A DNA stretch of 64,000 bases from Deltaproteobacteria bacterium (GCA_013349295.1 DUZW01000002.1:1-64000), one strand, 5' to 3'; counted from the stretch's first letter, positions 1 to 64,000 are shown. A program made the numbers and translations. The notes: a model not told the origin generated them from the letters alone.

Positions 1-152
1 GAAAGCTGCAGGGCGGCCTTTTCCGTCTCACCAGCCGTTGCGTCGGAAATATCCCGGGAGATGAGGACAAGTCCTGCGCCGATATTCCGGGTGACGATTT
101 CAAGGATATCGCCGGAGAAAAGAAGGCCATCGGCTGTCGGGTGGCGCTTCGC
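1..152 (-). pseudogene. Possible gene fragment (PAS-like?) running off the left edge
   Basis: One minus-strand frame is open from a stop at 153-155 to the window edge. It reads like a real protein, including the stretch IGAGLVLISRDIS, which resembles the start of a PAS-type sensor domain. There is no ATG, GTG or TTG in frame between the stop and this stretch, so the gene is either 5'-truncated or starts in a way I cannot see. It lies downstream of the TonB receptor gene on the same strand. The PAS assignment is a guess from a short segment. Confidence 0.3.
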
Positions 153-281
153 TTACGGAATTAGATGAGCATGCTGCATGACACTGGAATATGCAGGAAT
201 GAAACAGAAAAAATGCGAATCGCTCCCAAACCCCGTTGCGGTTTTATGACCGCGCCGTGCACCATCTCCCGGCTTTCTCGC

Positions 282-2345
282 TTAAAAGATCCAGGTCGCC
301 TTTACGTAGAGGCTGCGCTCGATCTCGGCCGGAATGGAGTCCTCGGAGACATACTCCAGATGATGACTTTCCAGGAGGTTCTTGCCCACCAGGGAGAGTT
401 CCAGATTTTCTTTTGGGTGCCAACCCAGCCGCAGATCAAGGGTGGCATAGCTCCCAACCCCGACAAAGCCGCCGCTCAGGTAACCACTCGGTCGCGCCAC
501 ATTGTCCACGTAGCGCAACCAGGCATCAAGCTCCAGGTTGTGGGGAAGATTGATCATCGAACGAAGCGAAAGCTGGCTTTCGGGGCGGCCCAATTCCTTA
601 TTGTGCCCGGATTCGGGATCGGTGCAGCTATGGAGCCGCATATGCAGATAGGTATAGGCTGCCTTCCATTCCCACCAGGAAAAAGGCTGCCAGGTAGTGG
701 CAAGTTCCAGGCCGTAGGTCTTGCCGTTCATGTTGTTGGCAAAGGTCGAGGGAATGAGCCAGTAGCTCCCCATGTTTCGCGGAGTGCCGATTTCCCGGGT
801 GAGCAGGTCCTCATAGCGGCTGGTAAAAGCGGTAAGATCGAAGAAGAGATGGTCATCAGGCTTGAAACGGTAACCAGCCTCGTAGTCCATCAGGGTTTCG
901 GCCTCCAGATCCGGCGAGCCTTCTATCCTGTAGAGCGTCGGAGTAAACGGAAAGGGCAGGGCATAGAGGCCTACCTGGAAGTCCGATTCACTGCGGGAGG
1001 GGGTGCGCACCGCCCGGCTTACCGCGCCCCAGAGAGTGTGGTTCCTGCTGGGGGTCCAGGCAAGCCGGGCACTGGGCTGCACCTCGTAGCCGGTGTAGTC
1101 GTTATGTTCCAGCTTGGCGCCCACGGTCAGGCGCAGCCGTTCCTTGACCAGCATGATCTCGTCCTGGAGAAAGGCGCTGAACAGTTCGGTCCGGCGAGAA
1201 TCCGGATTAAAGGAGATCTGGAACGGCTGAAGATTGTTGATCGAGTCCTGATTGGAGCGGTAGCCCAGTCCCCAGACGAGGTCGTGCCGGTCACCCAGCC
1301 CGACGTGGTGCTGGAAATCGAGATCCACAATATTGATCTCCTGGCCGATGGTCTCCCCGGCCCGGCGGTCGTGATCATAATAGATTTGCAGGGTCGTGTC
1401 GGAGGTGGGGCTCAAGGCACGGTGCCAACGGCCCAGAAGGTTTGTGCCCCGCAGATAGGAGTCGTCGCTCACCGTTTCCGAATACGGAGCAGCCAGGGTC
1501 AGATGTTTGGCCACCTCGGTGTACCGGCCCCGGTGGGCGTCGCCCTGCAGGGTGAAGTTGTCCTGCCGATCCTTGTCCCAGTCCAGCCGGAAGCCGCCGT
1601 GGCCCAGGTTGGAGTCGTTATCGAGTTCGCTGCCGGAAGCGTAGCCCCTGGCCCCGTTGCGGCTGGTTTCCTTTCCATAGAGGCGCAGATGGGCCTGGTC
1701 GCCGATTGTGACGCCGTGACGTACGGCCGCCCCGCCCTCTGCGGCGCCAAGTCCCAGGCTCACCAGACTGCCTTGGGTGTCGGCCGCCTTCTTTGAAATG
1801 ATGTTGATCACCCCGTTCACCGCGTTCGCCCCCCACAGGGTGCCGCCCGGCCCGCGGATGACTTCGATCCGCTCGATATCTTCAAGCATCACATCCTGAG
1901 TCTCCCAGAAGACCCCGGAAAAGCTTGGTGAATAGATGGTGCGGCCATCCAACAACACCTGGAGTTTATTGGAGAAACGTCCGTTAAAGCCGCGGCTGGT
2001 GATGGCCCACTTGTTGTTGTCGATCTGGGAGACCTCCATGCCGGGCACCATGCCGAGCAGTTCCTGAATGCTGGTGGCGCCGGAGTGGCGGATATCCTCC
2101 TGGTCGATGACAAAGATGGCGCCGGCCACGGAAAAAAAAGTTTGCGTCTTTTTGGAGACCGAGGTGACCTCCATATCCAGCAATTGTTCCAACGAGAACT
2201 GGGTGATCTTGGCGGGCTCGGCCAAGAGCGGCGCAGGGTTGGCGAACAGGAGTCCGGCCAGGATGGCGGGCGTCCAGATGCGGGCGGGACGGCGTTGTGG
2301 ACAGCGCATGGGGGGCCTCGTTTCGCTTTGGGGTTGTTCAGGCAT
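282..2345 (-). CDS. TonB-dependent outer-membrane receptor
   Basis: A 687-residue outer-membrane receptor that would import or sense a ligand using TonB energy. The N-terminus has a signal peptide (hydrophobic stretch about residues 25-40). It is followed by the segment [15 protein letters not shown], which is typical of receptors found next to YfiR and CHASE8 kinase genes. A plug domain comes next ([18 protein letters not shown]; later [20 protein letters not shown]), then a beta-barrel ending in an aromatic residue (TWIF). I chose the ATG at 2345 because it overlaps the stop of the upstream kinase by 8 nt, which suggests translational coupling; the reading frame extends further upstream only as a shadow of the kinase receiver domain. 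ATG 2309 is an alternative start. The ligand cannot be deduced from sequence. Confidence 0.9.
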
Positions 2346-4266
2346 GGTGATTGACCTGAGCCAGACATTTTTCGATTTCTTGCAGGAGTTCCGCGTGACG
2401 ATACGGCTTGGCCAGGTATGCCTCGATCCCGAGTTCACGACAGAGCCTGAGCTCGTCCCGATGATCGGTGGAGGAAAGGATGCAGATCGGGATATCCTTG
2501 AGCCGGGCGTGCCGGCGCATATGCCCGGCCAGGGTGAAACCGTCCATGCCGGGCATATGCACATCAATGATCGCCAAATCAACGCAACCGGTCAGGCTGT
2601 TCAGGGCGTCGAGGGCCGCTTGCCCCTGGGAAAAGGAGCGGACCTGCATGCCAAGGGTAGCGAGCATCTGTTCGAGAATCCTCAGGTTGACCCCGTTGTC
2701 ATCCACGGCGACAACGGTTTTGCCCGCGAGATGTTCCGGCGGTCGAGCTGCTTCTTCCGGCAGCGTCTCCCGAACCACAGCGAAGGTTACGGTGAAGAAA
2801 AAAGTGGCCCCCCTGCCCTCTTCGCTTTCCAGCCAAAGCCTGCCGCCCATGAGTTCAACCAGGCGGGAGGAGATGGAGAGCCCCAGACCGGTTCCCCCGT
2901 ATTTGCGGGTAAGCGAGGAGTCCGCCTGGGCGAATGGATTGAAGATAGCGGCCTGTTGCTCCTTCGGGATGCCGATTCCCGTATCGCTCACGGAAAAACG
3001 CAGCTCCACGCCCTTGGGCGACTCCCCTTCAGGCTGCACGGTGATCAGCACATGCCCTTGCGCAGTGAACTTGATGCTGTTGGCAACGAGATTGGTAAGA
3101 ATCTGATGCAGGCGCACCGAGTCACCCACCACCATGGCCGGCGTATCCGGGGCAATATTGCAGAGCAGCTCCAGACCTTTTTCCTGGGCCTTCACCGCCA
3201 ACTCCTGAACCGTGTTCTCCACGTTATGTTTCAGATGAAAAGGGGTCTGTCGCAGCTCAAGCTTATAAGCCTCGATCTTGGAAAAATCGAGGATATCGTT
3301 GATCACCTCAAGGAGCCGGTTGGCCGACTGATCGATCAGGCCAAGAAATTTTTGCTGTTGGGTATTGATCTCCGTGTCGAGCATGAGCTGGGTCATGCCG
3401 ATGACCCCATTCATGGGGGTGCGGATTTCGTGGCTCATATTGGCCAGAAAATCCGACTTGGCGCGGTTGGCCGCCTCGGCCGCCTCCTTGGCCTCCAGGA
3501 GTTCGCCGGTGCGGGCGCGGACCTTCTCTTCCAGGCTGTCCTGGGCCACCAGCAGAGCTTGATCCCGGGCCGCTATCTGGTCGAGCATTTCGTTGAAGCC
3601 CCGAGCCAGGATAGCGATTTCGTCGTCACCTCCGATTTCGGCCCTGAGGGCATAATCTTTCTCCTGGGAGACCTGTTTCATTACCCCGGCCAGGGCAAGG
3701 ATCGGCTGGGTGAGCAACCGTTGCAACCGGGAGGAGATCAGCAGACCGACCAACGCCGAAAGCAGCAGCACGGCGGAAACGACCAGCAGATAGCTGCGGA
3801 TCATGACCTGTTCGGCATGCAGGTCGGCGTGGACGAAAAGCCAGCCGAGGAGTCTGCCGTTCAGGCGGATCTCCTGGGCAAGATCGACGTGCCCCTGCCG
3901 GAAGAGCGCCTTTTTGATGGGCAGGGCCTGAGGGCTCAGATCATGGGGAAAGGGCCTTTTGTTTTTGCTGAATTGAGCAAAGACCCCGGCTGGGGTAATG
4001 ATGGCGCCATAGACAATGCCGGGATCCGCCGCCAGGGTGGCAAGGGTTTGGGCGGCGGCCTCCTGGTCGGCAAAAGCCAGCGCGGCAGTGGCGTTTTCCG
4101 CGATTGCCGAACTGAGCACCGCAAGGCTTTCCTCCCGGGTTTGCCGGAAAGAGTACCATTCGTAGGCAAACAGGGCGAAGCAGGCAAAGGTCAGGACAAG
4201 CCCGCAGGTGAGCATGATGATCAGCAGCAGTTTCCGGCGGATGGAGTGGAGGCGTAGCACTGCCAT
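2338..4266 (-). CDS. Hybrid sensor histidine kinase (CHASE8-like, HAMP, HisKA, HATPase, receiver)
   Basis: A 642-residue inner-membrane hybrid kinase. TM1 is at about 12-36 and TM2 at about 158-178, flanking a 120-residue periplasmic domain of the CHASE8 type (Y35-F40 after TM1, then [15 protein letters not shown]). A HAMP-like linker (180-235) and a coiled coil follow. The HisKA domain carries H279 in SHEIRTP. The ATPase domain has the N box around N393-N396 and the glycine motifs DTGIGIP and GGTGLGL. The receiver domain (515-635) has D568 in [11 protein letters not shown] as phosphoacceptor and K615-P in LAKPY. There is no DNA-binding output, so a separate partner must read the phosphate. 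It starts 4 nt after the YfiR-like gene and overlaps the TonB receptor, forming a three-gene operon that probably senses an envelope or substrate cue. Confidence 0.9.
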
Positions 4267-4270
4267 GGCA

Positions 4271-4960
4271 TTATGTCCCGGGGGTCTGCGGCGTTGTGCC
4301 GGAGCTGATGTTGACCCGGCGGCGGCTATCCGCCGGTGCGTCTGGGTCCGGTCGATTCAGGGAGTGGGGCTCGTTTTTGATGATCGCCAGCCGCAGAAGC
4401 TGGGAGCTGATCTTGAGCCCGGCCCGCTGGGCGGCCTGGGGATTGATCTCAAAGCGGATCTTGTTGCCCTGCCGCACGAAATTGATGATGCCGCCGGTAT
4501 TGAGAAAATCCGGGGATTCCCCAACGGTGATGATCGGTCGGCCGGAAAGAGCAGCCGGAATGGGGAGGGGTTTCCCCGGATAGGCGGCGGGAACGAAAAC
4601 CATGTCCGCCTGCCGGGCATCGTCGGGATTTTCGCTCGTGAGCACCTTGAGGGGACGGCCAAGGACGGTTTCATTGCCCAGGGCTTCGGCGATGCTTGCC
4701 CCGACGGGGCCGGTATCCAGAACCACCAGCAGCATCGGCCGCTGGGTCGACGCGGCGGCGGGCAGGGTGATGAAATTGAAAAAGTTGAACAGGAAGCCCG
4801 CCTTGACCTCATATTCGGCAAAATCGCCGGCAGCACGGGCCGACTGCGGCGTCAGGAGCAACAGGGACACGAGCAGGAACAGCGCGCGGTACAGTGTTGT
4901 TGCGGCGGAGACCGACAGGGAACGGCGGGATGCGGGAGAAGTGCTTGGCGTCGGCAACAT
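4271..4960 (-). CDS. YfiR/HmsC family periplasmic regulator (DUF4154)
   Basis: About 229 residues. It has an N-terminal signal peptide (hydrophobic core [14 protein letters not shown], ending about SARA-AG) and a YfiR-type domain with the family motif [19 protein letters not shown]. In Pseudomonas, YfiR is a periplasmic repressor of a membrane diguanylate cyclase. Here the partner is more likely the adjacent periplasmic-domain kinase. The C-terminal tail (about 25 residues) is rich in Asp, Pro and Arg. I chose ATG 4960; a TTG at 4966 is in frame two codons upstream. No Shine-Dalgarno is visible, and a TATAAT hexamer lies only about 6-11 nt upstream of the ATG, so the start may be leaderless or lie further in. 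Confidence 0.85.
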
Positions 4961-5415
4961 AATCAATTATATACAAAACAGGATAACTGCGGGCCAATTT
5001 GTCAGGCCATCCGGCAAGTTCCGGGAAAGATCCAGGCAACCCTGTCCGCCGAGCGTCCTTGTTTTCGGCGTCTTTTCCCGCCGTTGCCTGGTAAGCGCGG
5101 CAGGAGAGCATGGGGCGATTTCCATCGGCTGCGACCTAGCACCGGAAAGCTGTAGGAGGTTAGCACTGTTTGCGCCCCCCCGCAAGGGAGAATCAATACC
5201 GCAAGTTCGCAAAATTTCGTCATTACATGCCGACTTTCCGCCAACGACGGGACAAGAGACGGCACACCCCTTTCTTCGTCGGCGGTTCGTTTTTTTTTGG
5301 CTGGGATGCGAATCTCTGCTGTCGCCTGATTTTTCCGAGAAAAGGCATGGTCGTCTAAAAAAATCATCATTTTTCGATGCTCCCCTGGGAGCGAAGGATC
5401 AGGGCACGGGAACGT
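4961..5415. other. Divergent intergenic region (455 nt)
   Basis: This separates the minus-strand YfiR operon from the plus-strand SpmAB gene and must hold both promoters. On the minus strand a TATAAT-like hexamer sits at 4966-4971. I looked for a c-di-GMP-I, cobalamin or TPP riboswitch on both strands and saw no convincing consensus. Short open frames here overlap on both strands and look like chance. Confidence 0.5.
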
Positions 5416-6720
5416 ATGAAACAAAAATCCTCGGTTATCAATATCATCTGGCTGTCCCTGGTCGTGCTGGCCACGGTGACCGCCGCCTATACCAACCGGA
5501 TGGACGCCCTCACCAAGGCCTCCTTCGAATCGGCCAAGGACGCGGTGGTGCTGGCCATCGGCCTGATCGGCCCCATGGCCCTCTGGCTGGGGATCATGAA
5601 GGTCGCCGAGGCCGGTGGGCTGATGCGCATCGTGGCCCACCGGGTGCGGCCCCTGATGGTCCGGTTGTTTCCCGACGTGCCCCACGACCATCCGGCCATG
5701 AGCGCCATGATCATGAACATGGCGGCCAACGCCCTGGGCTTGGGCAATGCGGCCACGCCCATGGGGATCAAGGCGATGCAGGAGCTGGAAAAGCTTGCCC
5801 CGGAAAAGGGCACGGCCACCAACGCCATGTGCCTCTTTCTGGCGATCAACACCTCCAGCGTCACCCTGCTGCCCCTGGGGGTGATCACCATCCGGGCCGC
5901 CGCAGGCTCGGTGAGCCCTGCCGCCATCTTCATTCCTTCCCTTATCGCCACCACATGTTCCACCATCACCGCCATCGTGGCGGCCAAGATGCTGGCCCGC
6001 AAAAACGGCGGGCTGGAGCCGGTCGTTGTCCAGGCCACCCAAGAGACAGCGGCAATTGAGGCAGAGGCAGGCAGTGAACCGGAGCTGTATCCGCCGAGCA
6101 CCACCGGGAAATGGTTTGTCTGGCTGCTGGTCGCAGGTTTTGTCGGAGGGGCGGGGTATCAGTTGAGCACCGCCGCCGAGCCGCTCGCCTTTTCCGCGGC
6201 CAGCCTCAACAGCCTGTCCAGCTGGCTGATCCCGGCCCTGATTTCCGGGCTGCTCATCTTCGGCTATCTGCGGGGGGTGAGGATCTATGAGGTCCTCACC
6301 GACGGGGCCAAGGAGGGGTTCACCACCGCCATCCGGATCATCCCCTTCATGGTGGCGATCTTTGTCGCCATCGGCATGTTCCGAGCCAGCGGGGCCATGG
6401 ATATTCTGGTTTCCCTGCTCTCACCCCTGACCGAAGCGGTGGGCATGCCCGCCGAGGCCCTGGCCATGGGGCTGCTGCGGCCCCTTTCCGGCAGCGGCTC
6501 ATTTGCCTTCATGAGCGAGATCGTCAACCAGTCGCCGGACAGCCTGCTGGCCGCCATGGTTTCGGTCATCCAGGGCTCCAGCGAAACCACCCTTTATGTG
6601 CTGGCCGTTTACTTCGGCGCCGTCGGTGTCCGGCGCACGCGGCACGCCCTGCCCGCCGCGCTCTGCGGCGAAACCGCCGGGCTCATTGCCGCGGTAACGG
6701 TCTGCAATCTCTGGTTTTAA
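5416..6720 (+). CDS. Fused SpmA/SpmB nucleoside-recognition (Gate) membrane protein
   Basis: A 434-residue polytopic inner-membrane protein. The N-terminal half resembles spore maturation protein SpmA (MNMAANALGLGNAATPMGIKA region) and the C-terminal half SpmB (RIIPFMVAIFVAIGMF and GSGSFAFMSEIV segments). About 20 hydrophobic residues at 136-155 of the distance separate the two Gate domains. In Bacillus the two proteins are separate and affect spore core dehydration. In non-sporulating Gram-negatives the fused form is common and its substrate is unknown. The ATG at 5416 fits the start of the first helix (INIIWLSLVVLATVT) and has GGGAAC just upstream; an ATG 39 nt earlier is in frame but adds a charged, unconserved tail. 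It is followed 56 nt later by lemA. Confidence 0.88.
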   Translation: MKQKSSVINIIWLSLVVLATVTAAYTNRMDALTKASFESAKDAVVLAIGLIGPMALWLGIMKVAEAGGLMRIVAHRVRPLMVRLFPDVPHDHPAMSAMIMNMAANALGLGNAATPMGIKAMQELEKLAPEKGTATNAMCLFLAINTSSVTLLPLGVITIRAAAGSVSPAAIFIPSLIATTCSTITAIVAAKMLARKNGGLEPVVVQATQETAAIEAEAGSEPELYPPSTTGKWFVWLLVAGFVGGAGYQLSTAAEPLAFSAASLNSLSSWLIPALISGLLIFGYLRGVRIYEVLTDGAKEGFTTAIRIIPFMVAIFVAIGMFRASGAMDILVSLLSPLTEAVGMPAEALAMGLLRPLSGSGSFAFMSEIVNQSPDSLLAAMVSVIQGSSETTLYVLAVYFGAVGVRRTRHALPAALCGETAGLIAAVTVCNLWF

Positions 6721-6776
6721 ATTTTCGTCCATAACGGTTACACACAGAACAACGTGGAGCAATAGGAGGTCTGAGC

Positions 6777-7361
6777 ATGGGAGAAATAGTCTTTCTGGTC
6801 GTGTTGCTGGTGCTGGTTTTTCTGGTGATCGGGATCTACAACCGGCTGGTGGGGTTGCGGAACCGTTTCAAAAACAGCTTTGCCCAGATCGATGTGCAGC
6901 TCAAGCGGCGCTACGATCTCATTCCCAACCTGGTCTCCGTGGCCAAGGAGTACATCAAGCACGAACGGGAAACCCTGGAGGCGGTCATTGCGGCCCGCAA
7001 TCAGGCGTCGGGTGCGGTGCAGCAGGCGGCGGCCGATCCGAGCAACGCCGCGGCTATTCAGGGGGTGGTTGCCGCGGAGGGGGTGCTCTCCGGAACCCTG
7101 GGACGGCTGTTCGCCCTGGTGGAATCCTACCCCGACCTCAAGGCCAACCAGAACATGATGCAGCTCAGCGAAGAGCTGAGTTCCACGGAAAACCGGATAG
7201 CATTCGCCCGCCAAGCATTCAACGATGCGGTCATGACCTATAACACCGGCCGCGAGCTCTTTCCCGCCGTGCTCCTTGCCGGCATCTTCGGCTTTCAGCC
7301 CGCGCAGTTTCTGGAGCTTGAAGACAAAAAGGAGCGCGAGGCGCCCAAGGTCGCCTTTTAA
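6777..7361 (+). CDS. lemA: LemA family protein
   Basis: A 194-residue protein with one N-terminal transmembrane helix (residues 4-22) and a long cytoplasmic four-helix bundle. Family hallmarks visible are YNRLVGLRNRFKNSFAQIDVQLKRRYDLIPNLV and the C-terminal FQPAQFLELEDKKERE. The function of LemA is not established; the gene is often paired with an M48 peptidase or TPM-domain protein. Here the M48 protease starts 18 nt downstream, so the two are almost certainly co-transcribed. The start has a near-perfect Shine-Dalgarno (AGGAGGT, 10 nt upstream). Confidence 0.93.
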   Translation: MGEIVFLVVLLVLVFLVIGIYNRLVGLRNRFKNSFAQIDVQLKRRYDLIPNLVSVAKEYIKHERETLEAVIAARNQASGAVQQAAADPSNAAAIQGVVAAEGVLSGTLGRLFALVESYPDLKANQNMMQLSEELSSTENRIAFARQAFNDAVMTYNTGRELFPAVLLAGIFGFQPAQFLELEDKKEREAPKVAF

Positions 7362-7379
7362 GCTTCTGGGGAAACGGGA

Positions 7380-9392
7380 ATGCGGGATTTTTTTGAGCAG
7401 CAGCACCTCGCCCGCCGGAACACCTTCCGGCTGATCCTCTACTTTGCCGCGGCGGTGTCCGTGGTTGTCGGGCTGGTCACGGTTTTCCTCTATGTGCTGA
7501 CCACCTTCAACCCAAGCCGTCTCTATGTCTCGGTAACCCCCTTCAACCTCTCCCCCCGCCAGTGGAATCTCGCCCTCATGGACAGGATCGCCATCTCGGT
7601 CCTGTTCCTGATTCTTGCCGGCACCCTGTACAAGTACCTGCGGCTGCGCAACGGCGGCGGCAGTCTTATCGCCCAGCTTCTGGGCGGGAGGGTCATCTAT
7701 CCCGACACCAGGGATTTTCATGAACGGCGTCTGCTGAACATCATCGAGGAAATGGCCATCGCCTCGGGGATCACGGTGCCCTCGGTCTATCTGCTCGACC
7801 GGGAAGGAGGAATCAACGCCTTTGCCGCCGGCTTTTCCCAGGAAGACGCGGCGATCGGCGTTACCAGGGGGGCGGTGCAGTATCTCAGCCGGGAAGAGCT
7901 GCAGGGGGTGATCGCCCATGAGTTCAGCCATATCCTTTATGGCGACATGCTGATCAATGTCCGCCTCCAGGGGATACTGCACGGTATTTTGGTCATCGGC
8001 TTGCTGGGCGAAATCATGCTCAAAACCGCTTTTTCCTCGGAACGCTCTCAGGGGCGAAACCAGGGAGGCGGCGTCTATGCGGCCTTGATCGGCCTGGTCC
8101 TGCTTATCTTCGGCTACACCGGGGTGTTTGTCGCCAGGCTGATCAAAAGCGCGGTGGCGCGGCAACGGGAATTTCTGGCGGATGCCGCCGCGGTGCAATT
8201 CACCCGAAATCCCATGGGGCTTGCCGGAGCGCTCAAGAAAATAGGCGGGCTGGCAGCCGGATCGAAAATCCAGGACCCGCATGCCTCCGAGATCAGCCAC
8301 ATGTTTTTCGGCAATGGTCTTAAGGAAAGCTGGTTCAACGTTTTTTCCACCCACCCGCCCCTGCTGGCCAGAATCCAGCGGCTTGATCCGGAATTCAGGG
8401 GGGATTTTCCTGAGCGGCTTACCTTTGCGCCGATCTCCGAGGAAGAGGCCATGATGTATGCGGCGCCTGTCGACCGGCCAGGCGTTGTGACGGGAGAATC
8501 CCCGAGGGCCGGAGATGGTCGGCATGCTTTCATCCATTCCTTGGCCGCGGGCAGACCCCTGAGGGAGGCGTTAGACAGCCAGGGCGGGGAGTACCTGCGC
8601 CTGGCCCGGGAGATAATCGACAGCATCCCGTTCCCGGTTCGGGAGGCGGCCAGGAACGGTTTCGGGGCCAGGGCCGTAATCTACGGACTCCTGCTTGATG
8701 CCGATTCCACCCTTCGGGTGAAACAGCTGGGTGTCCTGGAAAGGGAGGCGGAGCAGGAGGTGCGGCAGGAGCTGGAGCGGCTTCTCCCCGCCATTGACGG
8801 GCTTCTCCCTGAACTCAGGCTGCCCTTGGCGGATCTTGCCATCCCGGCCCTAAAAAGCCTTTCCCCTTCCCAATATGAAACGTTCAAGCGAATCGTTGAC
8901 CGGCTCATGCAGGCCGACGGCAAGGTCAATCTGTTCGAGTATACCCTGCACCATGTGTTGCTTCGGCATCTGGAGGCACACTTCCACCCTCCTCAGCCCT
9001 CCTTGGCGCCGTCCCCCTCCCTGGCCCGGATGAGCGAGGAGATCTCCTGCGTACTTTCCCTGCTCTCCCGACTGGGACATGGAGACGAGGATCTGGCCCG
9101 GAAGTCTCTGATGCAGGCGGTGCGGATTTTCGGCAAGGAGATGAAGCTGTTCGGCTACCGGTCCGGCCGGGAATGTTCACTCAAGGAATTTGATGGCGCC
9201 CTGAAAATTCTTGCCAAGGGGGCAATCGAGAGCCGGCGGCAGGTTCTCGCCGCAGCCCTCGATTGCATCACCTATGACGAAAGAATAACCGTCCGCGAAG
9301 CGGAGCTTTTCCGTGCCATGTCCGAGGCGCTCGGCTGTCCGGTGCCGCCCTGGCTGACCCTGCGGAGCGACAAGGACGAGCCCGGACAGTGA
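7380..9392 (+). CDS. M48 family membrane metalloprotease, extended form
   Basis: A 670-residue inner-membrane zinc protease related to HtpX. Two N-terminal helices (about 17-40 and 68-85) are followed by the catalytic domain with H180-E181-F-S-H184 and the downstream Glu in REFLADAAAVQF. Another helix pair lies between (about 200-260). The C-terminal 300 residues form an extra helical domain absent from HtpX. The LemA/M48 pair is a recurrent neighbourhood. A role in membrane protein quality control is likely from the family but not shown by the sequence. All zinc ligands appear intact. Confidence 0.9.
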   Translation: MRDFFEQQHLARRNTFRLILYFAAAVSVVVGLVTVFLYVLTTFNPSRLYVSVTPFNLSPRQWNLALMDRIAISVLFLILAGTLYKYLRLRNGGGSLIAQLLGGRVIYPDTRDFHERRLLNIIEEMAIASGITVPSVYLLDREGGINAFAAGFSQEDAAIGVTRGAVQYLSREELQGVIAHEFSHILYGDMLINVRLQGILHGILVIGLLGEIMLKTAFSSERSQGRNQGGGVYAALIGLVLLIFGYTGVFVARLIKSAVARQREFLADAAAVQFTRNPMGLAGALKKIGGLAAGSKIQDPHASEISHMFFGNGLKESWFNVFSTHPPLLARIQRLDPEFRGDFPERLTFAPISEEEAMMYAAPVDRPGVVTGESPRAGDGRHAFIHSLAAGRPLREALDSQGGEYLRLAREIIDSIPFPVREAARNGFGARAVIYGLLLDADSTLRVKQLGVLEREAEQEVRQELERLLPAIDGLLPELRLPLADLAIPALKSLSPSQYETFKRIVDRLMQADGKVNLFEYTLHHVLLRHLEAHFHPPQPSLAPSPSLARMSEEISCVLSLLSRLGHGDEDLARKSLMQAVRIFGKEMKLFGYRSGRECSLKEFDGALKILAKGAIESRRQVLAAALDCITYDERITVREAELFRAMSEALGCPVPPWLTLRSDKDEPGQ

Positions 9393-9410
9393 GCAAGAAA
9401 GCCCTGTCAG

Positions 9411-10052
9411 CTACCCGACCAGCACTGCCGCCTTGAATTTCTCCAAGTCGGTGCGCTCCATGAAACGGGCGGTGCGTTCCAGCTTGCGAGCGTTTGCCCC
9501 GTAGTACCGGAGGCACCGTTCGGCCAGGCTGATTACCTCCTCGTCGTTGAGGTTTTCGGCGATGATGTTGCCGATTCTCGGCAGCCCTCCGCCGTTGCCG
9601 CCGAACACCAGGGTCCAGCCGTTTTTCTTGCCGAACACCCCCAGATCGCGGACAAAACTTTCGCAGCAGTTCATGGGACAGCCGGAGATGCCGACCTTGG
9701 TCTTCGCAGGCAAAGGCAGGGAGAGCAGCGCCGGGCCCATTTTTTCCCCCAGGCCGAGAGAGTCCCGGCGACCGTATTTACACCATCTCTCCCCGGGGCA
9801 GGCCTTGATGTAGTGGATTCCCACCGGCTTCCGCGGCCCACCCTCCTGACCCAGCTCCTGCCAGATCTGCGCGACCTGCTCCGGATCATGGCCGAGCATG
9901 GCCAATCGTTGCGCCTCTGTGATCTTCAGCATGGGGATGCCATGCTTTCTGGCAACTGCCGCGATTGTTTCCAGGAACTCCGGGGTGACAACCCCCATTT
10001 TGGGCCCGGGAACGACATTATAACTCTTGAATCTTTCGTTTTCCGCAGTCAT
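9411..10052 (-). CDS. Small assimilatory-type siroheme sulfite reductase
   Basis: A 213-residue protein with one ferredoxin-like half and one siroheme/4Fe-4S half. The cluster motif is C85-X5-C91 (ACPGERWCKYG) and C125-X3-C129 (GCPMNCCES), exactly the Cys spacing for siroheme-coupled 4Fe-4S. The size and single-module layout match the low-molecular-weight assimilatory-type sulfite reductase described from Desulfovibrio vulgaris, not DsrA/DsrB or the 570-residue CysI. It is predicted to reduce sulfite (possibly nitrite) by six electrons in the cytoplasm. The electron donor is unknown and no flavoprotein partner is adjacent. The start ATG has AAGGAAG 8 nt upstream. It converges with the M48 gene. 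Confidence 0.85.
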   Translation of the reverse strand: MTAENERFKSYNVVPGPKMGVVTPEFLETIAAVARKHGIPMLKITEAQRLAMLGHDPEQVAQIWQELGQEGGPRKPVGIHYIKACPGERWCKYGRRDSLGLGEKMGPALLSLPLPAKTKVGISGCPMNCCESFVRDLGVFGKKNGWTLVFGGNGGGLPRIGNIIAENLNDEEVISLAERCLRYYGANARKLERTARFMERTDLEKFKAAVLVG

Positions 10053-10068
10053 GGCGATCTTCCTTGTT

Positions 10069-10131
10069 TAGGAGCCGTTCAGAAACAACATGGCCGTTTA
10101 TGTTGCCTTACTGTACGGCTCCTTATGCCAT
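10069..10131. repeat. Imperfect inverted-repeat element with AGGAGCCGT ends
   Basis: The left arm TAGGAGCCGTTCAGAAAC and right arm (on the other strand) TAAGGAGCCGTACAGTAAGG are imperfect inverted repeats bounding about 63 nt. The rest of the 306-nt gap between the sulfite reductase and rdgB (10053-10358) shows no gene, and it must contain the rdgB promoter. The arm sequence recurs at 37906-37929 and 52346-52366. Confidence 0.6.
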
Positions 10132-10358
10132 CCGGCCACCTAAAACGGCCATGTTATTTTTTAACGATGGCTTATTGAAAAAGAGGGGCTTGAGTGCCTC
10201 CTGCTCTGTACCACCCTTGGGCCATGATTTCCTTGACCTGGGACAAGTTTCGGCTGAATGCGGCGGTAATCGCCTGTCTTGACTTCCAGACGCGCACGGT
10301 TTACATCTGTCTTTTACCGATACTATCAGGTCTCAGCTCTTTTGTGAGGAGAAAAATC

Positions 10359-11054
10359 ATGCTCAATATATTGGTTCTGGCCACCAAAAATAAAGGAAAA
10401 CTCAAGGAGTTCCGGGAGCTGCTCAAGGATTTTCCGGTGGAGGTCCGCTCGCTTGCCGATTTCGGGCCCATCCCCGAGGTGATCGAGGATGGAGCAACCT
10501 TTGACGACAATGCCTACAAAAAGGCGCATTTCACCGCCAAGGTCCTGGGTCTGCCCTGTATTGCCGATGATTCAGGATTGGCGGTCGAGGCTCTGGATGG
10601 CGCGCCCGGGGTGTATTCCGCCCGCTATGCCGGAGAAAACGCCGGCGATGCGGAGAATACCGCCAAGTTGCTTAAAGAAATGGAAGGGGTGGCCAACCGG
10701 AAGGCTGCCTTTCACTGTGTCCTCTCCATTGCCGTGCCTTCCGGCCCGGCCCTGACCTACGAGGGAACCTGCGAAGGGGAATTGCTCACCGCGCCCCGGG
10801 GCGAGGATGGTTTCGGCTATGATCCGATTTTCTTCTATCCGGAACTGGGCAAGAGCTTTGCCGAACTGACCATGGAGGAGAAGAACCGGGTGAGCCACCG
10901 GGGTCGAGCCATGGCCGAGATGGCCGCTGAGTTCGATCAGGTGCTCAAGTGGATGAAACAGCGGCTTACCGAGGCAAAGCCTCCCAAACCCGACCACGAG
11001 CAGTTTGAGCACAACGACTGGTCCGAAGAGATCATGGTGCGCGAGGTAAAATAA
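10359..11054 (+). CDS. rdgB: XTP/dITP diphosphatase (RdgB/HAM1)
   Basis: A 231-residue nucleotide house-cleaning enzyme that hydrolyses dITP, dXTP and XTP to monophosphates. Family motifs are LVLATKNKGKLKEFRELL at the N-terminus, FDDNAYKKA, ADDSGLAVEALDGAPGVYSARYAG and the C-terminal FGYDPIF and SHRGRA. The ATG at 10359 has GAGGAG 7 nt upstream; the open frame extends 55 codons further upstream but without family similarity. The C-terminal 30 residues (after KWMKQRL) are a charged extension not usual in the family. Confidence 0.93.
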   Translation: MLNILVLATKNKGKLKEFRELLKDFPVEVRSLADFGPIPEVIEDGATFDDNAYKKAHFTAKVLGLPCIADDSGLAVEALDGAPGVYSARYAGENAGDAENTAKLLKEMEGVANRKAAFHCVLSIAVPSGPALTYEGTCEGELLTAPRGEDGFGYDPIFFYPELGKSFAELTMEEKNRVSHRGRAMAEMAAEFDQVLKWMKQRLTEAKPPKPDHEQFEHNDWSEEIMVREVK

Positions 11055-11144
11055 GGCATGCAAAACCAATGAGTTCGAACGCAACGAGAGGCGTAGCGTT
11101 GTTGTTCGCCTTTATTTCTTATTGCCATCACGCGAGTGGAATTA

Positions 11145-14100
11145 ATGGCTGCTGAAGCCCAAAACAAAAATGTTGTCTCGGTAGCGATTATCGCAGTATT
11201 TGCCATCCTGGCGGTGGGGATCTTGCTTACTGGCTACTTTTTTTACCAGGCCGAGGTAAAGCAACATCGGATCGAGGCGGAAGAAAAACTTGCGGTCATT
11301 GCGAACCTCAAGATGGCTGAACTGGTGAAATGGCGGGAAGAACGCATATTAGATGGCGCGAGCTTTTCCGCCAATCACGTTTTTGTCAATCTGGTGCGGC
11401 GTTATTTCTCTAATCCGCGGGAAACAGAGACGGAACAACAGCTGCGGGACTTTATCTCCTCTTATGTTGCGCGTTATGATTATGACCAAATTCGCCTGCT
11501 TGACCAACAGGGGGTAATCCGCGTCTCATTTCCGGCAATTGAGGAGCCGGTCTCGGCTGTTGTGTCAGCACAGATACCTGAAGTCCTGCAATCGAAACAT
11601 ATAACGATCGTTGATTTTTACCGGCATGACCATGATCACCACATCTCCCTCGAAGTACTCGTCCCCATCCTCGATGTTGCGGCGGGCAATCGGACAATCG
11701 GCATCGTCGCCCTGCGGATTAATCCTGAACGCTATCTCTATCCCTCCATTTTGAACTGGCCCACGCCCGACCAGTCAGCGGAAACCCTGCTCGTCCGGCG
11801 CGAAGGCAATGATGCGGTTTTTCTGAACAATCTCAAATTCAAGAAAGATGCGGCCCTCAACTTACGGTTTCCATTGGAAAAGAAAAATATTCCTGCGGTG
11901 ATGGCGGTCTTGGGCCGGACGGGGATCGTGGAAGGAATGGATTACCGAAACAAACCGGCGATTGCCGATGTCCGTGCCGTGCCTCGATCGCCGTGGTTTC
12001 TGGTAACCCGCATAAGCAGATCGGAGATGTACACGCATTTACGAGAGCATGAGTTGCTGCTCTGCGCAGTTGTGACAGCACTGATCTTTGCTTCCGGTAC
12101 CGGCATGGCCTTGATTTGGAAGATGATAAATACCGGCCATTATCGGGAGAGACTGCGGGTGGCTGAGTTACTTTCCGCTAATGAACGACGCCTGCATCTC
12201 GCCGCCAGTGCGGGGAAGATCGGTATCTGGGATTGGGATGTCGCCACAAACGAACTGATCTGGGATGACAACATGTATTCCCTTTACGGCATCAACAAAG
12301 AGGATTTCAGCGGCGCATATGATGCCTGGAGTAAAGCCATACATCCCGATGATCGTCTCTTTGTCGAGGAAGAAATCCAAGCGGCCTTGAGGGGCGAACG
12401 AGAATATGCCCCCGAGTTCCGTATCGTGCATCCTGACGGCACCATCCGGTTTATCAAGGCCGCGTCCCAGGTCATCCCTGACCAGTTCGGCAAACCCCGC
12501 CAAATGGTCGGCACCAATATCGACATCAGCGAGAGCAAGCAAGTTGAGCAAGTTCAAACCTTCCTGGCCCAGACCAGCACCGGGGGGGTTACGGACGAAT
12601 CATTCTTCCGTGATCTTGCCCGGTACCTGGCCCAAAGCCTTGGCATGGACTTCGTTTGTATCGACCGCCTCGAAGGGGAGGGATTAACCGCCCGAACGGT
12701 GGCGGTCTGGAGCGACGACCATTTCGAGGATAACATCTCCTATGCCCTAAAAGATACACCCTGCGGCGAAGTGGTGGGCAAGCGGGTCTGTTGCTTCCCC
12801 GCCGATGTATGCCGACTCTTCCCGCACGATGAGATGCTCACGGTTCTGCGGGCCCAGAGCTATATCGGGACGACGCTTTTCAGCCACACCGGTCGGCCGA
12901 TCGGCCTGATTGCGCTCATCGGTCACACTCCGTTGACCACCACACGGCTGGCTGAAAACATCTTGAACCTTGTAAGCGTGCGCGCGGCAGGGGAGTTGGA
13001 ACGTTTGGATGCCGAGGAGGCTAAATTTCAGGCGGAGGAGCATCTGCGCCTGTTCCGAAAGCTCTTCGACCGGGCAAACGATTTCATCCTGGTGATTGAT
13101 CCGAAAACCAGCATGTTCCTGGACGTGAATCAGTCGTTTTGCGACAATCTGGGCTACAGTCGCGAAGAGCTGCTGGGGATAAAGGTGGTCGGGTTGGATA
13201 CCAACCTGCCTGATTTTCCTGCCTGGCAGGCTTATGTGGAAAGATTACGCCGGGAGCAGGAATCTGCCGGCGAAAGCCGGTATCGTCGGAAGGACGGCTC
13301 GCTCATCCCGGTTGAGATCCACACCAATTACCAGTCCTTTGAAGGAAAAGAGTATGTCCTCGGGGTGGTGCGGGACATAACGGAACAGCTCCGGCGCCGG
13401 GCGGAACGCGATGCGGCCCTGCTCAAGGCCGAGGCGGCCAACCAGGCAAAGAGTGAGTTCCTGGCCAACATGAGCCACGAGATCAGGACCCCGATGAATG
13501 CCATCATGGGCATGATCGGCCTGGCCTTGAAGCGGCCTCTTTCCGAAAAGGTGACAGAGTTTCTCTCCGTGGCCCAGAACTCAGCGAATTCGCTTCTGGG
13601 GATCATCAACGACATTCTGGACTTCTCCAAGATCGAATCGGGCAAGCTCTCCATTGAGGATATCAAGTTCAGCCTGCAGGACTCCCTGGCTAATCTCCTG
13701 GGCATGTTTCGGGAGAGCTGTCGTGAGAAAGGGCTCGATCTCGATACCGAGATAGGAAGCGATGTGCCTGATGTGGTGATCGGCGATCCCAGCCGGCTTG
13801 GCCAAATACTGGTAAATCTGATTAATAACGCCATCAAATTTACCAGGCAGGGCGCAATTACCGTAACCATCCGTTGCCTGGCAAGGGATGAGGAGAGTGT
13901 TCGCCTGCGCTTCACTGTTTGCGACAGCGGCATTGGTATCCCGGCGAATAAGATCGCCACCATCTTCGATGCCTTTGAACAAGCGGACGGCTCCATCAAC
14001 AGAAATTATGGAGGAACAGGGCTTGGTTTAACGATCTGCAAGAAGTTGGTGCAGATGATGGGCGGCGAGATCAGTGTGGACAGTTCCCTTGGGATGGGCA

Positions 14101-14624
14101 GCACCTTCGCTTTCGAGTTGCCTTTGCGGCTGCCCGAGACCGGCAGGCTCAACCCTCCCGAGACATTGAATGTTTTCGGCAAACAAATTCCGGAGGTCGA
14201 TGCCGAGGCGATCCAAGGGTTGCGAGGCAAGAAGATCCTGCTGGTGGAGGACAACCAGATCAACCAGATGGTGGCCCGGGAGGTTCTCGCCAATGCGGGG
14301 CTCATCGTGACCATGGCCAACAATGGCCGGGAGGCGCTGGTCATGCTGGCCGATGACGTGGCGGCGGTATTGATGGATATCCAGATGCCGGAGATGGACG
14401 GCTACGAGACAACCAGGGCCATCCGGCAACAACCGCGTTTCGCCAATCTTCCCATTATTGCCATGACCGCCAATGCCATGAGCGGTGACAAGGAAAAATG
14501 CCTGACCGCCGGCATGGATGACTACGTGGCAAAACCCTTTGAGCCGAAGGAGGTCTTAGGAAAGCTGGTTCGCTATCTGAAAGGCGATTCGACGACAAAA
14601 CGGCAGGCCGACGAGGTAGCGTAA
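11145..14624 (+). CDS. Large hybrid sensor histidine kinase (periplasmic sensor, PAS, GAF, PAS, HisKA, HATPase, receiver)
   Basis: A 1159-residue membrane kinase. TM1 is at about 13-37 and TM2 at about 305-327, bounding a large periplasmic sensor that looks Cache-like. Cytoplasmic modules in order: PAS of the PAS_3 type (WDWDVATNELIWDDNM and later HPDDR), a GAF domain (about 460-620), a second PAS (FDRANDFILVIDPKTSMFLDVN), HisKA with H778 in SHEIRTP, an ATPase domain (CDSGIGIP, GGTGLGL) and a receiver with D1078 in LMDIQMPEMDG and K in YVAKPF. It stands alone with no DNA-binding partner, so the output is unknown. ATG 11145 is preceded by GAGTGG; a GTG three codons upstream is an alternative start. 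Its codon usage is visibly less GC-rich at the 5' end than in neighbouring genes. Confidence 0.9.
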   Translation: MAAEAQNKNVVSVAIIAVFAILAVGILLTGYFFYQAEVKQHRIEAEEKLAVIANLKMAELVKWREERILDGASFSANHVFVNLVRRYFSNPRETETEQQLRDFISSYVARYDYDQIRLLDQQGVIRVSFPAIEEPVSAVVSAQIPEVLQSKHITIVDFYRHDHDHHISLEVLVPILDVAAGNRTIGIVALRINPERYLYPSILNWPTPDQSAETLLVRREGNDAVFLNNLKFKKDAALNLRFPLEKKNIPAVMAVLGRTGIVEGMDYRNKPAIADVRAVPRSPWFLVTRISRSEMYTHLREHELLLCAVVTALIFASGTGMALIWKMINTGHYRERLRVAELLSANERRLHLAASAGKIGIWDWDVATNELIWDDNMYSLYGINKEDFSGAYDAWSKAIHPDDRLFVEEEIQAALRGEREYAPEFRIVHPDGTIRFIKAASQVIPDQFGKPRQMVGTNIDISESKQVEQVQTFLAQTSTGGVTDESFFRDLARYLAQSLGMDFVCIDRLEGEGLTARTVAVWSDDHFEDNISYALKDTPCGEVVGKRVCCFPADVCRLFPHDEMLTVLRAQSYIGTTLFSHTGRPIGLIALIGHTPLTTTRLAENILNLVSVRAAGELERLDAEEAKFQAEEHLRLFRKLFDRANDFILVIDPKTSMFLDVNQSFCDNLGYSREELLGIKVVGLDTNLPDFPAWQAYVERLRREQESAGESRYRRKDGSLIPVEIHTNYQSFEGKEYVLGVVRDITEQLRRRAERDAALLKAEAANQAKSEFLANMSHEIRTPMNAIMGMIGLALKRPLSEKVTEFLSVAQNSANSLLGIINDILDFSKIESGKLSIEDIKFSLQDSLANLLGMFRESCREKGLDLDTEIGSDVPDVVIGDPSRLGQILVNLINNAIKFTRQGAITVTIRCLARDEESVRLRFTVCDSGIGIPANKIATIFDAFEQADGSINRNYGGTGLGLTICKKLVQMMGGEISVDSSLGMGSTFAFELPLRLPETGRLNPPETLNVFGKQIPEVDAEAIQGLRGKKILLVEDNQINQMVAREVLANAGLIVTMANNGREALVMLADDVAAVLMDIQMPEMDGYETTRAIRQQPRFANLPIIAMTANAMSGDKEKCLTAGMDDYVAKPFEPKEVLGKLVRYLKGDSTTKRQADEVA

Positions 14625-14733
14625 AAAAGTCGAATCAGGAGGAGCGTTCGGCCCGGTATCCAGGCGCATAAGGACTGCGAAAGCAGGGAACCCGTGAGCC
14701 TCTTGCAACATGAAGAATGAAACCCAAGAACTG

Positions 14734-14812
14734 TCCTTCCCGCGTAGGCGGGAATCCATAAGGCACTGAATTTACCAAAATGGATTCCCGATAACAGCAC
14801 TCGGGAATGACA
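14734..14812. repeat. Cluster of extragenic palindromes (TTCCCGC / GCGGGAA type)
   Basis: The 247-nt gap between the kinase and the YkgJ gene holds two hairpins: TTCCCGC-4 nt-GCGGGAA (14737-14754) and TTCCCGA-9 nt-TCGGGAA (about 14785-14807). In addition CGGGAATCCA and TGGATTCCCG are inverted repeats of each other between them. The core resembles the widespread extragenic repeat often seen in proteobacterial genomes. No gene is visible in the gap. Confidence 0.6.
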
Positions 14813-14871
14813 TATTGGCCATTTTGCAACAGCCTCCCGTATAAAGCATTTTTTTTGCAGCACTGCAAAAT

Positions 14872-15540
14872 TCAATCGGACATCGATGACTTTTTTCGCC
14901 TCTTAAAACGGAGTTCTCCGTTTTCGTCAACCCATTCCATCCCCATCCCAGTCAGCTGTTTAAAAAGCGGCCGGCCAAAGAGAAAAAATTCCATCTCCAA
15001 CGAAATTCCGGCCTGTTGGGCAACCTCGCCCCTTATGGCGAGATCGGCGCGCACTAATTCGGTAAGCAGGGCGATATCCTCCGTTCCTCCTCTTTCCGCG
15101 AGCATGGCGGCGAGGTCACCGGGACAGGTCCGCTCATGGCGGTCGATGACAGCAAGGATCGGGTCGTCTGGGTTGATCAGCTCAGCGCGACTCAGGGTAT
15201 CCCGGTAGATTGTGGCCAGGAGCGCCTCGGGCTGCCTGCACTGGAGAATTCTACAGGTTACCGGCCGGTGCGCATAGATGGTGCAACCATTGTCTTCTTC
15301 ATCAAAAAAAAGGCAGGTCCAGCCGGCGCCCTTGCCCCGAATCTTGAGCAGCTCCACCGGTACCGGCTCCAGCCTGCCGGTGGCCGGGTTGTAACCGGTT
15401 TCCCCTCGTCGGATGGTGATCAATTGATCGTGACGTATATACCCTTGCCGGACAAGGAGGATATCCTCCCGACTCAAGGCCGGTCCGCCTTTTCGGCAAC
15501 AGGTGCCGCATTGTCTGCACTGTTTTTTAGTCTCTTTCAT
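14872..15540 (-). CDS. YkgJ-family cysteine-cluster protein
   Basis: 222 residues. The N-terminal motif C8-X2-C11-X2-C14-C15 (CRQCGTCC) and the downstream GCTIYAHRPVTCRILQC define the YkgJ family, which is proposed to bind zinc or an iron-sulfur cluster. A third Cys pair (ERTCPG) lies further on. The function is unknown; it is soluble and cytoplasmic by sequence. The last 120 residues are helical and less conserved. The gene is monocistronic, converging with the kinase. The Shine-Dalgarno is weak. Confidence 0.85.
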   Translation of the reverse strand: MKETKKQCRQCGTCCRKGGPALSREDILLVRQGYIRHDQLITIRRGETGYNPATGRLEPVPVELLKIRGKGAGWTCLFFDEEDNGCTIYAHRPVTCRILQCRQPEALLATIYRDTLSRAELINPDDPILAVIDRHERTCPGDLAAMLAERGGTEDIALLTELVRADLAIRGEVAQQAGISLEMEFFLFGRPLFKQLTGMGMEWVDENGELRFKRRKKSSMSD

Positions 15541-15701
15541 GTCTCAAGAGTGAAGTGTGGGCGCAATACGATCCTGATTCGGGTCGAGTCCGGAAGCATT
15601 GACCGCCTGTTTTCGGGGGGATAACTCTTGTCATCCGGGAATATGACGCCATGCAAATAATGCCGAACCACTCAACATTCAATAAAAAGGAGAATTCTTC
15701 C

Positions 15702-15977
15702 ATGCGCCGGTCAAAACGTAAGCCATACCAGATGGGAATGCAAGCCTCACCTTGCGGGTGATCCCGAAGTATTGCTCGAAGGCATGAGCTGGCGAGCTCG
15801 GATAACGCCTGGGGGAAATTCCCAGAACCGATACAAAAAGCCAAGCTGTTTACAGGCCACAACCCTCTTGGTTTTGAGGCAGAGTCTCGACTTTACCGCC
15901 CCTGTGATTGTTCGGTTTTTTTCCAAAGCGCGGGCTTTGTCGGTACCGTTGCTCTTTTTCAGCAAAAAGAACCTTAA
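15702..15977 (+). CDS. Possible small gene with an in-frame UGA at codon 20
   Basis: A strong Shine-Dalgarno (AAAAAGGAGAA) precedes ATG 15702. The frame reads 19 codons ending SPCG, meets TGA at 15759-15761, then stays open for a further 71 codons (including FEAESRLYRPCDCSVFF) to TAA at 15975-15977. A hairpin follows at once. An upstream TTGACC-17 nt-TAACTC fits a promoter. Either this is a degraded gene with a nonsense mutation, a chance open frame, or a small selenoprotein. An imperfect hairpin (CCGA / GCTCG ... CGAGC / TCGG) lies just after the UGA, but I cannot show that it is a SECIS. I do not recognise the protein. The downstream part is less GC-rich than its neighbours. Confidence 0.25.
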
Positions 15978-15980
15978 AAA

Positions 15981-16007
15981 GCGCCTTGACCACCAAGCTA
16001 CGGGCGC
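15981..16007. terminator. Hairpin with flanking A/T runs (bidirectional terminator candidate)
   Basis: GCGC ... CTTG-5 nt-CAAG ... GCGC forms a bulged hairpin with AAAAA on the left and ATTTT on the right. It directly follows the small ORF at 15702-15977 on the plus strand. Read on the minus strand, its first half also resembles a tRNA acceptor and D arm, but there is no anticodon arm. Confidence 0.45.
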
Positions 16008-16058
16008 ATTTTAAGTCTGGGTAAAAATGCCTATCTATCTGATTTCTAAGTTTTTTTC

Positions 16059-16086
16059 TTGACAAGTATCCGGCGAGGTGTAAGAA
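16059..16086 (+). promoter_or_regulatory. Candidate sigma-70 promoter of the carbonic anhydrase gene
   Basis: TTGACA at 16059-16064 and TAAGAA at 16081-16086 with 16-nt spacing, about 100 nt upstream of the start codon. It is followed immediately by a pair of direct repeats. Confidence 0.45.
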
Positions 16087-16125
16087 AAACGGTACAAATT
16101 GAGATCAGGAAAACAGTACAAATTG
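16087..16125 (+). repeat. Two direct repeats AAAC(G/A)GTACAAATTG, 24 nt apart
   Basis: AAACGGTACAAATTG (16087-16101) and AAACAGTACAAATTG (16111-16125) differ at one base and are phased 24 nt apart just downstream of the candidate -10. They could be operator half-sites for the carbonic anhydrase gene or the remnant of a mobile-element end. Confidence 0.5.
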
Positions 16126-16184
16126 GAACTCGTTGCAAAATGAGTTAAGCATTGTATCCGCAGTAATGATTAAGGAGAAAAAAA

Positions 16185-16955
16185 ATGAAAAAGATGATCC
16201 GTACCGCTGCTGCGGCAGGCTGCCTGCTGCTGCTCACCGCCGTCCCTGCCCTGGCCCATAAACCGAGCCCGGACGAGGCTCTCACCATGCTGAAAGAAGG
16301 CAATGCCCGTTTTGTGGCCGGCACCCCCAGCCACCCGCACAGCGACAGTGCCCGCCTGATTCAGGCAGGCACGGAAAGCCAGGCGGACCATGCCATTGCC
16401 ACCATCCTTGGCTGTTCCGATTCCCGGGTGCCGCTGGAACGCCTCTTTGACGCGGGGATCATGGATCTCTTCGTCATCCGGATTGCCGGCAATGTGGTTG
16501 ATGTGGACGAGGCCGGTTCCATCGAGTACGGCCTGGCCCATGTCAACACCCCGGTGCTGGTGGTGCTCGGCCATACCCAGTGCGGCGCGGTCACTGCGGT
16601 AACCGATGCGGTTCAGGGTCACGGACATGCCCTGGAGCGGAATATCCCGCCCCTGGTCGATAACATTGCCCCGGCGGTGAAGCGCGCCATTGCCCAGCAT
16701 CCGGAAGCAAAAGGCAAGGACGTGGTTCCTTTCGGCATCGAGGAGAACGTCTGGCAGGGTATCGAAGACCTCTTCCTGAGCAGCCCGGCCACCCGTGAGC
16801 TGGTGAAAAGCGGCAAGGTCAAGGTGGTGGGTGCCATTTACGATGTGGGTACCGGCACGGTCAAATGGTTGCCCGAGGCCAACACCGCCGTGCTGTTGAA
16901 GAAAGCCGAGGCGAACCCCAAACGCGCCACCAAGGCCATGGCCGGCGACCACTGA
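16185..16955 (+). CDS. Periplasmic beta-class carbonic anhydrase
   Basis: 256 residues, catalysing CO2/bicarbonate interconversion. A clear Sec signal peptide (residues 1-24, ending VPALA-H) puts it in the periplasm, which is less usual for beta-class enzymes. The zinc site is C77 and D79-R81 (CSDSR) plus H130 and C133 (GHTQCG); all are present. A secreted enzyme could supply bicarbonate or buffer the periplasm. The gene is monocistronic with a strong Shine-Dalgarno (AAGGAG) and its own terminator. Confidence 0.93.
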   Translation: MKKMIRTAAAAGCLLLLTAVPALAHKPSPDEALTMLKEGNARFVAGTPSHPHSDSARLIQAGTESQADHAIATILGCSDSRVPLERLFDAGIMDLFVIRIAGNVVDVDEAGSIEYGLAHVNTPVLVVLGHTQCGAVTAVTDAVQGHGHALERNIPPLVDNIAPAVKRAIAQHPEAKGKDVVPFGIEENVWQGIEDLFLSSPATRELVKSGKVKVVGAIYDVGTGTVKWLPEANTAVLLKKAEANPKRATKAMAGDH

Positions 16956-16978
16956 GTTTTTTTCTTTCCGGTAAAGAC

Positions 16979-17017
16979 AAGGCGGTACTGCCCGAGGGCG
17001 GTGCCGCCTTTTTTTGT
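16979..17017 (+). terminator. Rho-independent terminator after carbonic anhydrase
   Basis: GGCGGTAC / GTGCCGCC stem with a 12-nt loop followed by seven T residues. Confidence 0.85.
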
Positions 17018-17132
17018 CCCCCGCTCGGCCTCAGGTTCTCCTTGACAGGTCGCGCCCGGCAAGGGTAGGAATCTGGTTTGAAAAAATTTACCGGACCAAC
17101 CCGGTTTCTTATTGTGCAAGGAGGTTGTACCC

Positions 17133-19667
17133 ATGCTAGAGGCGTATCAAAAACATGTTGCCGAACGTGCTGCCCAGGGGTTGCCCCCCCTGCCCCTTTC
17201 CGCCAACCAGACCACGGCCCTGGTTGCGCTGCTGCAAAAACCGGTTGCCGGAACGGAAGCGACCCTGGTGGATCTGATCAGCAACCAGGTGCCTCCTGGC
17301 GTGGATGAAGCCTCCAAGGTCAAGGCCGGGTTTCTTGCCGGGATAGCCCAAGGCAAGATCGCCTCTCCCCTTATCGACAAGAAGGCGGCGGTGCAGCTGT
17401 TGGGCACCATGCTGGGCGGCTACAATGTGCAGCCGCTTATTGACCTGCTGGATGATGGTGCGCTGGCTGAGGATGCGGTGGCGGCCCTTTCCAACACCCT
17501 TCTGGTCTATGACGCATTCAATGAGGTGGTGGCCAAGGCGAAAAATAATCCACACGCCCAACAAGTGCTTGCCAATTGGGCTGAGGCGACCTGGTTCACC
17601 TCTCGCCCCCCCATGCCCGACGAGCTCACCGTTACGGTGTTCAAGGTTCCGGGTGAAACCAATACCGATGATCTCTCTCCTGCCTCCGAAGCATGGAGCC
17701 GACCGGATATCCCCCTGCACGCCCAATCCATGTTGAGCAACCGGCTGCCCGGCTCGCTGGCGGTCATCGAGGAGTTGAAGAAAAAGGGTCATCCCGTCGC
17801 CTATGTGGGCGACGTCGTGGGCACCGGCTCTTCCCGCAAGTCCGGGGTAAACTCCATGCTCTGGCATATGGGGTGCGACATTCCCTATGTGCCTGCCAAA
17901 CGCACCGGCGGGGTGGTCATGGGCTCCACCATAGCGCCTATCTACTTCAACACCGCCGAAGATTCCGGAATGCTGCCCATTCAGTGCGAAGTGACCAGCC
18001 TTGAAACCGGCGACATCATCACCATCAACACCCGCACCGGCACCATCAGCCGCGACGGGCAGCAGGTCACCACCTTCACCCTTTCCCCCGCCACCCTGCC
18101 CGACGAGGTCCAGGCCGGCGGCCGGGTGAACCTTATCATCGGCCGAGGCTTGACCGCCAAGGCCCGCGAGGCCTTGGGGCTGCCGCCTTCCACCCTCTTC
18201 CGGGAGCCGGAGGTTCCCAAGGATACCGGCAAGGGCTTCACCCTGGCCCAGAAGATGGTGGGCAAGGGTTGCGGTTTGCCAGGGGTTCGGCCCGGCATGT
18301 ACTGCGAGCCCAAGATGGCCTCGGTGGGCTCACAGGACACCACCGGCCCCATGACCCGCGACGAGATCAAAGAGCTGGCCTGCCTGCGCTTTTCCGCTCC
18401 CCTGGTCATGCAGTCCTTTTGTCATACCGCCGCTTATCCCAAGCCGGTGGACGTGAAAACCCACCAGACCCTGCCCGGCTTCATCAGCGAACGGGGGGGG
18501 ATCAGTCTGCGCCCGGGCGACGGGGTGGTTCATTCCTGGCTCAACCGCATGGTCCTGCCCGATACCGTGGGCACCGGCGGTGATTCCCACACCCGCTTCC
18601 CCATCGGCATCTCCTTTCCGGCCGGTTCGGGGTTGGTGGCCTTTGCCGCAGCCACCGGCTCCATGCCCCTGGTCATGCCGGAATCGGTGCTGATCCGTTT
18701 TACGGGCACAATGCAGCCGGGCATTACCCTGCGGGATCTGGTCAACGCCATCCCCTATGCGGCCATCCAGCAGGGTCTGCTCACCGTGGAGAAGAAGGGC
18801 AAGAAGAACCTCTTTGCCGGCACGGTTCTTGAGATCGAGGGTCTGCCCGACTTGGCCGTGGAACAGGCTTTCGAACTGGCCGACGCCTCGGCGGAGCGCT
18901 CCGCCGCTGCCTGCACCGTCCGGCTCAACAAGGAGCCGGTGGCCGAGTTCCTCCGTTCCAATGTGGAGCTGCTGAAAAGCCTGTTGACCCGGGGCTACCG
19001 GGACGCTGCCGCCATCCGCAAGCGGATCGCGGCCATGGAGGAATGGCTGGCTGCGCCCGAGCTGCTGGCCCCGGATGCGGATGCCGAATACAAGGCGGTG
19101 CTGGAGATCGATCTGAACACGATCACCGAGCCGGTGCTGGCCTGCCCCAACGACCCGGACGACGTGAAACTGCTTTCCCAGATGGCGGGTACCGGTATCG
19201 ACGAGGTCTTTGTCGGCTCCTGCATGACCAATATCGGCCATTTCCGGGCCCTGGCCAGGATTCTCGATAACCGCCCCCAGGCTGCCGCCCGCCTCTGGGT
19301 GGCGCCGCCCACCCGGATGGACGAGGAGCAGCTCAAGAGCGAGGGGGTGTACAGCATCCTGGCCAAGGCCGGGGCGAGGACGGAGATACCCGGCTGTTCG
19401 CTCTGCATGGGCAACCAGGCGAGAACCCGGGACAACGCCGTGGTCTTCTCCACCTCCACCCGCAATTTCGACAACCGCATCGGCACCGGCACCAAGGTCT
19501 TCCTGGGTTCGGCGGAGCTGGCCGCGGTTTGCGCCGTGTTGGGACGCATTCCAACCGTGGACGAATACAACAAGATCCTCGCCGAACGGGTGACCCCCAA
19601 GGCGGACGAGGTGTACCGCTACCTCAATTTCCACCGGATCGAGGGGTACGCGGATAAAGGGTGGTAG
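17133..19667 (+). CDS. acnB: Aconitate hydratase B (bifunctional with 2-methylisocitrate dehydratase)
   Basis: An 844-residue AcnB-type aconitase of the TCA cycle, citrate to isocitrate. The N-terminal HEAT-like domain (about 1-160) precedes the swivel domain, the AcnB domain order rather than AcnA. The 4Fe-4S ligands are in the C-terminal half: the [11 protein letters not shown] cysteine and the [10 protein letters not shown] pair. Substrate loops [11 protein letters not shown] and [12 protein letters not shown] are also visible. ATG 17133 has AAGGAGG 8 nt upstream; the open frame starts 7 codons earlier without support. Complete length for the family. Confidence 0.95.
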
Positions 19668-19756
19668 ATTGCAGTCGGAGGTTCCTATAAACCAACCTTG
19701 CATTGTTGTGGGACAAAATATAGACTTATTTTGAATTACGCAAAATGGAACGAATT

Positions 19757-20011
19757 ATGGGAACAATATCCATACGCATCGAAGATGAGCTTCTTGCCGA
19801 AGTTACCAGCCAGGCAAGGGCGCTGCACATGACCCGGACAGAATATCTCCGACGCGCGATTGCCGAGATGAACGAAAAAGTAGCCCACGATCGCCGTCGG
19901 CAGCGTCTCCAGGAGGCCTCACGGAAGGTCCGTCAGGAAAGCATGCGGGGCAACCTGGAGTTTGCCGACATTGAGGATGATCCTGCCACAATTTTGTGGA
20001 GTAGGGGTTAA
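19757..20011 (+). CDS. Ribbon-helix-helix antitoxin-like protein, 3' end altered by IS insertion
   Basis: 84 residues (88 from ATG 19745). The N-terminus MGTISIRIEDELLAEV and following helices fit the RHH/CopG fold of type II antitoxins, which bind DNA and a toxin. The IS3 element begins at 19995 inside the last codons. Joining the flanks across the 4-nt target duplication gives ACA ATT TCA TAG, so the original protein ended ...PATIS. The current end ...PATILWSRG is read from IS sequence. No toxin gene is present: acnB lies upstream and the convergent ilvY downstream. It is therefore an orphan regulator or a relic. Confidence 0.7.
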   Translation: MGTISIRIEDELLAEVTSQARALHMTRTEYLRRAIAEMNEKVAHDRRRQRLQEASRKVRQESMRGNLEFADIEDDPATILWSRG

Positions 20012-21240
20012 ACCACTTTTCTATTGTTCCACCATGCCAGCTCAAAATGAGCCGGAGACCTATAGCCATTCGTCGAATGCTTCCGTTGCCGATTATAGTA
20101 GACTTCGATGTAGTTGAAAAGCGCCTGCTCAGCCCCGGCAACATTCTGAAATCTACAGTGATGAATGAGTTGGTCTTTATTGTGTGGAAGAAAGATTCTG
20201 CCACTGCATTGTCCCAGCAGTTCCCCTTCCGACTCATACTTTGCACGAACCCGTGTTTTTTCAGTACTGCTCTGAAATCCCCGCTGGCATACTGAACGCC
20301 TCGGTCACTGTGAACCATCAACCCTCGGCCAGGACGGCGGCGCAAGATTGCCTTATTTAATGCCCTGATTGCAGAAGCCCTCTCAAGAGAGGCACTGAGA
20401 TTCCAACCCACCACGACACGGGAAAACAGATCTATGAAAACCGTCAGGTAATGCCATTTGCCTCCAACCTTCAAATATGTGATGTCCGTTACCCATGCCT
20501 GGTTCGGGGAGGATACTGTAAATTGGCGGTCAAGCAGGTTGGGTGCCACGGGTTCATTGTGTTTTGAATCCGTGGTTGCCACAAACTTCTTCACGGTGCG
20601 GCATTTCAACCCCATCTCCCGCATCAACCGGGCCACACGAGGACGGCTTATCTTCGTCAGCGCTGGATCGTCATGAAGATCTGCGGTAATCATCGGGCTG
20701 CCTGCCATACCGTTATGTTTTGCAAACAGATCTTTTCTGCCGATTTTTAAATTTTCATTCCCAATCCGCCGTCGAGACAACGGCGCAATACGCCAACGAT
20801 AATAGCCGCTCGGGGAAACAGCCAAAACATGGCACATCTTCTTCACCGGAAATGAGGAGCGGTTTTTTTCTATGAATTGAAATCTCATTTCGGTGCCCTG
20901 CTGAAGATGGCCATGGCTTTTTTTTAGAATATCTCGCTCCATTTCCGCATCTTTGAGCTTCTTCTCAAGTTCTCTGATCCTCTGCTCTTGAGGGCTAATT
21001 AGCTCACGCCCATATCCAGGGAAGGCGTGACCCTCTCTGCCCCGATGCTCTCTGCGCCATCTATAGAGAAGATCTTTTGTGATACTACCGAGATGCTCGG
21101 CTACTTCGGTGGCTGTCCGGCCCGGCTCCTCTGACAACCGAACTGCATTACGTTTAAAATCTGGATCGTAGTTCCTGCGTTCTAAATTCATGACACACTC
21201 ATGTCATTGCCTCTAACAATGACTTAACCGAGTGTCCACT
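19995..21240 (-). mobile_element. IS3-family insertion sequence with 4-bp target duplication ATTT
   Basis: A 1246-bp element. Ends are TGTGGAGTAGGGGTTAA at 19995-20011 and, on the opposite strand, AGTGGACACTCGGTTAA at 21240-21224 (about 11 of the 16 aligned inner bases match). ATTT flanks both ends (19991-19994 and 21241-21244), consistent with the 3-4 bp duplications of the family. It carries one transposase region on the minus strand, which is frameshifted, so this copy is probably immobile on its own. The insertion lies between the RHH gene and ilvY. Confidence 0.85.
20008..21191 (-). pseudogene. IS3-family transposase (OrfA-OrfB), frameshifted
   Basis: The OrfA part (residues 1-about 105) has the HTH segment TATEVAEHLGS and a leucine-rich coiled coil. 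The OrfB part has the DDE motif: D in WVTDITYL, D in HSDRGVQYAS, E in WDNAVAESFFH. OrfA and OrfB are in one frame through a run of eight A (20918-20925, complement); a seven-A run would end OrfA at a nearby TGA with the usual slippery site. Near 20170 the frame is lost. Adding one base after ATAAAGACC restores a typical OrfB C-terminus (FNYIEVYYNRQRKHS, then a stop at 20008-20010). A single-base deletion therefore inactivated it. Confidence 0.85.
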
Positions 21241-21268
21241 ATTTCATAGCAGGATCACTCCGGATCGA

Positions 21269-22186
21269 TTATCCCCGAAGGTTTCCCGCCGCGTTTTTCT
21301 CATGATTCGGCGTTTTTCGGGCGGAAATCTCCCAGAAGGCCAGGATCTTGGGGTTACGCAGGTTTTTCTTCACGGTGCAGACCCCCAGGGAAAATGGGGC
21401 CAACCGGGGAGAGATATCAAGTACCGTGATCTGCTCCTGAAGGGGGCTTTTTTCCAGGACCAGCAGGGGCACCACCCCGACCCCGCACCCCAGGCTGACC
21501 ATAGCGATGATCGCCTCGTTGCCCGCTACTTGGGCGTAGATGTTGGGCTGAATCTTTTTCGCGGCAAACCAGCGGTCGAGCCGCTCCCGGCTGAGTCCCT
21601 GTTCGGCCATGATCACCGGGGTTTTCCGCCAGTCGATCTCCGGCCCGTCATGGATCACCGTTTCCGGAAAGGCCAGCGGCGCGATGAAGACCAGCGGCGT
21701 TTCGGTAATCGGCATGAACTCCAGGCCGCTTGCCTCCTTATCCGGCAGGGCATCGATGATCACCTCCACCTCGCCGTTTTTCAGCCGGGTCAAGCCCTGG
21801 GCCGCATCGCCGGTCTGTAGCTTGATCTGCACCTCCGGACAATCCTTGCGGAACCTGCCGAGGATACCGGGCAGAATGCCGTAAGCCGCAGTCACCGAGC
21901 AGTAAAGGGAGATGTCGCCGTGCAGGGTCGTATCTCCGGCAAGGCTGTTTTTCAGCTCCTTCCAGCGCTCGATGGTCTCCTCGGCATACTGCTTCAGAGC
22001 CTCTCCCGCCTTGGTCAACCGCACCGAGCGGTTGTCCCGGTCAAAGAGCCGTTCCCCCACCTCCGCCTCAATACGCTGAATGGTGCGGGTGAGGGCAGAA
22101 GGCGTCACATGACAGGCCCGGCTGGTCCTGCCGAAATGCAGGGACTCGGCCAGGTGGCGAAAGAGTTTCAGAGAATCCATGTCCAT
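21269..22186 (-). CDS. ilvY: LysR-type regulator IlvY, activator of ilvC
   Basis: A 305-residue LysR-family protein. N-terminal winged HTH (DSLKLFRHLAESLHFGRTS, then TPSALTRTIQRIE), linker helix and a periplasmic-binding-protein-like effector domain. The divergent arrangement with ilvC and the N-terminal sequence match IlvY, which activates ilvC when its substrates acetolactate or acetohydroxybutyrate are bound. Start ATG 22186 with GGAAAGGAAA upstream; ATG 22180 is an alternative. Its 3' end lies 28 nt from the IS. Confidence 0.88.
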   Translation of the reverse strand: MDMDSLKLFRHLAESLHFGRTSRACHVTPSALTRTIQRIEAEVGERLFDRDNRSVRLTKAGEALKQYAEETIERWKELKNSLAGDTTLHGDISLYCSVTAAYGILPGILGRFRKDCPEVQIKLQTGDAAQGLTRLKNGEVEVIIDALPDKEASGLEFMPITETPLVFIAPLAFPETVIHDGPEIDWRKTPVIMAEQGLSRERLDRWFAAKKIQPNIYAQVAGNEAIIAMVSLGCGVGVVPLLVLEKSPLQEQITVLDISPRLAPFSLGVCTVKKNLRNPKILAFWEISARKTPNHEKNAAGNLRG

Positions 22187-22253
22187 GACAACGGTTTCCT
22201 TTCCAGAAAAATAGTGCCTTCTTGTCTGTGGTTGGGCAGGGCAAGCAGACATG

Positions 22254-22268
22254 TTGCGATTTCTGCAA
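22254..22268. promoter_or_regulatory. Candidate IlvY operator
   Basis: TTGC-7 nt-GCAA is a dyad of the LysR T-N11-A type inside the ilvY-ilvC divergent region, 23 nt upstream of the ilvC -35 hexamer. That is the position expected for an activator site. Confidence 0.5.
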
Positions 22269-22290
22269 TACAATATCGCGAACAAGTCAC

Positions 22291-22318
22291 TTGACGCAAC
22301 AGAAAATGCCGCTATGAT
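22291..22318 (+). promoter_or_regulatory. ilvC promoter
   Basis: TTGACG (22291-22296), 16-nt spacer, TATGAT (22313-22318), 57 nt upstream of the ilvC start codon. Confidence 0.6.
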
Positions 22319-22375
22319 GGGCCGAGAAGTAAGAAAAGAAAAACATATTTCCAATACGATAAGGAGAACCATCCC

Positions 22376-23848
22376 ATGGGACAGAACTATTTCAACAGCC
22401 TGCCGCTGCGTCTGCAGCTTGAGGAGCTCGGCCAGTGCCGCTTCATGGACTCTTCCGAGTTCAACGGGGTTGAGGCGCTCAAGGGCAAAAAGATCGTCAT
22501 CGTCGGTTGCGGCGCCCAGGGGCTGCACCAGGGGTTGAACCTTCGGGACAGCGGGCTTGATGTTTCCTACGCCCTGCGCGCGGAGGCGATCAGCGAGCAG
22601 CGCCAGTCCTTTAAGAATGCCAACGGCAACAGCTTCAAGGTGGGCACCCCCGAGCAGCTGATCCCCACCGCCGATCTGGTCATCAATCTGACCCCGGACA
22701 AACAGCACACCAAGGTGGTCTCCGCCATCATGCCCCTGATGAAGCAGGGCGCCTGCCTCTCTTACTCCCACGGTTTCAACATCGTTGAAGAAGGGATGCA
22801 GATCCGCAAGGACCTCACGGTGATCATGGTTGCCCCCAAGTCCCCCGGCACCGAGGTGCGGGAGGAATACAAACGCGGCTTCGGCGTGCCCACACTGATT
22901 GCGGTGCATCGCGAGAACGACCCCAAGGACGAGGGCTGGGACCTGGCCAAGGCCTATGCCTGCGGCACCGGAGGCGACCGCGCCGGCGTGTTGCAGTCTT
23001 CCTTTGTCGCCGAGGTGAAGTCCGACCTGATGGGCGAGCAGACCATCCTCTGCGGCATGCTCCAGGCCGGTTCCTTGCTTTGCTACGACAAGATGATGGA
23101 AAAGGGAATGGAGAGCGGCTATGCCTCCAAGCTCATCCAATCCGGCTGGGAAACCATCACCGAGGCCTTGAAGCACGGCGGTATCACCAACATGATGGAC
23201 CGCCTCTCCAACCCGGCCAAGATCAAGGCCTTCTACCTTGCCGAGGAGCTCAAGGAAATCCTGGCATCGCTCTTCGAGAAGCACATGGATGACATCATGA
23301 GCGGCCATTTCTCCAAGACCATGATGGAAGACTGGGCCAACAACGACGCCAACCTCCTCAAGTGGCGCGCCGCCACGGCGGAAACCGCCTTCGAGAAGTC
23401 CATCTCTGCCACCACACCCATCGCCGAGCAGGAGTACTTTGACCACGGCATCCTGATGGTGGCCATGGTCAAGGCCGGGGTCGAGCTGGCCTTTGACACC
23501 ATGGTCTCCGCCGGAATCAAGGAAGAATCCGCCTATTACGAATCGCTGCATGAGGTTCCCCTCATCGCCAACACCATCGCCCGAAAGAAGCTCTACGAGA
23601 TGAACGTGGTTATCTCCGACACCGCCGAGTACGGCTGCTATCTCTTTGCCCATGCCGCAGTGCCTTTGCTCGCCGACTTCATGAAGAAGATCGACACCGA
23701 CGTGATCGGCAAGGGGCTTGTGCTCAAGGACAACGGGGTGAGCAACGTGGAGCTGGTCCGGGTCAACGAGGCGATCCGCTACACCGGGGTCGAGGAGATC
23801 GGCGCGGAGCTGCGCTCCTACATGGAGGCGATGAAACCCATCATCTGA
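22376..23848 (+). CDS. ilvC: Ketol-acid reductoisomerase, class II (long form)
   Basis: A 490-residue enzyme for the second common step of valine/isoleucine synthesis (acetolactate to dihydroxyisovalerate, NADPH-dependent). Length and the duplicated C-terminal domain mark the plant/enterobacterial class II, not the 330-residue class I. Visible: the Rossmann motif [20 protein letters not shown], the LTPDKQH segment, and the Mg-binding acidic residues in the [11 protein letters not shown] stretch. Strong Shine-Dalgarno AAGGAGA. Confidence 0.96.
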
Positions 23849-23875
23849 ACGGCAGCCCAAAAGCTCGTAGTCATG

Positions 23876-23903
23876 GGGAACCCGAACGGGTTCCCTTTTT
23901 TTT
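23876..23903 (+). terminator. Terminator after ilvC
   Basis: GGGAACCC-GAAC-GGGTTCCC followed by eight T residues. Confidence 0.92.
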
Positions 23904-24030
23904 GTCGCCGACACAGGCGTTGACGCTCCGAAAAAATTCGGCTTGACCGAAGCCTAGCCCCGTATGCTACACTTTCTCTATCCTTGGAATAAATTTTCTT
24001 AAAATCATCCAAAAAGAGGAGACGCAGCGC

Positions 24031-25605
24031 ATGAAGAAGCGGATATGGATAGGCTCGATCGTGGCCCTCACCCTGGTCTGGACAACCCCTGGCTTGGCGA
24101 CGGCCAAAACTACCAAGTCCGGTAAGGGCGTGGATGAGGCCACCTGTTTTTCCTGCCATGAGGAGGTCAGGGAGCTAAAAAAAGGATCCAAGCACGCGAG
24201 TCTTGCCTGCACCACCTGTCATTCCCAGTTGGACGCCCATCTGGCCAATCCCGAGACCAAGCCGGTGACCAGCCTTGATCTCGCCACCTGCGGCAGCTGC
24301 CACAAGGATCAGTTTAAGAGTTTTTACCGGGTGAACTACGATGCTCAGCCCCGGAAGGAAAAAGGCACCCCCACCGGCCGTTCACCCATGCAGGACAAGC
24401 TCCTCGCCCCCCATGGCTTCACCAAGGAACACAACGAACCGCGCTCCCATCCTTTTATGGTCGTTGATCAGCTTGCGGTGGATCGTTTTGCCGGGGGCCG
24501 CTACCAGTTTAAAAATATGCACGGTATGACCGAGCCGGGCAAGACCTGGGATGTGCTCGAGGATACGGGCAAATTACTGCCATACACGGCCAAGGCCGGT
24601 AACCCCGTCTGCCTGCAGTGCAAAACCTCCGACCTGATTCTTAAGTGGAAGTATATGGGCGACAAGGACCCGCAGGCCAAGTGGGATCGGACCTCCGATG
24701 TCAACGCGCTCATCAAGGATGTGCATAATCCGGTGGGGTGCATCCAGTGCCATGATCCGCACGGCACCAAGCCGCGTATCGTCCGCGACGGTCTGATCGA
24801 AGCGGTGGAGCGTGACGGGGCTCGACCTTACAATGCCGACAAGGGTAAGGGGAAGGTCAAGGTTTTGGATTTCCGAGGTTTTCGCAAGATCGGACTGCTT
24901 GACAAGATGGACTCCACCCTGCTGTGCGGCCAGTGTCATGTGGAGTACAACTGTAACCCAGGCTTTGAGCCGGAAAGCGGGGCCAAGGTCGGGATGGACG
25001 ACCGTCGGACCAATCATTTCCCCATGAAGAATGCCTTGGATATTCTCGCCCACTACGACAAGCTTAAGTTCCGCGACTTCAAGCATGCGGTGACCGGCGC
25101 CAATCTGATCAAACTCCAGCATCCGGAGATGGAAACCTACTGGGGCAGCGTCCACGACAAGGCCGGGGTGCAGTGCCATAACTGCCATATGCCCAAGGAG
25201 AAAAACGGTGCCGGCAAGTCCTTCACTTCACATCAGGTGGTGCGGCCCAAGGACCATGTCAAGCAGGCCTGCCTGACCTGCCATCCCAAGTCCACCGTGG
25301 AGGAGAAGCTCTCTCAGATCCAGGCGGTGCAGAACTATACCCGCGGCAAGATGCGCAAGTCCGAAGCCTTGCTGGGTGAATTGATCGACACCTTTGCCGC
25401 AGCCCAGAAGGCCGGTGTGCCGGAGACGGTACTGGCCGAGGCCCGCAAGCAACACGAGATAGCCCATGTGCTCTGGGAGTGGTGGACTGCCGAGAACAGT
25501 GATGGATGGCACAACCCTGGCTTGGCCAGGGAGAGTCTGACCGCTTCCATGGCTGCCTCCCAAAAGGGAATCGACCTGCTCAAGGAAGCGATGAAGAAGA
25601 AGTAG
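24031..25605 (+). CDS. Octaheme cytochrome c nitrite reductase (ONR type)
   Basis: 524 residues with a signal peptide (1-25), hence periplasmic. Eight heme motifs: CXXCH at C39, C60 and C87, then CLQCK at C194-K198, then CXXCH at C237, C299, C382 and C414. Lys ligation of the fourth heme is the catalytic-site signature of NrfA-like enzymes. Eight hemes with the Lys heme in fourth place is the order in the Thioalkalivibrio octaheme nitrite reductase, unlike five-heme NrfA. Y306-N-C308 follows heme 6. In the Thioalkalivibrio enzyme the active-site Tyr and a Cys two residues later are covalently linked. It is predicted to reduce nitrite (and hydroxylamine, sulfite) by six electrons to ammonia. 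No nrfH-like donor is adjacent. Confidence 0.9.
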   Translation: MKKRIWIGSIVALTLVWTTPGLATAKTTKSGKGVDEATCFSCHEEVRELKKGSKHASLACTTCHSQLDAHLANPETKPVTSLDLATCGSCHKDQFKSFYRVNYDAQPRKEKGTPTGRSPMQDKLLAPHGFTKEHNEPRSHPFMVVDQLAVDRFAGGRYQFKNMHGMTEPGKTWDVLEDTGKLLPYTAKAGNPVCLQCKTSDLILKWKYMGDKDPQAKWDRTSDVNALIKDVHNPVGCIQCHDPHGTKPRIVRDGLIEAVERDGARPYNADKGKGKVKVLDFRGFRKIGLLDKMDSTLLCGQCHVEYNCNPGFEPESGAKVGMDDRRTNHFPMKNALDILAHYDKLKFRDFKHAVTGANLIKLQHPEMETYWGSVHDKAGVQCHNCHMPKEKNGAGKSFTSHQVVRPKDHVKQACLTCHPKSTVEEKLSQIQAVQNYTRGKMRKSEALLGELIDTFAAAQKAGVPETVLAEARKQHEIAHVLWEWWTAENSDGWHNPGLARESLTASMAASQKGIDLLKEAMKKK

Positions 25606-25620
25606 AAAAGAGAAGGAGAA

Positions 25621-25657
25621 AAACAGAAACGGCGGGCTTGGCCCGCCGTTTCTGTTT
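25621..25657. terminator. Strong hairpin terminator after the octaheme reductase
   Basis: A 17-bp stem (AAACAGAAACGGCGGGC and its complement) with a 3-nt loop TTG, followed by a T-rich stretch. The symmetry allows it to also stop minus-strand transcription. Confidence 0.9.
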
Positions 25658-25667
25658 GGAGGTTTTT

Positions 25668-25980
25668 TTACCGCTTGATGGGCAGTCCCGCCGCCTTCCA
25701 GGCGCTGATGCCGCCCCCTGGATTGCAGATCTCGCCATACCCCGTGCCGAAAAAATACTGCCCCACTGCGCAGATCAGCAGAAGGGGATGGCCGGTGGCC
25801 AGAGTCATCCGCCCCTTGGCCGGTTCCCCGTAGGGTATGAACCGCGAGCCGAAAATGGATCCTTCGTGGAGTTCCTGGGACGAGCGGACATCCACAAGCA
25901 CAAGATTCTTGCGGCTTTCCATGAGGGCTTTGGCTTCATGCGAGGACAGGTTCAGAAGATGGAGAGTAGTACTCCCGAGC
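25668..25980 (-). pseudogene. Decayed copy of the rhodanese gene
   Basis: The minus-strand frame ending at 25668 reads NLVLVDVRSSQELHEGS ... GGGISAWKAAGLPIKR and is a close relative of the intact rhodanese at 28153-28587. It lacks the signal peptide and start region. The active-site loop has lost six residues: the intact copy has CAVGGRSFAVGQYF, this one CAVGQYF. The nearest ATG (25922) would give 84 residues. It is a non-functional remnant of a duplication, joined directly to a yedF remnant. Confidence 0.8.
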
Positions 25981-25993
25981 AGGCAGGGAACTC

Positions 25994-26108
25994 TTATGTT
26001 TCCTGCGCGTTACGGTCGGAGCAGGTGTAAATCTCCACTCCCTGGGCGACCAGCTCCCGAAGCGGAGCAATCAGATCTGATTCGGTGGCGGTGATTTTTC
26101 CCCGGAAT
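25994..26108 (-). pseudogene. yedF remnant fused to the rhodanese remnant
   Basis: The minus-strand frame reads ITATESDLIAPLRELVAQG then VEIYTCSDRN and a stop at 25994-25996. The same region of the intact YedF at about 29960-30055 reads ITATESDLIAPLRELAAQG then VEIYSCGTC. Identity at the DNA level is high (about nine in ten bases by eye over 90 nt). One base is missing in the A run upstream of this segment, so the frame breaks there. The cysteine desulfurase gene that separates yedF and rhodanese in the intact cluster is absent. Confidence 0.8.
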
Positions 26109-26148
26109 TATGAAGCCTTTCCTGTAATCCGGCAACAAGAAAAGATGT

Positions 26149-26185
26149 AAAAAAAAGGGAAGCCCATGCGGGCTTCCCTTTTTTT
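26149..26185. terminator. Bidirectional terminator downstream of the chemoreceptor
   Basis: GGGAAGCCC-ATGC-GGGCTTCCC flanked by A and T runs on both sides. It serves the chemoreceptor on the minus strand. Confidence 0.9.
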
Positions 26186-26228
26186 CATGGTGTGCTGTTC
26201 GTGTTACACGAAAATTGTTCGGTGTCGA

Positions 26229-28031
26229 TCAAGCGGCGCCCCGCACCAGGGCGGTCAGGCTGCGCACGGTATCCTTCATTTGTTCCGACTGCGCGTTCAG
26301 TTCTTCGGAGGCGCTGGCCGCCTCCTCGGCGATGGCGGCATTCTGCTGAGTCACCGTATCCAGCTCGGTAACCGCGAGATTCACCTGGCCGACCCCTGTA
26401 GCCTGTTCCTGAGAGGCGTTGGCAAGCTCGGCCATGAGCATGGCAATCTTGGCGGTGTTCTCCGCCGCTTCCCGGAAAGAGTGGTTGGTGGTCGCCACCA
26501 GTTTGGTGCCGGCCTGAACCTTGCTCACCGTGCCCTCGATCATCCCGGCCGTGTTTTTGGCAGCCTCCGAAGCCCGCATGGCGAGATTGCGCACCTCATC
26601 GGCCACCACGGCAAAACCCGCGCCTGCTTCCCCGGCCCGGGCCGCTTCCACCGCCGCATTCAAGGCCAAAAGATTGGTCTGGAACGCTATCTCATCAATG
26701 GTCTTGACGATCTTGGATGTTTCTTCGCTGGCCTTGGCGATCTCGTCCATGGATTTGGTCAGCATCCCCATGGATTCATTGGCCGTGTTGATCACCTGCC
26801 GGGCCTCACCGGCCAGGGTATTGGCCTGGCCGACGTTGTCGGCGTTCTGCTTGGTAACGCTGGAAATCTCTTCCAGTGAGGCCGAGGTTTCCTCGATGGC
26901 GGCGGCCTGATTTCCGGCCCCGTCCGCCAGGGACTGGCTCACGGAAGAAACCTGGCTGGCTGCGTCATGCACCTCCGCGGCGCCGCAGGTCAGGTCCTCG
27001 CTGATTCTTTCCAGCGAGCCCACGACGAGAGAGGTAAAATAGGCCGCCATGAAAATGCTGAAGGCAATGACGAGCAGACCGGCAGTCGCGGTCAGGAGCA
27101 GGGAAAATCTGTCCTCCTGCATATGGCTGTCCGCAAGGGCAACAAGGTCCGCAGCGAGACGGTTTTCCACCTCTTTCATCAGATCGATTTTTTGGGTCAT
27201 CGTATCAAACCAGTGTTCCGCCGGAATGCCGAAGCCGCCCTCCAGATGTTTGTCAAAAGCGGCGGTCTCCATGGCGGCTACCTCACCGACTGCCGGGGCA
27301 TTCATCTTTTCCTTGTGAAAATCCCTGGCCGGTGAGTCGACAAAGGCAAGGAAATTATCAAGAAAAACTTTCTGCGCCGAATAAACTTCCACAAACTTCC
27401 GGTACATCCCTGGGGCGAACCCGTCCTTGGCAAAGGTGTTGCTCAGCACCGCCCTCTCAATGCCCATTCGCTCCTTGGCCTCCACAAAATTGTAGTAGGC
27501 GGTGAGTGCCTTCATGATTTTCTGATCCGGGCTGGTCTTGGCAATCATGGGAATAGCGGTCAGGAATTCATGGATCATGCCGGTGTAAAAACCAATGGCC
27601 TCTGGTCCGGCAATGGCTTGGGCATCGGTCTGCTGACGGATCGCGGTGATCTTCTCTGCCCCGGCCAAAGCGCTTTGTAATTTTTCCTTCAGGGCAGGGT
27701 CACCCTTGTCCGCCTTGGAAGCGACGAGAAACTCCTTGAAGGCGACGATTCGTTTGTCGGTTTCGGCACGTTGGCCCGGAAGCCGATCAGCGAATTTTTG
27801 CCCGTTGCTGCCAAGAAAACCCGCCGTCATCCCCCGTTCCTTCTGGGCCTCATGGGCAATCTCCGTGCTGAGACCGGCGATGGCGGCAAGCTCCTTGAGG
27901 GCCGTGGCCTCACTGAGGTTGGTGTATCGTTCCGCACTGTTGCTGAGAAGAATAGCGATCAGAAAAAACAGTGGAAGACAGACAAGCAGGCGCAACATGG
28001 TTTTGATGGGGAGTTTCTGGACAAAATTCAT
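26229..28031 (-). CDS. Methyl-accepting chemotaxis protein with NIT (nitrate/nitrite-sensing) domain
   Basis: A 600-residue transmembrane chemoreceptor. TM1 at about 13-32, periplasmic NIT-type helical domain ([14 protein letters not shown] and following; NIT domains are linked to nitrate/nitrite sensing), TM2 at about 312-335, then a signalling domain with the conserved hairpin tip ([21 protein letters not shown]). No HAMP is obvious after TM2. It has no C-terminal CheB/CheR pentapeptide. Start ATG 28031 has AGGAGGAG 8 nt upstream; the frame is open 26 codons further without support. It sits next to the octaheme nitrite reductase, so nitrite or nitrate taxis is a reasonable guess. Confidence 0.9.
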
Positions 28032-28152
28032 GGGGATGGACTCCTCCTGACGTAGTGTGCGGTTTCCTACAGTTAAAAAAAAATAGCATTTCCGCAAAAT
28101 TTCATACATGACTTAAGTCAAGGGGAGACATTTTTTTAAAATTACAAGCAGA

Positions 28153-28587
28153 TTAACGCGGTTGCAGGGGCAACCCCGCCGCCTTCCAGGCGCTGATCCC
28201 ACCGCCCAGATTGTAAATCTCCCCATAGCTTTTGCCGGAAAAATACTGGCCCACCGCAAAGCTTCGCCCGCCAACGGCGCAGATCAGCAAGAGGGGGTGG
28301 CCGGTGGGCAGGCTCATATTGCCTTTGGCCAGCTCGCCAAACGGCATGAGCTGCGAGCCGGCAATGAATCCCTCGGACAGTTCTTGCGGCGAACGGACAT
28401 CCACCAGCACCAGATCCTTGCGGCTTTCGATGAGGGCCTTGGCCTCCTGTGGAGAAAGGGTGCGGAAGATCGGGGTATTGGCGGAACCCGGCGAGGCCTG
28501 TGTGTTTTGCGGGGTATTTCTGTCGCCGCAACCGATTGCCGCAAGCAAGAGGATCAAGAGGAAACATGCCTGGAGATAGCTTTTCAT
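28153..28587 (-). CDS. Rhodanese-like sulfurtransferase, predicted lipoprotein
   Basis: 144 residues. The N-terminus has a lipoprotein-type signal with the lipobox-like AAIGC and the acylated Cys at about residue 20. A single rhodanese domain follows, with the active-site loop C-A-V-G-G-R-S (catalytic Cys). It is predicted to be anchored outside the cytoplasm and to handle sulfane sulfur or polysulfide. It lies downstream of a YedF gene and a cysteine desulfurase-like gene on the same strand, but with an 80-nt gap. A decayed copy lies at 25668-25980. Confidence 0.88.
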   Translation of the reverse strand: MKSYLQACFLLILLLAAIGCGDRNTPQNTQASPGSANTPIFRTLSPQEAKALIESRKDLVLVDVRSPQELSEGFIAGSQLMPFGELAKGNMSLPTGHPLLLICAVGGRSFAVGQYFSGKSYGEIYNLGGGISAWKAAGLPLQPR

Positions 28588-28666
28588 AAAAACCTCGATT
28601 GTTTTTTTTTAAATTGAAACAGCGGCATGACCGCATATGGATAAGAGTGGGAAAATGGGCATGAAA

Positions 28667-29824
28667 TTATGATTCGCAACGGATCTGCTCAAGAGCGGCA
28701 AGAACATCCTGAATCTCGGCTTCGCTGTTGAAAAAGCCGGGGGAAAGGCGCAGGGTACCATGGGGAAAAGTGGCGATGCTGCGGTGGGCGGCAGGCGCGC
28801 AGTGGAGCCCCGCTCTGGCCATGATTCCGTAACGGCGGTCGAGAAGATGGGCGAGATCGTCCACGCTTCTGCCTGCCATGGTCAGGGAAACGGCCGAGCC
28901 TCTTTCAGCGCCGGCCGGTGGTCCGTACACGGTGATCCCCTCTATCCGGCTTAAACCGTCCAGCAGCATGCAGGTAAGGTGTTCTTCGTGCCGTCGGATC
29001 GTTTCCCTCCCGGTGGCGCGGATAAATTCCAACCCCGCGGCAAGGCCGCCAATGCCGAGGGTGTTGGGCGTTCCCGATTCATAACAGTCCGGCATGAGTT
29101 GCGGTTGCGCCTCTTGTTCCGAATTGCTGCCCGTGCCGCCCATCTTGAGCGGTGGAGCCATGATCCCTTCCCGGAGCAGAAAACCGCCGGTGCCGGTCGG
29201 GCCAAACAACCCTTTATGTCCGGTGAAGGCAAGAAAATCGATTGCCATACCCTCCATGTCCAGAGGGAAAACCCCGGCGGACTGGGCCGCGTCCACCATC
29301 AGGAGCGCCCCGCCCTTGCGTTTGCCGATGGCGCCGAGATCCGCGACACTGCCGGTTACATTGGAGACATGATTGATAATGATGAGCCGGGTCTTTTTGT
29401 TCAGCCGTTTGGGGATATCGTCCGGATCGATGGCGCCGCTGGGGGAGGTGGGCAGAATTTCAAGATGGATTCCCCGGGTTTTTTCCAGGTGGCGCAGGGG
29501 CCGCATCACCGAGTTGTGCTCCATACCCGTGGTTATTACCTGGTCGCCGGGTGCGAGCAGCCCGAAAATCCCTACATTGAGCGCTTCGGTGACATTGCTG
29601 GTGAATACCACCCGGCTTGAATCCGGGCAGCCGAAAAAATCGGCGACCAGTTCACGGGCCTCGAAGATCACTCGACTGGCGGCCAGGGAAAAACGATGCG
29701 CGGAGCGACCGGGGCTCAAGGAAATTTCCCGGATCAGACGGTGCATGGCCTCCGCCACTTCCGGAGGTTTGGGAAAGGAGGTGGCGGCGTTGTCGAGATA
29801 GATGAGGGCAGAGGATTGCGGCAT
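28667..29824 (-). CDS. Cysteine desulfurase-like aminotransferase, class V
   Basis: A 385-residue PLP enzyme of the group usually annotated as cysteine desulfurase family, found with selenium-metabolism genes. Visible: IYLDNAATSFPKPPEV at the N-terminus, the PLP lysine in FTGHKGLFGPTGTG and a catalytic Cys in RAGLHCAPAAH (C342). It would release sulfur from cysteine or selenium from selenocysteine. It starts 23 nt after yedF. No clear Shine-Dalgarno is visible, so translation may be coupled to yedF. Confidence 0.88.
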   Translation of the reverse strand: MPQSSALIYLDNAATSFPKPPEVAEAMHRLIREISLSPGRSAHRFSLAASRVIFEARELVADFFGCPDSSRVVFTSNVTEALNVGIFGLLAPGDQVITTGMEHNSVMRPLRHLEKTRGIHLEILPTSPSGAIDPDDIPKRLNKKTRLIIINHVSNVTGSVADLGAIGKRKGGALLMVDAAQSAGVFPLDMEGMAIDFLAFTGHKGLFGPTGTGGFLLREGIMAPPLKMGGTGSNSEQEAQPQLMPDCYESGTPNTLGIGGLAAGLEFIRATGRETIRRHEEHLTCMLLDGLSRIEGITVYGPPAGAERGSAVSLTMAGRSVDDLAHLLDRRYGIMARAGLHCAPAAHRSIATFPHGTLRLSPGFFNSEAEIQDVLAALEQIRCES

Positions 29825-29847
29825 AGTGTGGGAAGCGGAGACCGCTT

Positions 29848-30471
29848 TCAGTAAGGGCTGACCACCTTGGCGGAGCCGGCCATGGCATCCATTATTTCGA
29901 ACATGTTGGTAACTTGGCCAACCAGCAGGGTGTCCTTGATGTTAAAAAAATCCAGACAGGTGCCGCAGGAGTAAATCTCCACCCCCTGGGCGGCCAGCTC
30001 CCGAAGCGGGGCAATCAGATCGGATTCGGTGGCGGTGATTTTTACCCCGGAATTGTAAAAGAAGATCTTGGCCGGCAGGGGACTGAGGCTCTTGATGGTC
30101 TTGATATAGGCCCGCATGAGTACCTCGCCCAAGGTATCGTTGCCCCTCCCCATGGTGTCGGCGGGGATGACGTAGACCAGACCGGTTCCGGGCAGATCGC
30201 AGCGGTAGTCCTCCGGGGCCGGCGCTGTAGCAACAGGCTTGGCGCCCTCCCCAAGCGGAGCCTTGCTGATCGTTATGTGACGGGTATCTCCCGAGGAGCG
30301 AATTTCCACGGTGCAACCCAGGCTTTTGCCGAAACGTTCCAGATTGCTCTGGGCGGCCTCGTTGTCAACCAGGATCTCCACCGAGCTTTGTTCCTGGGAA
30401 TCGAGCAATTCCTTGGCTCTGATCACGGGTTGTGGGCAAGCCAGGCCCCGGCAGTCAAGCACCGTATTCAT
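29848..30471 (-). CDS. yedF: YedF family sulfur/selenium transfer protein (TusA-like plus DsrE-like)
   Basis: 207 residues in two domains: an N-terminal TusA/SirA-like domain with the motif DCRGLACPQPV (active-site CPxP Cys) and a C-terminal DsrE-like domain with the second Cys pair SCGTC. This fusion is the type named as a selenium-metabolism protein. It probably relays sulfur or selenium from the adjacent desulfurase. ATG 30471 gives the usual start just before the CPxP motif and has GGGACGG upstream; ATG 30498 overlaps the PilZ stop by 8 nt and may be used by coupling. Confidence 0.88.
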   Translation of the reverse strand: MNTVLDCRGLACPQPVIRAKELLDSQEQSSVEILVDNEAAQSNLERFGKSLGCTVEIRSSGDTRHITISKAPLGEGAKPVATAPAPEDYRCDLPGTGLVYVIPADTMGRGNDTLGEVLMRAYIKTIKSLSPLPAKIFFYNSGVKITATESDLIAPLRELAAQGVEIYSCGTCLDFFNIKDTLLVGQVTNMFEIMDAMAGSAKVVSPY

Positions 30472-30490
30472 ATTCCGTCCCTGCTTCTCT

Positions 30491-30838
30491 TCAGTCATTA
30501 AAGCTTATCTGGCGCACCAGACCGCGGATGATTTCCTTTGCGTCCGCATCGAGCTTGGGAGCGGAAAATCCCGTGTCATAAAAATCCGGATTGATATCGT
30601 TGGAGGTCCACATGCTGTGTGCCTCGAAATAGAGATCCTTTTGCGAAAAATACCCCTCCGGCAGCATCATCCGCAGCTTGTAGTCACGGTTGGTGGGTAT
30701 CCGCTGCTTGCTCACCAGCTTGAGGCCGCTGGTGGTCAGATCGACGAGATGCCCCAGGAGTTCGTTGGTCTCATCATCGTAAACCTCAAGGTAGTACACA
30801 AGGTGTCTGCGTTTCAGAGCCCGGATTTCATCCGTCAT
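30491..30838 (-). CDS. PilZ domain protein
   Basis: 115 residues with a PilZ-like beta-barrel (RRHLVYYLEVYDDETNELLG, then DLTTSGLKLVS). PilZ domains bind c-di-GMP; the key Arg motif RxxxR is only partly recognisable as RRHLVYY, so binding is uncertain. The Shine-Dalgarno is excellent (AAAGGAGG). It lies between cmk and yedF and may be translationally coupled to yedF. Confidence 0.8.
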   Translation of the reverse strand: MTDEIRALKRRHLVYYLEVYDDETNELLGHLVDLTTSGLKLVSKQRIPTNRDYKLRMMLPEGYFSQKDLYFEAHSMWTSNDINPDFYDTGFSAPKLDADAKEIIRGLVRQISFND

Positions 30839-30863
30839 GCTGTCCTCCTTTTGGTCGTACGAC

Positions 30864-31544
30864 CTAGCGAGCTGATTTGGCAATGCTGGCCAGCATGAAC
30901 TCGATGACCGCCTCGGGACCCATGCTGGAAGAATCGACAATAATGGCGTCATCCGCTGGTTTGAGCGGAGCAAGCTGACGCCTGGAGTCATCATAGTCCC
31001 GTTTGCTGATCTGGTCCAGAATTTCCTGAAAATCGACAATCTGTCCTTTTTCCGCCAGCTGTTTACAGCGGCGGCGGGCCCGCTCCTCGGCCGAGGCGTT
31101 GAGAAAAAACTTGCTGGCCGCCTTGGGAAAAACCACGGTGCCCATATCGCGCCCCTCGGCGACAATACCGCCCTTTTCTCCCAGTTGTCGTTGCAGGGCG
31201 GTGAGCTTTTCCCGCACCAGCGGATCGGCTGAGACCCGCGAGGCGACCATGCCCATCTCCGGGGTCCGGATGGCCTGGGAAACGTCCTCGCCATTGAGCA
31301 GCACCCGCACATCATCATCGCCGTTTGGGGCAAGGGTCAGCTCGATTTCGTCCAGGCATCTTTTAAGCGATGCCGTGTCGGCCAGGTCAATACCCTGCCG
31401 TTCCAAGGCGAGGCCCACCGCCCGGTACATAGCACCGGTGTCCAGGTAGGTAAAGTGGAGCTTCGCCGCCAATCCCCGGCTGATTGTGCTTTTTCCGGCA
31501 CCCGAGGGGCCATCGATGGTGACGATGGCTTTGGCGTCAAGCAC
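30864..31544 (-). CDS. cmk: Cytidylate kinase
   Basis: A 226-residue CMP/dCMP kinase. The P-loop is GPSGAGKST, followed by YLDTGAMYRAVG and the conserved DVSQAIRTPEM segment. GTG start inside the hisC stop region (8-nt overlap), with GAGGTGG as Shine-Dalgarno. In many proteobacteria cmk precedes rpsA; here rpsA is 19 kb away. Confidence 0.95.
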   Translation of the reverse strand: MLDAKAIVTIDGPSGAGKSTISRGLAAKLHFTYLDTGAMYRAVGLALERQGIDLADTASLKRCLDEIELTLAPNGDDDVRVLLNGEDVSQAIRTPEMGMVASRVSADPLVREKLTALQRQLGEKGGIVAEGRDMGTVVFPKAASKFFLNASAEERARRRCKQLAEKGQIVDFQEILDQISKRDYDDSRRQLAPLKPADDAIIVDSSSMGPEAVIEFMLASIAKSAR

Positions 31545-32640
31545 GGTCCACCTCGCCCAACGCCGCGGTCAACGCCTTGACGAAGCGCTGGTTTTCCGCG
31601 GGCAGCCCCACGGTGATCCGGATATAGGTCGGATAGCCGTAAGCGTTCATGGGTCTGACGATGACCCCCTGGTGGAGCAGGGCATCGTAGAGCTTTTTGC
31701 CGTCGCATTTCACGTCGATAAGAAAAAAGTTGGTCTGGCTGGGAAAAGCATGGCAGCCGAGTTTCTCCACCTCGCTGCTCAACCAGGCGATGCCTTGCCT
31801 GGTGAAGGCGATGGTTTTCTCGTAATGTTCGTCATCACCCAGGGCGGCCAGGGCGCCGGCCTGGGCCGGCAGATTGACGTTGAACGGCTGCCGGACCCGA
31901 TGGAGATAGTCGGCGATATCGGCATGCATCAGTCCGTAACCAACCCTTAATCCCGCCAGGCCGTATGCCTTGGAAAAGGTCCGCAGGGCCACCACCGGCA
32001 CCCGGTGTTTGAGGTAATCCCTGGCGTCAAGGCGCAGGCTCGGCTCGACAAAATCCACATAGGCTTCGTCAAGGGCGACGATCACCTGATCCGGCACCTT
32101 GTCGAGAAAGGCGGCAAACGCCTCATTGCTGAACACCGTGCCGGTGGGGTTGTTGGGGTTGTCGAGAAAAATCAGCCGGGTTTTTTCGGTGATCTGCCCG
32201 GCGATAGCGTCCAGATCATGGTGCATGCCGACCAGCGGCACCACACGGTTAATCCCTCCCTGGGCCTGGACCGCCTTCTGGTAGACGAGAAAGGTGGGCT
32301 GGCTGGTGATCACCTCTTCGTCCGGTCCGAGAAAGGCTGCGATCAGCAGTTGGATCACCTCGTTGGAGCCGTTGCCGAAGACCAGCTGATTCGGGGCCAC
32401 GCCGATCTTTTCGGCCAGCGCCTGGGCCAGGTAATAACAGCTGCCGTCGGGATAACGATGCAGGTTTTTCAGGCTGTCGGTCACGGCGGCCACTGCCTTG
32501 GGAGACGGCCCCAAGGCGTTTTCGTTGGAGGCCAGTTTGATGGAGCCGGTGATGCCGTACTCACGCTCCAGCTCTTCCAGAGGCTTTCCGGGTGGATAGG
32601 GGATGAGGCTAGCGATGTTGTCGCGAACGGGGAGTTTCAT
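31537..32640 (-). CDS. hisC: Histidinol-phosphate aminotransferase
   Basis: A 367-residue class I/II PLP aminotransferase. N-terminal SIKLASNENALGPSPKA, the nucleotide-facing DNPNNPTG motif and the PLP Lys in RTFSKAYGLAGLRVGY are all present. Role: histidine biosynthesis. It is followed by an overlapping cmk, with no other his genes in the window. Confidence 0.93.
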   Translation of the reverse strand: MKLPVRDNIASLIPYPPGKPLEELEREYGITGSIKLASNENALGPSPKAVAAVTDSLKNLHRYPDGSCYYLAQALAEKIGVAPNQLVFGNGSNEVIQLLIAAFLGPDEEVITSQPTFLVYQKAVQAQGGINRVVPLVGMHHDLDAIAGQITEKTRLIFLDNPNNPTGTVFSNEAFAAFLDKVPDQVIVALDEAYVDFVEPSLRLDARDYLKHRVPVVALRTFSKAYGLAGLRVGYGLMHADIADYLHRVRQPFNVNLPAQAGALAALGDDEHYEKTIAFTRQGIAWLSSEVEKLGCHAFPSQTNFFLIDVKCDGKKLYDALLHQGVIVRPMNAYGYPTYIRITVGLPAENQRFVKALTAALGEVDRA

Positions 32641-32667
32641 GAAATAAAATCCTTATAAGGAGATGTT

Positions 32668-32781
32668 GCCACGAAATCCACGAAAATTTTTGGTTTTTTC
32701 TTGTAACGGCCCAGATCTATTTGAAAAATATCTGCCTGAGCAGTTAGCCTTTCTTTCGTGTCCTTTCGTGGGTTTCGTGGC
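32668..32781. repeat. Inverted repeat with GCCACGAAA...CCACGAAA ends
   Basis: GCCACGAAATCCACGAAA (32668-32685) and TTTCGTGGGTTTCGTGGC (32764-32781) are complementary at 17 of 18 positions and bound an AT-rich 78-nt middle. The same kind of CGTGGxxTTTCGTG sequence recurs near 45494. It fills the hisC-gatA gap, which holds no gene. Confidence 0.65.
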
Positions 32782-32790
32782 AAATTTTTT

Positions 32791-34248
32791 CTATAATTCC
32801 GGCTTGTTGCCAGCCAGATCGAGCCGTTGCTCCAGGGCATAGGCGGCCCGAAAGATCTTTTCCTCGGCGAAATGAGCGGCCTGAAGCTGAAGGCCGATGG
32901 GCAGGCCGGCGGTGCTTATCCCGCAGGGCACGGACATGCCGGGCAACCCGGCAAGGTTGGTGCAAATGGTAAGGATATCGGAGAGATACACGCTCAGTGG
33001 GTCGTTAATCTTTTCGCCGATCTTCCAGGCAGGTGCGGGAGTGACCGGGGAAACCAGCAGATCGCACTGGGCAAAGGCCTTGGTGTAATCTTCGACGATC
33101 AGGGTGCGGACTTGGGAGGCTTTTTTGTAATAAGCGTCATAATAGCCGGAAGAAAGGGCGTAGGTGCCGATGATGATTCTCCTTTTCACCTCTTCTCCGA
33201 AACCTTTGGAGCGGCTGTGCCGGTACATCTCCAGGAGTTCGTTCTGTTCAAGATCGCGGAAGCCGTACTTGACCCCGTCATAACGGGCCAGATTGGAGCT
33301 GGCCTCGGCCGGAGCGATAATGTAGTAGGCCGCCACGCCGTACTCGGTATGGGGCAGCGAGATTTCCACGGTTTTGGCGCCGGCTTCCTTGAGCAAGGAA
33401 ATAGCCCTGCTCACCGCCTGTTCCACCTCCGGGTCAAGCCCCGCGCCGAAGTATTCCTTGGGGATGCCGATGGTGAGTCCGTTACAATCGGGGACAAGGG
33501 CTCCGGTGTAATCCGGCACCGGTTGGTCGATCGAGGTGGAATCACGCGGGTCATGGCCGCTGATGGCATTCAGCATGATGGCGGCGTCGCGCACATCCTT
33601 GGTCAGCGGTCCGACCTGATCAAGGGATGAGGCATAGGCCAGAAGGCCGAACCGGGAGACCCGGCCATAGGTGGGCTTGATTCCCACGATCCCGCAATGG
33701 GAGGCGGGCTGGCGGATGGAACCGCCGGTATCCGAACCCAGGGAGGCGATGCATTCGTCCGCCGCCACCGAGGCCGCCGAGCCGCCGCTGGAGCCGCCGC
33801 AGACATGGGCAAGATTCCAGGGATTTTTCGGCACCCCGTAGGCGCAGTTCTCGTTGGCGGATCCCATGGCGAACTCGTCCATGCTCACCTTGCCGAGAAT
33901 CACTGCCCCGGCGTTTCGCAGTTTTTCCACCACCGTGGCATCGTAGGGCGGGATGAAGGATTCAAGGATCTTGGAACCGGCGGTGGTACGCAACCCCTTG
34001 GTACAGAGGACATCCTTGATGGACAGGGGGATGCCGCAGAGGCTTCCCCCTTCTCCCCGGCGGCGTTGGCCATCCGCCACCGCTGCCTGAGCCAGAGCGC
34101 CGTCGCGATCCAGAGTGATATAGGCGTTGACTTTTGACTCCACGGCTTCGATCCGATCGAGTACTGAACGAGTCAGATCCAAGGAGGAAATCTCCCCGGT
34201 GGAGAGGAGCTGCTGCAAGGCATGAATGGTTAAGGCGTGGAGTTCCAT
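32791..34248 (-). CDS. gatA: Glu-tRNA(Gln)/Asp-tRNA(Asn) amidotransferase subunit A
   Basis: A 485-residue amidase-signature subunit that generates ammonia from glutamine to amidate mischarged tRNA. The Ser-cisSer-Lys triad is visible: K in GIPLSIKDV, the two serines in [12 protein letters not shown] and [12 protein letters not shown]. Full length. No Shine-Dalgarno can be seen before ATG 34248, and a terminator-like hairpin lies between it and gatC. Confidence 0.95.
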
Positions 34249-34293
34249 AGTTTACAGTACCGCTGCTGTGATTGTCCTATGTTTGAAGGCGCC

Positions 34294-34324
34294 AATAAAA
34301 ACGGACCTCGGAAAGGAGGTCCGT
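34294..34324 (-). terminator. Terminator-like hairpin between gatC and gatA
   Basis: Perfect 9-bp stem ACGGACCTC / GAGGTCCGT with a 6-nt loop, followed on the minus strand by TTTTTATT. It is upstream of gatA by 46 nt and could act as an attenuator. The 218-nt gap (34249-34465) holds no convincing gene. Confidence 0.75.
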
Positions 34325-34465
34325 AACCGGCAGCCTGGATGATTTTATGCCGCGCCGACATGACGATTGGCCACCCCGCGCCGTTGCCGCCCGCCGTCAT
34401 TGCAATAACGAAATAAGAAGCGGTAAGGATCCAGCCGGAATTGTGCCGATATTTCCTAACGGCTT

Positions 34466-34750
34466 CTAGATTACCCTGGGCACCACAAAGGCCTCGCTGT
34501 TATGCAAAGGCCCGTTGGCAAGCGCCTCCCGTTGGGGCAGGGATTCCCGAATCTCGTCTTCGCGGAAGGCATTGCGGACGGCCAGGGCATGGGTCGTGGG
34601 CTGAACGGAAGCGGTGTCCAGTTCGCCGAGCTTTTCCACATAGCTCAGAATCCCGTCCAGCTGGAGGGTGGTTTTTTCCACCTCTGCCTCCGACAGCTCG
34701 AGCCGGGCCAACTTGGCCACATATCGTACTTCTTCCTGGGTGATTTTCAT
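34466..34750 (-). CDS. gatC: Amidotransferase subunit C
   Basis: 94 residues, the stabilising subunit of the GatCAB complex. Typical KITQEEVRYVAKLARLELS start. ATG 34750 fits the family; the frame is open 23 codons further upstream. GatB is not in the window. It lies 218 nt from gatA, farther than usual. Confidence 0.92.
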   Translation of the reverse strand: MKITQEEVRYVAKLARLELSEAEVEKTTLQLDGILSYVEKLGELDTASVQPTTHALAVRNAFREDEIRESLPQREALANGPLHNSEAFVVPRVI

Positions 34751-34849
34751 GCCTTGTTTTGTAACGTATTCAGCCGGGCAAGTCAATCCCTGATGGTCTC
34801 GTAAAAAGGGAGATGACACAGGTCCGCGACATCAATTTAAAGAACTCAA

Positions 34850-34874
34850 AGGCGACCACTCTCACCGGTCGCCT
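34850..34874 (-). terminator. Hairpin downstream of the HD-GYP gene
   Basis: AGGCGACC / GGTCGCCT with a 9-nt loop, followed on the minus strand by TTTGAGTTCTTT. Probably a weak terminator. Confidence 0.5.
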
Positions 34875-34886
34875 CGGTTTCCAGCT

Positions 34887-34918
34887 GCAATCACGGCTGG
34901 TTGCGATTTCAACAATCC
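34887..34918. repeat. Short dispersed motif GGTTGCGATTTCAACAATCC
   Basis: This motif recurs in altered form at 41914-41941 (as an inverted repeat) and near 48172 (TTGCTGCGATTTCAACAAAC). All three copies are intergenic. Confidence 0.5.
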
Positions 34919-34967
34919 ATTATCCGGACGAGCGGGGTTCCGCCATTTGCCCGTTGGAGCGAGATGG

Positions 34968-36026
34968 TCACCTTGTGCCCATTTTCCCCTGGCCCTCGAG
35001 AACCTCGACAAAGACCTGCACCACCTCGGGGTCAAACTGGCTCCCGGCGCAGCGCTGCAGCTCGGCAATGGCCTCCTTGACCTCAAGGTTCTGCTTGTAA
35101 ATGCGCTTGGAGGTCATGGCGTCATAGCTGTCCGCCACGGTGATGATCTTGGTCAACAGATTCAACTCATTGCCGCCCAGACCGTCGGGATAACCCGTGC
35201 CGTCCATGCGCTCATGATGGTGGCGGACAATGAAAATCTCTTGCTGCATGAAGGCCAGGGGTTTGATGATGTTTGCCCCGATCTCCGGATGTTTTTTCAT
35301 GAGGAGCCATTCTTCTTCGGAAAGCGGCCCGGGTTTTCGGATGTAGTTGACATCCACCACCAGCTTGCCGATGTCATGCACCTTGCAGGCCCGTTCCAGT
35401 ACGGTCATTTCCTCCGCGCCCAAACGCAAGGCCTGGCCGATGCTCATGGCGTGGAGAGTAACCCGGGTGGTATGACCCGCGGTATACATGTCCTTTTCTT
35501 CAAGGGCGGTTTGCAGGGTGAGCATGGTGTTCAGGGTGGAGATTTCCAGATTTTCGTTGTATTCCTCAAGCAGTCGATTTTTTTCCGCCAGCTCCCTGGT
35601 CTTGTTGCGCACCTCGACCTCAAGATTTTCCTTGTAGGCCTTCTCCTGAAGGACGTACATCCGTTTTTCAATGGCCCGCTTGACCTTGATGTTAAAGATG
35701 TCAAGATCTTCGATGGGCTTGGGAATGAAGTCGTAGGCCCCAAGATTGATGGCCTTGACCGCATACTCCATGGAACCCGCGCCGGTGAGAAAGATCACCG
35801 GAATCCCGTAATTTCGGTCGTTGATGAGTTTGAGGGTTTCAAACCCGTCCATGCCCGGCATGTTGATGTCGAGGATGATGAGATCGAACTCAGAAGTCAG
35901 GGCGGTTATGGCCTCTTCTCCGCTGGCGCAGGGCACGACCGTATGACCGAACATGGTGAGTATTTTGTAAACGGCTTCCCGAACCAGGGTGTCGTCGTCA
36001 GCGATGAGGATCTTTGCTTGTGCCAT
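34968..36026 (-). CDS. Response regulator with HD-GYP c-di-GMP phosphodiesterase domain
   Basis: 352 residues. Receiver domain (1-120) with D53 in ILDINMPGMDG, K103 in IPKP, a coiled-coil linker (about 120-175), then an HD-GYP domain with H217-D218 (VHDIGK) and the HHERMDGTGYPDGL signature. It would hydrolyse c-di-GMP when phosphorylated. Start ATG 36026 matches the beginning of the receiver. Its kinase is not adjacent. It is monocistronic, converging with nothing. Confidence 0.93.
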   Translation of the reverse strand: MAQAKILIADDDTLVREAVYKILTMFGHTVVPCASGEEAITALTSEFDLIILDINMPGMDGFETLKLINDRNYGIPVIFLTGAGSMEYAVKAINLGAYDFIPKPIEDLDIFNIKVKRAIEKRMYVLQEKAYKENLEVEVRNKTRELAEKNRLLEEYNENLEISTLNTMLTLQTALEEKDMYTAGHTTRVTLHAMSIGQALRLGAEEMTVLERACKVHDIGKLVVDVNYIRKPGPLSEEEWLLMKKHPEIGANIIKPLAFMQQEIFIVRHHHERMDGTGYPDGLGGNELNLLTKIITVADSYDAMTSKRIYKQNLEVKEAIAELQRCAGSQFDPEVVQVFVEVLEGQGKMGTR

Positions 36027-36129
36027 GGCGAATATATCCGTAAGACCGAATTTTAAAGGGAGAGTGTGTTCGATTGTGGCCCGCACTGACCGCAAGCACT
36101 ATCGTATAGCTTATAACACAGATTTTGGC

Positions 36130-37173
36130 TTAAAAAGTCCAGTATTTTTTTGCCGCAGCCAAGGCCGCATCCAATGGGGGCAGGGGCCTTTTTGTCTGGG
36201 CCAGGGCCGCGAGCGCAGCGGGCTCCAGCCCTCCCTTCCCGCTCATCTCATGGAGGCTGGCGAGCACCCCATCGGCAAGGCCTTGCAGATGGTAGCCCCC
36301 TTCCAGCACCAGCATCAACCGTCCATGGCAAAGCTCCGCCGCCAGATCGACCAGAACCCGGGCCATATAGGCAAAACCGGCGGTGGTAACGGCCATGGAG
36401 CCCAGGGGATCGGAAACATGGGTGTCGTAACCGGCGGAGACCATGATGCAGTCCGGCTTGTAGCAACGGGCAACCGGGGCCACGAGTTCGTCCATGATCC
36501 GGGCAAAGTCCTGGTCGCCCTGGCCCCCAGGCAGCGGCACATTGAGGGTGTATCCTTCGCCCTTGCCCACCCCGGTTTCCTTGAGGCTGCCGGTTCCCGG
36601 ATAATACGGGTACTGATGGGTGGAGCAGTAGAGCACCTGGTCGGTATCGTAAAAGGCGTGTTGGGTGCCGTTGCCGTGGTGCAGATCCCAGTCGAGGATG
36701 AAGATCCGCTCCATACCGAGATGTTTCAGGCCATAGCGGGCGCCGATGGCGATATTGTTGAACAGGCAGAAGCCCTTGGCGTAGTCCGCCTCGGCATGGT
36801 GCCCGGGCGGGCGGACCAGGGCGGCGGCATTGTCGGCCTGACCCGCGGCCACCAGCTTGAGGCCGGTGATTACCGCACCGGCGGCGAGTACCGCCGCCTC
36901 GTAGGAGCGGGGCGAGGTGTGGGTATCCGGGTCAAGCACGTCGAACTGCTTGCCCGCCGTCTCGGCCACCCGTTCGATATGATCGGAGGAATGGTTCAAA
37001 GCCAGGTCCGCGTAGGCGGCGGGCTCACATTCGGGATAGAAAAAGGCATCACTCTCATCCCGGGCCAGGGCCTGGTAGATGGCGGTAAGCCGTTCCGGGC
37101 TTTCCACATGGTCGTAGCCCGGGTCATGTTCAAGAAAGAGGGGGTCTTTCAGGACCGCTGTTTTTCGGGGCAT
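36130..37173 (-). CDS. Histone deacetylase family zinc hydrolase
   Basis: A 347-residue class II HDAC-like deacetylase (acetylpolyamine or acetoin-utilisation type). The catalytic GHHAE motif is in PPGHHAEADYAKGFC, with metal ligands in DWDLHHGNGTQHAF (D, H) and SAGYDTHVSDP (D). Substrate in this organism unknown. It overlaps the cyclo-ligase gene by 25 nt. The Shine-Dalgarno GAGGAG is 9 nt upstream. Confidence 0.92.
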   Translation of the reverse strand: MPRKTAVLKDPLFLEHDPGYDHVESPERLTAIYQALARDESDAFFYPECEPAAYADLALNHSSDHIERVAETAGKQFDVLDPDTHTSPRSYEAAVLAAGAVITGLKLVAAGQADNAAALVRPPGHHAEADYAKGFCLFNNIAIGARYGLKHLGMERIFILDWDLHHGNGTQHAFYDTDQVLYCSTHQYPYYPGTGSLKETGVGKGEGYTLNVPLPGGQGDQDFARIMDELVAPVARCYKPDCIMVSAGYDTHVSDPLGSMAVTTAGFAYMARVLVDLAAELCHGRLMLVLEGGYHLQGLADGVLASLHEMSGKGGLEPAALAALAQTKRPLPPLDAALAAAKKYWTF

Positions 37174-37757
37174 GGCGTTGTTCTCCTCAAATGGATGGTG
37201 CGGGTCTCGGTGATAAGATAGTCGAGTTGTTGATCGTGGCTTTCGAGCGGCACCGCCTCAACAACCTGGAGATCGTAAGCCAGGCCGATACGCAGGGCCT
37301 TCGGCGCGGCAATCTGTAAAAAACGGTCATAGTAACCCCCCCCGTATCCCAGCCGCCCTCCCCTGGCGTCAAAGACGCTGCCGGGCACCACCACCACGTC
37401 GATGGAGGCGGGGTCCACCAGGGGCAGGGTTTTCAGCGGTTCCGGAATGGAGCAATAGCCCGGGATAAGATCCCGGTCCGGATCGGTGATGGCATAGGGC
37501 AGCAACCGGTGTTCCCGAACCAGGGTCAAAGGCACGCTTACGGCCACCCCCCTCTTGAGACAATGCTCGATGAGAGGCAGGGTTTCCACCTCACTCCTGA
37601 AGCTGACATAGGCAAAAACGGAACGGGCGGCGGCAAAATCCGGCAGGGCCAGGAGATGTTCCGTAATGGCCCGACTTTTTCGCTGCCGTTCCTCCGGAGG
37701 CAGGGTGTCGCGGGCGGCCAGCATCTTTGCTCGCAAGGTGCTTCGCTCTTCAGCCAT
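37149..37757 (-). CDS. 5-formyltetrahydrofolate cyclo-ligase
   Basis: A 202-residue ATP-dependent enzyme converting 5-formyl-THF to 5,10-methenyl-THF. Visible: ATP-binding RKSRAITEHLLALP region and the signature VVPGSVFDARGGRLGYGGGYYDRFL. ATG 37757 with AAGGAG upstream. It overlaps the deacetylase gene, which suggests coupling but no known functional link. Confidence 0.93.
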   Translation of the reverse strand: MAEERSTLRAKMLAARDTLPPEERQRKSRAITEHLLALPDFAAARSVFAYVSFRSEVETLPLIEHCLKRGVAVSVPLTLVREHRLLPYAITDPDRDLIPGYCSIPEPLKTLPLVDPASIDVVVVPGSVFDARGGRLGYGGGYYDRFLQIAAPKALRIGLAYDLQVVEAVPLESHDQQLDYLITETRTIHLRRTTPCPEKQRS

Positions 37758-37783
37758 GCTTTCTCCTTTTTTCAATGCCTCTA

Positions 37784-37929
37784 AGCCGTTGTTCAAAAAT
37801 AACTGCAACATTGTAATGTCGTGACCGGCATTAGAGTCCGAACCGAAATTTGGGTTGTTTTTGTTCGTTTCCTGCCTTGAACCGGATAGTTACAAAAATC
37901 TAATGCTTGTTTCGTAACGGCCTCTAATC
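37784..37929. repeat. Repeat-rich intergenic region with TTTCGTAACGGC end
   Basis: TTGTTTCGTAACGGCCTCTA (about 37908-37927) matches the sequence at 52346-52366 and the reverse complement at 10069-10090. CTCTAAGCCGTTGTT near 37784 is a diverged opposite arm. The 290-nt gap upstream of the radical SAM fusion holds no other feature I can support. Confidence 0.55.
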
Positions 37930-38047
37930 ATAACGCAACAGCGCCAAGACGCTAACTTTTTTGTTTTGTTCTTTGCGTCATTGTGCCTTTACGTTATATT
38001 GAAGGAAATCATTAAATTCCCAAATGAAAATCCCAGGAGATTATTGC

Positions 38048-41000
38048 ATGTTTGAAGAATGGCAACGCTTGGAGCAGGACGGAATCCCGGTGTATGTGCA
38101 GCCGGAAAAGCCGGACTGGTTCGTGCCGGATCACGAAGCGGATTGCCTGTTGCAGGAGTTGCGGCACGGGGAAAATTGTCGAGCCGATAACGCGCTTTCC
38201 GAAAAAAATCTCGGCGACCGGATGCTGGCGGCTCAGCAGCTTATCTCCCAGCTTGCTGCAGGACCAGCCGCCCCCTACAGGGGCCGGCACTCGCTTCTCA
38301 CCCTGGGCAGCCTGAAGGAATGCTGGTTTCATCTCACCGACCGGTGCAATCTGGCCTGTCGCCATTGTCTGTTCGCCTCTTCCCCGGCCCAAGCCGCTAC
38401 CCTTTCCCCGGAAGCCCTGACTCAAGCCATTGGTGAGGCCAAGGGACTGGGCTGCACCCTGTTTTATTTCACCGGGGGCGAACCCTTTGTCTTCCCGGGT
38501 TTTGTCGGGATGGTTTCTGAATTGCTTGGTGATCCCAAAATCCATGTGGTGGTTCTCAGCAATGGTCTCTTGATCAGGGAGCACCTTGCCGAGCTGGCGA
38601 CTCTGCCCAGGGAGCGTTTTCATTTGCAGCTCAGCATGGATGGCCTGGCCGAGCAACATGAGAATCTCCGGGGAAAAGGTACCTTTGCCGGGCTGCTGGA
38701 AAGCCTGGGCTTGCTCCAAGAGTTGGGTTTTCCCCTGACCCTGTCCGTGGCGGTGAACCGGGGCAATGTCCGGAAACTGGCCGAGATTGTTGCCTTTGGC
38801 GCTGACCAGGGGGTCGGCAATATCCATTTGCTCTGGCATTTTATCCGGGGCAAGGGCAGTCTGGAGCAGTTTGTTTCCCCGGATATGATTCTTCCCGAGT
38901 TGATCCGAGCCCAGGAGATGGCAGAGAAAATGGGGGTGCGCATCGACAATGTGGAATCCCTGCGCAGCCAGGTGTTCAGCACCCCCTCCACCCGGCATGA
39001 CCTGTCCAACACGGCCTGGGAGTCGCTGGCCGTGGGGCCGGACGGGCTGATCTACCCCTCCCCCGCCCTGGTGGGGATTGCCGCCTTGGCCTGCGGCGCC
39101 CTCACCGAAGGTCTGGAAACGGTCTGGCGGCATAGCCCGGTTCTGGAGATGATCCGCAAGGCAACTCTTGCCGAAAGCGAGGTTTATCGGGCCAACCCCC
39201 TCCGTTTTCTGGTGGGCGGCGGCGATTTGGATCACAGTTATCTGGCCGGAGGCAGTCCGGTCGACCACGACCCTTATGTGGAGCTATACAATGGCTTGGC
39301 CCTCTGGCTGATCTGCAAGCAGGCCCGCCAATACCCCGTCCGGACAAAGGGCGAGCTTCTGCTTCGGATGGGCGAGGTGCGCCACGATTGCCCGGACGGT
39401 GGCCGGGAGGTGGCTCTTACCCATTGCAACTGCGTAATCTCTCTCTCCGATGACCAGGGACACTCCACAGTGCGGGAGTTTTATGGCCGGGCCGCGCTCA
39501 CGGCCAATGAGGAGATCGTCAATCCCTTTGCCCCGGATCAGGCCCTGGCCAATTTCATTCCGGCGGATTCCCGGAAGAAATCCTATGGCTGCGGCAGCCC
39601 GGTCCGGGATGCCGCGCCGCAACCCGGCGAGGTGCTGGTGGACCTGGGAAGCGGCAGCGGAGTCGAGTGCTTCATGGCCGCACCCCAGGTGGGGCCATCC
39701 GGCAGAGTGATCGGCATCGACATGACCGACGAGATGCTCCATCTGGCCCGTGTGGGCAAGGCCACGGTGGCGAGCCGACTGGGCTATGACAATGTGGAGT
39801 TCAAAAAGGGCTTCCTCGAAGACATCCCCCTGCCGGACTCCATGGCCGGCGTGGTGATCTCCAACTGCGTCATAAACCTGAGCCCGGACAAACGCCAAAC
39901 CCTGCATGAGATCTTCCGGATCCTCAAACCAGGCGGTCGGCTGGTGGTGTCCGATATTGTCACCGACGGTCCCATTCCGGTGACCATCAAGAATAACGAG
40001 AAATTTCGGGGCGAATGCCTGGGCGGAGCGTTGCGGCAGGAGGATCTGCTGGGCATGCTCCGGGGGGCCGGTTTCGCCGGGGTCAGCCTGATCAAACGCT
40101 TTCCCTACCGGATCGAAGGCGAAACCCGCTTCTACTCCCTCACCTTCCGGGCCTATAAACCGGAAGAGATGCGGAATGTCGAAGTCATCTACCGTGGGCC
40201 CTTTGCCGCAGTGTGGACGGAAAGCGGCACCATGCTGCTCAAGGGGAGACGCGCGACCGTGGCCTTAAGCGAGGCGGAAAGCCTCGCCGATTCCATCTTT
40301 GTCCTTGATGGGCAGGGGGCGGTTTCCAACCTGACGCTTGCCGACAGTTGCTGCGCTCCTCCGGTCGAGCCCCCCCTGCTCCAGTCCAGCGGCAATTGCG
40401 GCTGCGTACAGGAGGAAAACGTGCCGGGCAAGATTGTCGCCCTTCCCGCCCTGCGTCCGCCAGCCGACGGTCGGCATCAGTCGGGCTGCATGGCCTGCGG
40501 CAAGGAGATCGGCTACCTCGCCCATGAACGGGAGGTGTCCTGCCACTATTGCGGAGGGGTCAAGAAAACCAATGCGCTCTGCGTTGAAGGCCATTATATC
40601 TGCGATGGTTGCCACCAGCAGGACGGCCTTTCCGTCATCCAGCTGCTCTGCGCCGAAACACAAGAGCAGGATATGTTGCTCCTTCTGGACACGATCCGCC
40701 GCCACCCTGCCATTCCCCTGCACGGTCCCGAGCATCATGCCATGGTCCCCGGCATCATCCTGGCCACCTACCGAAACCTGGGCGGCAAGATCAGCCGGGA
40801 AGCCATCCTCACCGGCATTGAGCGGGGCAGCAAGGTGCCGGGCGGGGTCTGCGGCTTCTGGGGTAATTGCGGAGCCGCTGCCGGAGTGGGCATCGCCTTC
40901 AGCGTCCTGCTCGAGGCCACGCCCCTCACCCCCAAAGCCCGTCAACAGGTGCAGGAGATCACCTCCCGGGTGCTGAGCGAGATCGCCCAAACGCAAGGGG

Positions 41001-41191
41001 CACGTTGCTGCCAGCGGGAAACCGTGACGGCCCTCAGGGAAGCGGCGCTTCTTTCCCATCGCCTTCTGCCGGTGCCGCTTTTGGCCGAGGCGGATTTTTT
41101 CTGCCGTCAGTATTCCGGCAACCGGGAATGTATCGGTGGACAGTGTCCTTTATGGAATAAGGCGGCGTTGCAAGCGGGCGGTGAAAAATGA
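38048..41191 (+). CDS. Radical SAM / ArsM-like methyltransferase / DUF5714-like fusion protein
   Basis: 1047 residues. After a short N-terminal domain, the radical SAM motif is C100-X3-C104-X2-C107 (CNLACRHC) with FTGGEP for SAM binding; the domain runs to about 370. The middle carries a class I methyltransferase (VLVDLGSGSGVECF from residue 529; NCVINLSPDK at 606) that closely resembles arsenite methyltransferase ArsM. It keeps the YGCGSP Cys (C515) and the ECLGGAL Cys (C657) that correspond to arsenic-binding Cys of ArsM as I recall them. The C-terminal 240 residues are Cys-rich (C814, C817, HYCGG, CGFWGNCGAAAG) and resemble DUF5714. Start ATG 38048 has CCAGGAGA upstream. The substrate is unknown; a metalloid or thiol substrate is plausible. 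Confidence 0.85.
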   Translation: MFEEWQRLEQDGIPVYVQPEKPDWFVPDHEADCLLQELRHGENCRADNALSEKNLGDRMLAAQQLISQLAAGPAAPYRGRHSLLTLGSLKECWFHLTDRCNLACRHCLFASSPAQAATLSPEALTQAIGEAKGLGCTLFYFTGGEPFVFPGFVGMVSELLGDPKIHVVVLSNGLLIREHLAELATLPRERFHLQLSMDGLAEQHENLRGKGTFAGLLESLGLLQELGFPLTLSVAVNRGNVRKLAEIVAFGADQGVGNIHLLWHFIRGKGSLEQFVSPDMILPELIRAQEMAEKMGVRIDNVESLRSQVFSTPSTRHDLSNTAWESLAVGPDGLIYPSPALVGIAALACGALTEGLETVWRHSPVLEMIRKATLAESEVYRANPLRFLVGGGDLDHSYLAGGSPVDHDPYVELYNGLALWLICKQARQYPVRTKGELLLRMGEVRHDCPDGGREVALTHCNCVISLSDDQGHSTVREFYGRAALTANEEIVNPFAPDQALANFIPADSRKKSYGCGSPVRDAAPQPGEVLVDLGSGSGVECFMAAPQVGPSGRVIGIDMTDEMLHLARVGKATVASRLGYDNVEFKKGFLEDIPLPDSMAGVVISNCVINLSPDKRQTLHEIFRILKPGGRLVVSDIVTDGPIPVTIKNNEKFRGECLGGALRQEDLLGMLRGAGFAGVSLIKRFPYRIEGETRFYSLTFRAYKPEEMRNVEVIYRGPFAAVWTESGTMLLKGRRATVALSEAESLADSIFVLDGQGAVSNLTLADSCCAPPVEPPLLQSSGNCGCVQEENVPGKIVALPALRPPADGRHQSGCMACGKEIGYLAHEREVSCHYCGGVKKTNALCVEGHYICDGCHQQDGLSVIQLLCAETQEQDMLLLLDTIRRHPAIPLHGPEHHAMVPGIILATYRNLGGKISREAILTGIERGSKVPGGVCGFWGNCGAAAGVGIAFSVLLEATPLTPKARQQVQEITSRVLSEIAQTQGARCCQRETVTALREAALLSHRLLPVPLLAEADFFCRQYSGNRECIGGQCPLWNKAALQAGGEK

Positions 41192-41865
41192 AGCAAGGAA
41201 AAGGGGTTGGCAAGGCGGTTGTTTTCGCGCTCTTCATTACCGGGATGATCGCCCTGTTTCGCTTTACCCCGGTGCGGGAATACATCTCGCCGGACTATCT
41301 GCAAGGCTTGGTGAACTCCTTTGGTCCATGGGGACCGCTGGCCTTCGTACTCCTGTATGCAGGGGGCATCTGTCTTTTTTTGCCCGCCACCCTGTTCACC
41401 GGCATCGGCGCCCTGCTTTTCGGCACTCTTCACGGGTTTATCTACAATGAATTGGGGGCCATGCTCGGCGCCTCCCTGGCTTTTTTCATCGGCCGCTATC
41501 TGGGCCGGGATTTTGCCGCGGGCATGATCGGCGACAGGCTGAAGAAATACGATGATCGGATCGCGGCCAACGGTTTTGCAACGGTACTCTATCTGCGGCT
41601 GGTTTTTTTTCCATTTACCCCCCTCAACTTCGGCATGGGGTTAACCAGGGTAAGCTTCAGGGAGTATTTTCTCGGCACCCTGTTCGGCATCATCGCCGGA
41701 GGCTTTATCCTCACCTTTTTCTTCGCCACCTTGGCCGAGGTCTGGAGATCCGGCGACTGGTCGCAGCTGGCGGGCTGGAAGACCTTCTTCTCCCTAGCCC
41801 TCTTTGTCGCCTCCTTTTTCATCCCCCGGGTGATCCGGAAAATAAAGCCCGAAGGTGCAAGTTAA
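41188..41865 (+). CDS. TVP38/TMEM64 (DedA-superfamily) membrane protein
   Basis: 225 residues, about five to six hydrophobic segments. It carries the SNARE-associated/VTT signature (FIGRYLGRDFAAG, LYLRLVFFPFTPLNFGMGLT). It overlaps the fusion gene by 4 nt (ATGA), so co-translation is likely. Many arsenic or mercury operons carry a TVP38 protein, and VTT proteins can be lipid scramblases or transporters. An export or lipid role is inferred only from neighbourhood. Confidence 0.88.
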   Translation: MKQGKGVGKAVVFALFITGMIALFRFTPVREYISPDYLQGLVNSFGPWGPLAFVLLYAGGICLFLPATLFTGIGALLFGTLHGFIYNELGAMLGASLAFFIGRYLGRDFAAGMIGDRLKKYDDRIAANGFATVLYLRLVFFPFTPLNFGMGLTRVSFREYFLGTLFGIIAGGFILTFFFATLAEVWRSGDWSQLAGWKTFFSLALFVASFFIPRVIRKIKPEGAS

Positions 41866-41913
41866 AAAAACAATGAATTCGCGAAAAAGAAAAAAGTGCC
41901 GAGCCGACACCCG

Positions 41914-41941
41914 TTGAAATCGCGGGTTGTGACGATTTCAA
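41914..41941. repeat. Perfect 9-bp inverted repeat TTGAAATCG / CGATTTCAA
   Basis: Ten-nt loop; located 18 nt upstream of mutM. It may be a weak terminator or regulator site, and shares its core with copies at 34887 and 48172. Confidence 0.5.
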
Positions 41942-41958
41942 CCTGAAGGAGTTTCTCC

Positions 41959-42783
41959 ATGCCCGAATTGCCGGAAGTGGAAGTGGTCTGCCGGGGGCTC
42001 GCCCCCCTGGTGCTCAAACGCAAAATTCTCTCGGTTTCCTACAGCAACAAGAAACTGCGCAAGCCTTTTCCCCGGACCAAGATGTACCGGCAGGTCGAGG
42101 GCGCCTTCATCCTGGGGGTGGAGCGTCGCGCCAAATATATCCTCCTGCGCTTGACCGGCAAGGGTATCCTGCTGTTTCATCTCGGCATGACCGGCAAGAT
42201 CGGTATTTTTGACCGCGACATACCCCGTCGTAAACACGATCATCTCCGCTTTCTGCTGGATAACGGCAAGGAGATGCGCTTTAACGATGTACGCAGGTTC
42301 GGCTGTGTCGAAGTGTATTCTGAAAAAGAGCTGCAGGAGAACGATCCCTTTGCCGGGTTAGGGCCGGAGCCTTTTTCCGAGGATTTTTCCGCGGACTATC
42401 TGCTGGAAAAGGCGCAAGGCAAGAAGCAGCCGGTGAAAAGTTTTCTCATGGACAACCGGGTGGTGGTCGGCCTTGGCAATATTTACGCCAATGAGACCCT
42501 CTTTGCCGCCTGCACGCATCCGCAAACCCAGGCCGGTCAGCTGTTGAAGATGGATTGGCAGCTCATTGTCAAAAAGAGCCGGCTCATCCTTGAAAAAGCC
42601 ATTGCCATGGGAGGCTCCACCATCTCCGATTATGAGAACGTCAGCGGTGAGGCCGGGTATTTTCAACTGGAGCTCGAGGTCTACGGGAGACAAGGGCAAC
42701 CCTGCCGGCGCTGTGGCCTGCCGATCATCCGCTCCGTGATAGGTGGGCGGGCTACTTTTTGCTGTCCGGTTTGTCAGAAATAA
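41959..42783 (+). CDS. mutM: Formamidopyrimidine-DNA glycosylase
   Basis: A 274-residue base-excision repair enzyme for 8-oxoguanine. The catalytic N-terminal P-E (MPELPEVEVV), the beta-lyase Lys in RRAKYILL region and the C-terminal zinc finger (CRRCG ... CCPVCQK) are all present. AAGGAG upstream of the start. Confidence 0.95.
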   Translation: MPELPEVEVVCRGLAPLVLKRKILSVSYSNKKLRKPFPRTKMYRQVEGAFILGVERRAKYILLRLTGKGILLFHLGMTGKIGIFDRDIPRRKHDHLRFLLDNGKEMRFNDVRRFGCVEVYSEKELQENDPFAGLGPEPFSEDFSADYLLEKAQGKKQPVKSFLMDNRVVVGLGNIYANETLFAACTHPQTQAGQLLKMDWQLIVKKSRLILEKAIAMGGSTISDYENVSGEAGYFQLELEVYGRQGQPCRRCGLPIIRSVIGGRATFCCPVCQK

Positions 42784-42971
42784 TGAGGGGATAGCGTTTT
42801 TTTTTCGTAATTGTTTATTTTTTCTTTACTCGAACGATGGGCGGAGGTATATGACGTATATTTGTCATCCCCTGACTGAGGGAGGAGTTGGACGGGTGAT
42901 CCGAACATGATCACTACCAAGCGTAATGCGCATTGTCGCAATTATTAAAACACAAACCGAGGAAAAGAACC

Positions 42972-43208
42972 ATGAAGTCAGTAAAAACCACCGTTGCCCT
43001 TGCCCTGATGCTGCTCCTTGCCACCGGCATGATCGCTTGCAAGAAAAGCGAAGAAGCAGAAGTAGTTGCTCCTGTTGAGCAGACCGCTCCCGCTGTTGAG
43101 CCTGCCGCACCCGTTGCTCCGGCTCCCGAGGCTGCTGCTCCTGCTGCTCCGGAAGCTGCTGCTCCGGAAGCTGCTGCTCCTGCTGCTGAAGCTCCTGCTG
43201 CAAAGTAA
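42972..43208 (+). CDS. Small Ala/Pro/Glu-rich lipoprotein
   Basis: 78 residues. Lipobox MIAC at about residue 20-23 after a short hydrophobic signal. The rest is a low-complexity tail of AAPEAAAP-type units without Lys-rich C-terminal anchor. The function is unknown; it may be a flexible periplasmic spacer or envelope linker. The repeats GCTGCTCCGGAAGCT recur in DNA, so the length may vary by slippage. Its terminator follows. Confidence 0.7.
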   Translation: MKSVKTTVALALMLLLATGMIACKKSEEAEVVAPVEQTAPAVEPAAPVAPAPEAAAPAAPEAAAPEAAAPAAEAPAAK

Positions 43209-43220
43209 GTCGCTGTTCCA

Positions 43221-43256
43221 TTTCCGGGCTGGTTCTCCCAGCCCGGAAATTTTCCC
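43221..43256 (+). terminator. Terminator after the small lipoprotein gene
   Basis: TTTCCGGGCTGG / CCAGCCCGGAAA with a 5-nt loop, followed by TTTT. Confidence 0.85.
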
Positions 43257-43293
43257 TTCCTTGCTTTCTTTTTTCCCCGACTCTACAATCAGA

Positions 43294-44457
43294 CTATATA
43301 TCGATAATTTCCAGCAATGCCCTGGCCGCCTGGGCGAGATCCGCCTTGCTCTGATGGCGGGTAATGGAAAACCTGAGCCGCGCTGTACCCTCCGGCACGG
43401 TGGGTGGCCGGACCGCCGTGGCGAAGATCCCCTGCTGCCTGAGCAAATCGGCCTTATTTAATGCCGCGGCGCTCTCTCCGATCAGGATGGGGATGATCTG
43501 CGATGAGCCAAGGTCGGCGTTGTAGCCTCCGGTGCGCAGCAACCCCTTGAAATAGGTTGTTTTTTCATGCAGTTCGCGGCGGAGATCCGGTTCCCGCCGG
43601 ACAAGCTGCACCGCCGCCAGGGAGGCCGCGGCAACTGCCGGCGGCAAGGCCGTGGAAAAAATAAAGCTTCGGGCCCGGTTGACCAGATAGTCGATCATCT
43701 CCTTGTTACCCGCCACATAAGCACCATAGCTGCCAAGGGCCTTCCCGAAGGTGCCCATGGCCAGATCCACCGCCTCGCCCACCCCATCCTCTTCGATAAC
43801 CCCGCCGCCGTTTTGGCCAAAAACTCCCGTGGCATGAGCCTCGTCCACCATGAGCAGGCAGCCGAATCGCTCCTTGATCTCCACCAGTTCCCGCAATGGG
43901 CACCGGTCGCCATCCATGCTGTAAATGGACTCCACGACAATCAGGGCGGAGCCGCGCCCCCGTTTTTCCTTGAGCAGGTCTTCGAGGTGATTGAGGTCGT
44001 TGTGCCGGAAGCGCAGCAAGCGAGCGCCGGAGAGGCGGCAGCCGTCATGGATGCTGGCATGATTCAGCCGGTCGCTGAATATGAAATCGTGGCGATCCAC
44101 CAAGGCGGGAATAATGCCGGCGTTGGCCATATAGCCGGAGCCAAAGGTGAGAGCGCCCTCCTTGCCCTTGAGCCGGGCCACCGCTTCCTCCAGTTCGTGA
44201 TGCACCGACAGATCGCCGCTCATCAAGCGGGAGGCGCCGGAACCTGTACCGAATCGGCTCAGGGCTTGCTGGGCCGCCGCAATGAGGAGCGGATGTTCGG
44301 CAAGGGCCAGGTAGTCATTGGAAGAAAAATCGAGGAGTTCGCGGGTATCGTCCACGGCCAGGGTGACCCGCCCATTTTTCCTGCGGACGACAGGCCGCAG
44401 GCTGCGCAGCCCCCCCTTTTCACGCTGCAGGCTCAGCCATGCCTTCAGATCGACCAT
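43294..44457 (-). CDS. bioF: 8-amino-7-oxononanoate synthase
   Basis: A 387-residue PLP enzyme condensing pimeloyl-thioester with alanine in biotin synthesis. The PLP Lys is in GTFGKALGSYGAY; DEAHATGVFG and SNDYLALAEHP are typical. It overlaps bioB by 13 nt. bioA and bioD are not in the window. Confidence 0.93.
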   Translation of the reverse strand: MVDLKAWLSLQREKGGLRSLRPVVRRKNGRVTLAVDDTRELLDFSSNDYLALAEHPLLIAAAQQALSRFGTGSGASRLMSGDLSVHHELEEAVARLKGKEGALTFGSGYMANAGIIPALVDRHDFIFSDRLNHASIHDGCRLSGARLLRFRHNDLNHLEDLLKEKRGRGSALIVVESIYSMDGDRCPLRELVEIKERFGCLLMVDEAHATGVFGQNGGGVIEEDGVGEAVDLAMGTFGKALGSYGAYVAGNKEMIDYLVNRARSFIFSTALPPAVAAASLAAVQLVRREPDLRRELHEKTTYFKGLLRTGGYNADLGSSQIIPILIGESAAALNKADLLRQQGIFATAVRPPTVPEGTARLRFSITRHQSKADLAQAARALLEIIDI

Positions 44458-45368
44458 AACTGCTGGATTTCTTCGGCAAATTTGCGGTCTGCCTCCGGGG
44501 GGCGGCCCCGCTGGGTGAGATACCCGCCGATCATCATGCCGTCGGCGCCGCCCAGAAAAGCGGAACTTAAATAATCGGCCAGAGCCGATTCGCGTCCGGC
44601 TGCCAGACGGATGGCCGCCTCGGGCAGAATCAACCGGTACAGGGCGATGGCCCGGAGGATTTCAGCGATGGCCAGGGGGGGAAGCCCTGCGCAGGGCGTA
44701 CCGGCCAAGGGGATGAGGACATTGAGGGGTACGGAATCAATCCCGCATTCGACAAGGCTCTTGGCCATGGACAATCGATCCGCCTCGGATTCACCCAGGC
44801 CGAAGATGCCACCGCTACAGACCGAGAGTCCCGCGGCCTGGGCAGCCTTGATGGTTGCGATCCGGTCAGCAAAGCTGTGGGTGGTGCAGATTCGCGGAAA
44901 AAACTCCCGGGAGGTTTCCAAGTTATGGTGGTAGCGGGAAAGACCGGCCTCCTTGAGCTGACGGAGCTCGGACTCCCCAAGAATACCCAGGGAAGCGCAG
45001 ACCTTGATCCCCACTTCTTTCCGGATGGCGCGAATGATGTCCAGCACCTGCTCCAGATCATCACTTGCCAGGCCCTTGCCGCTGGTCACCAGGGAAAAAC
45101 GAGTGGCCCCGATTTTTTGGGCCTCCCGGGCGGCGGTCAGGATCCGGGCTTTGTCCAGTAAGGGATAGACCGGCGCCTCTGTCTGGTAATGGGCGGATTG
45201 CGCGCAAAAATGGCAGTCTTCGCTGCATCTGCCGGACTTGGCATTGATGATGCTGCACAAGGAAAAGGAAGTTCCCCGCCGGGCAAGCTTTGTCGACAAG
45301 GCCTGCCGCATGAGTTCGGCCAGGGGCAGTGCCTGGAGTTTGAGGATGTCGGGCGGTTGGAGATGCAT
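44445..45368 (-). CDS. bioB: Biotin synthase
   Basis: A radical SAM sulfur-insertion enzyme (about 307 residues). The cluster motif is C-S-E-D-C-H-F-C (CX3CX2C) and the second cluster region (GIKVCASLG, YHHNLETS, SVCSGGIFGLGE) matches BioB. ATG 45368 is one candidate start; a GTG nine nt earlier (45377) is in frame. No strong Shine-Dalgarno is visible for either. Confidence 0.93.
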   Translation of the reverse strand: MHLQPPDILKLQALPLAELMRQALSTKLARRGTSFSLCSIINAKSGRCSEDCHFCAQSAHYQTEAPVYPLLDKARILTAAREAQKIGATRFSLVTSGKGLASDDLEQVLDIIRAIRKEVGIKVCASLGILGESELRQLKEAGLSRYHHNLETSREFFPRICTTHSFADRIATIKAAQAAGLSVCSGGIFGLGESEADRLSMAKSLVECGIDSVPLNVLIPLAGTPCAGLPPLAIAEILRAIALYRLILPEAAIRLAAGRESALADYLSSAFLGGADGMMIGGYLTQRGRPPEADRKFAEEIQQLWSI

Positions 45369-45552
45369 GGTGTTCACGGTAATAGGTATTAGTCAGGTGG
45401 ACAGGCTGAAGACTGAAGGAACGTTCGTATACTTCACTCTTCGGTCTTCAACCGCAACATCCGCTAATCCCATGAAAAACAGAGACACATTCGTGTTCTT
45501 TCGTGGGGTTAGCGGCTCACAAAAAGTAAGCGGCGGCGGCAGAAACCCCGGC

Positions 45553-46881
45553 CTATTTGAGACCGAATATTCCGCCCTTCTTGCCGGAAAAGGCAGGGGT
45601 GCGACTTTCCGTTCGGGGCGGCCGACTTTTGCCTGTTCTGGGCTTACCGCTTCGAGCTGGCTGGGAAGACTCAAGTCGCGGAGCAAGATCGGCGGGTGAG
45701 CCGCCAAGGGCCTCTTGGTAAATCTGAAAGAGCAGCAGGCCATCCGGGAAATAACTCTTCCGCTTCAGCCAGGCGGGCCAGGCCTGCTCCGCGCCGTATC
45801 GGACAAAAATCGGGAGATTGACCAGCAGCGAGGTGATCTCTTCCCTGGACGCCCGCTTGACATTGAGGTGCTCCAGCTGGATGTCGATCTGGGTGCGAAG
45901 GGTCCGGGAAAAGGTAAAGGCGTCGCGACCTTCGGCAGACTGGTGAATAAGGTTGAAGCGTGCCTGAGCCCATGGCAGGATGAAAACCGCGAGCAGGAGG
46001 TGTTCCGGCAGGGGGGTGCCTTCGCCATGCAACCGGTCGATCACCCGACACAGGGCGAACAGGAGGCGGGTTTCTTCCGAGGGCTCTTCCGGTTCCCGGC
46101 TGATAACCCCTTCATAGCAGGGCAGAAGGATAAAGAACAACCCGCTGGCAACGGCAAGCCGACACCAGGGGGCGCAAGCGCCACTGTTCAGGTCTTTGAA
46201 GAATTCATCCCGGATCCGGGAATCAGGGCAGAGGCGCAAGGAATCCCGATTGGCCAGAATGGCCTGCCAGGTCTGCTCTTCAATGGTAAAACCGCTTCTT
46301 GCCGCATGGCGGATGGCCCGCATCATGCGGACTGGATCCCGGACGATCCGCCGGGACGGTTCCCCGACAATGCGGACAATCCGGTTGTTGAGGTCTGCCA
46401 CTCCACCGGTGTAATCAATGATGGTGAAGTTTTCAATCTCATAGAACAGGGCGTTGATGGTGAGATCCCGCCGGAAGGCGTCTTCCGCCTCGGAGCCGAA
46501 GGTGTTGTTGTGGGCCAACACCTCGTCCTCTTCCTTCTCGCCCTCTTCAAACTCGCTGCGGCAGCGCAGGGTAGAGACCTCGACGATCTTGCCCCCCATG
46601 AAAAAGACCTGCACCAGGCGAAAGCGGCGGCCAATGATCCGGCTGTTCCTAAAAAGGGTGCGCAGCTGCCCGGGCCGGGCGTTGGTGCTGATGTCAAAAT
46701 CCTTGGGGGTTTTACCGAGGTAGAGGTCGCGCACCGCGCCGCCTACCAGGTAGGCGGAATAGCCTGCGTCGCGTAGACGATGCATCACCTTCAGGGCCTC
46801 GCGATCGATATCCTTGCGGGAGATGATGTGTTCGGCCCGCGGAATGATGAGAGGTTCCGGCAAGTCAGAGGATGGGTCCAT
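45553..46881 (-). CDS. pcnB: Poly(A) polymerase I (PcnB)
   Basis: 442 residues. The nucleotidyltransferase head has LVGGAVRDLYLGKTPKDFDIST, RRDLTINALFY and the INALF motif; the C-terminal 45 residues are Arg/Lys/Ser/Pro-rich (RSGKPRTGKSRPPRTES), a likely RNA-binding tail. It lengthens RNA 3' ends and promotes decay. The motif set favours PcnB over CCA-adding enzyme, but the two are hard to separate by eye. ATG 46881 has GGAAG upstream. Confidence 0.85.
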   Translation of the reverse strand: MDPSSDLPEPLIIPRAEHIISRKDIDREALKVMHRLRDAGYSAYLVGGAVRDLYLGKTPKDFDISTNARPGQLRTLFRNSRIIGRRFRLVQVFFMGGKIVEVSTLRCRSEFEEGEKEEDEVLAHNNTFGSEAEDAFRRDLTINALFYEIENFTIIDYTGGVADLNNRIVRIVGEPSRRIVRDPVRMMRAIRHAARSGFTIEEQTWQAILANRDSLRLCPDSRIRDEFFKDLNSGACAPWCRLAVASGLFFILLPCYEGVISREPEEPSEETRLLFALCRVIDRLHGEGTPLPEHLLLAVFILPWAQARFNLIHQSAEGRDAFTFSRTLRTQIDIQLEHLNVKRASREEITSLLVNLPIFVRYGAEQAWPAWLKRKSYFPDGLLLFQIYQEALGGSPADLAPRLESSQPARSGKPRTGKSRPPRTESRTPAFSGKKGGIFGLK

Positions 46882-46922
46882 GGGATCTTCCGGGCAGGAG
46901 AGCAAGGTGGTTGGGCTCCTGC

Positions 46923-47900
46923 TTAGTACGTTGCCGCAGGTTCCTTGTACATGGACTCGGCCTGCGAAACAAACTGGTCGAAAACCTCGCGGACTGTGAG
47001 GATTTCTTTGATTTTAAAGACATTTTCGCCGGAAAAAACAAGACCGTCTTCCATGTTGCCCTCGCAGGCAGCAGTGAGTCGATCGCTGATGCAATAAACG
47101 TGATCGCATTTTTTCAGGCATTTGTATTTGCATTCCTTGGCCTTAAGGTCTGCCTGACTCAGCAGCTTTTCCACAAAGGGCGTCTTGATGGCCCGGCCAG
47201 GCAAGCCCACCGGAGACTTGATCAGGGCAATGTCTTCCTTGTGGGCGTGGAGCATGGCCTGCTTGAAGCTTTCCGCCACCGAACATTCCTTGGTGAGGAC
47301 AAAGCGGGTGGCGATCTGGACGCCGTCCGCCCCGAACTTGTCCATCATTTCCGCCATTTCAAAGCCGTTGGTTATACCGCCAGCCGCGATCAGAGGCACC
47401 TTTTTCACCACCTTGCGGATCTCGGGAAAGAGCTCCCGCAAGGGAACGTTGGTGCCCAAATGGCCACCGGCCTCCTTGGCCTCGACCACAATTGCCGAGG
47501 CGCCCAGTTTCTCAGCCAGCATGGCAAAAGAGGGCGAGGAGACGATGGAGACGATGGGGGTGTTGGTTTCCTTGCCGATCTTGAAGATATCCCGTGAAAA
47601 ACCGGCGCCGGTGACGATCATGTCCACTCCGGCTTCGATGGAGCCCTGTACCAGACTATAGAAATTTTTCATGGCGAACATGATGTTCACCGCGATGATT
47701 CCCTTGGTTGCAGCCTTGGCCTTGCGGATATCGGCCTGGAGCTCTTCCACCGGAATGGCCGATCCGCCGATGGTGCCGATCCCGCCGCACTCGGCTACGG
47801 GAATGGCCAAGGCCGAGGTGGATACACGGATGGACATGCCTCCCTGAACAAGGGGTACCTGGGCGGTGAACTTGCCGATGGTAAGGGGGGGTAGCTTCAT
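46923..47900 (-). CDS. Nitronate monooxygenase-like FMN protein
   Basis: A 325-residue TIM-barrel flavoprotein: LVQGGMSIRVSTSALAIPVAE at the N-terminus, GGHLG and AAGGITNG motifs for FMN. The C-terminal Cys cluster CKYKCLKKCDHVYC is not part of classic nitronate monooxygenase and is common in anaerobes' FabK-like relatives. Oxidation of alkyl nitronates or an enoyl-reductase role are both possible. Starts with GGAG 12 nt upstream. Confidence 0.8.
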   Translation of the reverse strand: MKLPPLTIGKFTAQVPLVQGGMSIRVSTSALAIPVAECGGIGTIGGSAIPVEELQADIRKAKAATKGIIAVNIMFAMKNFYSLVQGSIEAGVDMIVTGAGFSRDIFKIGKETNTPIVSIVSSPSFAMLAEKLGASAIVVEAKEAGGHLGTNVPLRELFPEIRKVVKKVPLIAAGGITNGFEMAEMMDKFGADGVQIATRFVLTKECSVAESFKQAMLHAHKEDIALIKSPVGLPGRAIKTPFVEKLLSQADLKAKECKYKCLKKCDHVYCISDRLTAACEGNMEDGLVFSGENVFKIKEILTVREVFDQFVSQAESMYKEPAATY

Positions 47901-48332
47901 GAATATATGGTACTCCGTTTAAATTTTGGGGCCAGTACGAATCAACCGGTACTGTGAATATTTCGTTGCTGCCCCTTATGCCGGACACAATTTTTTGTTT
48001 GCTACGGGGTATTGCTGAACAATGGCCAAGGACGAATGAGCAAGTATGCTTTTTTTCGTTTTTTTTGTCAAGAAAACCTGGTGGCTTCGCAAAATAAGGA
48101 AAAAAGTCACCTGTCCGCGATCCAACACCAAAAAGTTACAGCAGCGTAGCGGCAACCCTTGCAGGCGCAGCTTGCTGCGATTTCAACAAACATTCCAGAC
48201 AAAAAGAAGATTTTTTGCCTTTTTTACCGGTTTCTGGTTTAAACATATAAAATAGGTGCGCTGTGGCGCGAAGATGTACCCGATTTTGATTCTTCTCCGC
48301 AACATATATATGCGCGGATCAGGAAATCTTGC
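47901..48332. other. Intergenic region, 432 nt
   Basis: It separates the minus-strand flavoprotein from the plus-strand HAD gene and must hold both promoters. Contains one copy of the dispersed motif GCTGCGATTTCAAC at about 48173-48187. CAGCGTAGCGGCAACCC at about 48142-48158 resembles CAGCGAAGCGGCAACCCC upstream of the ppx gene (about 54380-54397). No gene is visible. Confidence 0.4.
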
Positions 48333-48914
48333 ATGCATATTCACCCAAGCCGGATCGGCTTTGACATAGACGGCGTGGTTGCCGACACCATGGAGGCCTT
48401 TATCCGTATGGCCCTGACCGACTATGGGGCCAGGGTGCTGCCGGAGGAGATCACCGAGTTTCAGGTGGAGGATTGCCTGGACCTTGATGCGTCCGTGGTG
48501 GAGGATATTTTCGGGCGCCTGCTGGAAGAACCCATTGCCTGCGGGTTGCGACTGATGAGCCATGCCCGTCAGGTCCTTACCGAATTCGCCGAACATGGCC
48601 CCCTCACCTTCATTACGGCCCGACCACAAAAAAAACCCATCGCCCGCTGGCTGAAAAAAGAACTGGGTCCACAGGTTTACGGACGGGTGCGGCTGGTGGC
48701 CACCGGCGAGCACGACACCAAGGCCGCTCACATAAAAGAAATGGGATTGGCTTTTTTTGTGGATGACCGGGCCCAGACCTGTCTGCAGCTTGCCCGAGAA
48801 GAGGGCATTCAACCCATTGTCTATCGCCAGCCCTGGAACCAGGGCAAGCATGCGCTGCCGGAGGTGGAGAGCTGGCACACCATCCACGCCCTGTGTCTTG
48901 GCGAGTCCGCATGA
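48333..48914 (+). CDS. HAD-superfamily phosphatase, 5'-nucleotidase-like
   Basis: 193 residues. The nucleophile motif is [10 protein letters not shown] (DxD), with ITARP and VDDRAQT as later HAD motifs. Resembles the deoxyribonucleotidase NT5C type. It overlaps the Nudix gene by 4 nt (ATGA), so the two may act together on nucleotides. Confidence 0.82.
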
Positions 48915-49378
48915 TGAGCCAATGCTCCGCTTGCGGCCAAACGATACCGGCGTACAGAAATCCGGTGCCGACGGTGGATATAATTATCGCCCTTGACGGC
49001 GGTATTGTCTTGGTGAAACGTAAAAATCCGCCTTGTGCCTGGGCCTTGCCCGGCGGGTTTGTGGATTACGGGGAGTCGCTGGAACAGGCGGCGGTGCGTG
49101 AAGCCCTAGAAGAAACCGGGCTGCATGTTAGGCTTGACCGCCAGTTTCACACCTATTCCGAGCCGGATCGTGACCCCCGGCAACATACGGTGAGTACGGT
49201 TTTTCTTGCCACGGCGGAAGGAGCGCCCATGGCCGGCGATGACGCGGCCGAAGTTGCGATCTTCACCGAAGAATCGCTGCCGGCGCTGGCCTTTGACCAC
49301 TCAAGAATTCTGGAGGATTATTTTGCTGCACAACGAGCTGGCGCCCGAAATGAATACCCGCATCCTGCTGGTGGATGA
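48911..49378 (+). CDS. Nudix hydrolase with N-terminal zinc-ribbon-like segment
   Basis: 155 residues. The Nudix box is [20 protein letters not shown], then ETGL, complete with REx2EE. The N-terminal [14 protein letters not shown] resembles the half zinc ribbon of NudC/ADP-ribose pyrophosphatase-type proteins. Substrate not deducible. Its 3' end overlaps the diguanylate cyclase start by 29 nt. Confidence 0.88.
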
Positions 49379-50276
49379 CGATCCTTTCATCCTTGCCATG
49401 TTAGAATCTTCCATGACCGCCCTTGGCCATGCGTTTGATACGGCAGAGGATGGCGAGGTCGCCAAGGACAAACTCAAGCAGGGGGATTTTACCCTGGTCC
49501 TCACCGACCTGACCATGCCGCGCTGCGACGGCATGCAGCTGCTGAAGCATATCAAGGATGAATACCCCCAGATCGAGGTCATCGTTATCACCGGACATGC
49601 CGAGATTCATGGCTATACCGATGTTATCAGAGCCGGGGCCAGCGATTTCATCTCCAAACCCTTCGGCTTGGATGAACTTGAGGCCAAGGTCCGTCGGGTG
49701 ATCCGCGAGCAGACCCTGATCAGAAAGCTCGAGCATCTTTCCATGTGCGACATGCTTACCAATCTTTATAACCGTCGCGCCTTTGAGCTAAAACTGCACG
49801 AGGAGATACCACGGGCGCACAGGCAAGGATATCCGGTTTTTCTCGCCCTTCTTGATGTGGACCGTTTCAAGGAATATAATGATCATTTTGGCCATCAGGC
49901 CGGGGATCAGGTTTTGCAGGAGATCGGCAGAATTTTGGTGCAGTGCACCAGGGAGAATGTCGATTGGTGTTTTCGGTTCGGCGGCGACGAGTTCGCCATC
50001 ATCATTCCTTACGCCACCGTGGCTCAGGTTGAGCAGATTGCCGACCGGATCCAAGAGCGGTACGGGCACGGGTCCCGCTACGCCTCGACCAGTCTCACCG
50101 TCGGCCTGGCCCAGTTCCTCCGACGACCGGAGAATTCATGGCCGGAGGATATTGCCGAACTGGTGGCCAGAGCCGACAAGGCACTGTATGCCGGCAAGGA
50201 GCAAGGGGGCAATCGGGTGATTGCCGACCCCTCCTTGGCGTGTCCTGCAAAATTATCCCCCACCGAGGATCACTGA
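49350..50276 (+). CDS. Response regulator with GGDEF diguanylate cyclase domain
   Basis: 308 residues. Receiver with D53 in [11 protein letters not shown] and K in ISKPF; then GGDEF at about 211-215 (RFGGDEFAI). The RxxD inhibitory site 5 residues upstream of GGDEF is absent (RENVDWCF), so product inhibition may be weak. The ATG at 49350 lies inside the Nudix gene. Makes c-di-GMP when phosphorylated. Confidence 0.9.
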
Positions 50277-50505
50277 ATCGGTAAAAAAATCCACCATCCA
50301 GAAGATTTTTCAATCAAGACCCACGCCACCCCACCCCAGTTGAATCATTAAATCCCTTTTCTTTCAACTGGTTATGCCACACTTTTACCAGTACTGCCCG
50401 CCGTGCTTTCCTCGGGATTCCGCTCCCCTCGCCGCAGATAAAAAGTTTGTATTTGCCCATATTCTCTGGTATATAGGCTCGATCTATTAAAGGAGGATTG
50501 TTTCC

Positions 50506-52224
50506 ATGGCAAAAAGCACAACAGCAACCACAACGAAGTCCGATGTCAATGTAGAGGAAATGAGCTTTGCCCAGCTTTTCGAGCAAAGTCTCAAGGTGGC
50601 GGAGGTGGGTGAAGTCGTATCCGGCACCGTTATCGCCCTAACCAACGATTATGTCGTAGTGGATATCGGCGACAAATCGGAAAGTGATATTCACTGTTCC
50701 GAATTCAAAAACGAAAATGGCGAAATAGAGGTCAAGGTTGGCGACATTTTTGACGTTTTCGTGGAGAAGCGGGAGGCCGAAGGCGGCCTGAAGCTCTCGC
50801 GCGAGAAAGCCATCGGCATCAAGGTATGGGAAGACATCGCCAAGATCCAGGAAGCGGACGGCACCATCTCGGGCCGGATCGACAACCGGGTCAAGGGTGG
50901 CCTTTCCGTCGATATCGGCGTTCCTGCCTTCCTGCCTTACTCTCAGATCGATCTCCGACCGGTCAAGGATTTGGACAGCCTCATCGGCCAGACCTTTGAG
51001 TTCAAGGTCCTTAAATATAACCGCAAACGCAACAATGTGGTGATCTCCCGCCGCGCCATCCTGGAAGACGAGCGCAAGAAGCTGCGGGAAGATATGCAGT
51101 CCAATCTGGTGGAAGGCCAGGTGGTTACCGGCACCATCACCAATATCACCGATTACGGGGTCTTTATCGACCTGGGCGGCATGGACGGTCTCTGTCACAT
51201 CACCGATCTTTCCTGGGGCCGTGTTTCCCATCCCTCCAAGCTGTTCAAGGTGGGCGAGGATGTACAGGTCAAGATTCTCAAGTACGACCGCGAAAACGAC
51301 AAGGTTTCCCTTGGCGTCAAACAGCTCAAGGAAGATCCCTGGGCCACCGTACAGGAGCGCTACCCCATCGGCGCCAAGGCCATGGGTAAAGTGGTCAGCA
51401 TCACCGACTATGGGGTGTTCGCCGAATTGGAAGAAGGCGTTGAGGGGTTGATTCACGTTTCAGAGATGTCCTGGTCCAAGAAGACCCGGCATCCGTCCAA
51501 GATTGTCGGCGTTGGTGAAGCGGCCGAGGTGGTCATTCTCAACATCGACGTGGATGCAAAACGCATCTCCTTGGGCATGAAACAGTTACAGCCCAATCCT
51601 TGGGATCTGGTCAGCGAGAATTATCCTGTGGGCTCCATCATCGAGGGCAAGATCAAGAACATCACCGACTTCGGCGTCTTCATCGGCATCGAGGAAGGAA
51701 TCGATGGCTTGATTCATGTTTCCGACCTCTCCTGGACCGAGCGGATCAAGCATCCTTCCGAGAAATACGCCAAGGGTGAAACCATCCAGGCCGTGGTTCT
51801 CAAGATCGACCGCGAGAACGAGCGCTTCTCTCTCGGCGTCAAGCAGCTTGAGCCTGATCCCTGGCAGGCCGCCATCGAGAAATATCCGGTGGGCGCCACC
51901 GTTCAAGGCAAGATCACCAATGTAACCGAGTTCGGCATCTTCGTTGAAGTTGAAGAGGGTATCGAAGGGTTGATCCATGTTTCCGAGATCAGCAAGGACA
52001 AGGTTTCCACCCCGGTTGGCCTGTACAACGCAGGTGATACCGTGGAGGCAAAGGTGATCAATGTTTCCGCCAAGGACCGCAAAATCGGCCTCTCCATCAA
52101 GGCATTGACCGATGATTCCGGCGAAGGCTCCTACGAGGAGTACAAGCAGAAGCAGGCCAAGAGTGGTCCGTCCACCATTGGCGATCTTTTGAAGGAAGAG
52201 ATGGACAATAAAGCCCAGGAGTAG
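50506..52224 (+). CDS. rpsA: 30S ribosomal protein S1
   Basis: 572 residues with six S1 RNA-binding domains: about 35-103, 118-185, 203-272, 290-360, 375-447 and 462-530. The first two are the diverged ribosome-docking domains; the others carry the canonical ITDYGVFIDL / TDFGVFIGI type motif. Full-length S1, needed for mRNA recruitment to the ribosome. AAAGGAGG upstream of the start. Confidence 0.97.
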   Translation: MAKSTTATTTKSDVNVEEMSFAQLFEQSLKVAEVGEVVSGTVIALTNDYVVVDIGDKSESDIHCSEFKNENGEIEVKVGDIFDVFVEKREAEGGLKLSREKAIGIKVWEDIAKIQEADGTISGRIDNRVKGGLSVDIGVPAFLPYSQIDLRPVKDLDSLIGQTFEFKVLKYNRKRNNVVISRRAILEDERKKLREDMQSNLVEGQVVTGTITNITDYGVFIDLGGMDGLCHITDLSWGRVSHPSKLFKVGEDVQVKILKYDRENDKVSLGVKQLKEDPWATVQERYPIGAKAMGKVVSITDYGVFAELEEGVEGLIHVSEMSWSKKTRHPSKIVGVGEAAEVVILNIDVDAKRISLGMKQLQPNPWDLVSENYPVGSIIEGKIKNITDFGVFIGIEEGIDGLIHVSDLSWTERIKHPSEKYAKGETIQAVVLKIDRENERFSLGVKQLEPDPWQAAIEKYPVGATVQGKITNVTEFGIFVEVEEGIEGLIHVSEISKDKVSTPVGLYNAGDTVEAKVINVSAKDRKIGLSIKALTDDSGEGSYEEYKQKQAKSGPSTIGDLLKEEMDNKAQE

Positions 52225-52230
52225 CTGACG

Positions 52231-52366
52231 GAAGGCGTCGTTCCAGATGTTGAGCAGCCGGAACGACGCCTAACCGGCGCCACTGCCAACGGTATAAGGA
52301 GCCGGCTCCGTGTTAACGGCGACGATATAGTCGGGAAAGGACAGATTGTTTCGTAACGGCTCCTAA
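52231..52366. repeat. Hairpin plus repeat element between rpsA and sppA
   Basis: AGGCGTCGTTCC / GGAACGACGCCT (52238-52272) forms a long stem without a T run. It is followed by an AGGAGCCGGCTCCG palindrome and TTTCGTAACGGCTCCTAA (about 52349-52366), the same dispersed element as at 10069 and 37906. Confidence 0.6.
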
Positions 52367-52386
52367 ATTTTTATTCCAGGTTTGTC

Positions 52387-53307
52387 ATGTCACAAGGGTT
52401 ATTCCGCCACAAGCATCCGGTCCTCACGGGATTATTGGTCCTGGGGGGCATCATGCTGTTCTTCTGGGGCGGAATAACCTTTTTTATTACCAGCCTTGCC
52501 AATCCTTCCAAGTCCGAGCTTTTCCTTAAGGAAGGAATTGGAGTTATCGATATTAAAGGCGTTATCCTCGAATCCGAGGAAACCCTTGAAAATATGGTGG
52601 CTTTTCGGGAAGAGCCCAAAATAAAAGCCATCGTCCTGAGGATTGACAGCCCTGGCGGGGCAGTGGGCGCTTCCCAGGAGATTTATGATGAGGTCCGGCG
52701 GACCTGCGACGTCAAGCCGGTGGTCGCCTCCATGGGTTCGGTGGCTGCTTCGGGTGGCTTATATGTTTCCCTTGGCGCCACCAAGATTGTCGCCAACCCT
52801 GGAACCCTGACCGGCAGCATGGGGGTAATCCTCAAGTTTGCCAATCTCGAAGGGTTGTTTGAGAAGATAGGTTACAAAAACGAAGTGGTTAAAAGCGGCA
52901 GGCTGAAAGATATCGGTTCTCCGTCCCGACCCATGACCGGTGAAGAGCGGCTGATGCTCCAGGGCATGATCGATATCGTCCAGAGCCAGTTTGTCCAAGC
53001 CGTTGCCGAAAGTCGATCCCTGCCCGCTGCGGAGGTGAGAAAGATTGCCGATGGCCGTATTTTTTCCGGTCAACAGGCCAAGGAATACGGCCTGGTTGAT
53101 CAGATGGGCAATTTCAGGGACGCAGTCATGTTGGCCGCCGACCTGGCCGGACTGAAGGGTGAGAAGACGCCGGAACTTATCTATCCCAAGGGAGAAGATT
53201 TTTCTTTTCTGCGGCTGATGACCGGTAAAAAAAATGAATCGCTATTACAGCAGACAGGTTTATCCGGTCCTATTCTGGCCTATGAATGGACCGGGACCTT
53301 GCGATAG
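52387..53307 (+). CDS. sppA: Signal peptide peptidase SppA
   Basis: A 306-residue membrane serine protease of the S49 family, one N-terminal helix (about 12-34). The catalytic Ser is in MGSVAASGGLY and the Lys in VVKSGRLKDIGSPSR. It degrades cleaved signal peptides in the membrane. It sits between rpsA and a nucleoid protein gene. Confidence 0.93.
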   Translation: MSQGLFRHKHPVLTGLLVLGGIMLFFWGGITFFITSLANPSKSELFLKEGIGVIDIKGVILESEETLENMVAFREEPKIKAIVLRIDSPGGAVGASQEIYDEVRRTCDVKPVVASMGSVAASGGLYVSLGATKIVANPGTLTGSMGVILKFANLEGLFEKIGYKNEVVKSGRLKDIGSPSRPMTGEERLMLQGMIDIVQSQFVQAVAESRSLPAAEVRKIADGRIFSGQQAKEYGLVDQMGNFRDAVMLAADLAGLKGEKTPELIYPKGEDFSFLRLMTGKKNESLLQQTGLSGPILAYEWTGTLR

Positions 53308-53321
53308 GAGTGTATCAAACG

Positions 53322-53609
53322 ATGTTGAAAAGGGATTTAGTAAATGCGGTGGCTGAAGAGATGGGCGCGTATCTGAAAAAAGATGTGAGCCAAGCCGTTG
53401 ATATCATGCTGGACACCATTGTTGAGGCCCTGGCCGAGGACCGGCGCGTCGAGATCCGCGGCTTCGGCAGTTTTTCCGTGCGTCAGCGCAAGGCGAGGAC
53501 AACCAAGAACCCCAGGACCGGCAAGGTCATGAAGATTACCTCCCGCAAAAATCTCCATTTCACCATGAGTAAATCGCTGAAAGACGCTCTGATCCAGAAC
53601 GGGAAGTAA
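53322..53609 (+). CDS. HU/IHF family DNA-binding protein (IHF beta-like)
   Basis: 95 residues. The beta-ribbon arm with the family motif RVEIRGFGSFSVRQRKART and NPRTGK. It resembles IHF beta more than HU because of the RGFGSF and the rpsA-proximal location known from ihfB. The start ATG 53322 is 15 nt after sppA, with TAGGAG upstream. The alpha partner is elsewhere. Confidence 0.88.
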   Translation: MLKRDLVNAVAEEMGAYLKKDVSQAVDIMLDTIVEALAEDRRVEIRGFGSFSVRQRKARTTKNPRTGKVMKITSRKNLHFTMSKSLKDALIQNGK

Positions 53610-53637
53610 ACGAGGGCCAGGCCTTTCGGGTCGACCT

Positions 53638-54249
53638 TCAGAAGTAATGGCTGGTTTCACCCTTGCCTTGACGCAGCACCTCAGGCGTTTCGCCGATAAG
53701 CGACACCACGGATGATGGTTCAGGGTACACCGTGCCCCCATCGATGATGATATCCACCTGACGACCGAACCGTGCCTCGATTTCAAAGGCCTCGCTCATC
53801 GGCGGATCTTCTGGGTTTTGAATGGCGCTGGTATTGAGCATCGGGTTGCCCAGGGCTTCGATGAGCGCCAAACAGATGGTGTTGTCCGGCACCCTGATCC
53901 CCACGGTTTTTTGCCGGGAGAGCATGATTTTCGGCACCAGCTTAGCCGCCTGCAGGATAAAGGTGTAGGGGCCCGGCAGATCTTTTTTCATGATCCTGTA
54001 GCTTGTGTTGGAAACATGGCAATAGGTGCTGACGTTTTTGAGGCTTGAGCACATGAAGCTGAAAGGCTGGTGTATCGGCCTCTTTTTTATTTGATGGATC
54101 CGCTTGATCGCCTTCTGATTAAACATGTCGCAACCGATGCCGTAAACGGTATCAGTGGGATAGCAGATTACCGCACCTTTGCGCATGGCCTCCGCCGCCT
54201 GTTGGATCAGGCGCGGCTGCGGGTTGTCAGGATTGATGGCAAGTATCAC
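53638..54249 (-). CDS. YrdC/Sua5-family protein (YciO-like)
   Basis: 203 residues with KR-type nucleotide motif VICYPTDTVYGIGCDMFN, and SRQKTVGIRVPDN. The family includes L-threonylcarbamoyladenylate synthase (TsaC/Sua5) for tRNA t6A; the length and PTDTVYGIG variant suggest the YciO branch, whose function is less certain. Start is GTG (54249) with AAAGGAT upstream. Confidence 0.85.
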   Translation of the reverse strand: MILAINPDNPQPRLIQQAAEAMRKGAVICYPTDTVYGIGCDMFNQKAIKRIHQIKKRPIHQPFSFMCSSLKNVSTYCHVSNTSYRIMKKDLPGPYTFILQAAKLVPKIMLSRQKTVGIRVPDNTICLALIEALGNPMLNTSAIQNPEDPPMSEAFEIEARFGRQVDIIIDGGTVYPEPSSVVSLIGETPEVLRQGKGETSHYF

Positions 54250-54410
54250 GGTGCGATCCTTTTTGCTGGGATAAGAAGTGATTTTCAGAAGATCAGGGGC
54301 CGCTCTTGCTGATTAAATGGCTAACCCCTTAAGTCGATTGAATTTCTTTTTATTGTACGGCAGGTTCCGGCAAAAGGCAACAGCGAAGCGGCAACCCCAG
54401 GGAAACGGCG

Positions 54411-55334
54411 ATGATCAGAGCCTGTGGCATTGATATCGGGAGCAACAGCTTCCGATTGCTGGTGGCTGAAGTGCGAGAGGGCCGCCTGTACCCTCTGGCC
54501 CACGATCTTGTGACGGTCCGGCTGGGTGAGGGGCTTGGCCTTAGCGGCAGACTAGCGCCTCAAGCCGTGCTACGGGCCGAAGCTGCCCTGACCCGTTTTG
54601 TTGAAACGATGGATGCGTACCGACCGGAGTGCGTGCGAGCCTGCGCCACCCACGCAGTTCGGGTCGCCGGCAACAAAGATGATTTTCTCCAGAGGATCAA
54701 GGAACAAACCGGACTCCGCATCGAGGTGCTTTCCGGCGAAGAGGAAGCGCGCCTCGCTTTGTCCGGAGTACTTTCCGCCCTGCCGGAAGATCGGCGTCGA
54801 TACCCCCTGTTTTTGGCGGATGTGGGCGGGGGCAGTACTGAAATTATTCTGCAGGTCACGGCCCGGAGCGAACCCCGACTGATAAGCCTGCCCTTGGGCG
54901 CAGTCGGCTTGACCGAGGAATTCGGTGCGGATCATGAGGCCATGTGCGAGAAGATCAGGATGACATTCGCCCCGGCTCTTCGAAGTTTCACCGTGGGGGA
55001 TATGGTGGGGCACACCTCTCTTCTGGTGGCCTCCGGCGGGACAGTTACCAGTCTTGCCGCTCTCGCTCTTGGGCTGGACCGGTATGATGCACAACGGGTT
55101 CAGAATTTTAATTTGGACCCTGCAACGCTGCACAGTCTGTATGCCGGTCTGGTCGCTCTTTCGCCGAGGGATCGCAATGATCTCCCTGGTCTGAGCGACG
55201 GACGCGGGGAGATCATCGTTGCCGGAGCGATAATATTGCAGGAGTTGCGGCAGGCTTTGGCCAGCCCCTCCCTGCTGGTAAGCGATGCCGGATTACTGGA
55301 GGGCATTCTCCTGAGCGGGGCAGCAGACAGCTGA
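54411..55334 (+). CDS. Ppx/GppA phosphatase
   Basis: A 307-residue ASKHA-fold enzyme. The ATP-type motifs are GIDIGSNSFRLLVAE and LADVGGGSTEI. It hydrolyses polyphosphate or pppGpp. Only the N-terminal two-lobe part is present; it lacks the C-terminal HD domain of E. coli Ppx, like GppA-short forms. The substrate is open. Confidence 0.88.
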   Translation: MIRACGIDIGSNSFRLLVAEVREGRLYPLAHDLVTVRLGEGLGLSGRLAPQAVLRAEAALTRFVETMDAYRPECVRACATHAVRVAGNKDDFLQRIKEQTGLRIEVLSGEEEARLALSGVLSALPEDRRRYPLFLADVGGGSTEIILQVTARSEPRLISLPLGAVGLTEEFGADHEAMCEKIRMTFAPALRSFTVGDMVGHTSLLVASGGTVTSLAALALGLDRYDAQRVQNFNLDPATLHSLYAGLVALSPRDRNDLPGLSDGRGEIIVAGAIILQELRQALASPSLLVSDAGLLEGILLSGAADS

Positions 55335-55384
55335 ACTTACCGGCAAAAGCCCGGCTGTTGATGCGCTTCTCAGCAAACTCCTCA

Positions 55385-55413
55385 TTGACCTCCGGATTGA
55401 AAGTTTTTTATAG
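55385..55413 (+). promoter_or_regulatory. Candidate guaB promoter
   Basis: TTGACC (55385-55390), 17-nt spacer, TTATAG (55408-55413), 114 nt upstream of the guaB start. The leader is long but no purine riboswitch core is visible. Confidence 0.5.
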
Positions 55414-55526
55414 TGAATACTCTACGTTTTTTTTGCCACCTGTTTTGGGATGGCTTTGTGTATCTCAGGTCGCCTTGGCAAGCGAGGCGCATCACCCGCC
55501 ATAATTTTTTTTGAGGGAGTCCGCTG

Positions 55527-56987
55527 ATGTCACTCGAGACAATCGAACATGCCTATACCTTTGACGACCTGCTCCTGGTGCCTGCCGCATCCGAAGTGCT
55601 GCCCAACGAAGTAAGTCTCGCCACGATGCTGACCAAGTCGATCACCCTGAACATTCCCTTGGTCAGCGCGGCCATGGACACGGTTACCGAGCATCGCGCC
55701 GCCATAACCATGGCAAGGGAGGGCGGGATCGGGATTATCCATAAGAATATGAGCGTGGAAGAACAGATCCGCGAGGTCCGCAAGGTCAAAAAGTCCGAGT
55801 CGGGCATGGTCATTGATCCGATCACGGTAAACGATGCCCAGACCGTGCGGGAGGTAAACGAGATCATGCGCAACTACCGGATCTCCGGAGTGCCGGTTCT
55901 GCAGGGCACCAAGCTGGTAGGCATTGTCACCAACCGTGATCTTCGCTTTGTTTCCGACGAGGATCTGCTGGTCCGGGAGGTCATGACCAGCAAGAATCTG
56001 GTAACCGCCAAGGCCGGCATCACCTTGGAGCAATCCAAGGCCCTCCTCCATGAACACCGGATCGAAAAACTCCTGGTGGTGGATGACGAGGGCAATCTCC
56101 AGGGGTTGATCACCATCAAGGACATTGAGAAGGTGAGAAAGTACCCCCATGCCGCCAAGGATGACCTGGGCAGGTTGCGGGTGGGCGCAGCCATCGGAGT
56201 AAATTCTTCTTTGGAACATGTGGAAAAATTGATCAGCGTGGGGGTGGATGTGGTGGTTCTCGATTCCGCCCACGGCCATTCCCGCAATATCCTCAACGCC
56301 CTGACCCGGATCAAGGACGCTTTTCCCGAGCTTCAGGTCATCGCCGGGAACGTGGCCACGGCGGAAGGAGCCGAGGCCCTGATTCGGGCGGGTGCCGATT
56401 GCGTCAAGGTAGGGGTCGGACCCGGTTCCATCTGCACCACCCGCATCGTGGCCGGGGTCGGAGTGCCGCAGATGTCCGCGATCCACAACTGTTCCAAGGC
56501 GGCGGAAAAATTCGGCGTGCCGGTGATTGCCGACGGCGGGATCAAATACTCCGGCGAGATCGCCAAGGCCATCGGCATCGGAGCCAGGGTGGTGATGATC
56601 GGCAGCCTTTTTGCCGGTACCGACGAATCCCCCGGCGAGACCTTCCTCTACCAGGGCCGGACTTATAAGGGCTACAGGGGCATGGGCTCTCTCGGCGCCA
56701 TGAAGCAGGGCTCCAGCGACCGTTACTTCCAGGAAGGGGTGGAAAGCCAGGCCAAATACGTTCCGGAGGGGATCGAAGGCAAGGTGCCCTACCGGGGGCC
56801 GCTCTCCGATATGATCTATCAGCTCATGGGCGGTCTGCGCTCCGGCATGGGTTATCTGGGCGCGGCCACCATCGAGGAGCTGCGGCAAAAGGCGAGGTTT
56901 GTCAAGATCACCGCTGCGGGACTCAAGGAAAGCCATGTCCACGATGTGATCATCACCAAAGAGGCCCCGAATTATCGGTTGGGGTAG
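55527..56987 (+). CDS. guaB: Inosine-5'-monophosphate dehydrogenase
   Basis: A 486-residue enzyme for the committed step of GMP synthesis. TIM barrel with [19 protein letters not shown] (catalytic Cys), two CBS domains inserted (about 95-205: [23 protein letters not shown] region), and [11 protein letters not shown] plus the flap. Start ATG after TGAGGGAG. It is separated from guaA by 134 nt with an inverted repeat. Confidence 0.96.
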
Positions 56988-56992
56988 CGAGA

Positions 56993-57084
56993 GTGAAAAA
57001 TGAAAAGTGCATAATGAAAAGTTATGAATGCAAAGAGCAGCGCATGCATGGCGGAGGAATTTTCCCTCACTTTTCATTTTTCAC
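56993..57084. repeat. Perfect 17-bp inverted repeat between guaB and guaA
   Basis: GTGAAAAATGAAAAGTG (56993-57009) and CACTTTTCATTTTTCAC (57068-57084) are exact reverse complements, 58 nt apart. The pairing lies about 40 nt upstream of the guaA start. It is a mobile-type repeat or a regulator of guaA; AAGTGAAAAATG-type repeats are found in other genomes, but I could not check their distribution. Confidence 0.7.
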
Positions 57085-57121
57085 TTTTAACTTTTAATTA
57101 TTTTCACCAAAGGTGAAAAAA

Positions 57122-58693
57122 ATGGATATCCACAGCGAAAAGATACTGATTCTTGATTTCGGCTCCCAGTACACCCAGCTCATTGCCCGCAGGGTACGGG
57201 AGGCCGGGGTGTATTGCGAACTTTATCCCTGGGACATGACCTCCGAGGAAATCCGGGCTTTTGGTCCCAAGGGGATTATCCTCTCGGGCGGGCCCCAGTC
57301 GGTGCATGAAGCCAAGACCCCTCGCGCCGCCGAAGCGGTTTTCACCTTGGGAGTGCCGGTGCTCGGCATCTGTTACGGCATGCAGACCATGGCCGCCCAG
57401 TTGGGTGGAGAGGTTGAAGCAGCGAGCCACCGCGAATACGGCTATGCCCAAGTGCGGGCCCGCCACCATTCCCGGCTGCTTCGGGATATCGAGGATCATA
57501 CCAGTCCCGAGGGCTACGGGCTGCTCGATGTCTGGATGAGCCACGGCGACAGGGTAAACCGGCTACCCGAAGGGTTTCAGGCTATCTGCGAGAGCGATAA
57601 TGCCCCGCTGGCCGGGATGGGCGACGAGAGCCGTAACTTCTACGGGCTCCAGTTTCACCCGGAAGTGACCCATACCCGCCAGGGCCAGCGCATCATCGAA
57701 CGCTTTGTCCACGAGATCTGCGGTTGCGGTCGCCTCTGGACACCGAGCAATATCATCGACAATGCCATCAAGCAGATCCGTGCCCAGGTCGGCAAAGACG
57801 AGGTGCTGCTGGGACTTTCCGGCGGGGTGGATTCCTCGGTGGTCGCGGCCATGCTGCATCGGGCCATCGGCACCCAGCTCACCTGTGTCTTCGTGGACAA
57901 CGGCCTGTTACGGTTGCATGAAGGCGATCAGGTCATGACCACCTTTGCCCGGCACATGGGAGTCAAAGTGCTGCGGGTAGATGCGGAGCAACGCTTTCTC
58001 GACGGGCTCAAGGGCGTGGAAGACCCGGAGCTGAAACGCAAAGTCATAGGCAACACCTTTATCGAGGTTTTCGAGGAAGAGGCAGCGAAACTCGCCAATG
58101 CCAAGTGGCTGGCCCAGGGCACCATTTACCCGGATGTCATTGAGTCGGCCGGAGCCAAAAGCGGCAAAGCCAAGGTAATCAAGAGCCACCACAACGTGGG
58201 TGGGCTGCCGGAGCACATGAAGCTTGGTTTGGTCGAGCCCCTGCGCGAATTGTTCAAGGACGAGGTTCGCACCATCGGGGTCGAACTTGGGTTACCCTAT
58301 GAGATGGTCTACCGGCATCCCTTCCCAGGTCCGGGTCTCGGTGTGCGCATTCTGGGCGAGGTACGCAAGGACTTCGCCGACACCCTGCGTCTGGCTGATG
58401 AAATCTTCATCGAGGAGCTCCGCAAGAATGAGCTCTACGATAAGGTCTCTCAAGCCTTCACCGTATTCCTCCCGGTGAAATCGGTGGGCGTGGTCGGCGA
58501 CAACCGTCAATACGCCCATGTGGTGGCATTACGGGCCGTGGAGACCGTGGATTTCATGACTGCGCGCTGGGCGCATCTCCCCTACGATTTTCTCGACCAT
58601 GTCTCCAGGCGGATAGTCAACGAGGTCCGGGGCATCTCCCGAGTGGTCTACGATGTGACCGGGAAACCGCCGGGAACCATCGAATGGGAATAG
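57122..58693 (+). CDS. guaA: GMP synthase (glutamine-hydrolysing)
   Basis: 523 residues. N-terminal class I glutamine amidotransferase ([11 protein letters not shown], catalytic Cys in GICYGMQ), ATP pyrophosphatase P-loop (LSGGVDSSV) and C-terminal dimerisation domain ending [11 protein letters not shown] 57122 has AAAGGTG upstream; a GTG nine nt earlier is in frame. Together with guaB it completes IMP to GMP. Confidence 0.96.
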
Positions 58694-58807
58694 CCCGCTT
58701 TTGTCGCTTTGCCACGCCGATTTTTTTGTGATACCATGAACGCACAGATGCTTTTTTGCTGGTAACCAGATGGTTGCCGACAAATCTCTACGAAAAAAGG
58801 GGCTGCC

Positions 58808-60067
58808 GTGAAGGGTGGAGAAAAAGAGTTGCGGGATCTGGAGCTGGCCAACCGGCTCTTAAATAGTTTTTCCAAAATTTCCGGGGTGATCAATACCAGG
58901 GGTCTTGATTATCATGCACGGCTGGGCCGGATTCTCGAAGTTATCTTGGAGTATCTGGGGGTGGAGCAAGGATCCCTCATGGTGCTTGAACGGAAGAAAT
59001 ATCTGGTGGTCCAAGCGGCAAGCCGGGGCGAGATTATCGGCCACGAGCAGACCATTGACGATGACCGGTCCGTGGCCTCGTGGGTGGCCAAGAATCAGGA
59101 GCCTCTCTTTATCAAGGACATCTGCAAGGACGACCGCTTTGGCGGACAATGCCGGAGCAGCTACAAAAAAAATTCCCTGCTCTCCATGCCGATCCTCCAT
59201 AAGGGCAAGGTGCTTGGGGTAATCAACGTGACCGACAAGATCGGGGATAGGGATCTGCTCAAGGAGGACATCACCCGTCTTTTTGACTTCAGCAGTATCA
59301 TCCTCTCCCTGCTTGTCCAGGAAAACCTGCAACAGGATCTCCGGCGCCGGCAGCGCACCCTCAAGGCCCGGAACCAGGAGCTGCGACATCAGGAGACCTT
59401 GCGTGCCGAACTCTCCAGCATGCTCGTCCATGACCTCAAGGGACCGCTTTCCGAAGTGGTGGCCAATCTCGATATCCTCTCCTACACCGTTTCCGAGGAA
59501 AACCGCGAATTTTTAGAGTCGGCCCAGATGGGATGCGATCGGGCGGTACGCATGGTCTCAAACCTGGTGAGCATCGGCAAGATCGAAGACGGCAAGCTCA
59601 CGCCCATTAAAGAGGTTGTCGCGCCCGGCCCCATGCTCTCCGAATGCCTGAGCAGCATCAAGGGCATGGCTAAAATCAAGGGAGTTGAGCTTATTCTTGA
59701 GACGGAGGCGGAGCTGCCGCAGATTTCCTTGGATCGGATCCTTATCCTGCGGGTGTTGCAGAACCTGCTCACCAATGCTCTGGGGTATTGCGCGGGCAAC
59801 ACCACGATCCGTTTCGGATGCAGGCTGGTGCCCGGCAAAAAGCAGCTGGAATTTTATGTGCAGGATCAAGGCCCCGGAATCCCCGCCGAAAAACATCGCA
59901 CCATTTTTGAGAAATACGCCAGAATTTCCGACAAGCAGGATTCTTTGGTGGGCAGCGGTCTCGGCCTCTATTTTTGCCGTCTGGCCGTGGAGATTCACCG
60001 GGGCCGGATCTTCGTCGAGAGCAAACCAGGGCAAGGTTCTCGATTTTATTTTATATTGCCCCTGTAA
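58808..60067 (+). CDS. GAF-domain sensor histidine kinase
   Basis: A 419-residue cytoplasmic kinase without membrane segments. GAF domain (about 40-175; QGSLMVLERKKYLVVQA), coiled coil (175-205), HisKA with H208 in LVHDLKGPL, and an ATPase domain with DQGPGIP and GSGLGLYF. Starts with GTG 58808 after AAAAGGGG. First gene of a three-gene cassette; its likely target is the CheY-TPR 40 nt downstream. Confidence 0.9.
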   Translation: MKGGEKELRDLELANRLLNSFSKISGVINTRGLDYHARLGRILEVILEYLGVEQGSLMVLERKKYLVVQAASRGEIIGHEQTIDDDRSVASWVAKNQEPLFIKDICKDDRFGGQCRSSYKKNSLLSMPILHKGKVLGVINVTDKIGDRDLLKEDITRLFDFSSIILSLLVQENLQQDLRRRQRTLKARNQELRHQETLRAELSSMLVHDLKGPLSEVVANLDILSYTVSEENREFLESAQMGCDRAVRMVSNLVSIGKIEDGKLTPIKEVVAPGPMLSECLSSIKGMAKIKGVELILETEAELPQISLDRILILRVLQNLLTNALGYCAGNTTIRFGCRLVPGKKQLEFYVQDQGPGIPAEKHRTIFEKYARISDKQDSLVGSGLGLYFCRLAVEIHRGRIFVESKPGQGSRFYFILPL

Positions 60068-60107
60068 CACAGAGCTGACAGCGAGCAGCAAAAGGAAGAA
60101 AAGCCGG

Positions 60108-61271
60108 ATGAAGGTCAAAGCGCCAAAAGATATGATTTTTCTGGTCGTGGACGATATCGACAACATGCGCCGGTCCGTCAAGGCCATGCTGAAGTTGGTC
60201 CATTTCGGCAAGGAATTTTACGAGGCGGCCAATGGCCGGGATGCCTGGAAACTTTTGCAGGATGAGAATATCGTCATCGACTTTATCATCTGTGATTACA
60301 ACATGCCTTACATGTCGGGGACCGAGCTGCTGGGCCTGATCCGAGCCACCAAGAAATGGCGTGATATCCCCTTTCTCATGGTCACGGCGGAAGCCAATAT
60401 GGATATTGTCGCGGAAGCGGCCGAGCATGATGTTGACGCTTACATGACCAAGCCTTTTGTCACCGCGACCCTGGAGCAAAAGGTCATTGAGCTGCTGGGA
60501 CAGATCAATAATCCATCGCCATTTAATCAACTGTTGCTTCAAGCGCGCACCCTTGAAGAAAAGGGCGATCTTGAGGGCGCCATTGGTGCGGCCACGGAGG
60601 CGGCCAAGCTTAATGACCGCTCCTCAAAGCCCTACCGCGAGTTGGGACGGCTCTTCGGCAAAAAAGGGGATCTGAAAAAGGCTCAGCTCTGTTTTGAAAA
60701 GGCCGTGGAGATCAATCGACTCGATGTCAGCTCCTACCATGCCCTGGGCCAGATTTACTACCATCAGGGCAAGATGGAAATGGCCATGGAAAACTTCAAC
60801 CGGGCCATGGAGATCAGCCCCAGGCATGCGGATCGGGCCATGAATTTTGCCAAGCTCCTCATCAAGAAGAAACAGCTGCCCGAGGCGGAAAAGGTCCTGC
60901 GCTTGGTTTTGAAAACAAAGAGCAACGATATCGACTTCAAAGAGGATATTGCCGAGACCTGTAGTAACTGCGGCCTCATGGAGCTTGCAGTTAAATGTTA
61001 CCGCGAGGTGCTGAAGGCGGACCCGGAGCGCATCTATCTCAACAAAAAAATCGGTTTAGCCCTGTTTGCCCTGGGCGAAGTCAACGAAGCACTCAAGGTG
61101 CTCGAAAAGGCAGCAGAGAAAACCTCCGACGACATCGACCTTTTCATGGCCCTGGGCAACGCCTATTTTTCCATAAAACAGCTGATTCGGGCCGACCAGT
61201 GGGTTTCGAAGGTGCTCCGAATTGATCCCAGCCACAAGGAAGCTCGCGCCATCTTGGACAAATGTCTGTAA
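60108..61271 (+). CDS. CheY-like receiver with C-terminal TPR array
   Basis: 387 residues. Receiver with D63 in ICDYNMPYMSG and K in MTKPF, then about six to seven tetratricopeptide repeats (about 140-380; units such as AKLNDRSSKPYRELGRLFGK, YHALGQIYYHQGKMEMAMEN). The TPR should bind a protein partner, possibly the next gene product, when phosphorylated. AAGGAAG upstream of the start; overlaps the next gene by 10 nt. Confidence 0.9.
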   Translation: MKVKAPKDMIFLVVDDIDNMRRSVKAMLKLVHFGKEFYEAANGRDAWKLLQDENIVIDFIICDYNMPYMSGTELLGLIRATKKWRDIPFLMVTAEANMDIVAEAAEHDVDAYMTKPFVTATLEQKVIELLGQINNPSPFNQLLLQARTLEEKGDLEGAIGAATEAAKLNDRSSKPYRELGRLFGKKGDLKKAQLCFEKAVEINRLDVSSYHALGQIYYHQGKMEMAMENFNRAMEISPRHADRAMNFAKLLIKKKQLPEAEKVLRLVLKTKSNDIDFKEDIAETCSNCGLMELAVKCYREVLKADPERIYLNKKIGLALFALGEVNEALKVLEKAAEKTSDDIDLFMALGNAYFSIKQLIRADQWVSKVLRIDPSHKEARAILDKCL

Positions 61272-63415
61272 GCCGGAACCGAACGTTTTCCGACAAGGAG
61301 CAGGTTATTTCATTCATGGCAGCCGAAGTCAGTATCCTCCTTGCCATTCATGCCCTGAACTCCCAAGGGCAGAATATATTGGGAGATGCCTGGACGGATT
61401 TTCTTTTGGATCTCCAGCAGGATCTTGCCGTAAAAGGGAAAGAAAATCCTGCCAGCACGGAGGGCCTGCTGCTTTTTCATTTCATACAGCCGGATACCGC
61501 CTGTATCACCTTGCTCGAAAGCCTGGCCAGATTGAAACAGGTTTATGAGTGGAAAGAGAACGTCGGCCCTCTGCCCCTGCATATTGTTCTCCACCTTGAA
61601 AAGGAGGGCGACCCGCCCTGCCCCGTGTATGACGCCACGGCGAGCTTTTGGGATCTTCTTCAGTACGAACAGCCCTATGTGACCCGACCCTTGAAACAAC
61701 GCTGGTCCGAAGGTCAGATCGGTGAAAATTTGGTCTCCCCCTCCTTTACCGAGGCGAGCAACGGTTTATATCTTCTTTCTACGTCCATTCCGGAAATTTC
61801 GCGAGTCGAACTTTTTCCCCACCGCAGCCTTCCCCTTGCCGGGCCGTTCCCGCCCTGTTTTTATTGCGGCATGACCACCCACAAGCCGGCGATCTGTCCT
61901 GGAAAAATGCTGACCATGACCGACCAGGGGATTTCGCTGGCAGGGTATCTGCCTCTCGAAACATTAAGCGAGCTATTCGGCAAGGCTATGTCGGTTCAGG
62001 AAAAATTGGCCAACATGATGGCGAGCGGAACCACCGTATCCCAGATCCTGCAGAATCAGCTCCTCCAGGTGTATCTTGCCTATTTTGACTTGAATCTGAT
62101 CTATCAGCCCAGATTTTTGTTGAACATCGCCTTTAACAGCTCTTCCAAATGGGAGGAATTGGCCAAGCCGGACACGGTCTCGGCGGACCGTCACAGCCTC
62201 CATCTTGGCCTTGATTGTCTGCGGGTCGGCCAGCACGCCCAGGCCGAGGATCTCTTTGTCGAGGAATGCAGACGACCAAAAGGCAAGCAGTTTTATGCCA
62301 CTATCGGTCGCGCATTTGTCGCCCTGGAGCTTGAGCGGGACAACGATCTGGAACATTTTTTGGAACATGCCGCAGTCACAGCAAATTCCGACAAGGAAAA
62401 GATATACATCTCCCTGTTGCAGGCTCGATATTATGCCCTGCACGATGATCCCTGGAAGGCGGGACGCGTTCTGGATACTATTTTCAGCCTGCGCCGGGAT
62501 CTTGCCGAGGCCCTTTTCCGGCAGGCCCAGCTCATGGTGCAGGGGGATCTGCGAGAGAAAGGCATCCGGCAGCTCCGAGCCTTGATTGCCGACCGCAAAG
62601 AGCTGTTTCTTGCCGCGCTCATGGACCCACAGCTGCTTGCCGTTGCCGGGCCGATAGAAGATCTCATCGCCGTCCGATTACAGGTGCAGCGGCAGGAGGC
62701 CGAAGAAAACCTGCTTACGGCCCAGTCCGTCTGCCATGATCTACAGTCCTGGTTTCCCGGGGAGGAAGGACCGGCGGCCTCTCTGTTAGCCGATCTTGTG
62801 GGCCTTGAAAAGCAGTTTGCCCAAGGCAGTTATTACGACCTCATTGATGTGGCGCACAAGACGCAGGTGTTGTTGCGTGCCTGCTACCGCTTACAGGAAA
62901 GCACCCTTGATGCCATGCATGCCGACATCGTTCGGATGGTGGCGAGATGGGAGGGCTTTCGCCGCTACTGGCAGACCTATCCTTACCAGTCCTTCTTCGA
63001 GAATTTTCAGGAAATTCTCAAGGTGTCTCGCGAGAAACTGAGTGAAACAGAAAGACTTGCCAAGCAGAACATGCACGGTCAACTGTACCAGACTGTTCAG
63101 GAGAGGCTGACCCAGATCAAGGAGAATTGCGATACATTGAAACTGCTCTCTGCGAGGATGGCCTGGGTAAAGACCTTCTGTGACGGAGCAAAGGTGTTTG
63201 GCAAGAAATTGCTCATAACCGAGATTGTTCTGCTGGCTGGGGTGGCTTTGCTGTTTCCCGTCCTTGCTTTCTGGCTGGGCGGCAATTCCGGCGGCATGGT
63301 CGAACTGCTTACCAATGCGTGGCTGCAGAAACAGGTACTCCTCGTTGTCACTATCTTTGTCGCGCCGCTCTTCGCCTTGGCCCAGACACTCTGGCAGATG
63401 ATGGACACCGCCTGA
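61262..63415 (+). CDS. Unrecognised TPR-like membrane protein
   Basis: 717 residues, no family I can name. A Cys-containing segment C199-F-Y-C202 ... C212 could bind metal. The middle (about 310-480) has TPR-like helical repeats (LHLGLDCLRVGQHAQAEDLF, KIYISLLQARYYALHD). A coiled-coil helix bundle follows (about 510-640), then two transmembrane helices at about 655-680 and 690-714 with the C-terminus inside. It starts 10 nt inside the CheY-TPR gene, so the two proteins are probably made together and may interact. Confidence 0.75.
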   Translation: MSVSRNRTFSDKEQVISFMAAEVSILLAIHALNSQGQNILGDAWTDFLLDLQQDLAVKGKENPASTEGLLLFHFIQPDTACITLLESLARLKQVYEWKENVGPLPLHIVLHLEKEGDPPCPVYDATASFWDLLQYEQPYVTRPLKQRWSEGQIGENLVSPSFTEASNGLYLLSTSIPEISRVELFPHRSLPLAGPFPPCFYCGMTTHKPAICPGKMLTMTDQGISLAGYLPLETLSELFGKAMSVQEKLANMMASGTTVSQILQNQLLQVYLAYFDLNLIYQPRFLLNIAFNSSSKWEELAKPDTVSADRHSLHLGLDCLRVGQHAQAEDLFVEECRRPKGKQFYATIGRAFVALELERDNDLEHFLEHAAVTANSDKEKIYISLLQARYYALHDDPWKAGRVLDTIFSLRRDLAEALFRQAQLMVQGDLREKGIRQLRALIADRKELFLAALMDPQLLAVAGPIEDLIAVRLQVQRQEAEENLLTAQSVCHDLQSWFPGEEGPAASLLADLVGLEKQFAQGSYYDLIDVAHKTQVLLRACYRLQESTLDAMHADIVRMVARWEGFRRYWQTYPYQSFFENFQEILKVSREKLSETERLAKQNMHGQLYQTVQERLTQIKENCDTLKLLSARMAWVKTFCDGAKVFGKKLLITEIVLLAGVALLFPVLAFWLGGNSGGMVELLTNAWLQKQVLLVVTIFVAPLFALAQTLWQMMDTA

Positions 63416-63512
63416 TCGCTTGTCGCTAAAGCACGCTTTCAATGCCTTCCGGCCGGTTATCTGTGCAAATAAATGGCCTCCCTGATCATCACCGCGAAAA
63501 ATCCATATTTTC

Positions 63513-63962
63513 TCAGAGTAATATCAGCAAAGCGACACCACCGCCGATAACGGCAAGGTTGCCGGCTGCGGAGATGCCATGGATTTTGCGAAACCTGACA
63601 CGGGCGGGGTGATCCGCAGGGGTGTTTTCAAATGAGGCGATTTCCTTTTTGAGCGCGACTGCCTTCGGCTCAATCACGAAAGCCTGGATTGCGGTAATTG
63701 TCAACATCACTGCAAGGATGATTGCTGAAACAGTGCGGCATCTCCTTTTTGTGATTGCAAGGCAGATGAGTGCTACCAGTCCACATGCCAAGCCCCACCT
63801 GAAATATCCAGGGAAAAGCACACCAACAATCCCACCAGCCAGATCTCTGTTGAAGGACGTGAAAATGGTCGGCGTCAGGACAAAGGTAAAAAGGGATGCT
63901 CCCCCAACCCAGAAAGCAACAGCGAGACGGTACAGGACGGGCGGAATTTCTATACGGTTCAT
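63513..63962 (-). CDS. DUF4149-like (TMEM205-type) membrane protein
   Basis: 149 residues, four predicted helices (about 8-30, 52-70, 75-95, 130-149). The order and the FxxxGNxAVI-type end resemble DUF4149 proteins, whose function is unknown. Ends with a strongly hydrophobic tail. The ATG at 63962 is just inside the window's right edge. Confidence 0.7.
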   Translation of the reverse strand: MNRIEIPPVLYRLAVAFWVGGASLFTFVLTPTIFTSFNRDLAGGIVGVLFPGYFRWGLACGLVALICLAITKRRCRTVSAIILAVMLTITAIQAFVIEPKAVALKKEIASFENTPADHPARVRFRKIHGISAAGNLAVIGGGVALLILL

Positions 63963-64000
63963 GGTCTGCTCTTTTAAACCGGGAGTGTCTGCGGATTGGG

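Follow-up and report, generated by a model that had tools for sequence, protein, structure and literature searches.

Much of the arsenic in marine organisms is present in the form of arsenosugar-type compounds, and the known bacterial route to them combines the methyltransferase ArsM with the radical SAM enzyme ArsS; to our knowledge, arsenosugar production has been shown for none of the bacteria considered here. As cited in PMC12159101 and PMC8552651, ArsS puts an adenosyl group on arsenic and has ArsM as its partner. This pathway, exemplified by Synechocystis and with ArsS described by the model TIGR04167, has, like the locus analysed here, a SAM methyltransferase with three As(III)-binding cysteines and a radical SAM enzyme with a CX3CX2C motif. 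C-As bonds are also formed by ArsL and ArsM, again a radical SAM enzyme with a methyltransferase, which in Burkholderia gladioli make arsinothricin by 3-amino-3-carboxypropyl transfer from SAM and methylation, and where ArsL is thought to hold a single Fe-S cluster (PMC8552651); in that system the two genes are separate, ArsM is of a different subfamily, and neither glycosyltransferases nor DUF5714 are known to take part. In the families tabled in PMC13188914 (NF041536, NF041537, NF047649 and NF045648), ArsM is joined to thiol/selenol domains in selenoprotein fusions, and the 'metal-binding' selenoprotein MbdU (NF045648) contains a cysteine-rich/DUF5714 part. DedA/VTT membrane proteins, finally, are lipid flippases or scramblases (PMC10127716).

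The window, by which is meant the whole 64,000-nucleotide stretch of Deltaproteobacteria DNA that was analysed, holds a gene where a radical SAM domain, an ArsM-type methyltransferase and a zinc-ribbon/DUF5714 region form a single chain (Table 1). Compared with ArsM plus ArsS, this fusion carries both predicted activities, plus DUF5714, in one polypeptide. It shares the joining of ArsM to thiol domains with the selenoprotein fusions and the DUF5714 part with MbdU, but none of those four models has a radical SAM domain, and the fusion has cysteine instead of selenocysteine: there is no in-frame TGA in its reading frame, while MbdU requires two selenocysteines and has a cut-off of 600 bits, against which the fusion scores 127.5. 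All three Pfam domains score far above their respective cut-offs (Radical_SAM, residues 96-248, 2e-20; Methyltransf_31, residues 526-671, 3e-29; DUF5714, PF18978, 2e-60, with 203.7 bits against a gathering score of 26.2). The initial annotation had described this 1047-residue chain with correct coordinates and motifs, and its proposal of two SAM-dependent steps in one chain is supported by the domain matches; its remark that no characterised enzyme is known with this domain order agrees with our finding that no Pfam or NCBIfam model covers that order. We read the fusion, with a probability of about 0.55, as a single-chain organoarsenical synthase that stands in for ArsM plus ArsS and gives arsenosugar-type products.

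Table 1. Features of the fusion gene and its surroundings, in window coordinates.
Feature	Position	Strand	Basis or remark
22-nt intergenic element	37998..38019	+	identical in 8 close relatives
AGGAG ribosome-binding site for start 38048	38035..38039	+	sequence; region conserved in relatives
Fusion gene: radical SAM - ArsM-type methyltransferase - zinc-ribbon/DUF5714	38048..41191	+	1047 aa
N-terminal beta-beta-beta-helix segment, residues 1-70	38048..38257	+	AlphaFold2 secondary structure
Radical SAM core, residues 91-270; CX3CX2C at 100-107 (38345-38368)	38318..38857	+	Pfam; invariant cysteines; Foldseek
SPASM-like region without auxiliary-cluster cysteines (S320, S338, D393), residues 318-400	38999..39247	+	
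Linker with C448 and C462, residues 438-470	39359..39457	+	common to relatives outside the fusion family
ArsM-type methyltransferase, residues 498-705	39539..40162	+	Pfam/NCBIfam, structure-sequence matches, fold
C515, C607, C657	39590, 39866, 40016	+	align with Cys72/174/224 of CmArsM
C768-C769 pair in disordered linker	40349..40354	+	each conserved in 79/80
Ribbon-like region, residues 814-855: CxxC 814/817, 832/835, 852/855 and C845	40487..40612	+	invariant
DUF5714, residues 864-1036: HGPEHHA, CGFWGxCGAA, RCCQRE, CxQxxxNxECxxxxC	40637..41155	+	Pfam
VTT/TVP38-type membrane protein	41188..41865	+	4-nt overlap with fusion gene end

The open frame spans 38024/38048-41191 (+), and the best start, judged from the sequence, is the ATG at 38048, because it is preceded by AGGAG and because the ATG and leader are kept in close relatives. 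The 22-nt element further upstream, ATTGAAGGAAATCATTAAATTC, is a candidate promoter or operator; since it has a single copy in its own genome, allowing up to 3 mismatches, a role as operator in common with the glycosyltransferase pair described below was rejected. The AlphaFold2 model of the fusion has a mean pLDDT of 80, with values below 50 for residues 764-807.

A search of a genome collection gave 80 loci encoding relatives with 43-86% identity, nearly all of them whole fusions. Their hosts are mostly Desulfobulbales, with others in contigs or MAGs labelled Eisenbacteria, Myxococcales and Planctomycetota, and since these are related loci from separate genomes, a chance fusion or an assembly artefact was rejected. 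One record, L025 (Desulfurivibrio sp. AMeS2), does not bear a MAG label. In an alignment of 81 sequences, complemented by a 38-row check, the CX3CX2C cysteines C100, C104 and C107 and the methyltransferase cysteines C515, C607 and C657 are invariant wherever covered. The initial annotation was right about the radical SAM motif, C515 and C657, and the ArsM-type cysteines show no loss in relatives. C448, C462, C541, the ribbon cysteines and nearly all DUF5714 cysteines are likewise invariant where covered. In a plasmid collection, 221 records had partial matches and none spanned 80% of the query; the matches listed were ArsM genes for the most part, and one was a DUF5714 gene.

The methyltransferase domain clearly matches ArsM in its modelled fold. 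The nearest solved structures to METHYLTRANSFERASE are algal ArsM and human AS3MT, both by sequence and by the fold of the AlphaFold2 model, with 5evj (1e-38) as sequence match and 4fr0, 6cx6, 5evj and 8xt7 as Foldseek matches; among the family models, PRK11873 matches at 1.6e-67. The equivalents of the three As(III) ligands of CmArsM, of which C607 lies within the motif NCVINLSPDK, are present in 81/81 sequences. Over residues 491-697 the domain reaches 227.8 bits against the NCBIfam cut-off of 263 bits for PRK11873, and it is therefore classed as ArsM-type, outside the subfamily of that model. No second close ArsM-like match was found in the window's genome.

The radical SAM part has the fold of the SPASM enzymes PqqE, SkfB and anSME (Foldseek TM up to 0.75 to anSMEcpe), but the ligands of their auxiliary Fe-S cluster are replaced. 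Each of six related radical SAM proteins that do not belong to the fusion family has Cys at positions 320, 338 and 393, while within the family these positions are Ser, Thr, Gly, Ala or Asp, with zero Cys among the residues tallied. Because of these non-Cys residues, the auxiliary cluster is probably missing from the domain, and was probably lost in the fusion lineage, which would fit radical addition without a second cluster. Nor is the domain a true ArsS, a candidate rejected by both model score and tree. Against the TIGR04167 cut-off of 300 bits, the listed fusion proteins reach about 50-60 bits, all of it from the generic core, and the best match in the window's genome (E 6e-13) is also below cut-off. 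In the radical SAM tree, the ArsS sequences come together with 100/100 support, and neither the fusion nor its unfused relatives fall among them; support is weak (45/43) for the fusion group, in which the G016 protein is placed. By these measures the domain is a separate SPASM-type lineage. The unfused relatives lie in or near similar glycosyltransferase clusters, in genomes without ArsS.

The likeness to peptide-modifying SPASM enzymes (SkfB, SuiB, PqqE, anSME) admits another account, according to which the chain only methylates and sequesters arsenic, while the radical SAM domain acts on the chain's own cysteines or on a peptide and DUF5714 stores metal. With this agree the metal binding for which its relative MbdU is named and the N-terminal segment, which in the AlphaFold2 model is RRE/PqqD-like in appearance only. 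We consider this account improbable, since the SPASM auxiliary ligands are absent from the domain, and it leaves the glycosyltransferase link and the ArsS exclusion, both described below, unexplained. A RiPP maturase was rejected in particular: among the ORFs of 60-70 aa and above that entered the clustering, no recurring neighbour resembles a precursor or hints at a peptide substrate, and a Pfam search with residues 1-70 gave no match.

The strongest clue to function lies outside the window, in the company of arsenosugar-type glycosyltransferases and in the mutual exclusion with ArsS. The 'arsenosugar' names of TIGR04282 and TIGR04283 presumably rest on gene context, and TIGR04282 also accompanies ArsS, the arsenic-adenosylating radical SAM enzyme. 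In a first survey of 297 genomes of the phylum, the fusion occurs in 24 (23 together with G209, where a contig end seems to truncate the gene), ArsS above the TIGR04167 cut-off in 85 and TIGR04282 in 134. TIGR04282 is present in all 24 fusion genomes, compared with 45% overall (P 1.5e-9), whereas ArsS is present in 0/24; within the genomes that have TIGR04282, the exclusion has a P of about 1e-11. These P values ignore kinship among genomes, and the most cautious figure is that at family level, where 14 fusion families and 46 ArsS families among 95 have zero in common (P 3e-5). A second set of 47 fusion genomes, which partially overlaps the first in species and has three genomes labelled as other phyla, gave ArsS in 0/47 and TIGR04282 in 42/47; the remaining 5 are possibly incomplete assemblies. 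In about 31 genomes, TIGR04282 occurs although both ArsS and the fusion are missing. As a control, the genomes G123 and G151, which have only standalone DUF5714, do carry ArsS, and the exclusion therefore goes with the fusion rather than with DUF5714.

The mutually exclusive distribution suggests that the fusion and ArsS have the same role: a fusion with its own ArsM replaces ArsS in the same genomic setting, and from this the same overall job can be argued. The evidence supports an analogy in function with ArsM plus ArsS; it does not place the fusion within ArsS. Since the radical SAM domain lies outside the ArsS lineage, its chemistry could nevertheless differ. It might form another C-As bond, for example by ArsL-like 3-amino-3-carboxypropyl transfer from SAM, and the ArsM domain would then methylate the resulting arsinothricin-like compound. 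Like ArsL with its single cluster, the fusion is without the auxiliary-cluster ligands of its relatives, and NF040538, the model for ArsM of the arsinothricin pathway, aligns with a portion of the methyltransferase domain, but with 178 bits against a cut-off of 500. Moreover, the arsinothricin pathway is not known to involve arsenosugar-type glycosyltransferases, and the enzyme that the fusion replaces in the surveyed genomes is ArsS, which makes an ArsL-like reaction unlikely.

The analogy to ArsM plus ArsS extends to gene neighbourhoods. TIGR04282 lies within 10 kb of the fusion in 8/24 fusion genomes, where 0.16 are expected (P 3e-12), and in divergent Desulfobacterota the fusion is accompanied by TIGR04283 and TIGR04282 glycosyltransferases (GT), both above their model cut-offs, a VTT protein and a MerA/Lpd-like flavoprotein, a result of the neighbourhood survey that the initial annotation had recommended. 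Locus L117 has the order GT2-GT1-fusion-VTT-Lpd, L135 is a split version with the order GT1-GT2-[radical SAM-methyltransferase]-[DUF5714], and in L078 (Myxococcales) the gene immediately after the fusion is a GT1 homolog. The window's genome, which has no ArsS above cut-off, holds an adjacent TIGR04282-TIGR04283 pair, on a different contig from the fusion.

The overlap with a TVP38-type gene had been recognised correctly in the initial annotation, and the downstream protein is a member of VTT_dom (PF09335; 72 bits against a gathering score of 33.9; 7.9e-20); unlike other DedA/VTT proteins, it is gene-coupled to an arsenic enzyme. As a constant partner of the fusion, TVP38 was rejected, since tblastn finds VTT within the fetched flanks of 17/80 loci. 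The window's VTT type follows only in close relatives (fusion identity about 64% and up), while a second type, usually with a MerA/Lpd-like gene, adjoins the fusion in several other lineages. The link is thus real but patchy. That the overlap is a chance arrangement without functional meaning is a tentative alternative on this side question: downstream of the fusion in most of the more distant Desulfobulbales are mutM or unrelated genes, but two VTT types just 26-30% identical adjoin fusions in separate lineages, several with the MerA/Lpd-like gene.

The model of DUF5714 with its ribbon is confident and mainly helical (pLDDT 87, pTM 0.83), and Foldseek found no PDB counterpart of DUF5714 at E < 0.3; the best VIA Z was 4.7. 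Standalone copies have ArsR-type regulators in their vicinity in L137, L145 and L147 and adjoin a radical SAM gene in L139/L140, and in G209 genes of the ArsR, ArsP and thioredoxin types come after the DUF5714 coding end. Some loci with standalone DUF5714 show no obvious arsenic genes, which, together with the naming of MbdU for metal binding, would allow another soft element or an organothiol as substrate (selenium, mercury, antimony). This is highly improbable when the ArsR-type genes and the ArsP permease are set beside the three As(III) ligands, invariant also in loci from other phyla, and beside ArsS as the protein being replaced. Of the substrates that had been suggested at the outset, arsenic is well supported; the contextual clues point to it, and selenium and organothiols are without support.

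For the organoarsenical synthase that we favour, the following sequence of events may be envisaged. As(III) would bind to C515, C607 and C657 and be methylated by the methyltransferase domain, with dimethylarsenite as the probable product. The radical SAM domain would cleave a further SAM on a [4Fe-4S] cluster held by C100, C104 and C107, and the 5'-deoxyadenosyl radical would be added to the methylated arsenic, as in ArsS. Trivalent arsenic might be reduced, or handed from one site to the other, by the Cys-rich linker and DUF5714. The deoxyadenosyl arsenical would then shed adenine, and the two glycosyltransferases encoded elsewhere in the genome would convert it to an arsenosugar, presumably the final product, while the VTT protein may act at a lipid-linked or membrane step. 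We regard it as an even call that the domain represents a second C-As bond-forming radical SAM family, of non-ArsS lineage and with its auxiliary cluster lost, which has been joined with ArsM and with a DUF5714 domain that handles arsenic and has an undescribed fold, such that a single polypeptide methylates arsenic, forms the C-As bond by radical chemistry and passes on the trivalent intermediate.

If the fusion is an alternative route to arsenosugar-type compounds, it would be a one-enzyme system for studying radical C-As bond formation and the channelling of a toxic trivalent methylarsenical, and it would give a first functional handle on DUF5714. Many anaerobic sulfur-cycling bacteria would then have a capacity that is overlooked by surveys based on ArsS.

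The fusion gene is preceded by a short element that is kept in close relatives, some of which have different upstream genes, that occurs as a single copy in the genome, and that has inside it the imperfect dyad GGAAATcattAAATTCC. Elsewhere in the window, a small Ala/Pro/Glu-rich ORF, signal-peptide/lipoprotein-like, lies 3' of mutM.

Coordinates of the features discussed
Feature	Location	Context	Remark
22-nt element	window 37998-38019	upstream of fusion gene	kept in close relatives
Small ORF	window 42933-43208	3' of mutM	
Radical SAM-ArsM fusion	L174:7456-9792 (G016)		778 aa
Genes following DUF5714 coding end	L176:880-4390 (G209)	contig edge	

A DUF5714 coding end in G209 is followed by genes for ArsR, an ArsP-type permease and thioredoxin. 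Standalone DUF5714 genes have ArsR-family regulators nearby at loci L137, L145 and L147, and a radical SAM gene adjoins one at L139/L140.

In the phylum survey, about 31 genomes with the glycosyltransferase TIGR04282 carry neither ArsS nor the fusion. Many ArsS genes of the phylum have an in-frame TGA (e.g., in G088, G135 and G172), which likely encodes selenocysteine.

Radical SAM relatives of about 520 aa, unfused and with intact SPASM cysteines, were found at loci L169-L173 (G268, G154, G127, G099, G022), where they lie within or close to TIGR04282/TIGR04283 gene clusters in genomes that lack ArsS; the pathway may thus exist in a third form, represented by these proteins. The G016 protein, which has SPASM cysteines and lacks DUF5714, is possibly a step that came before the present fusion.
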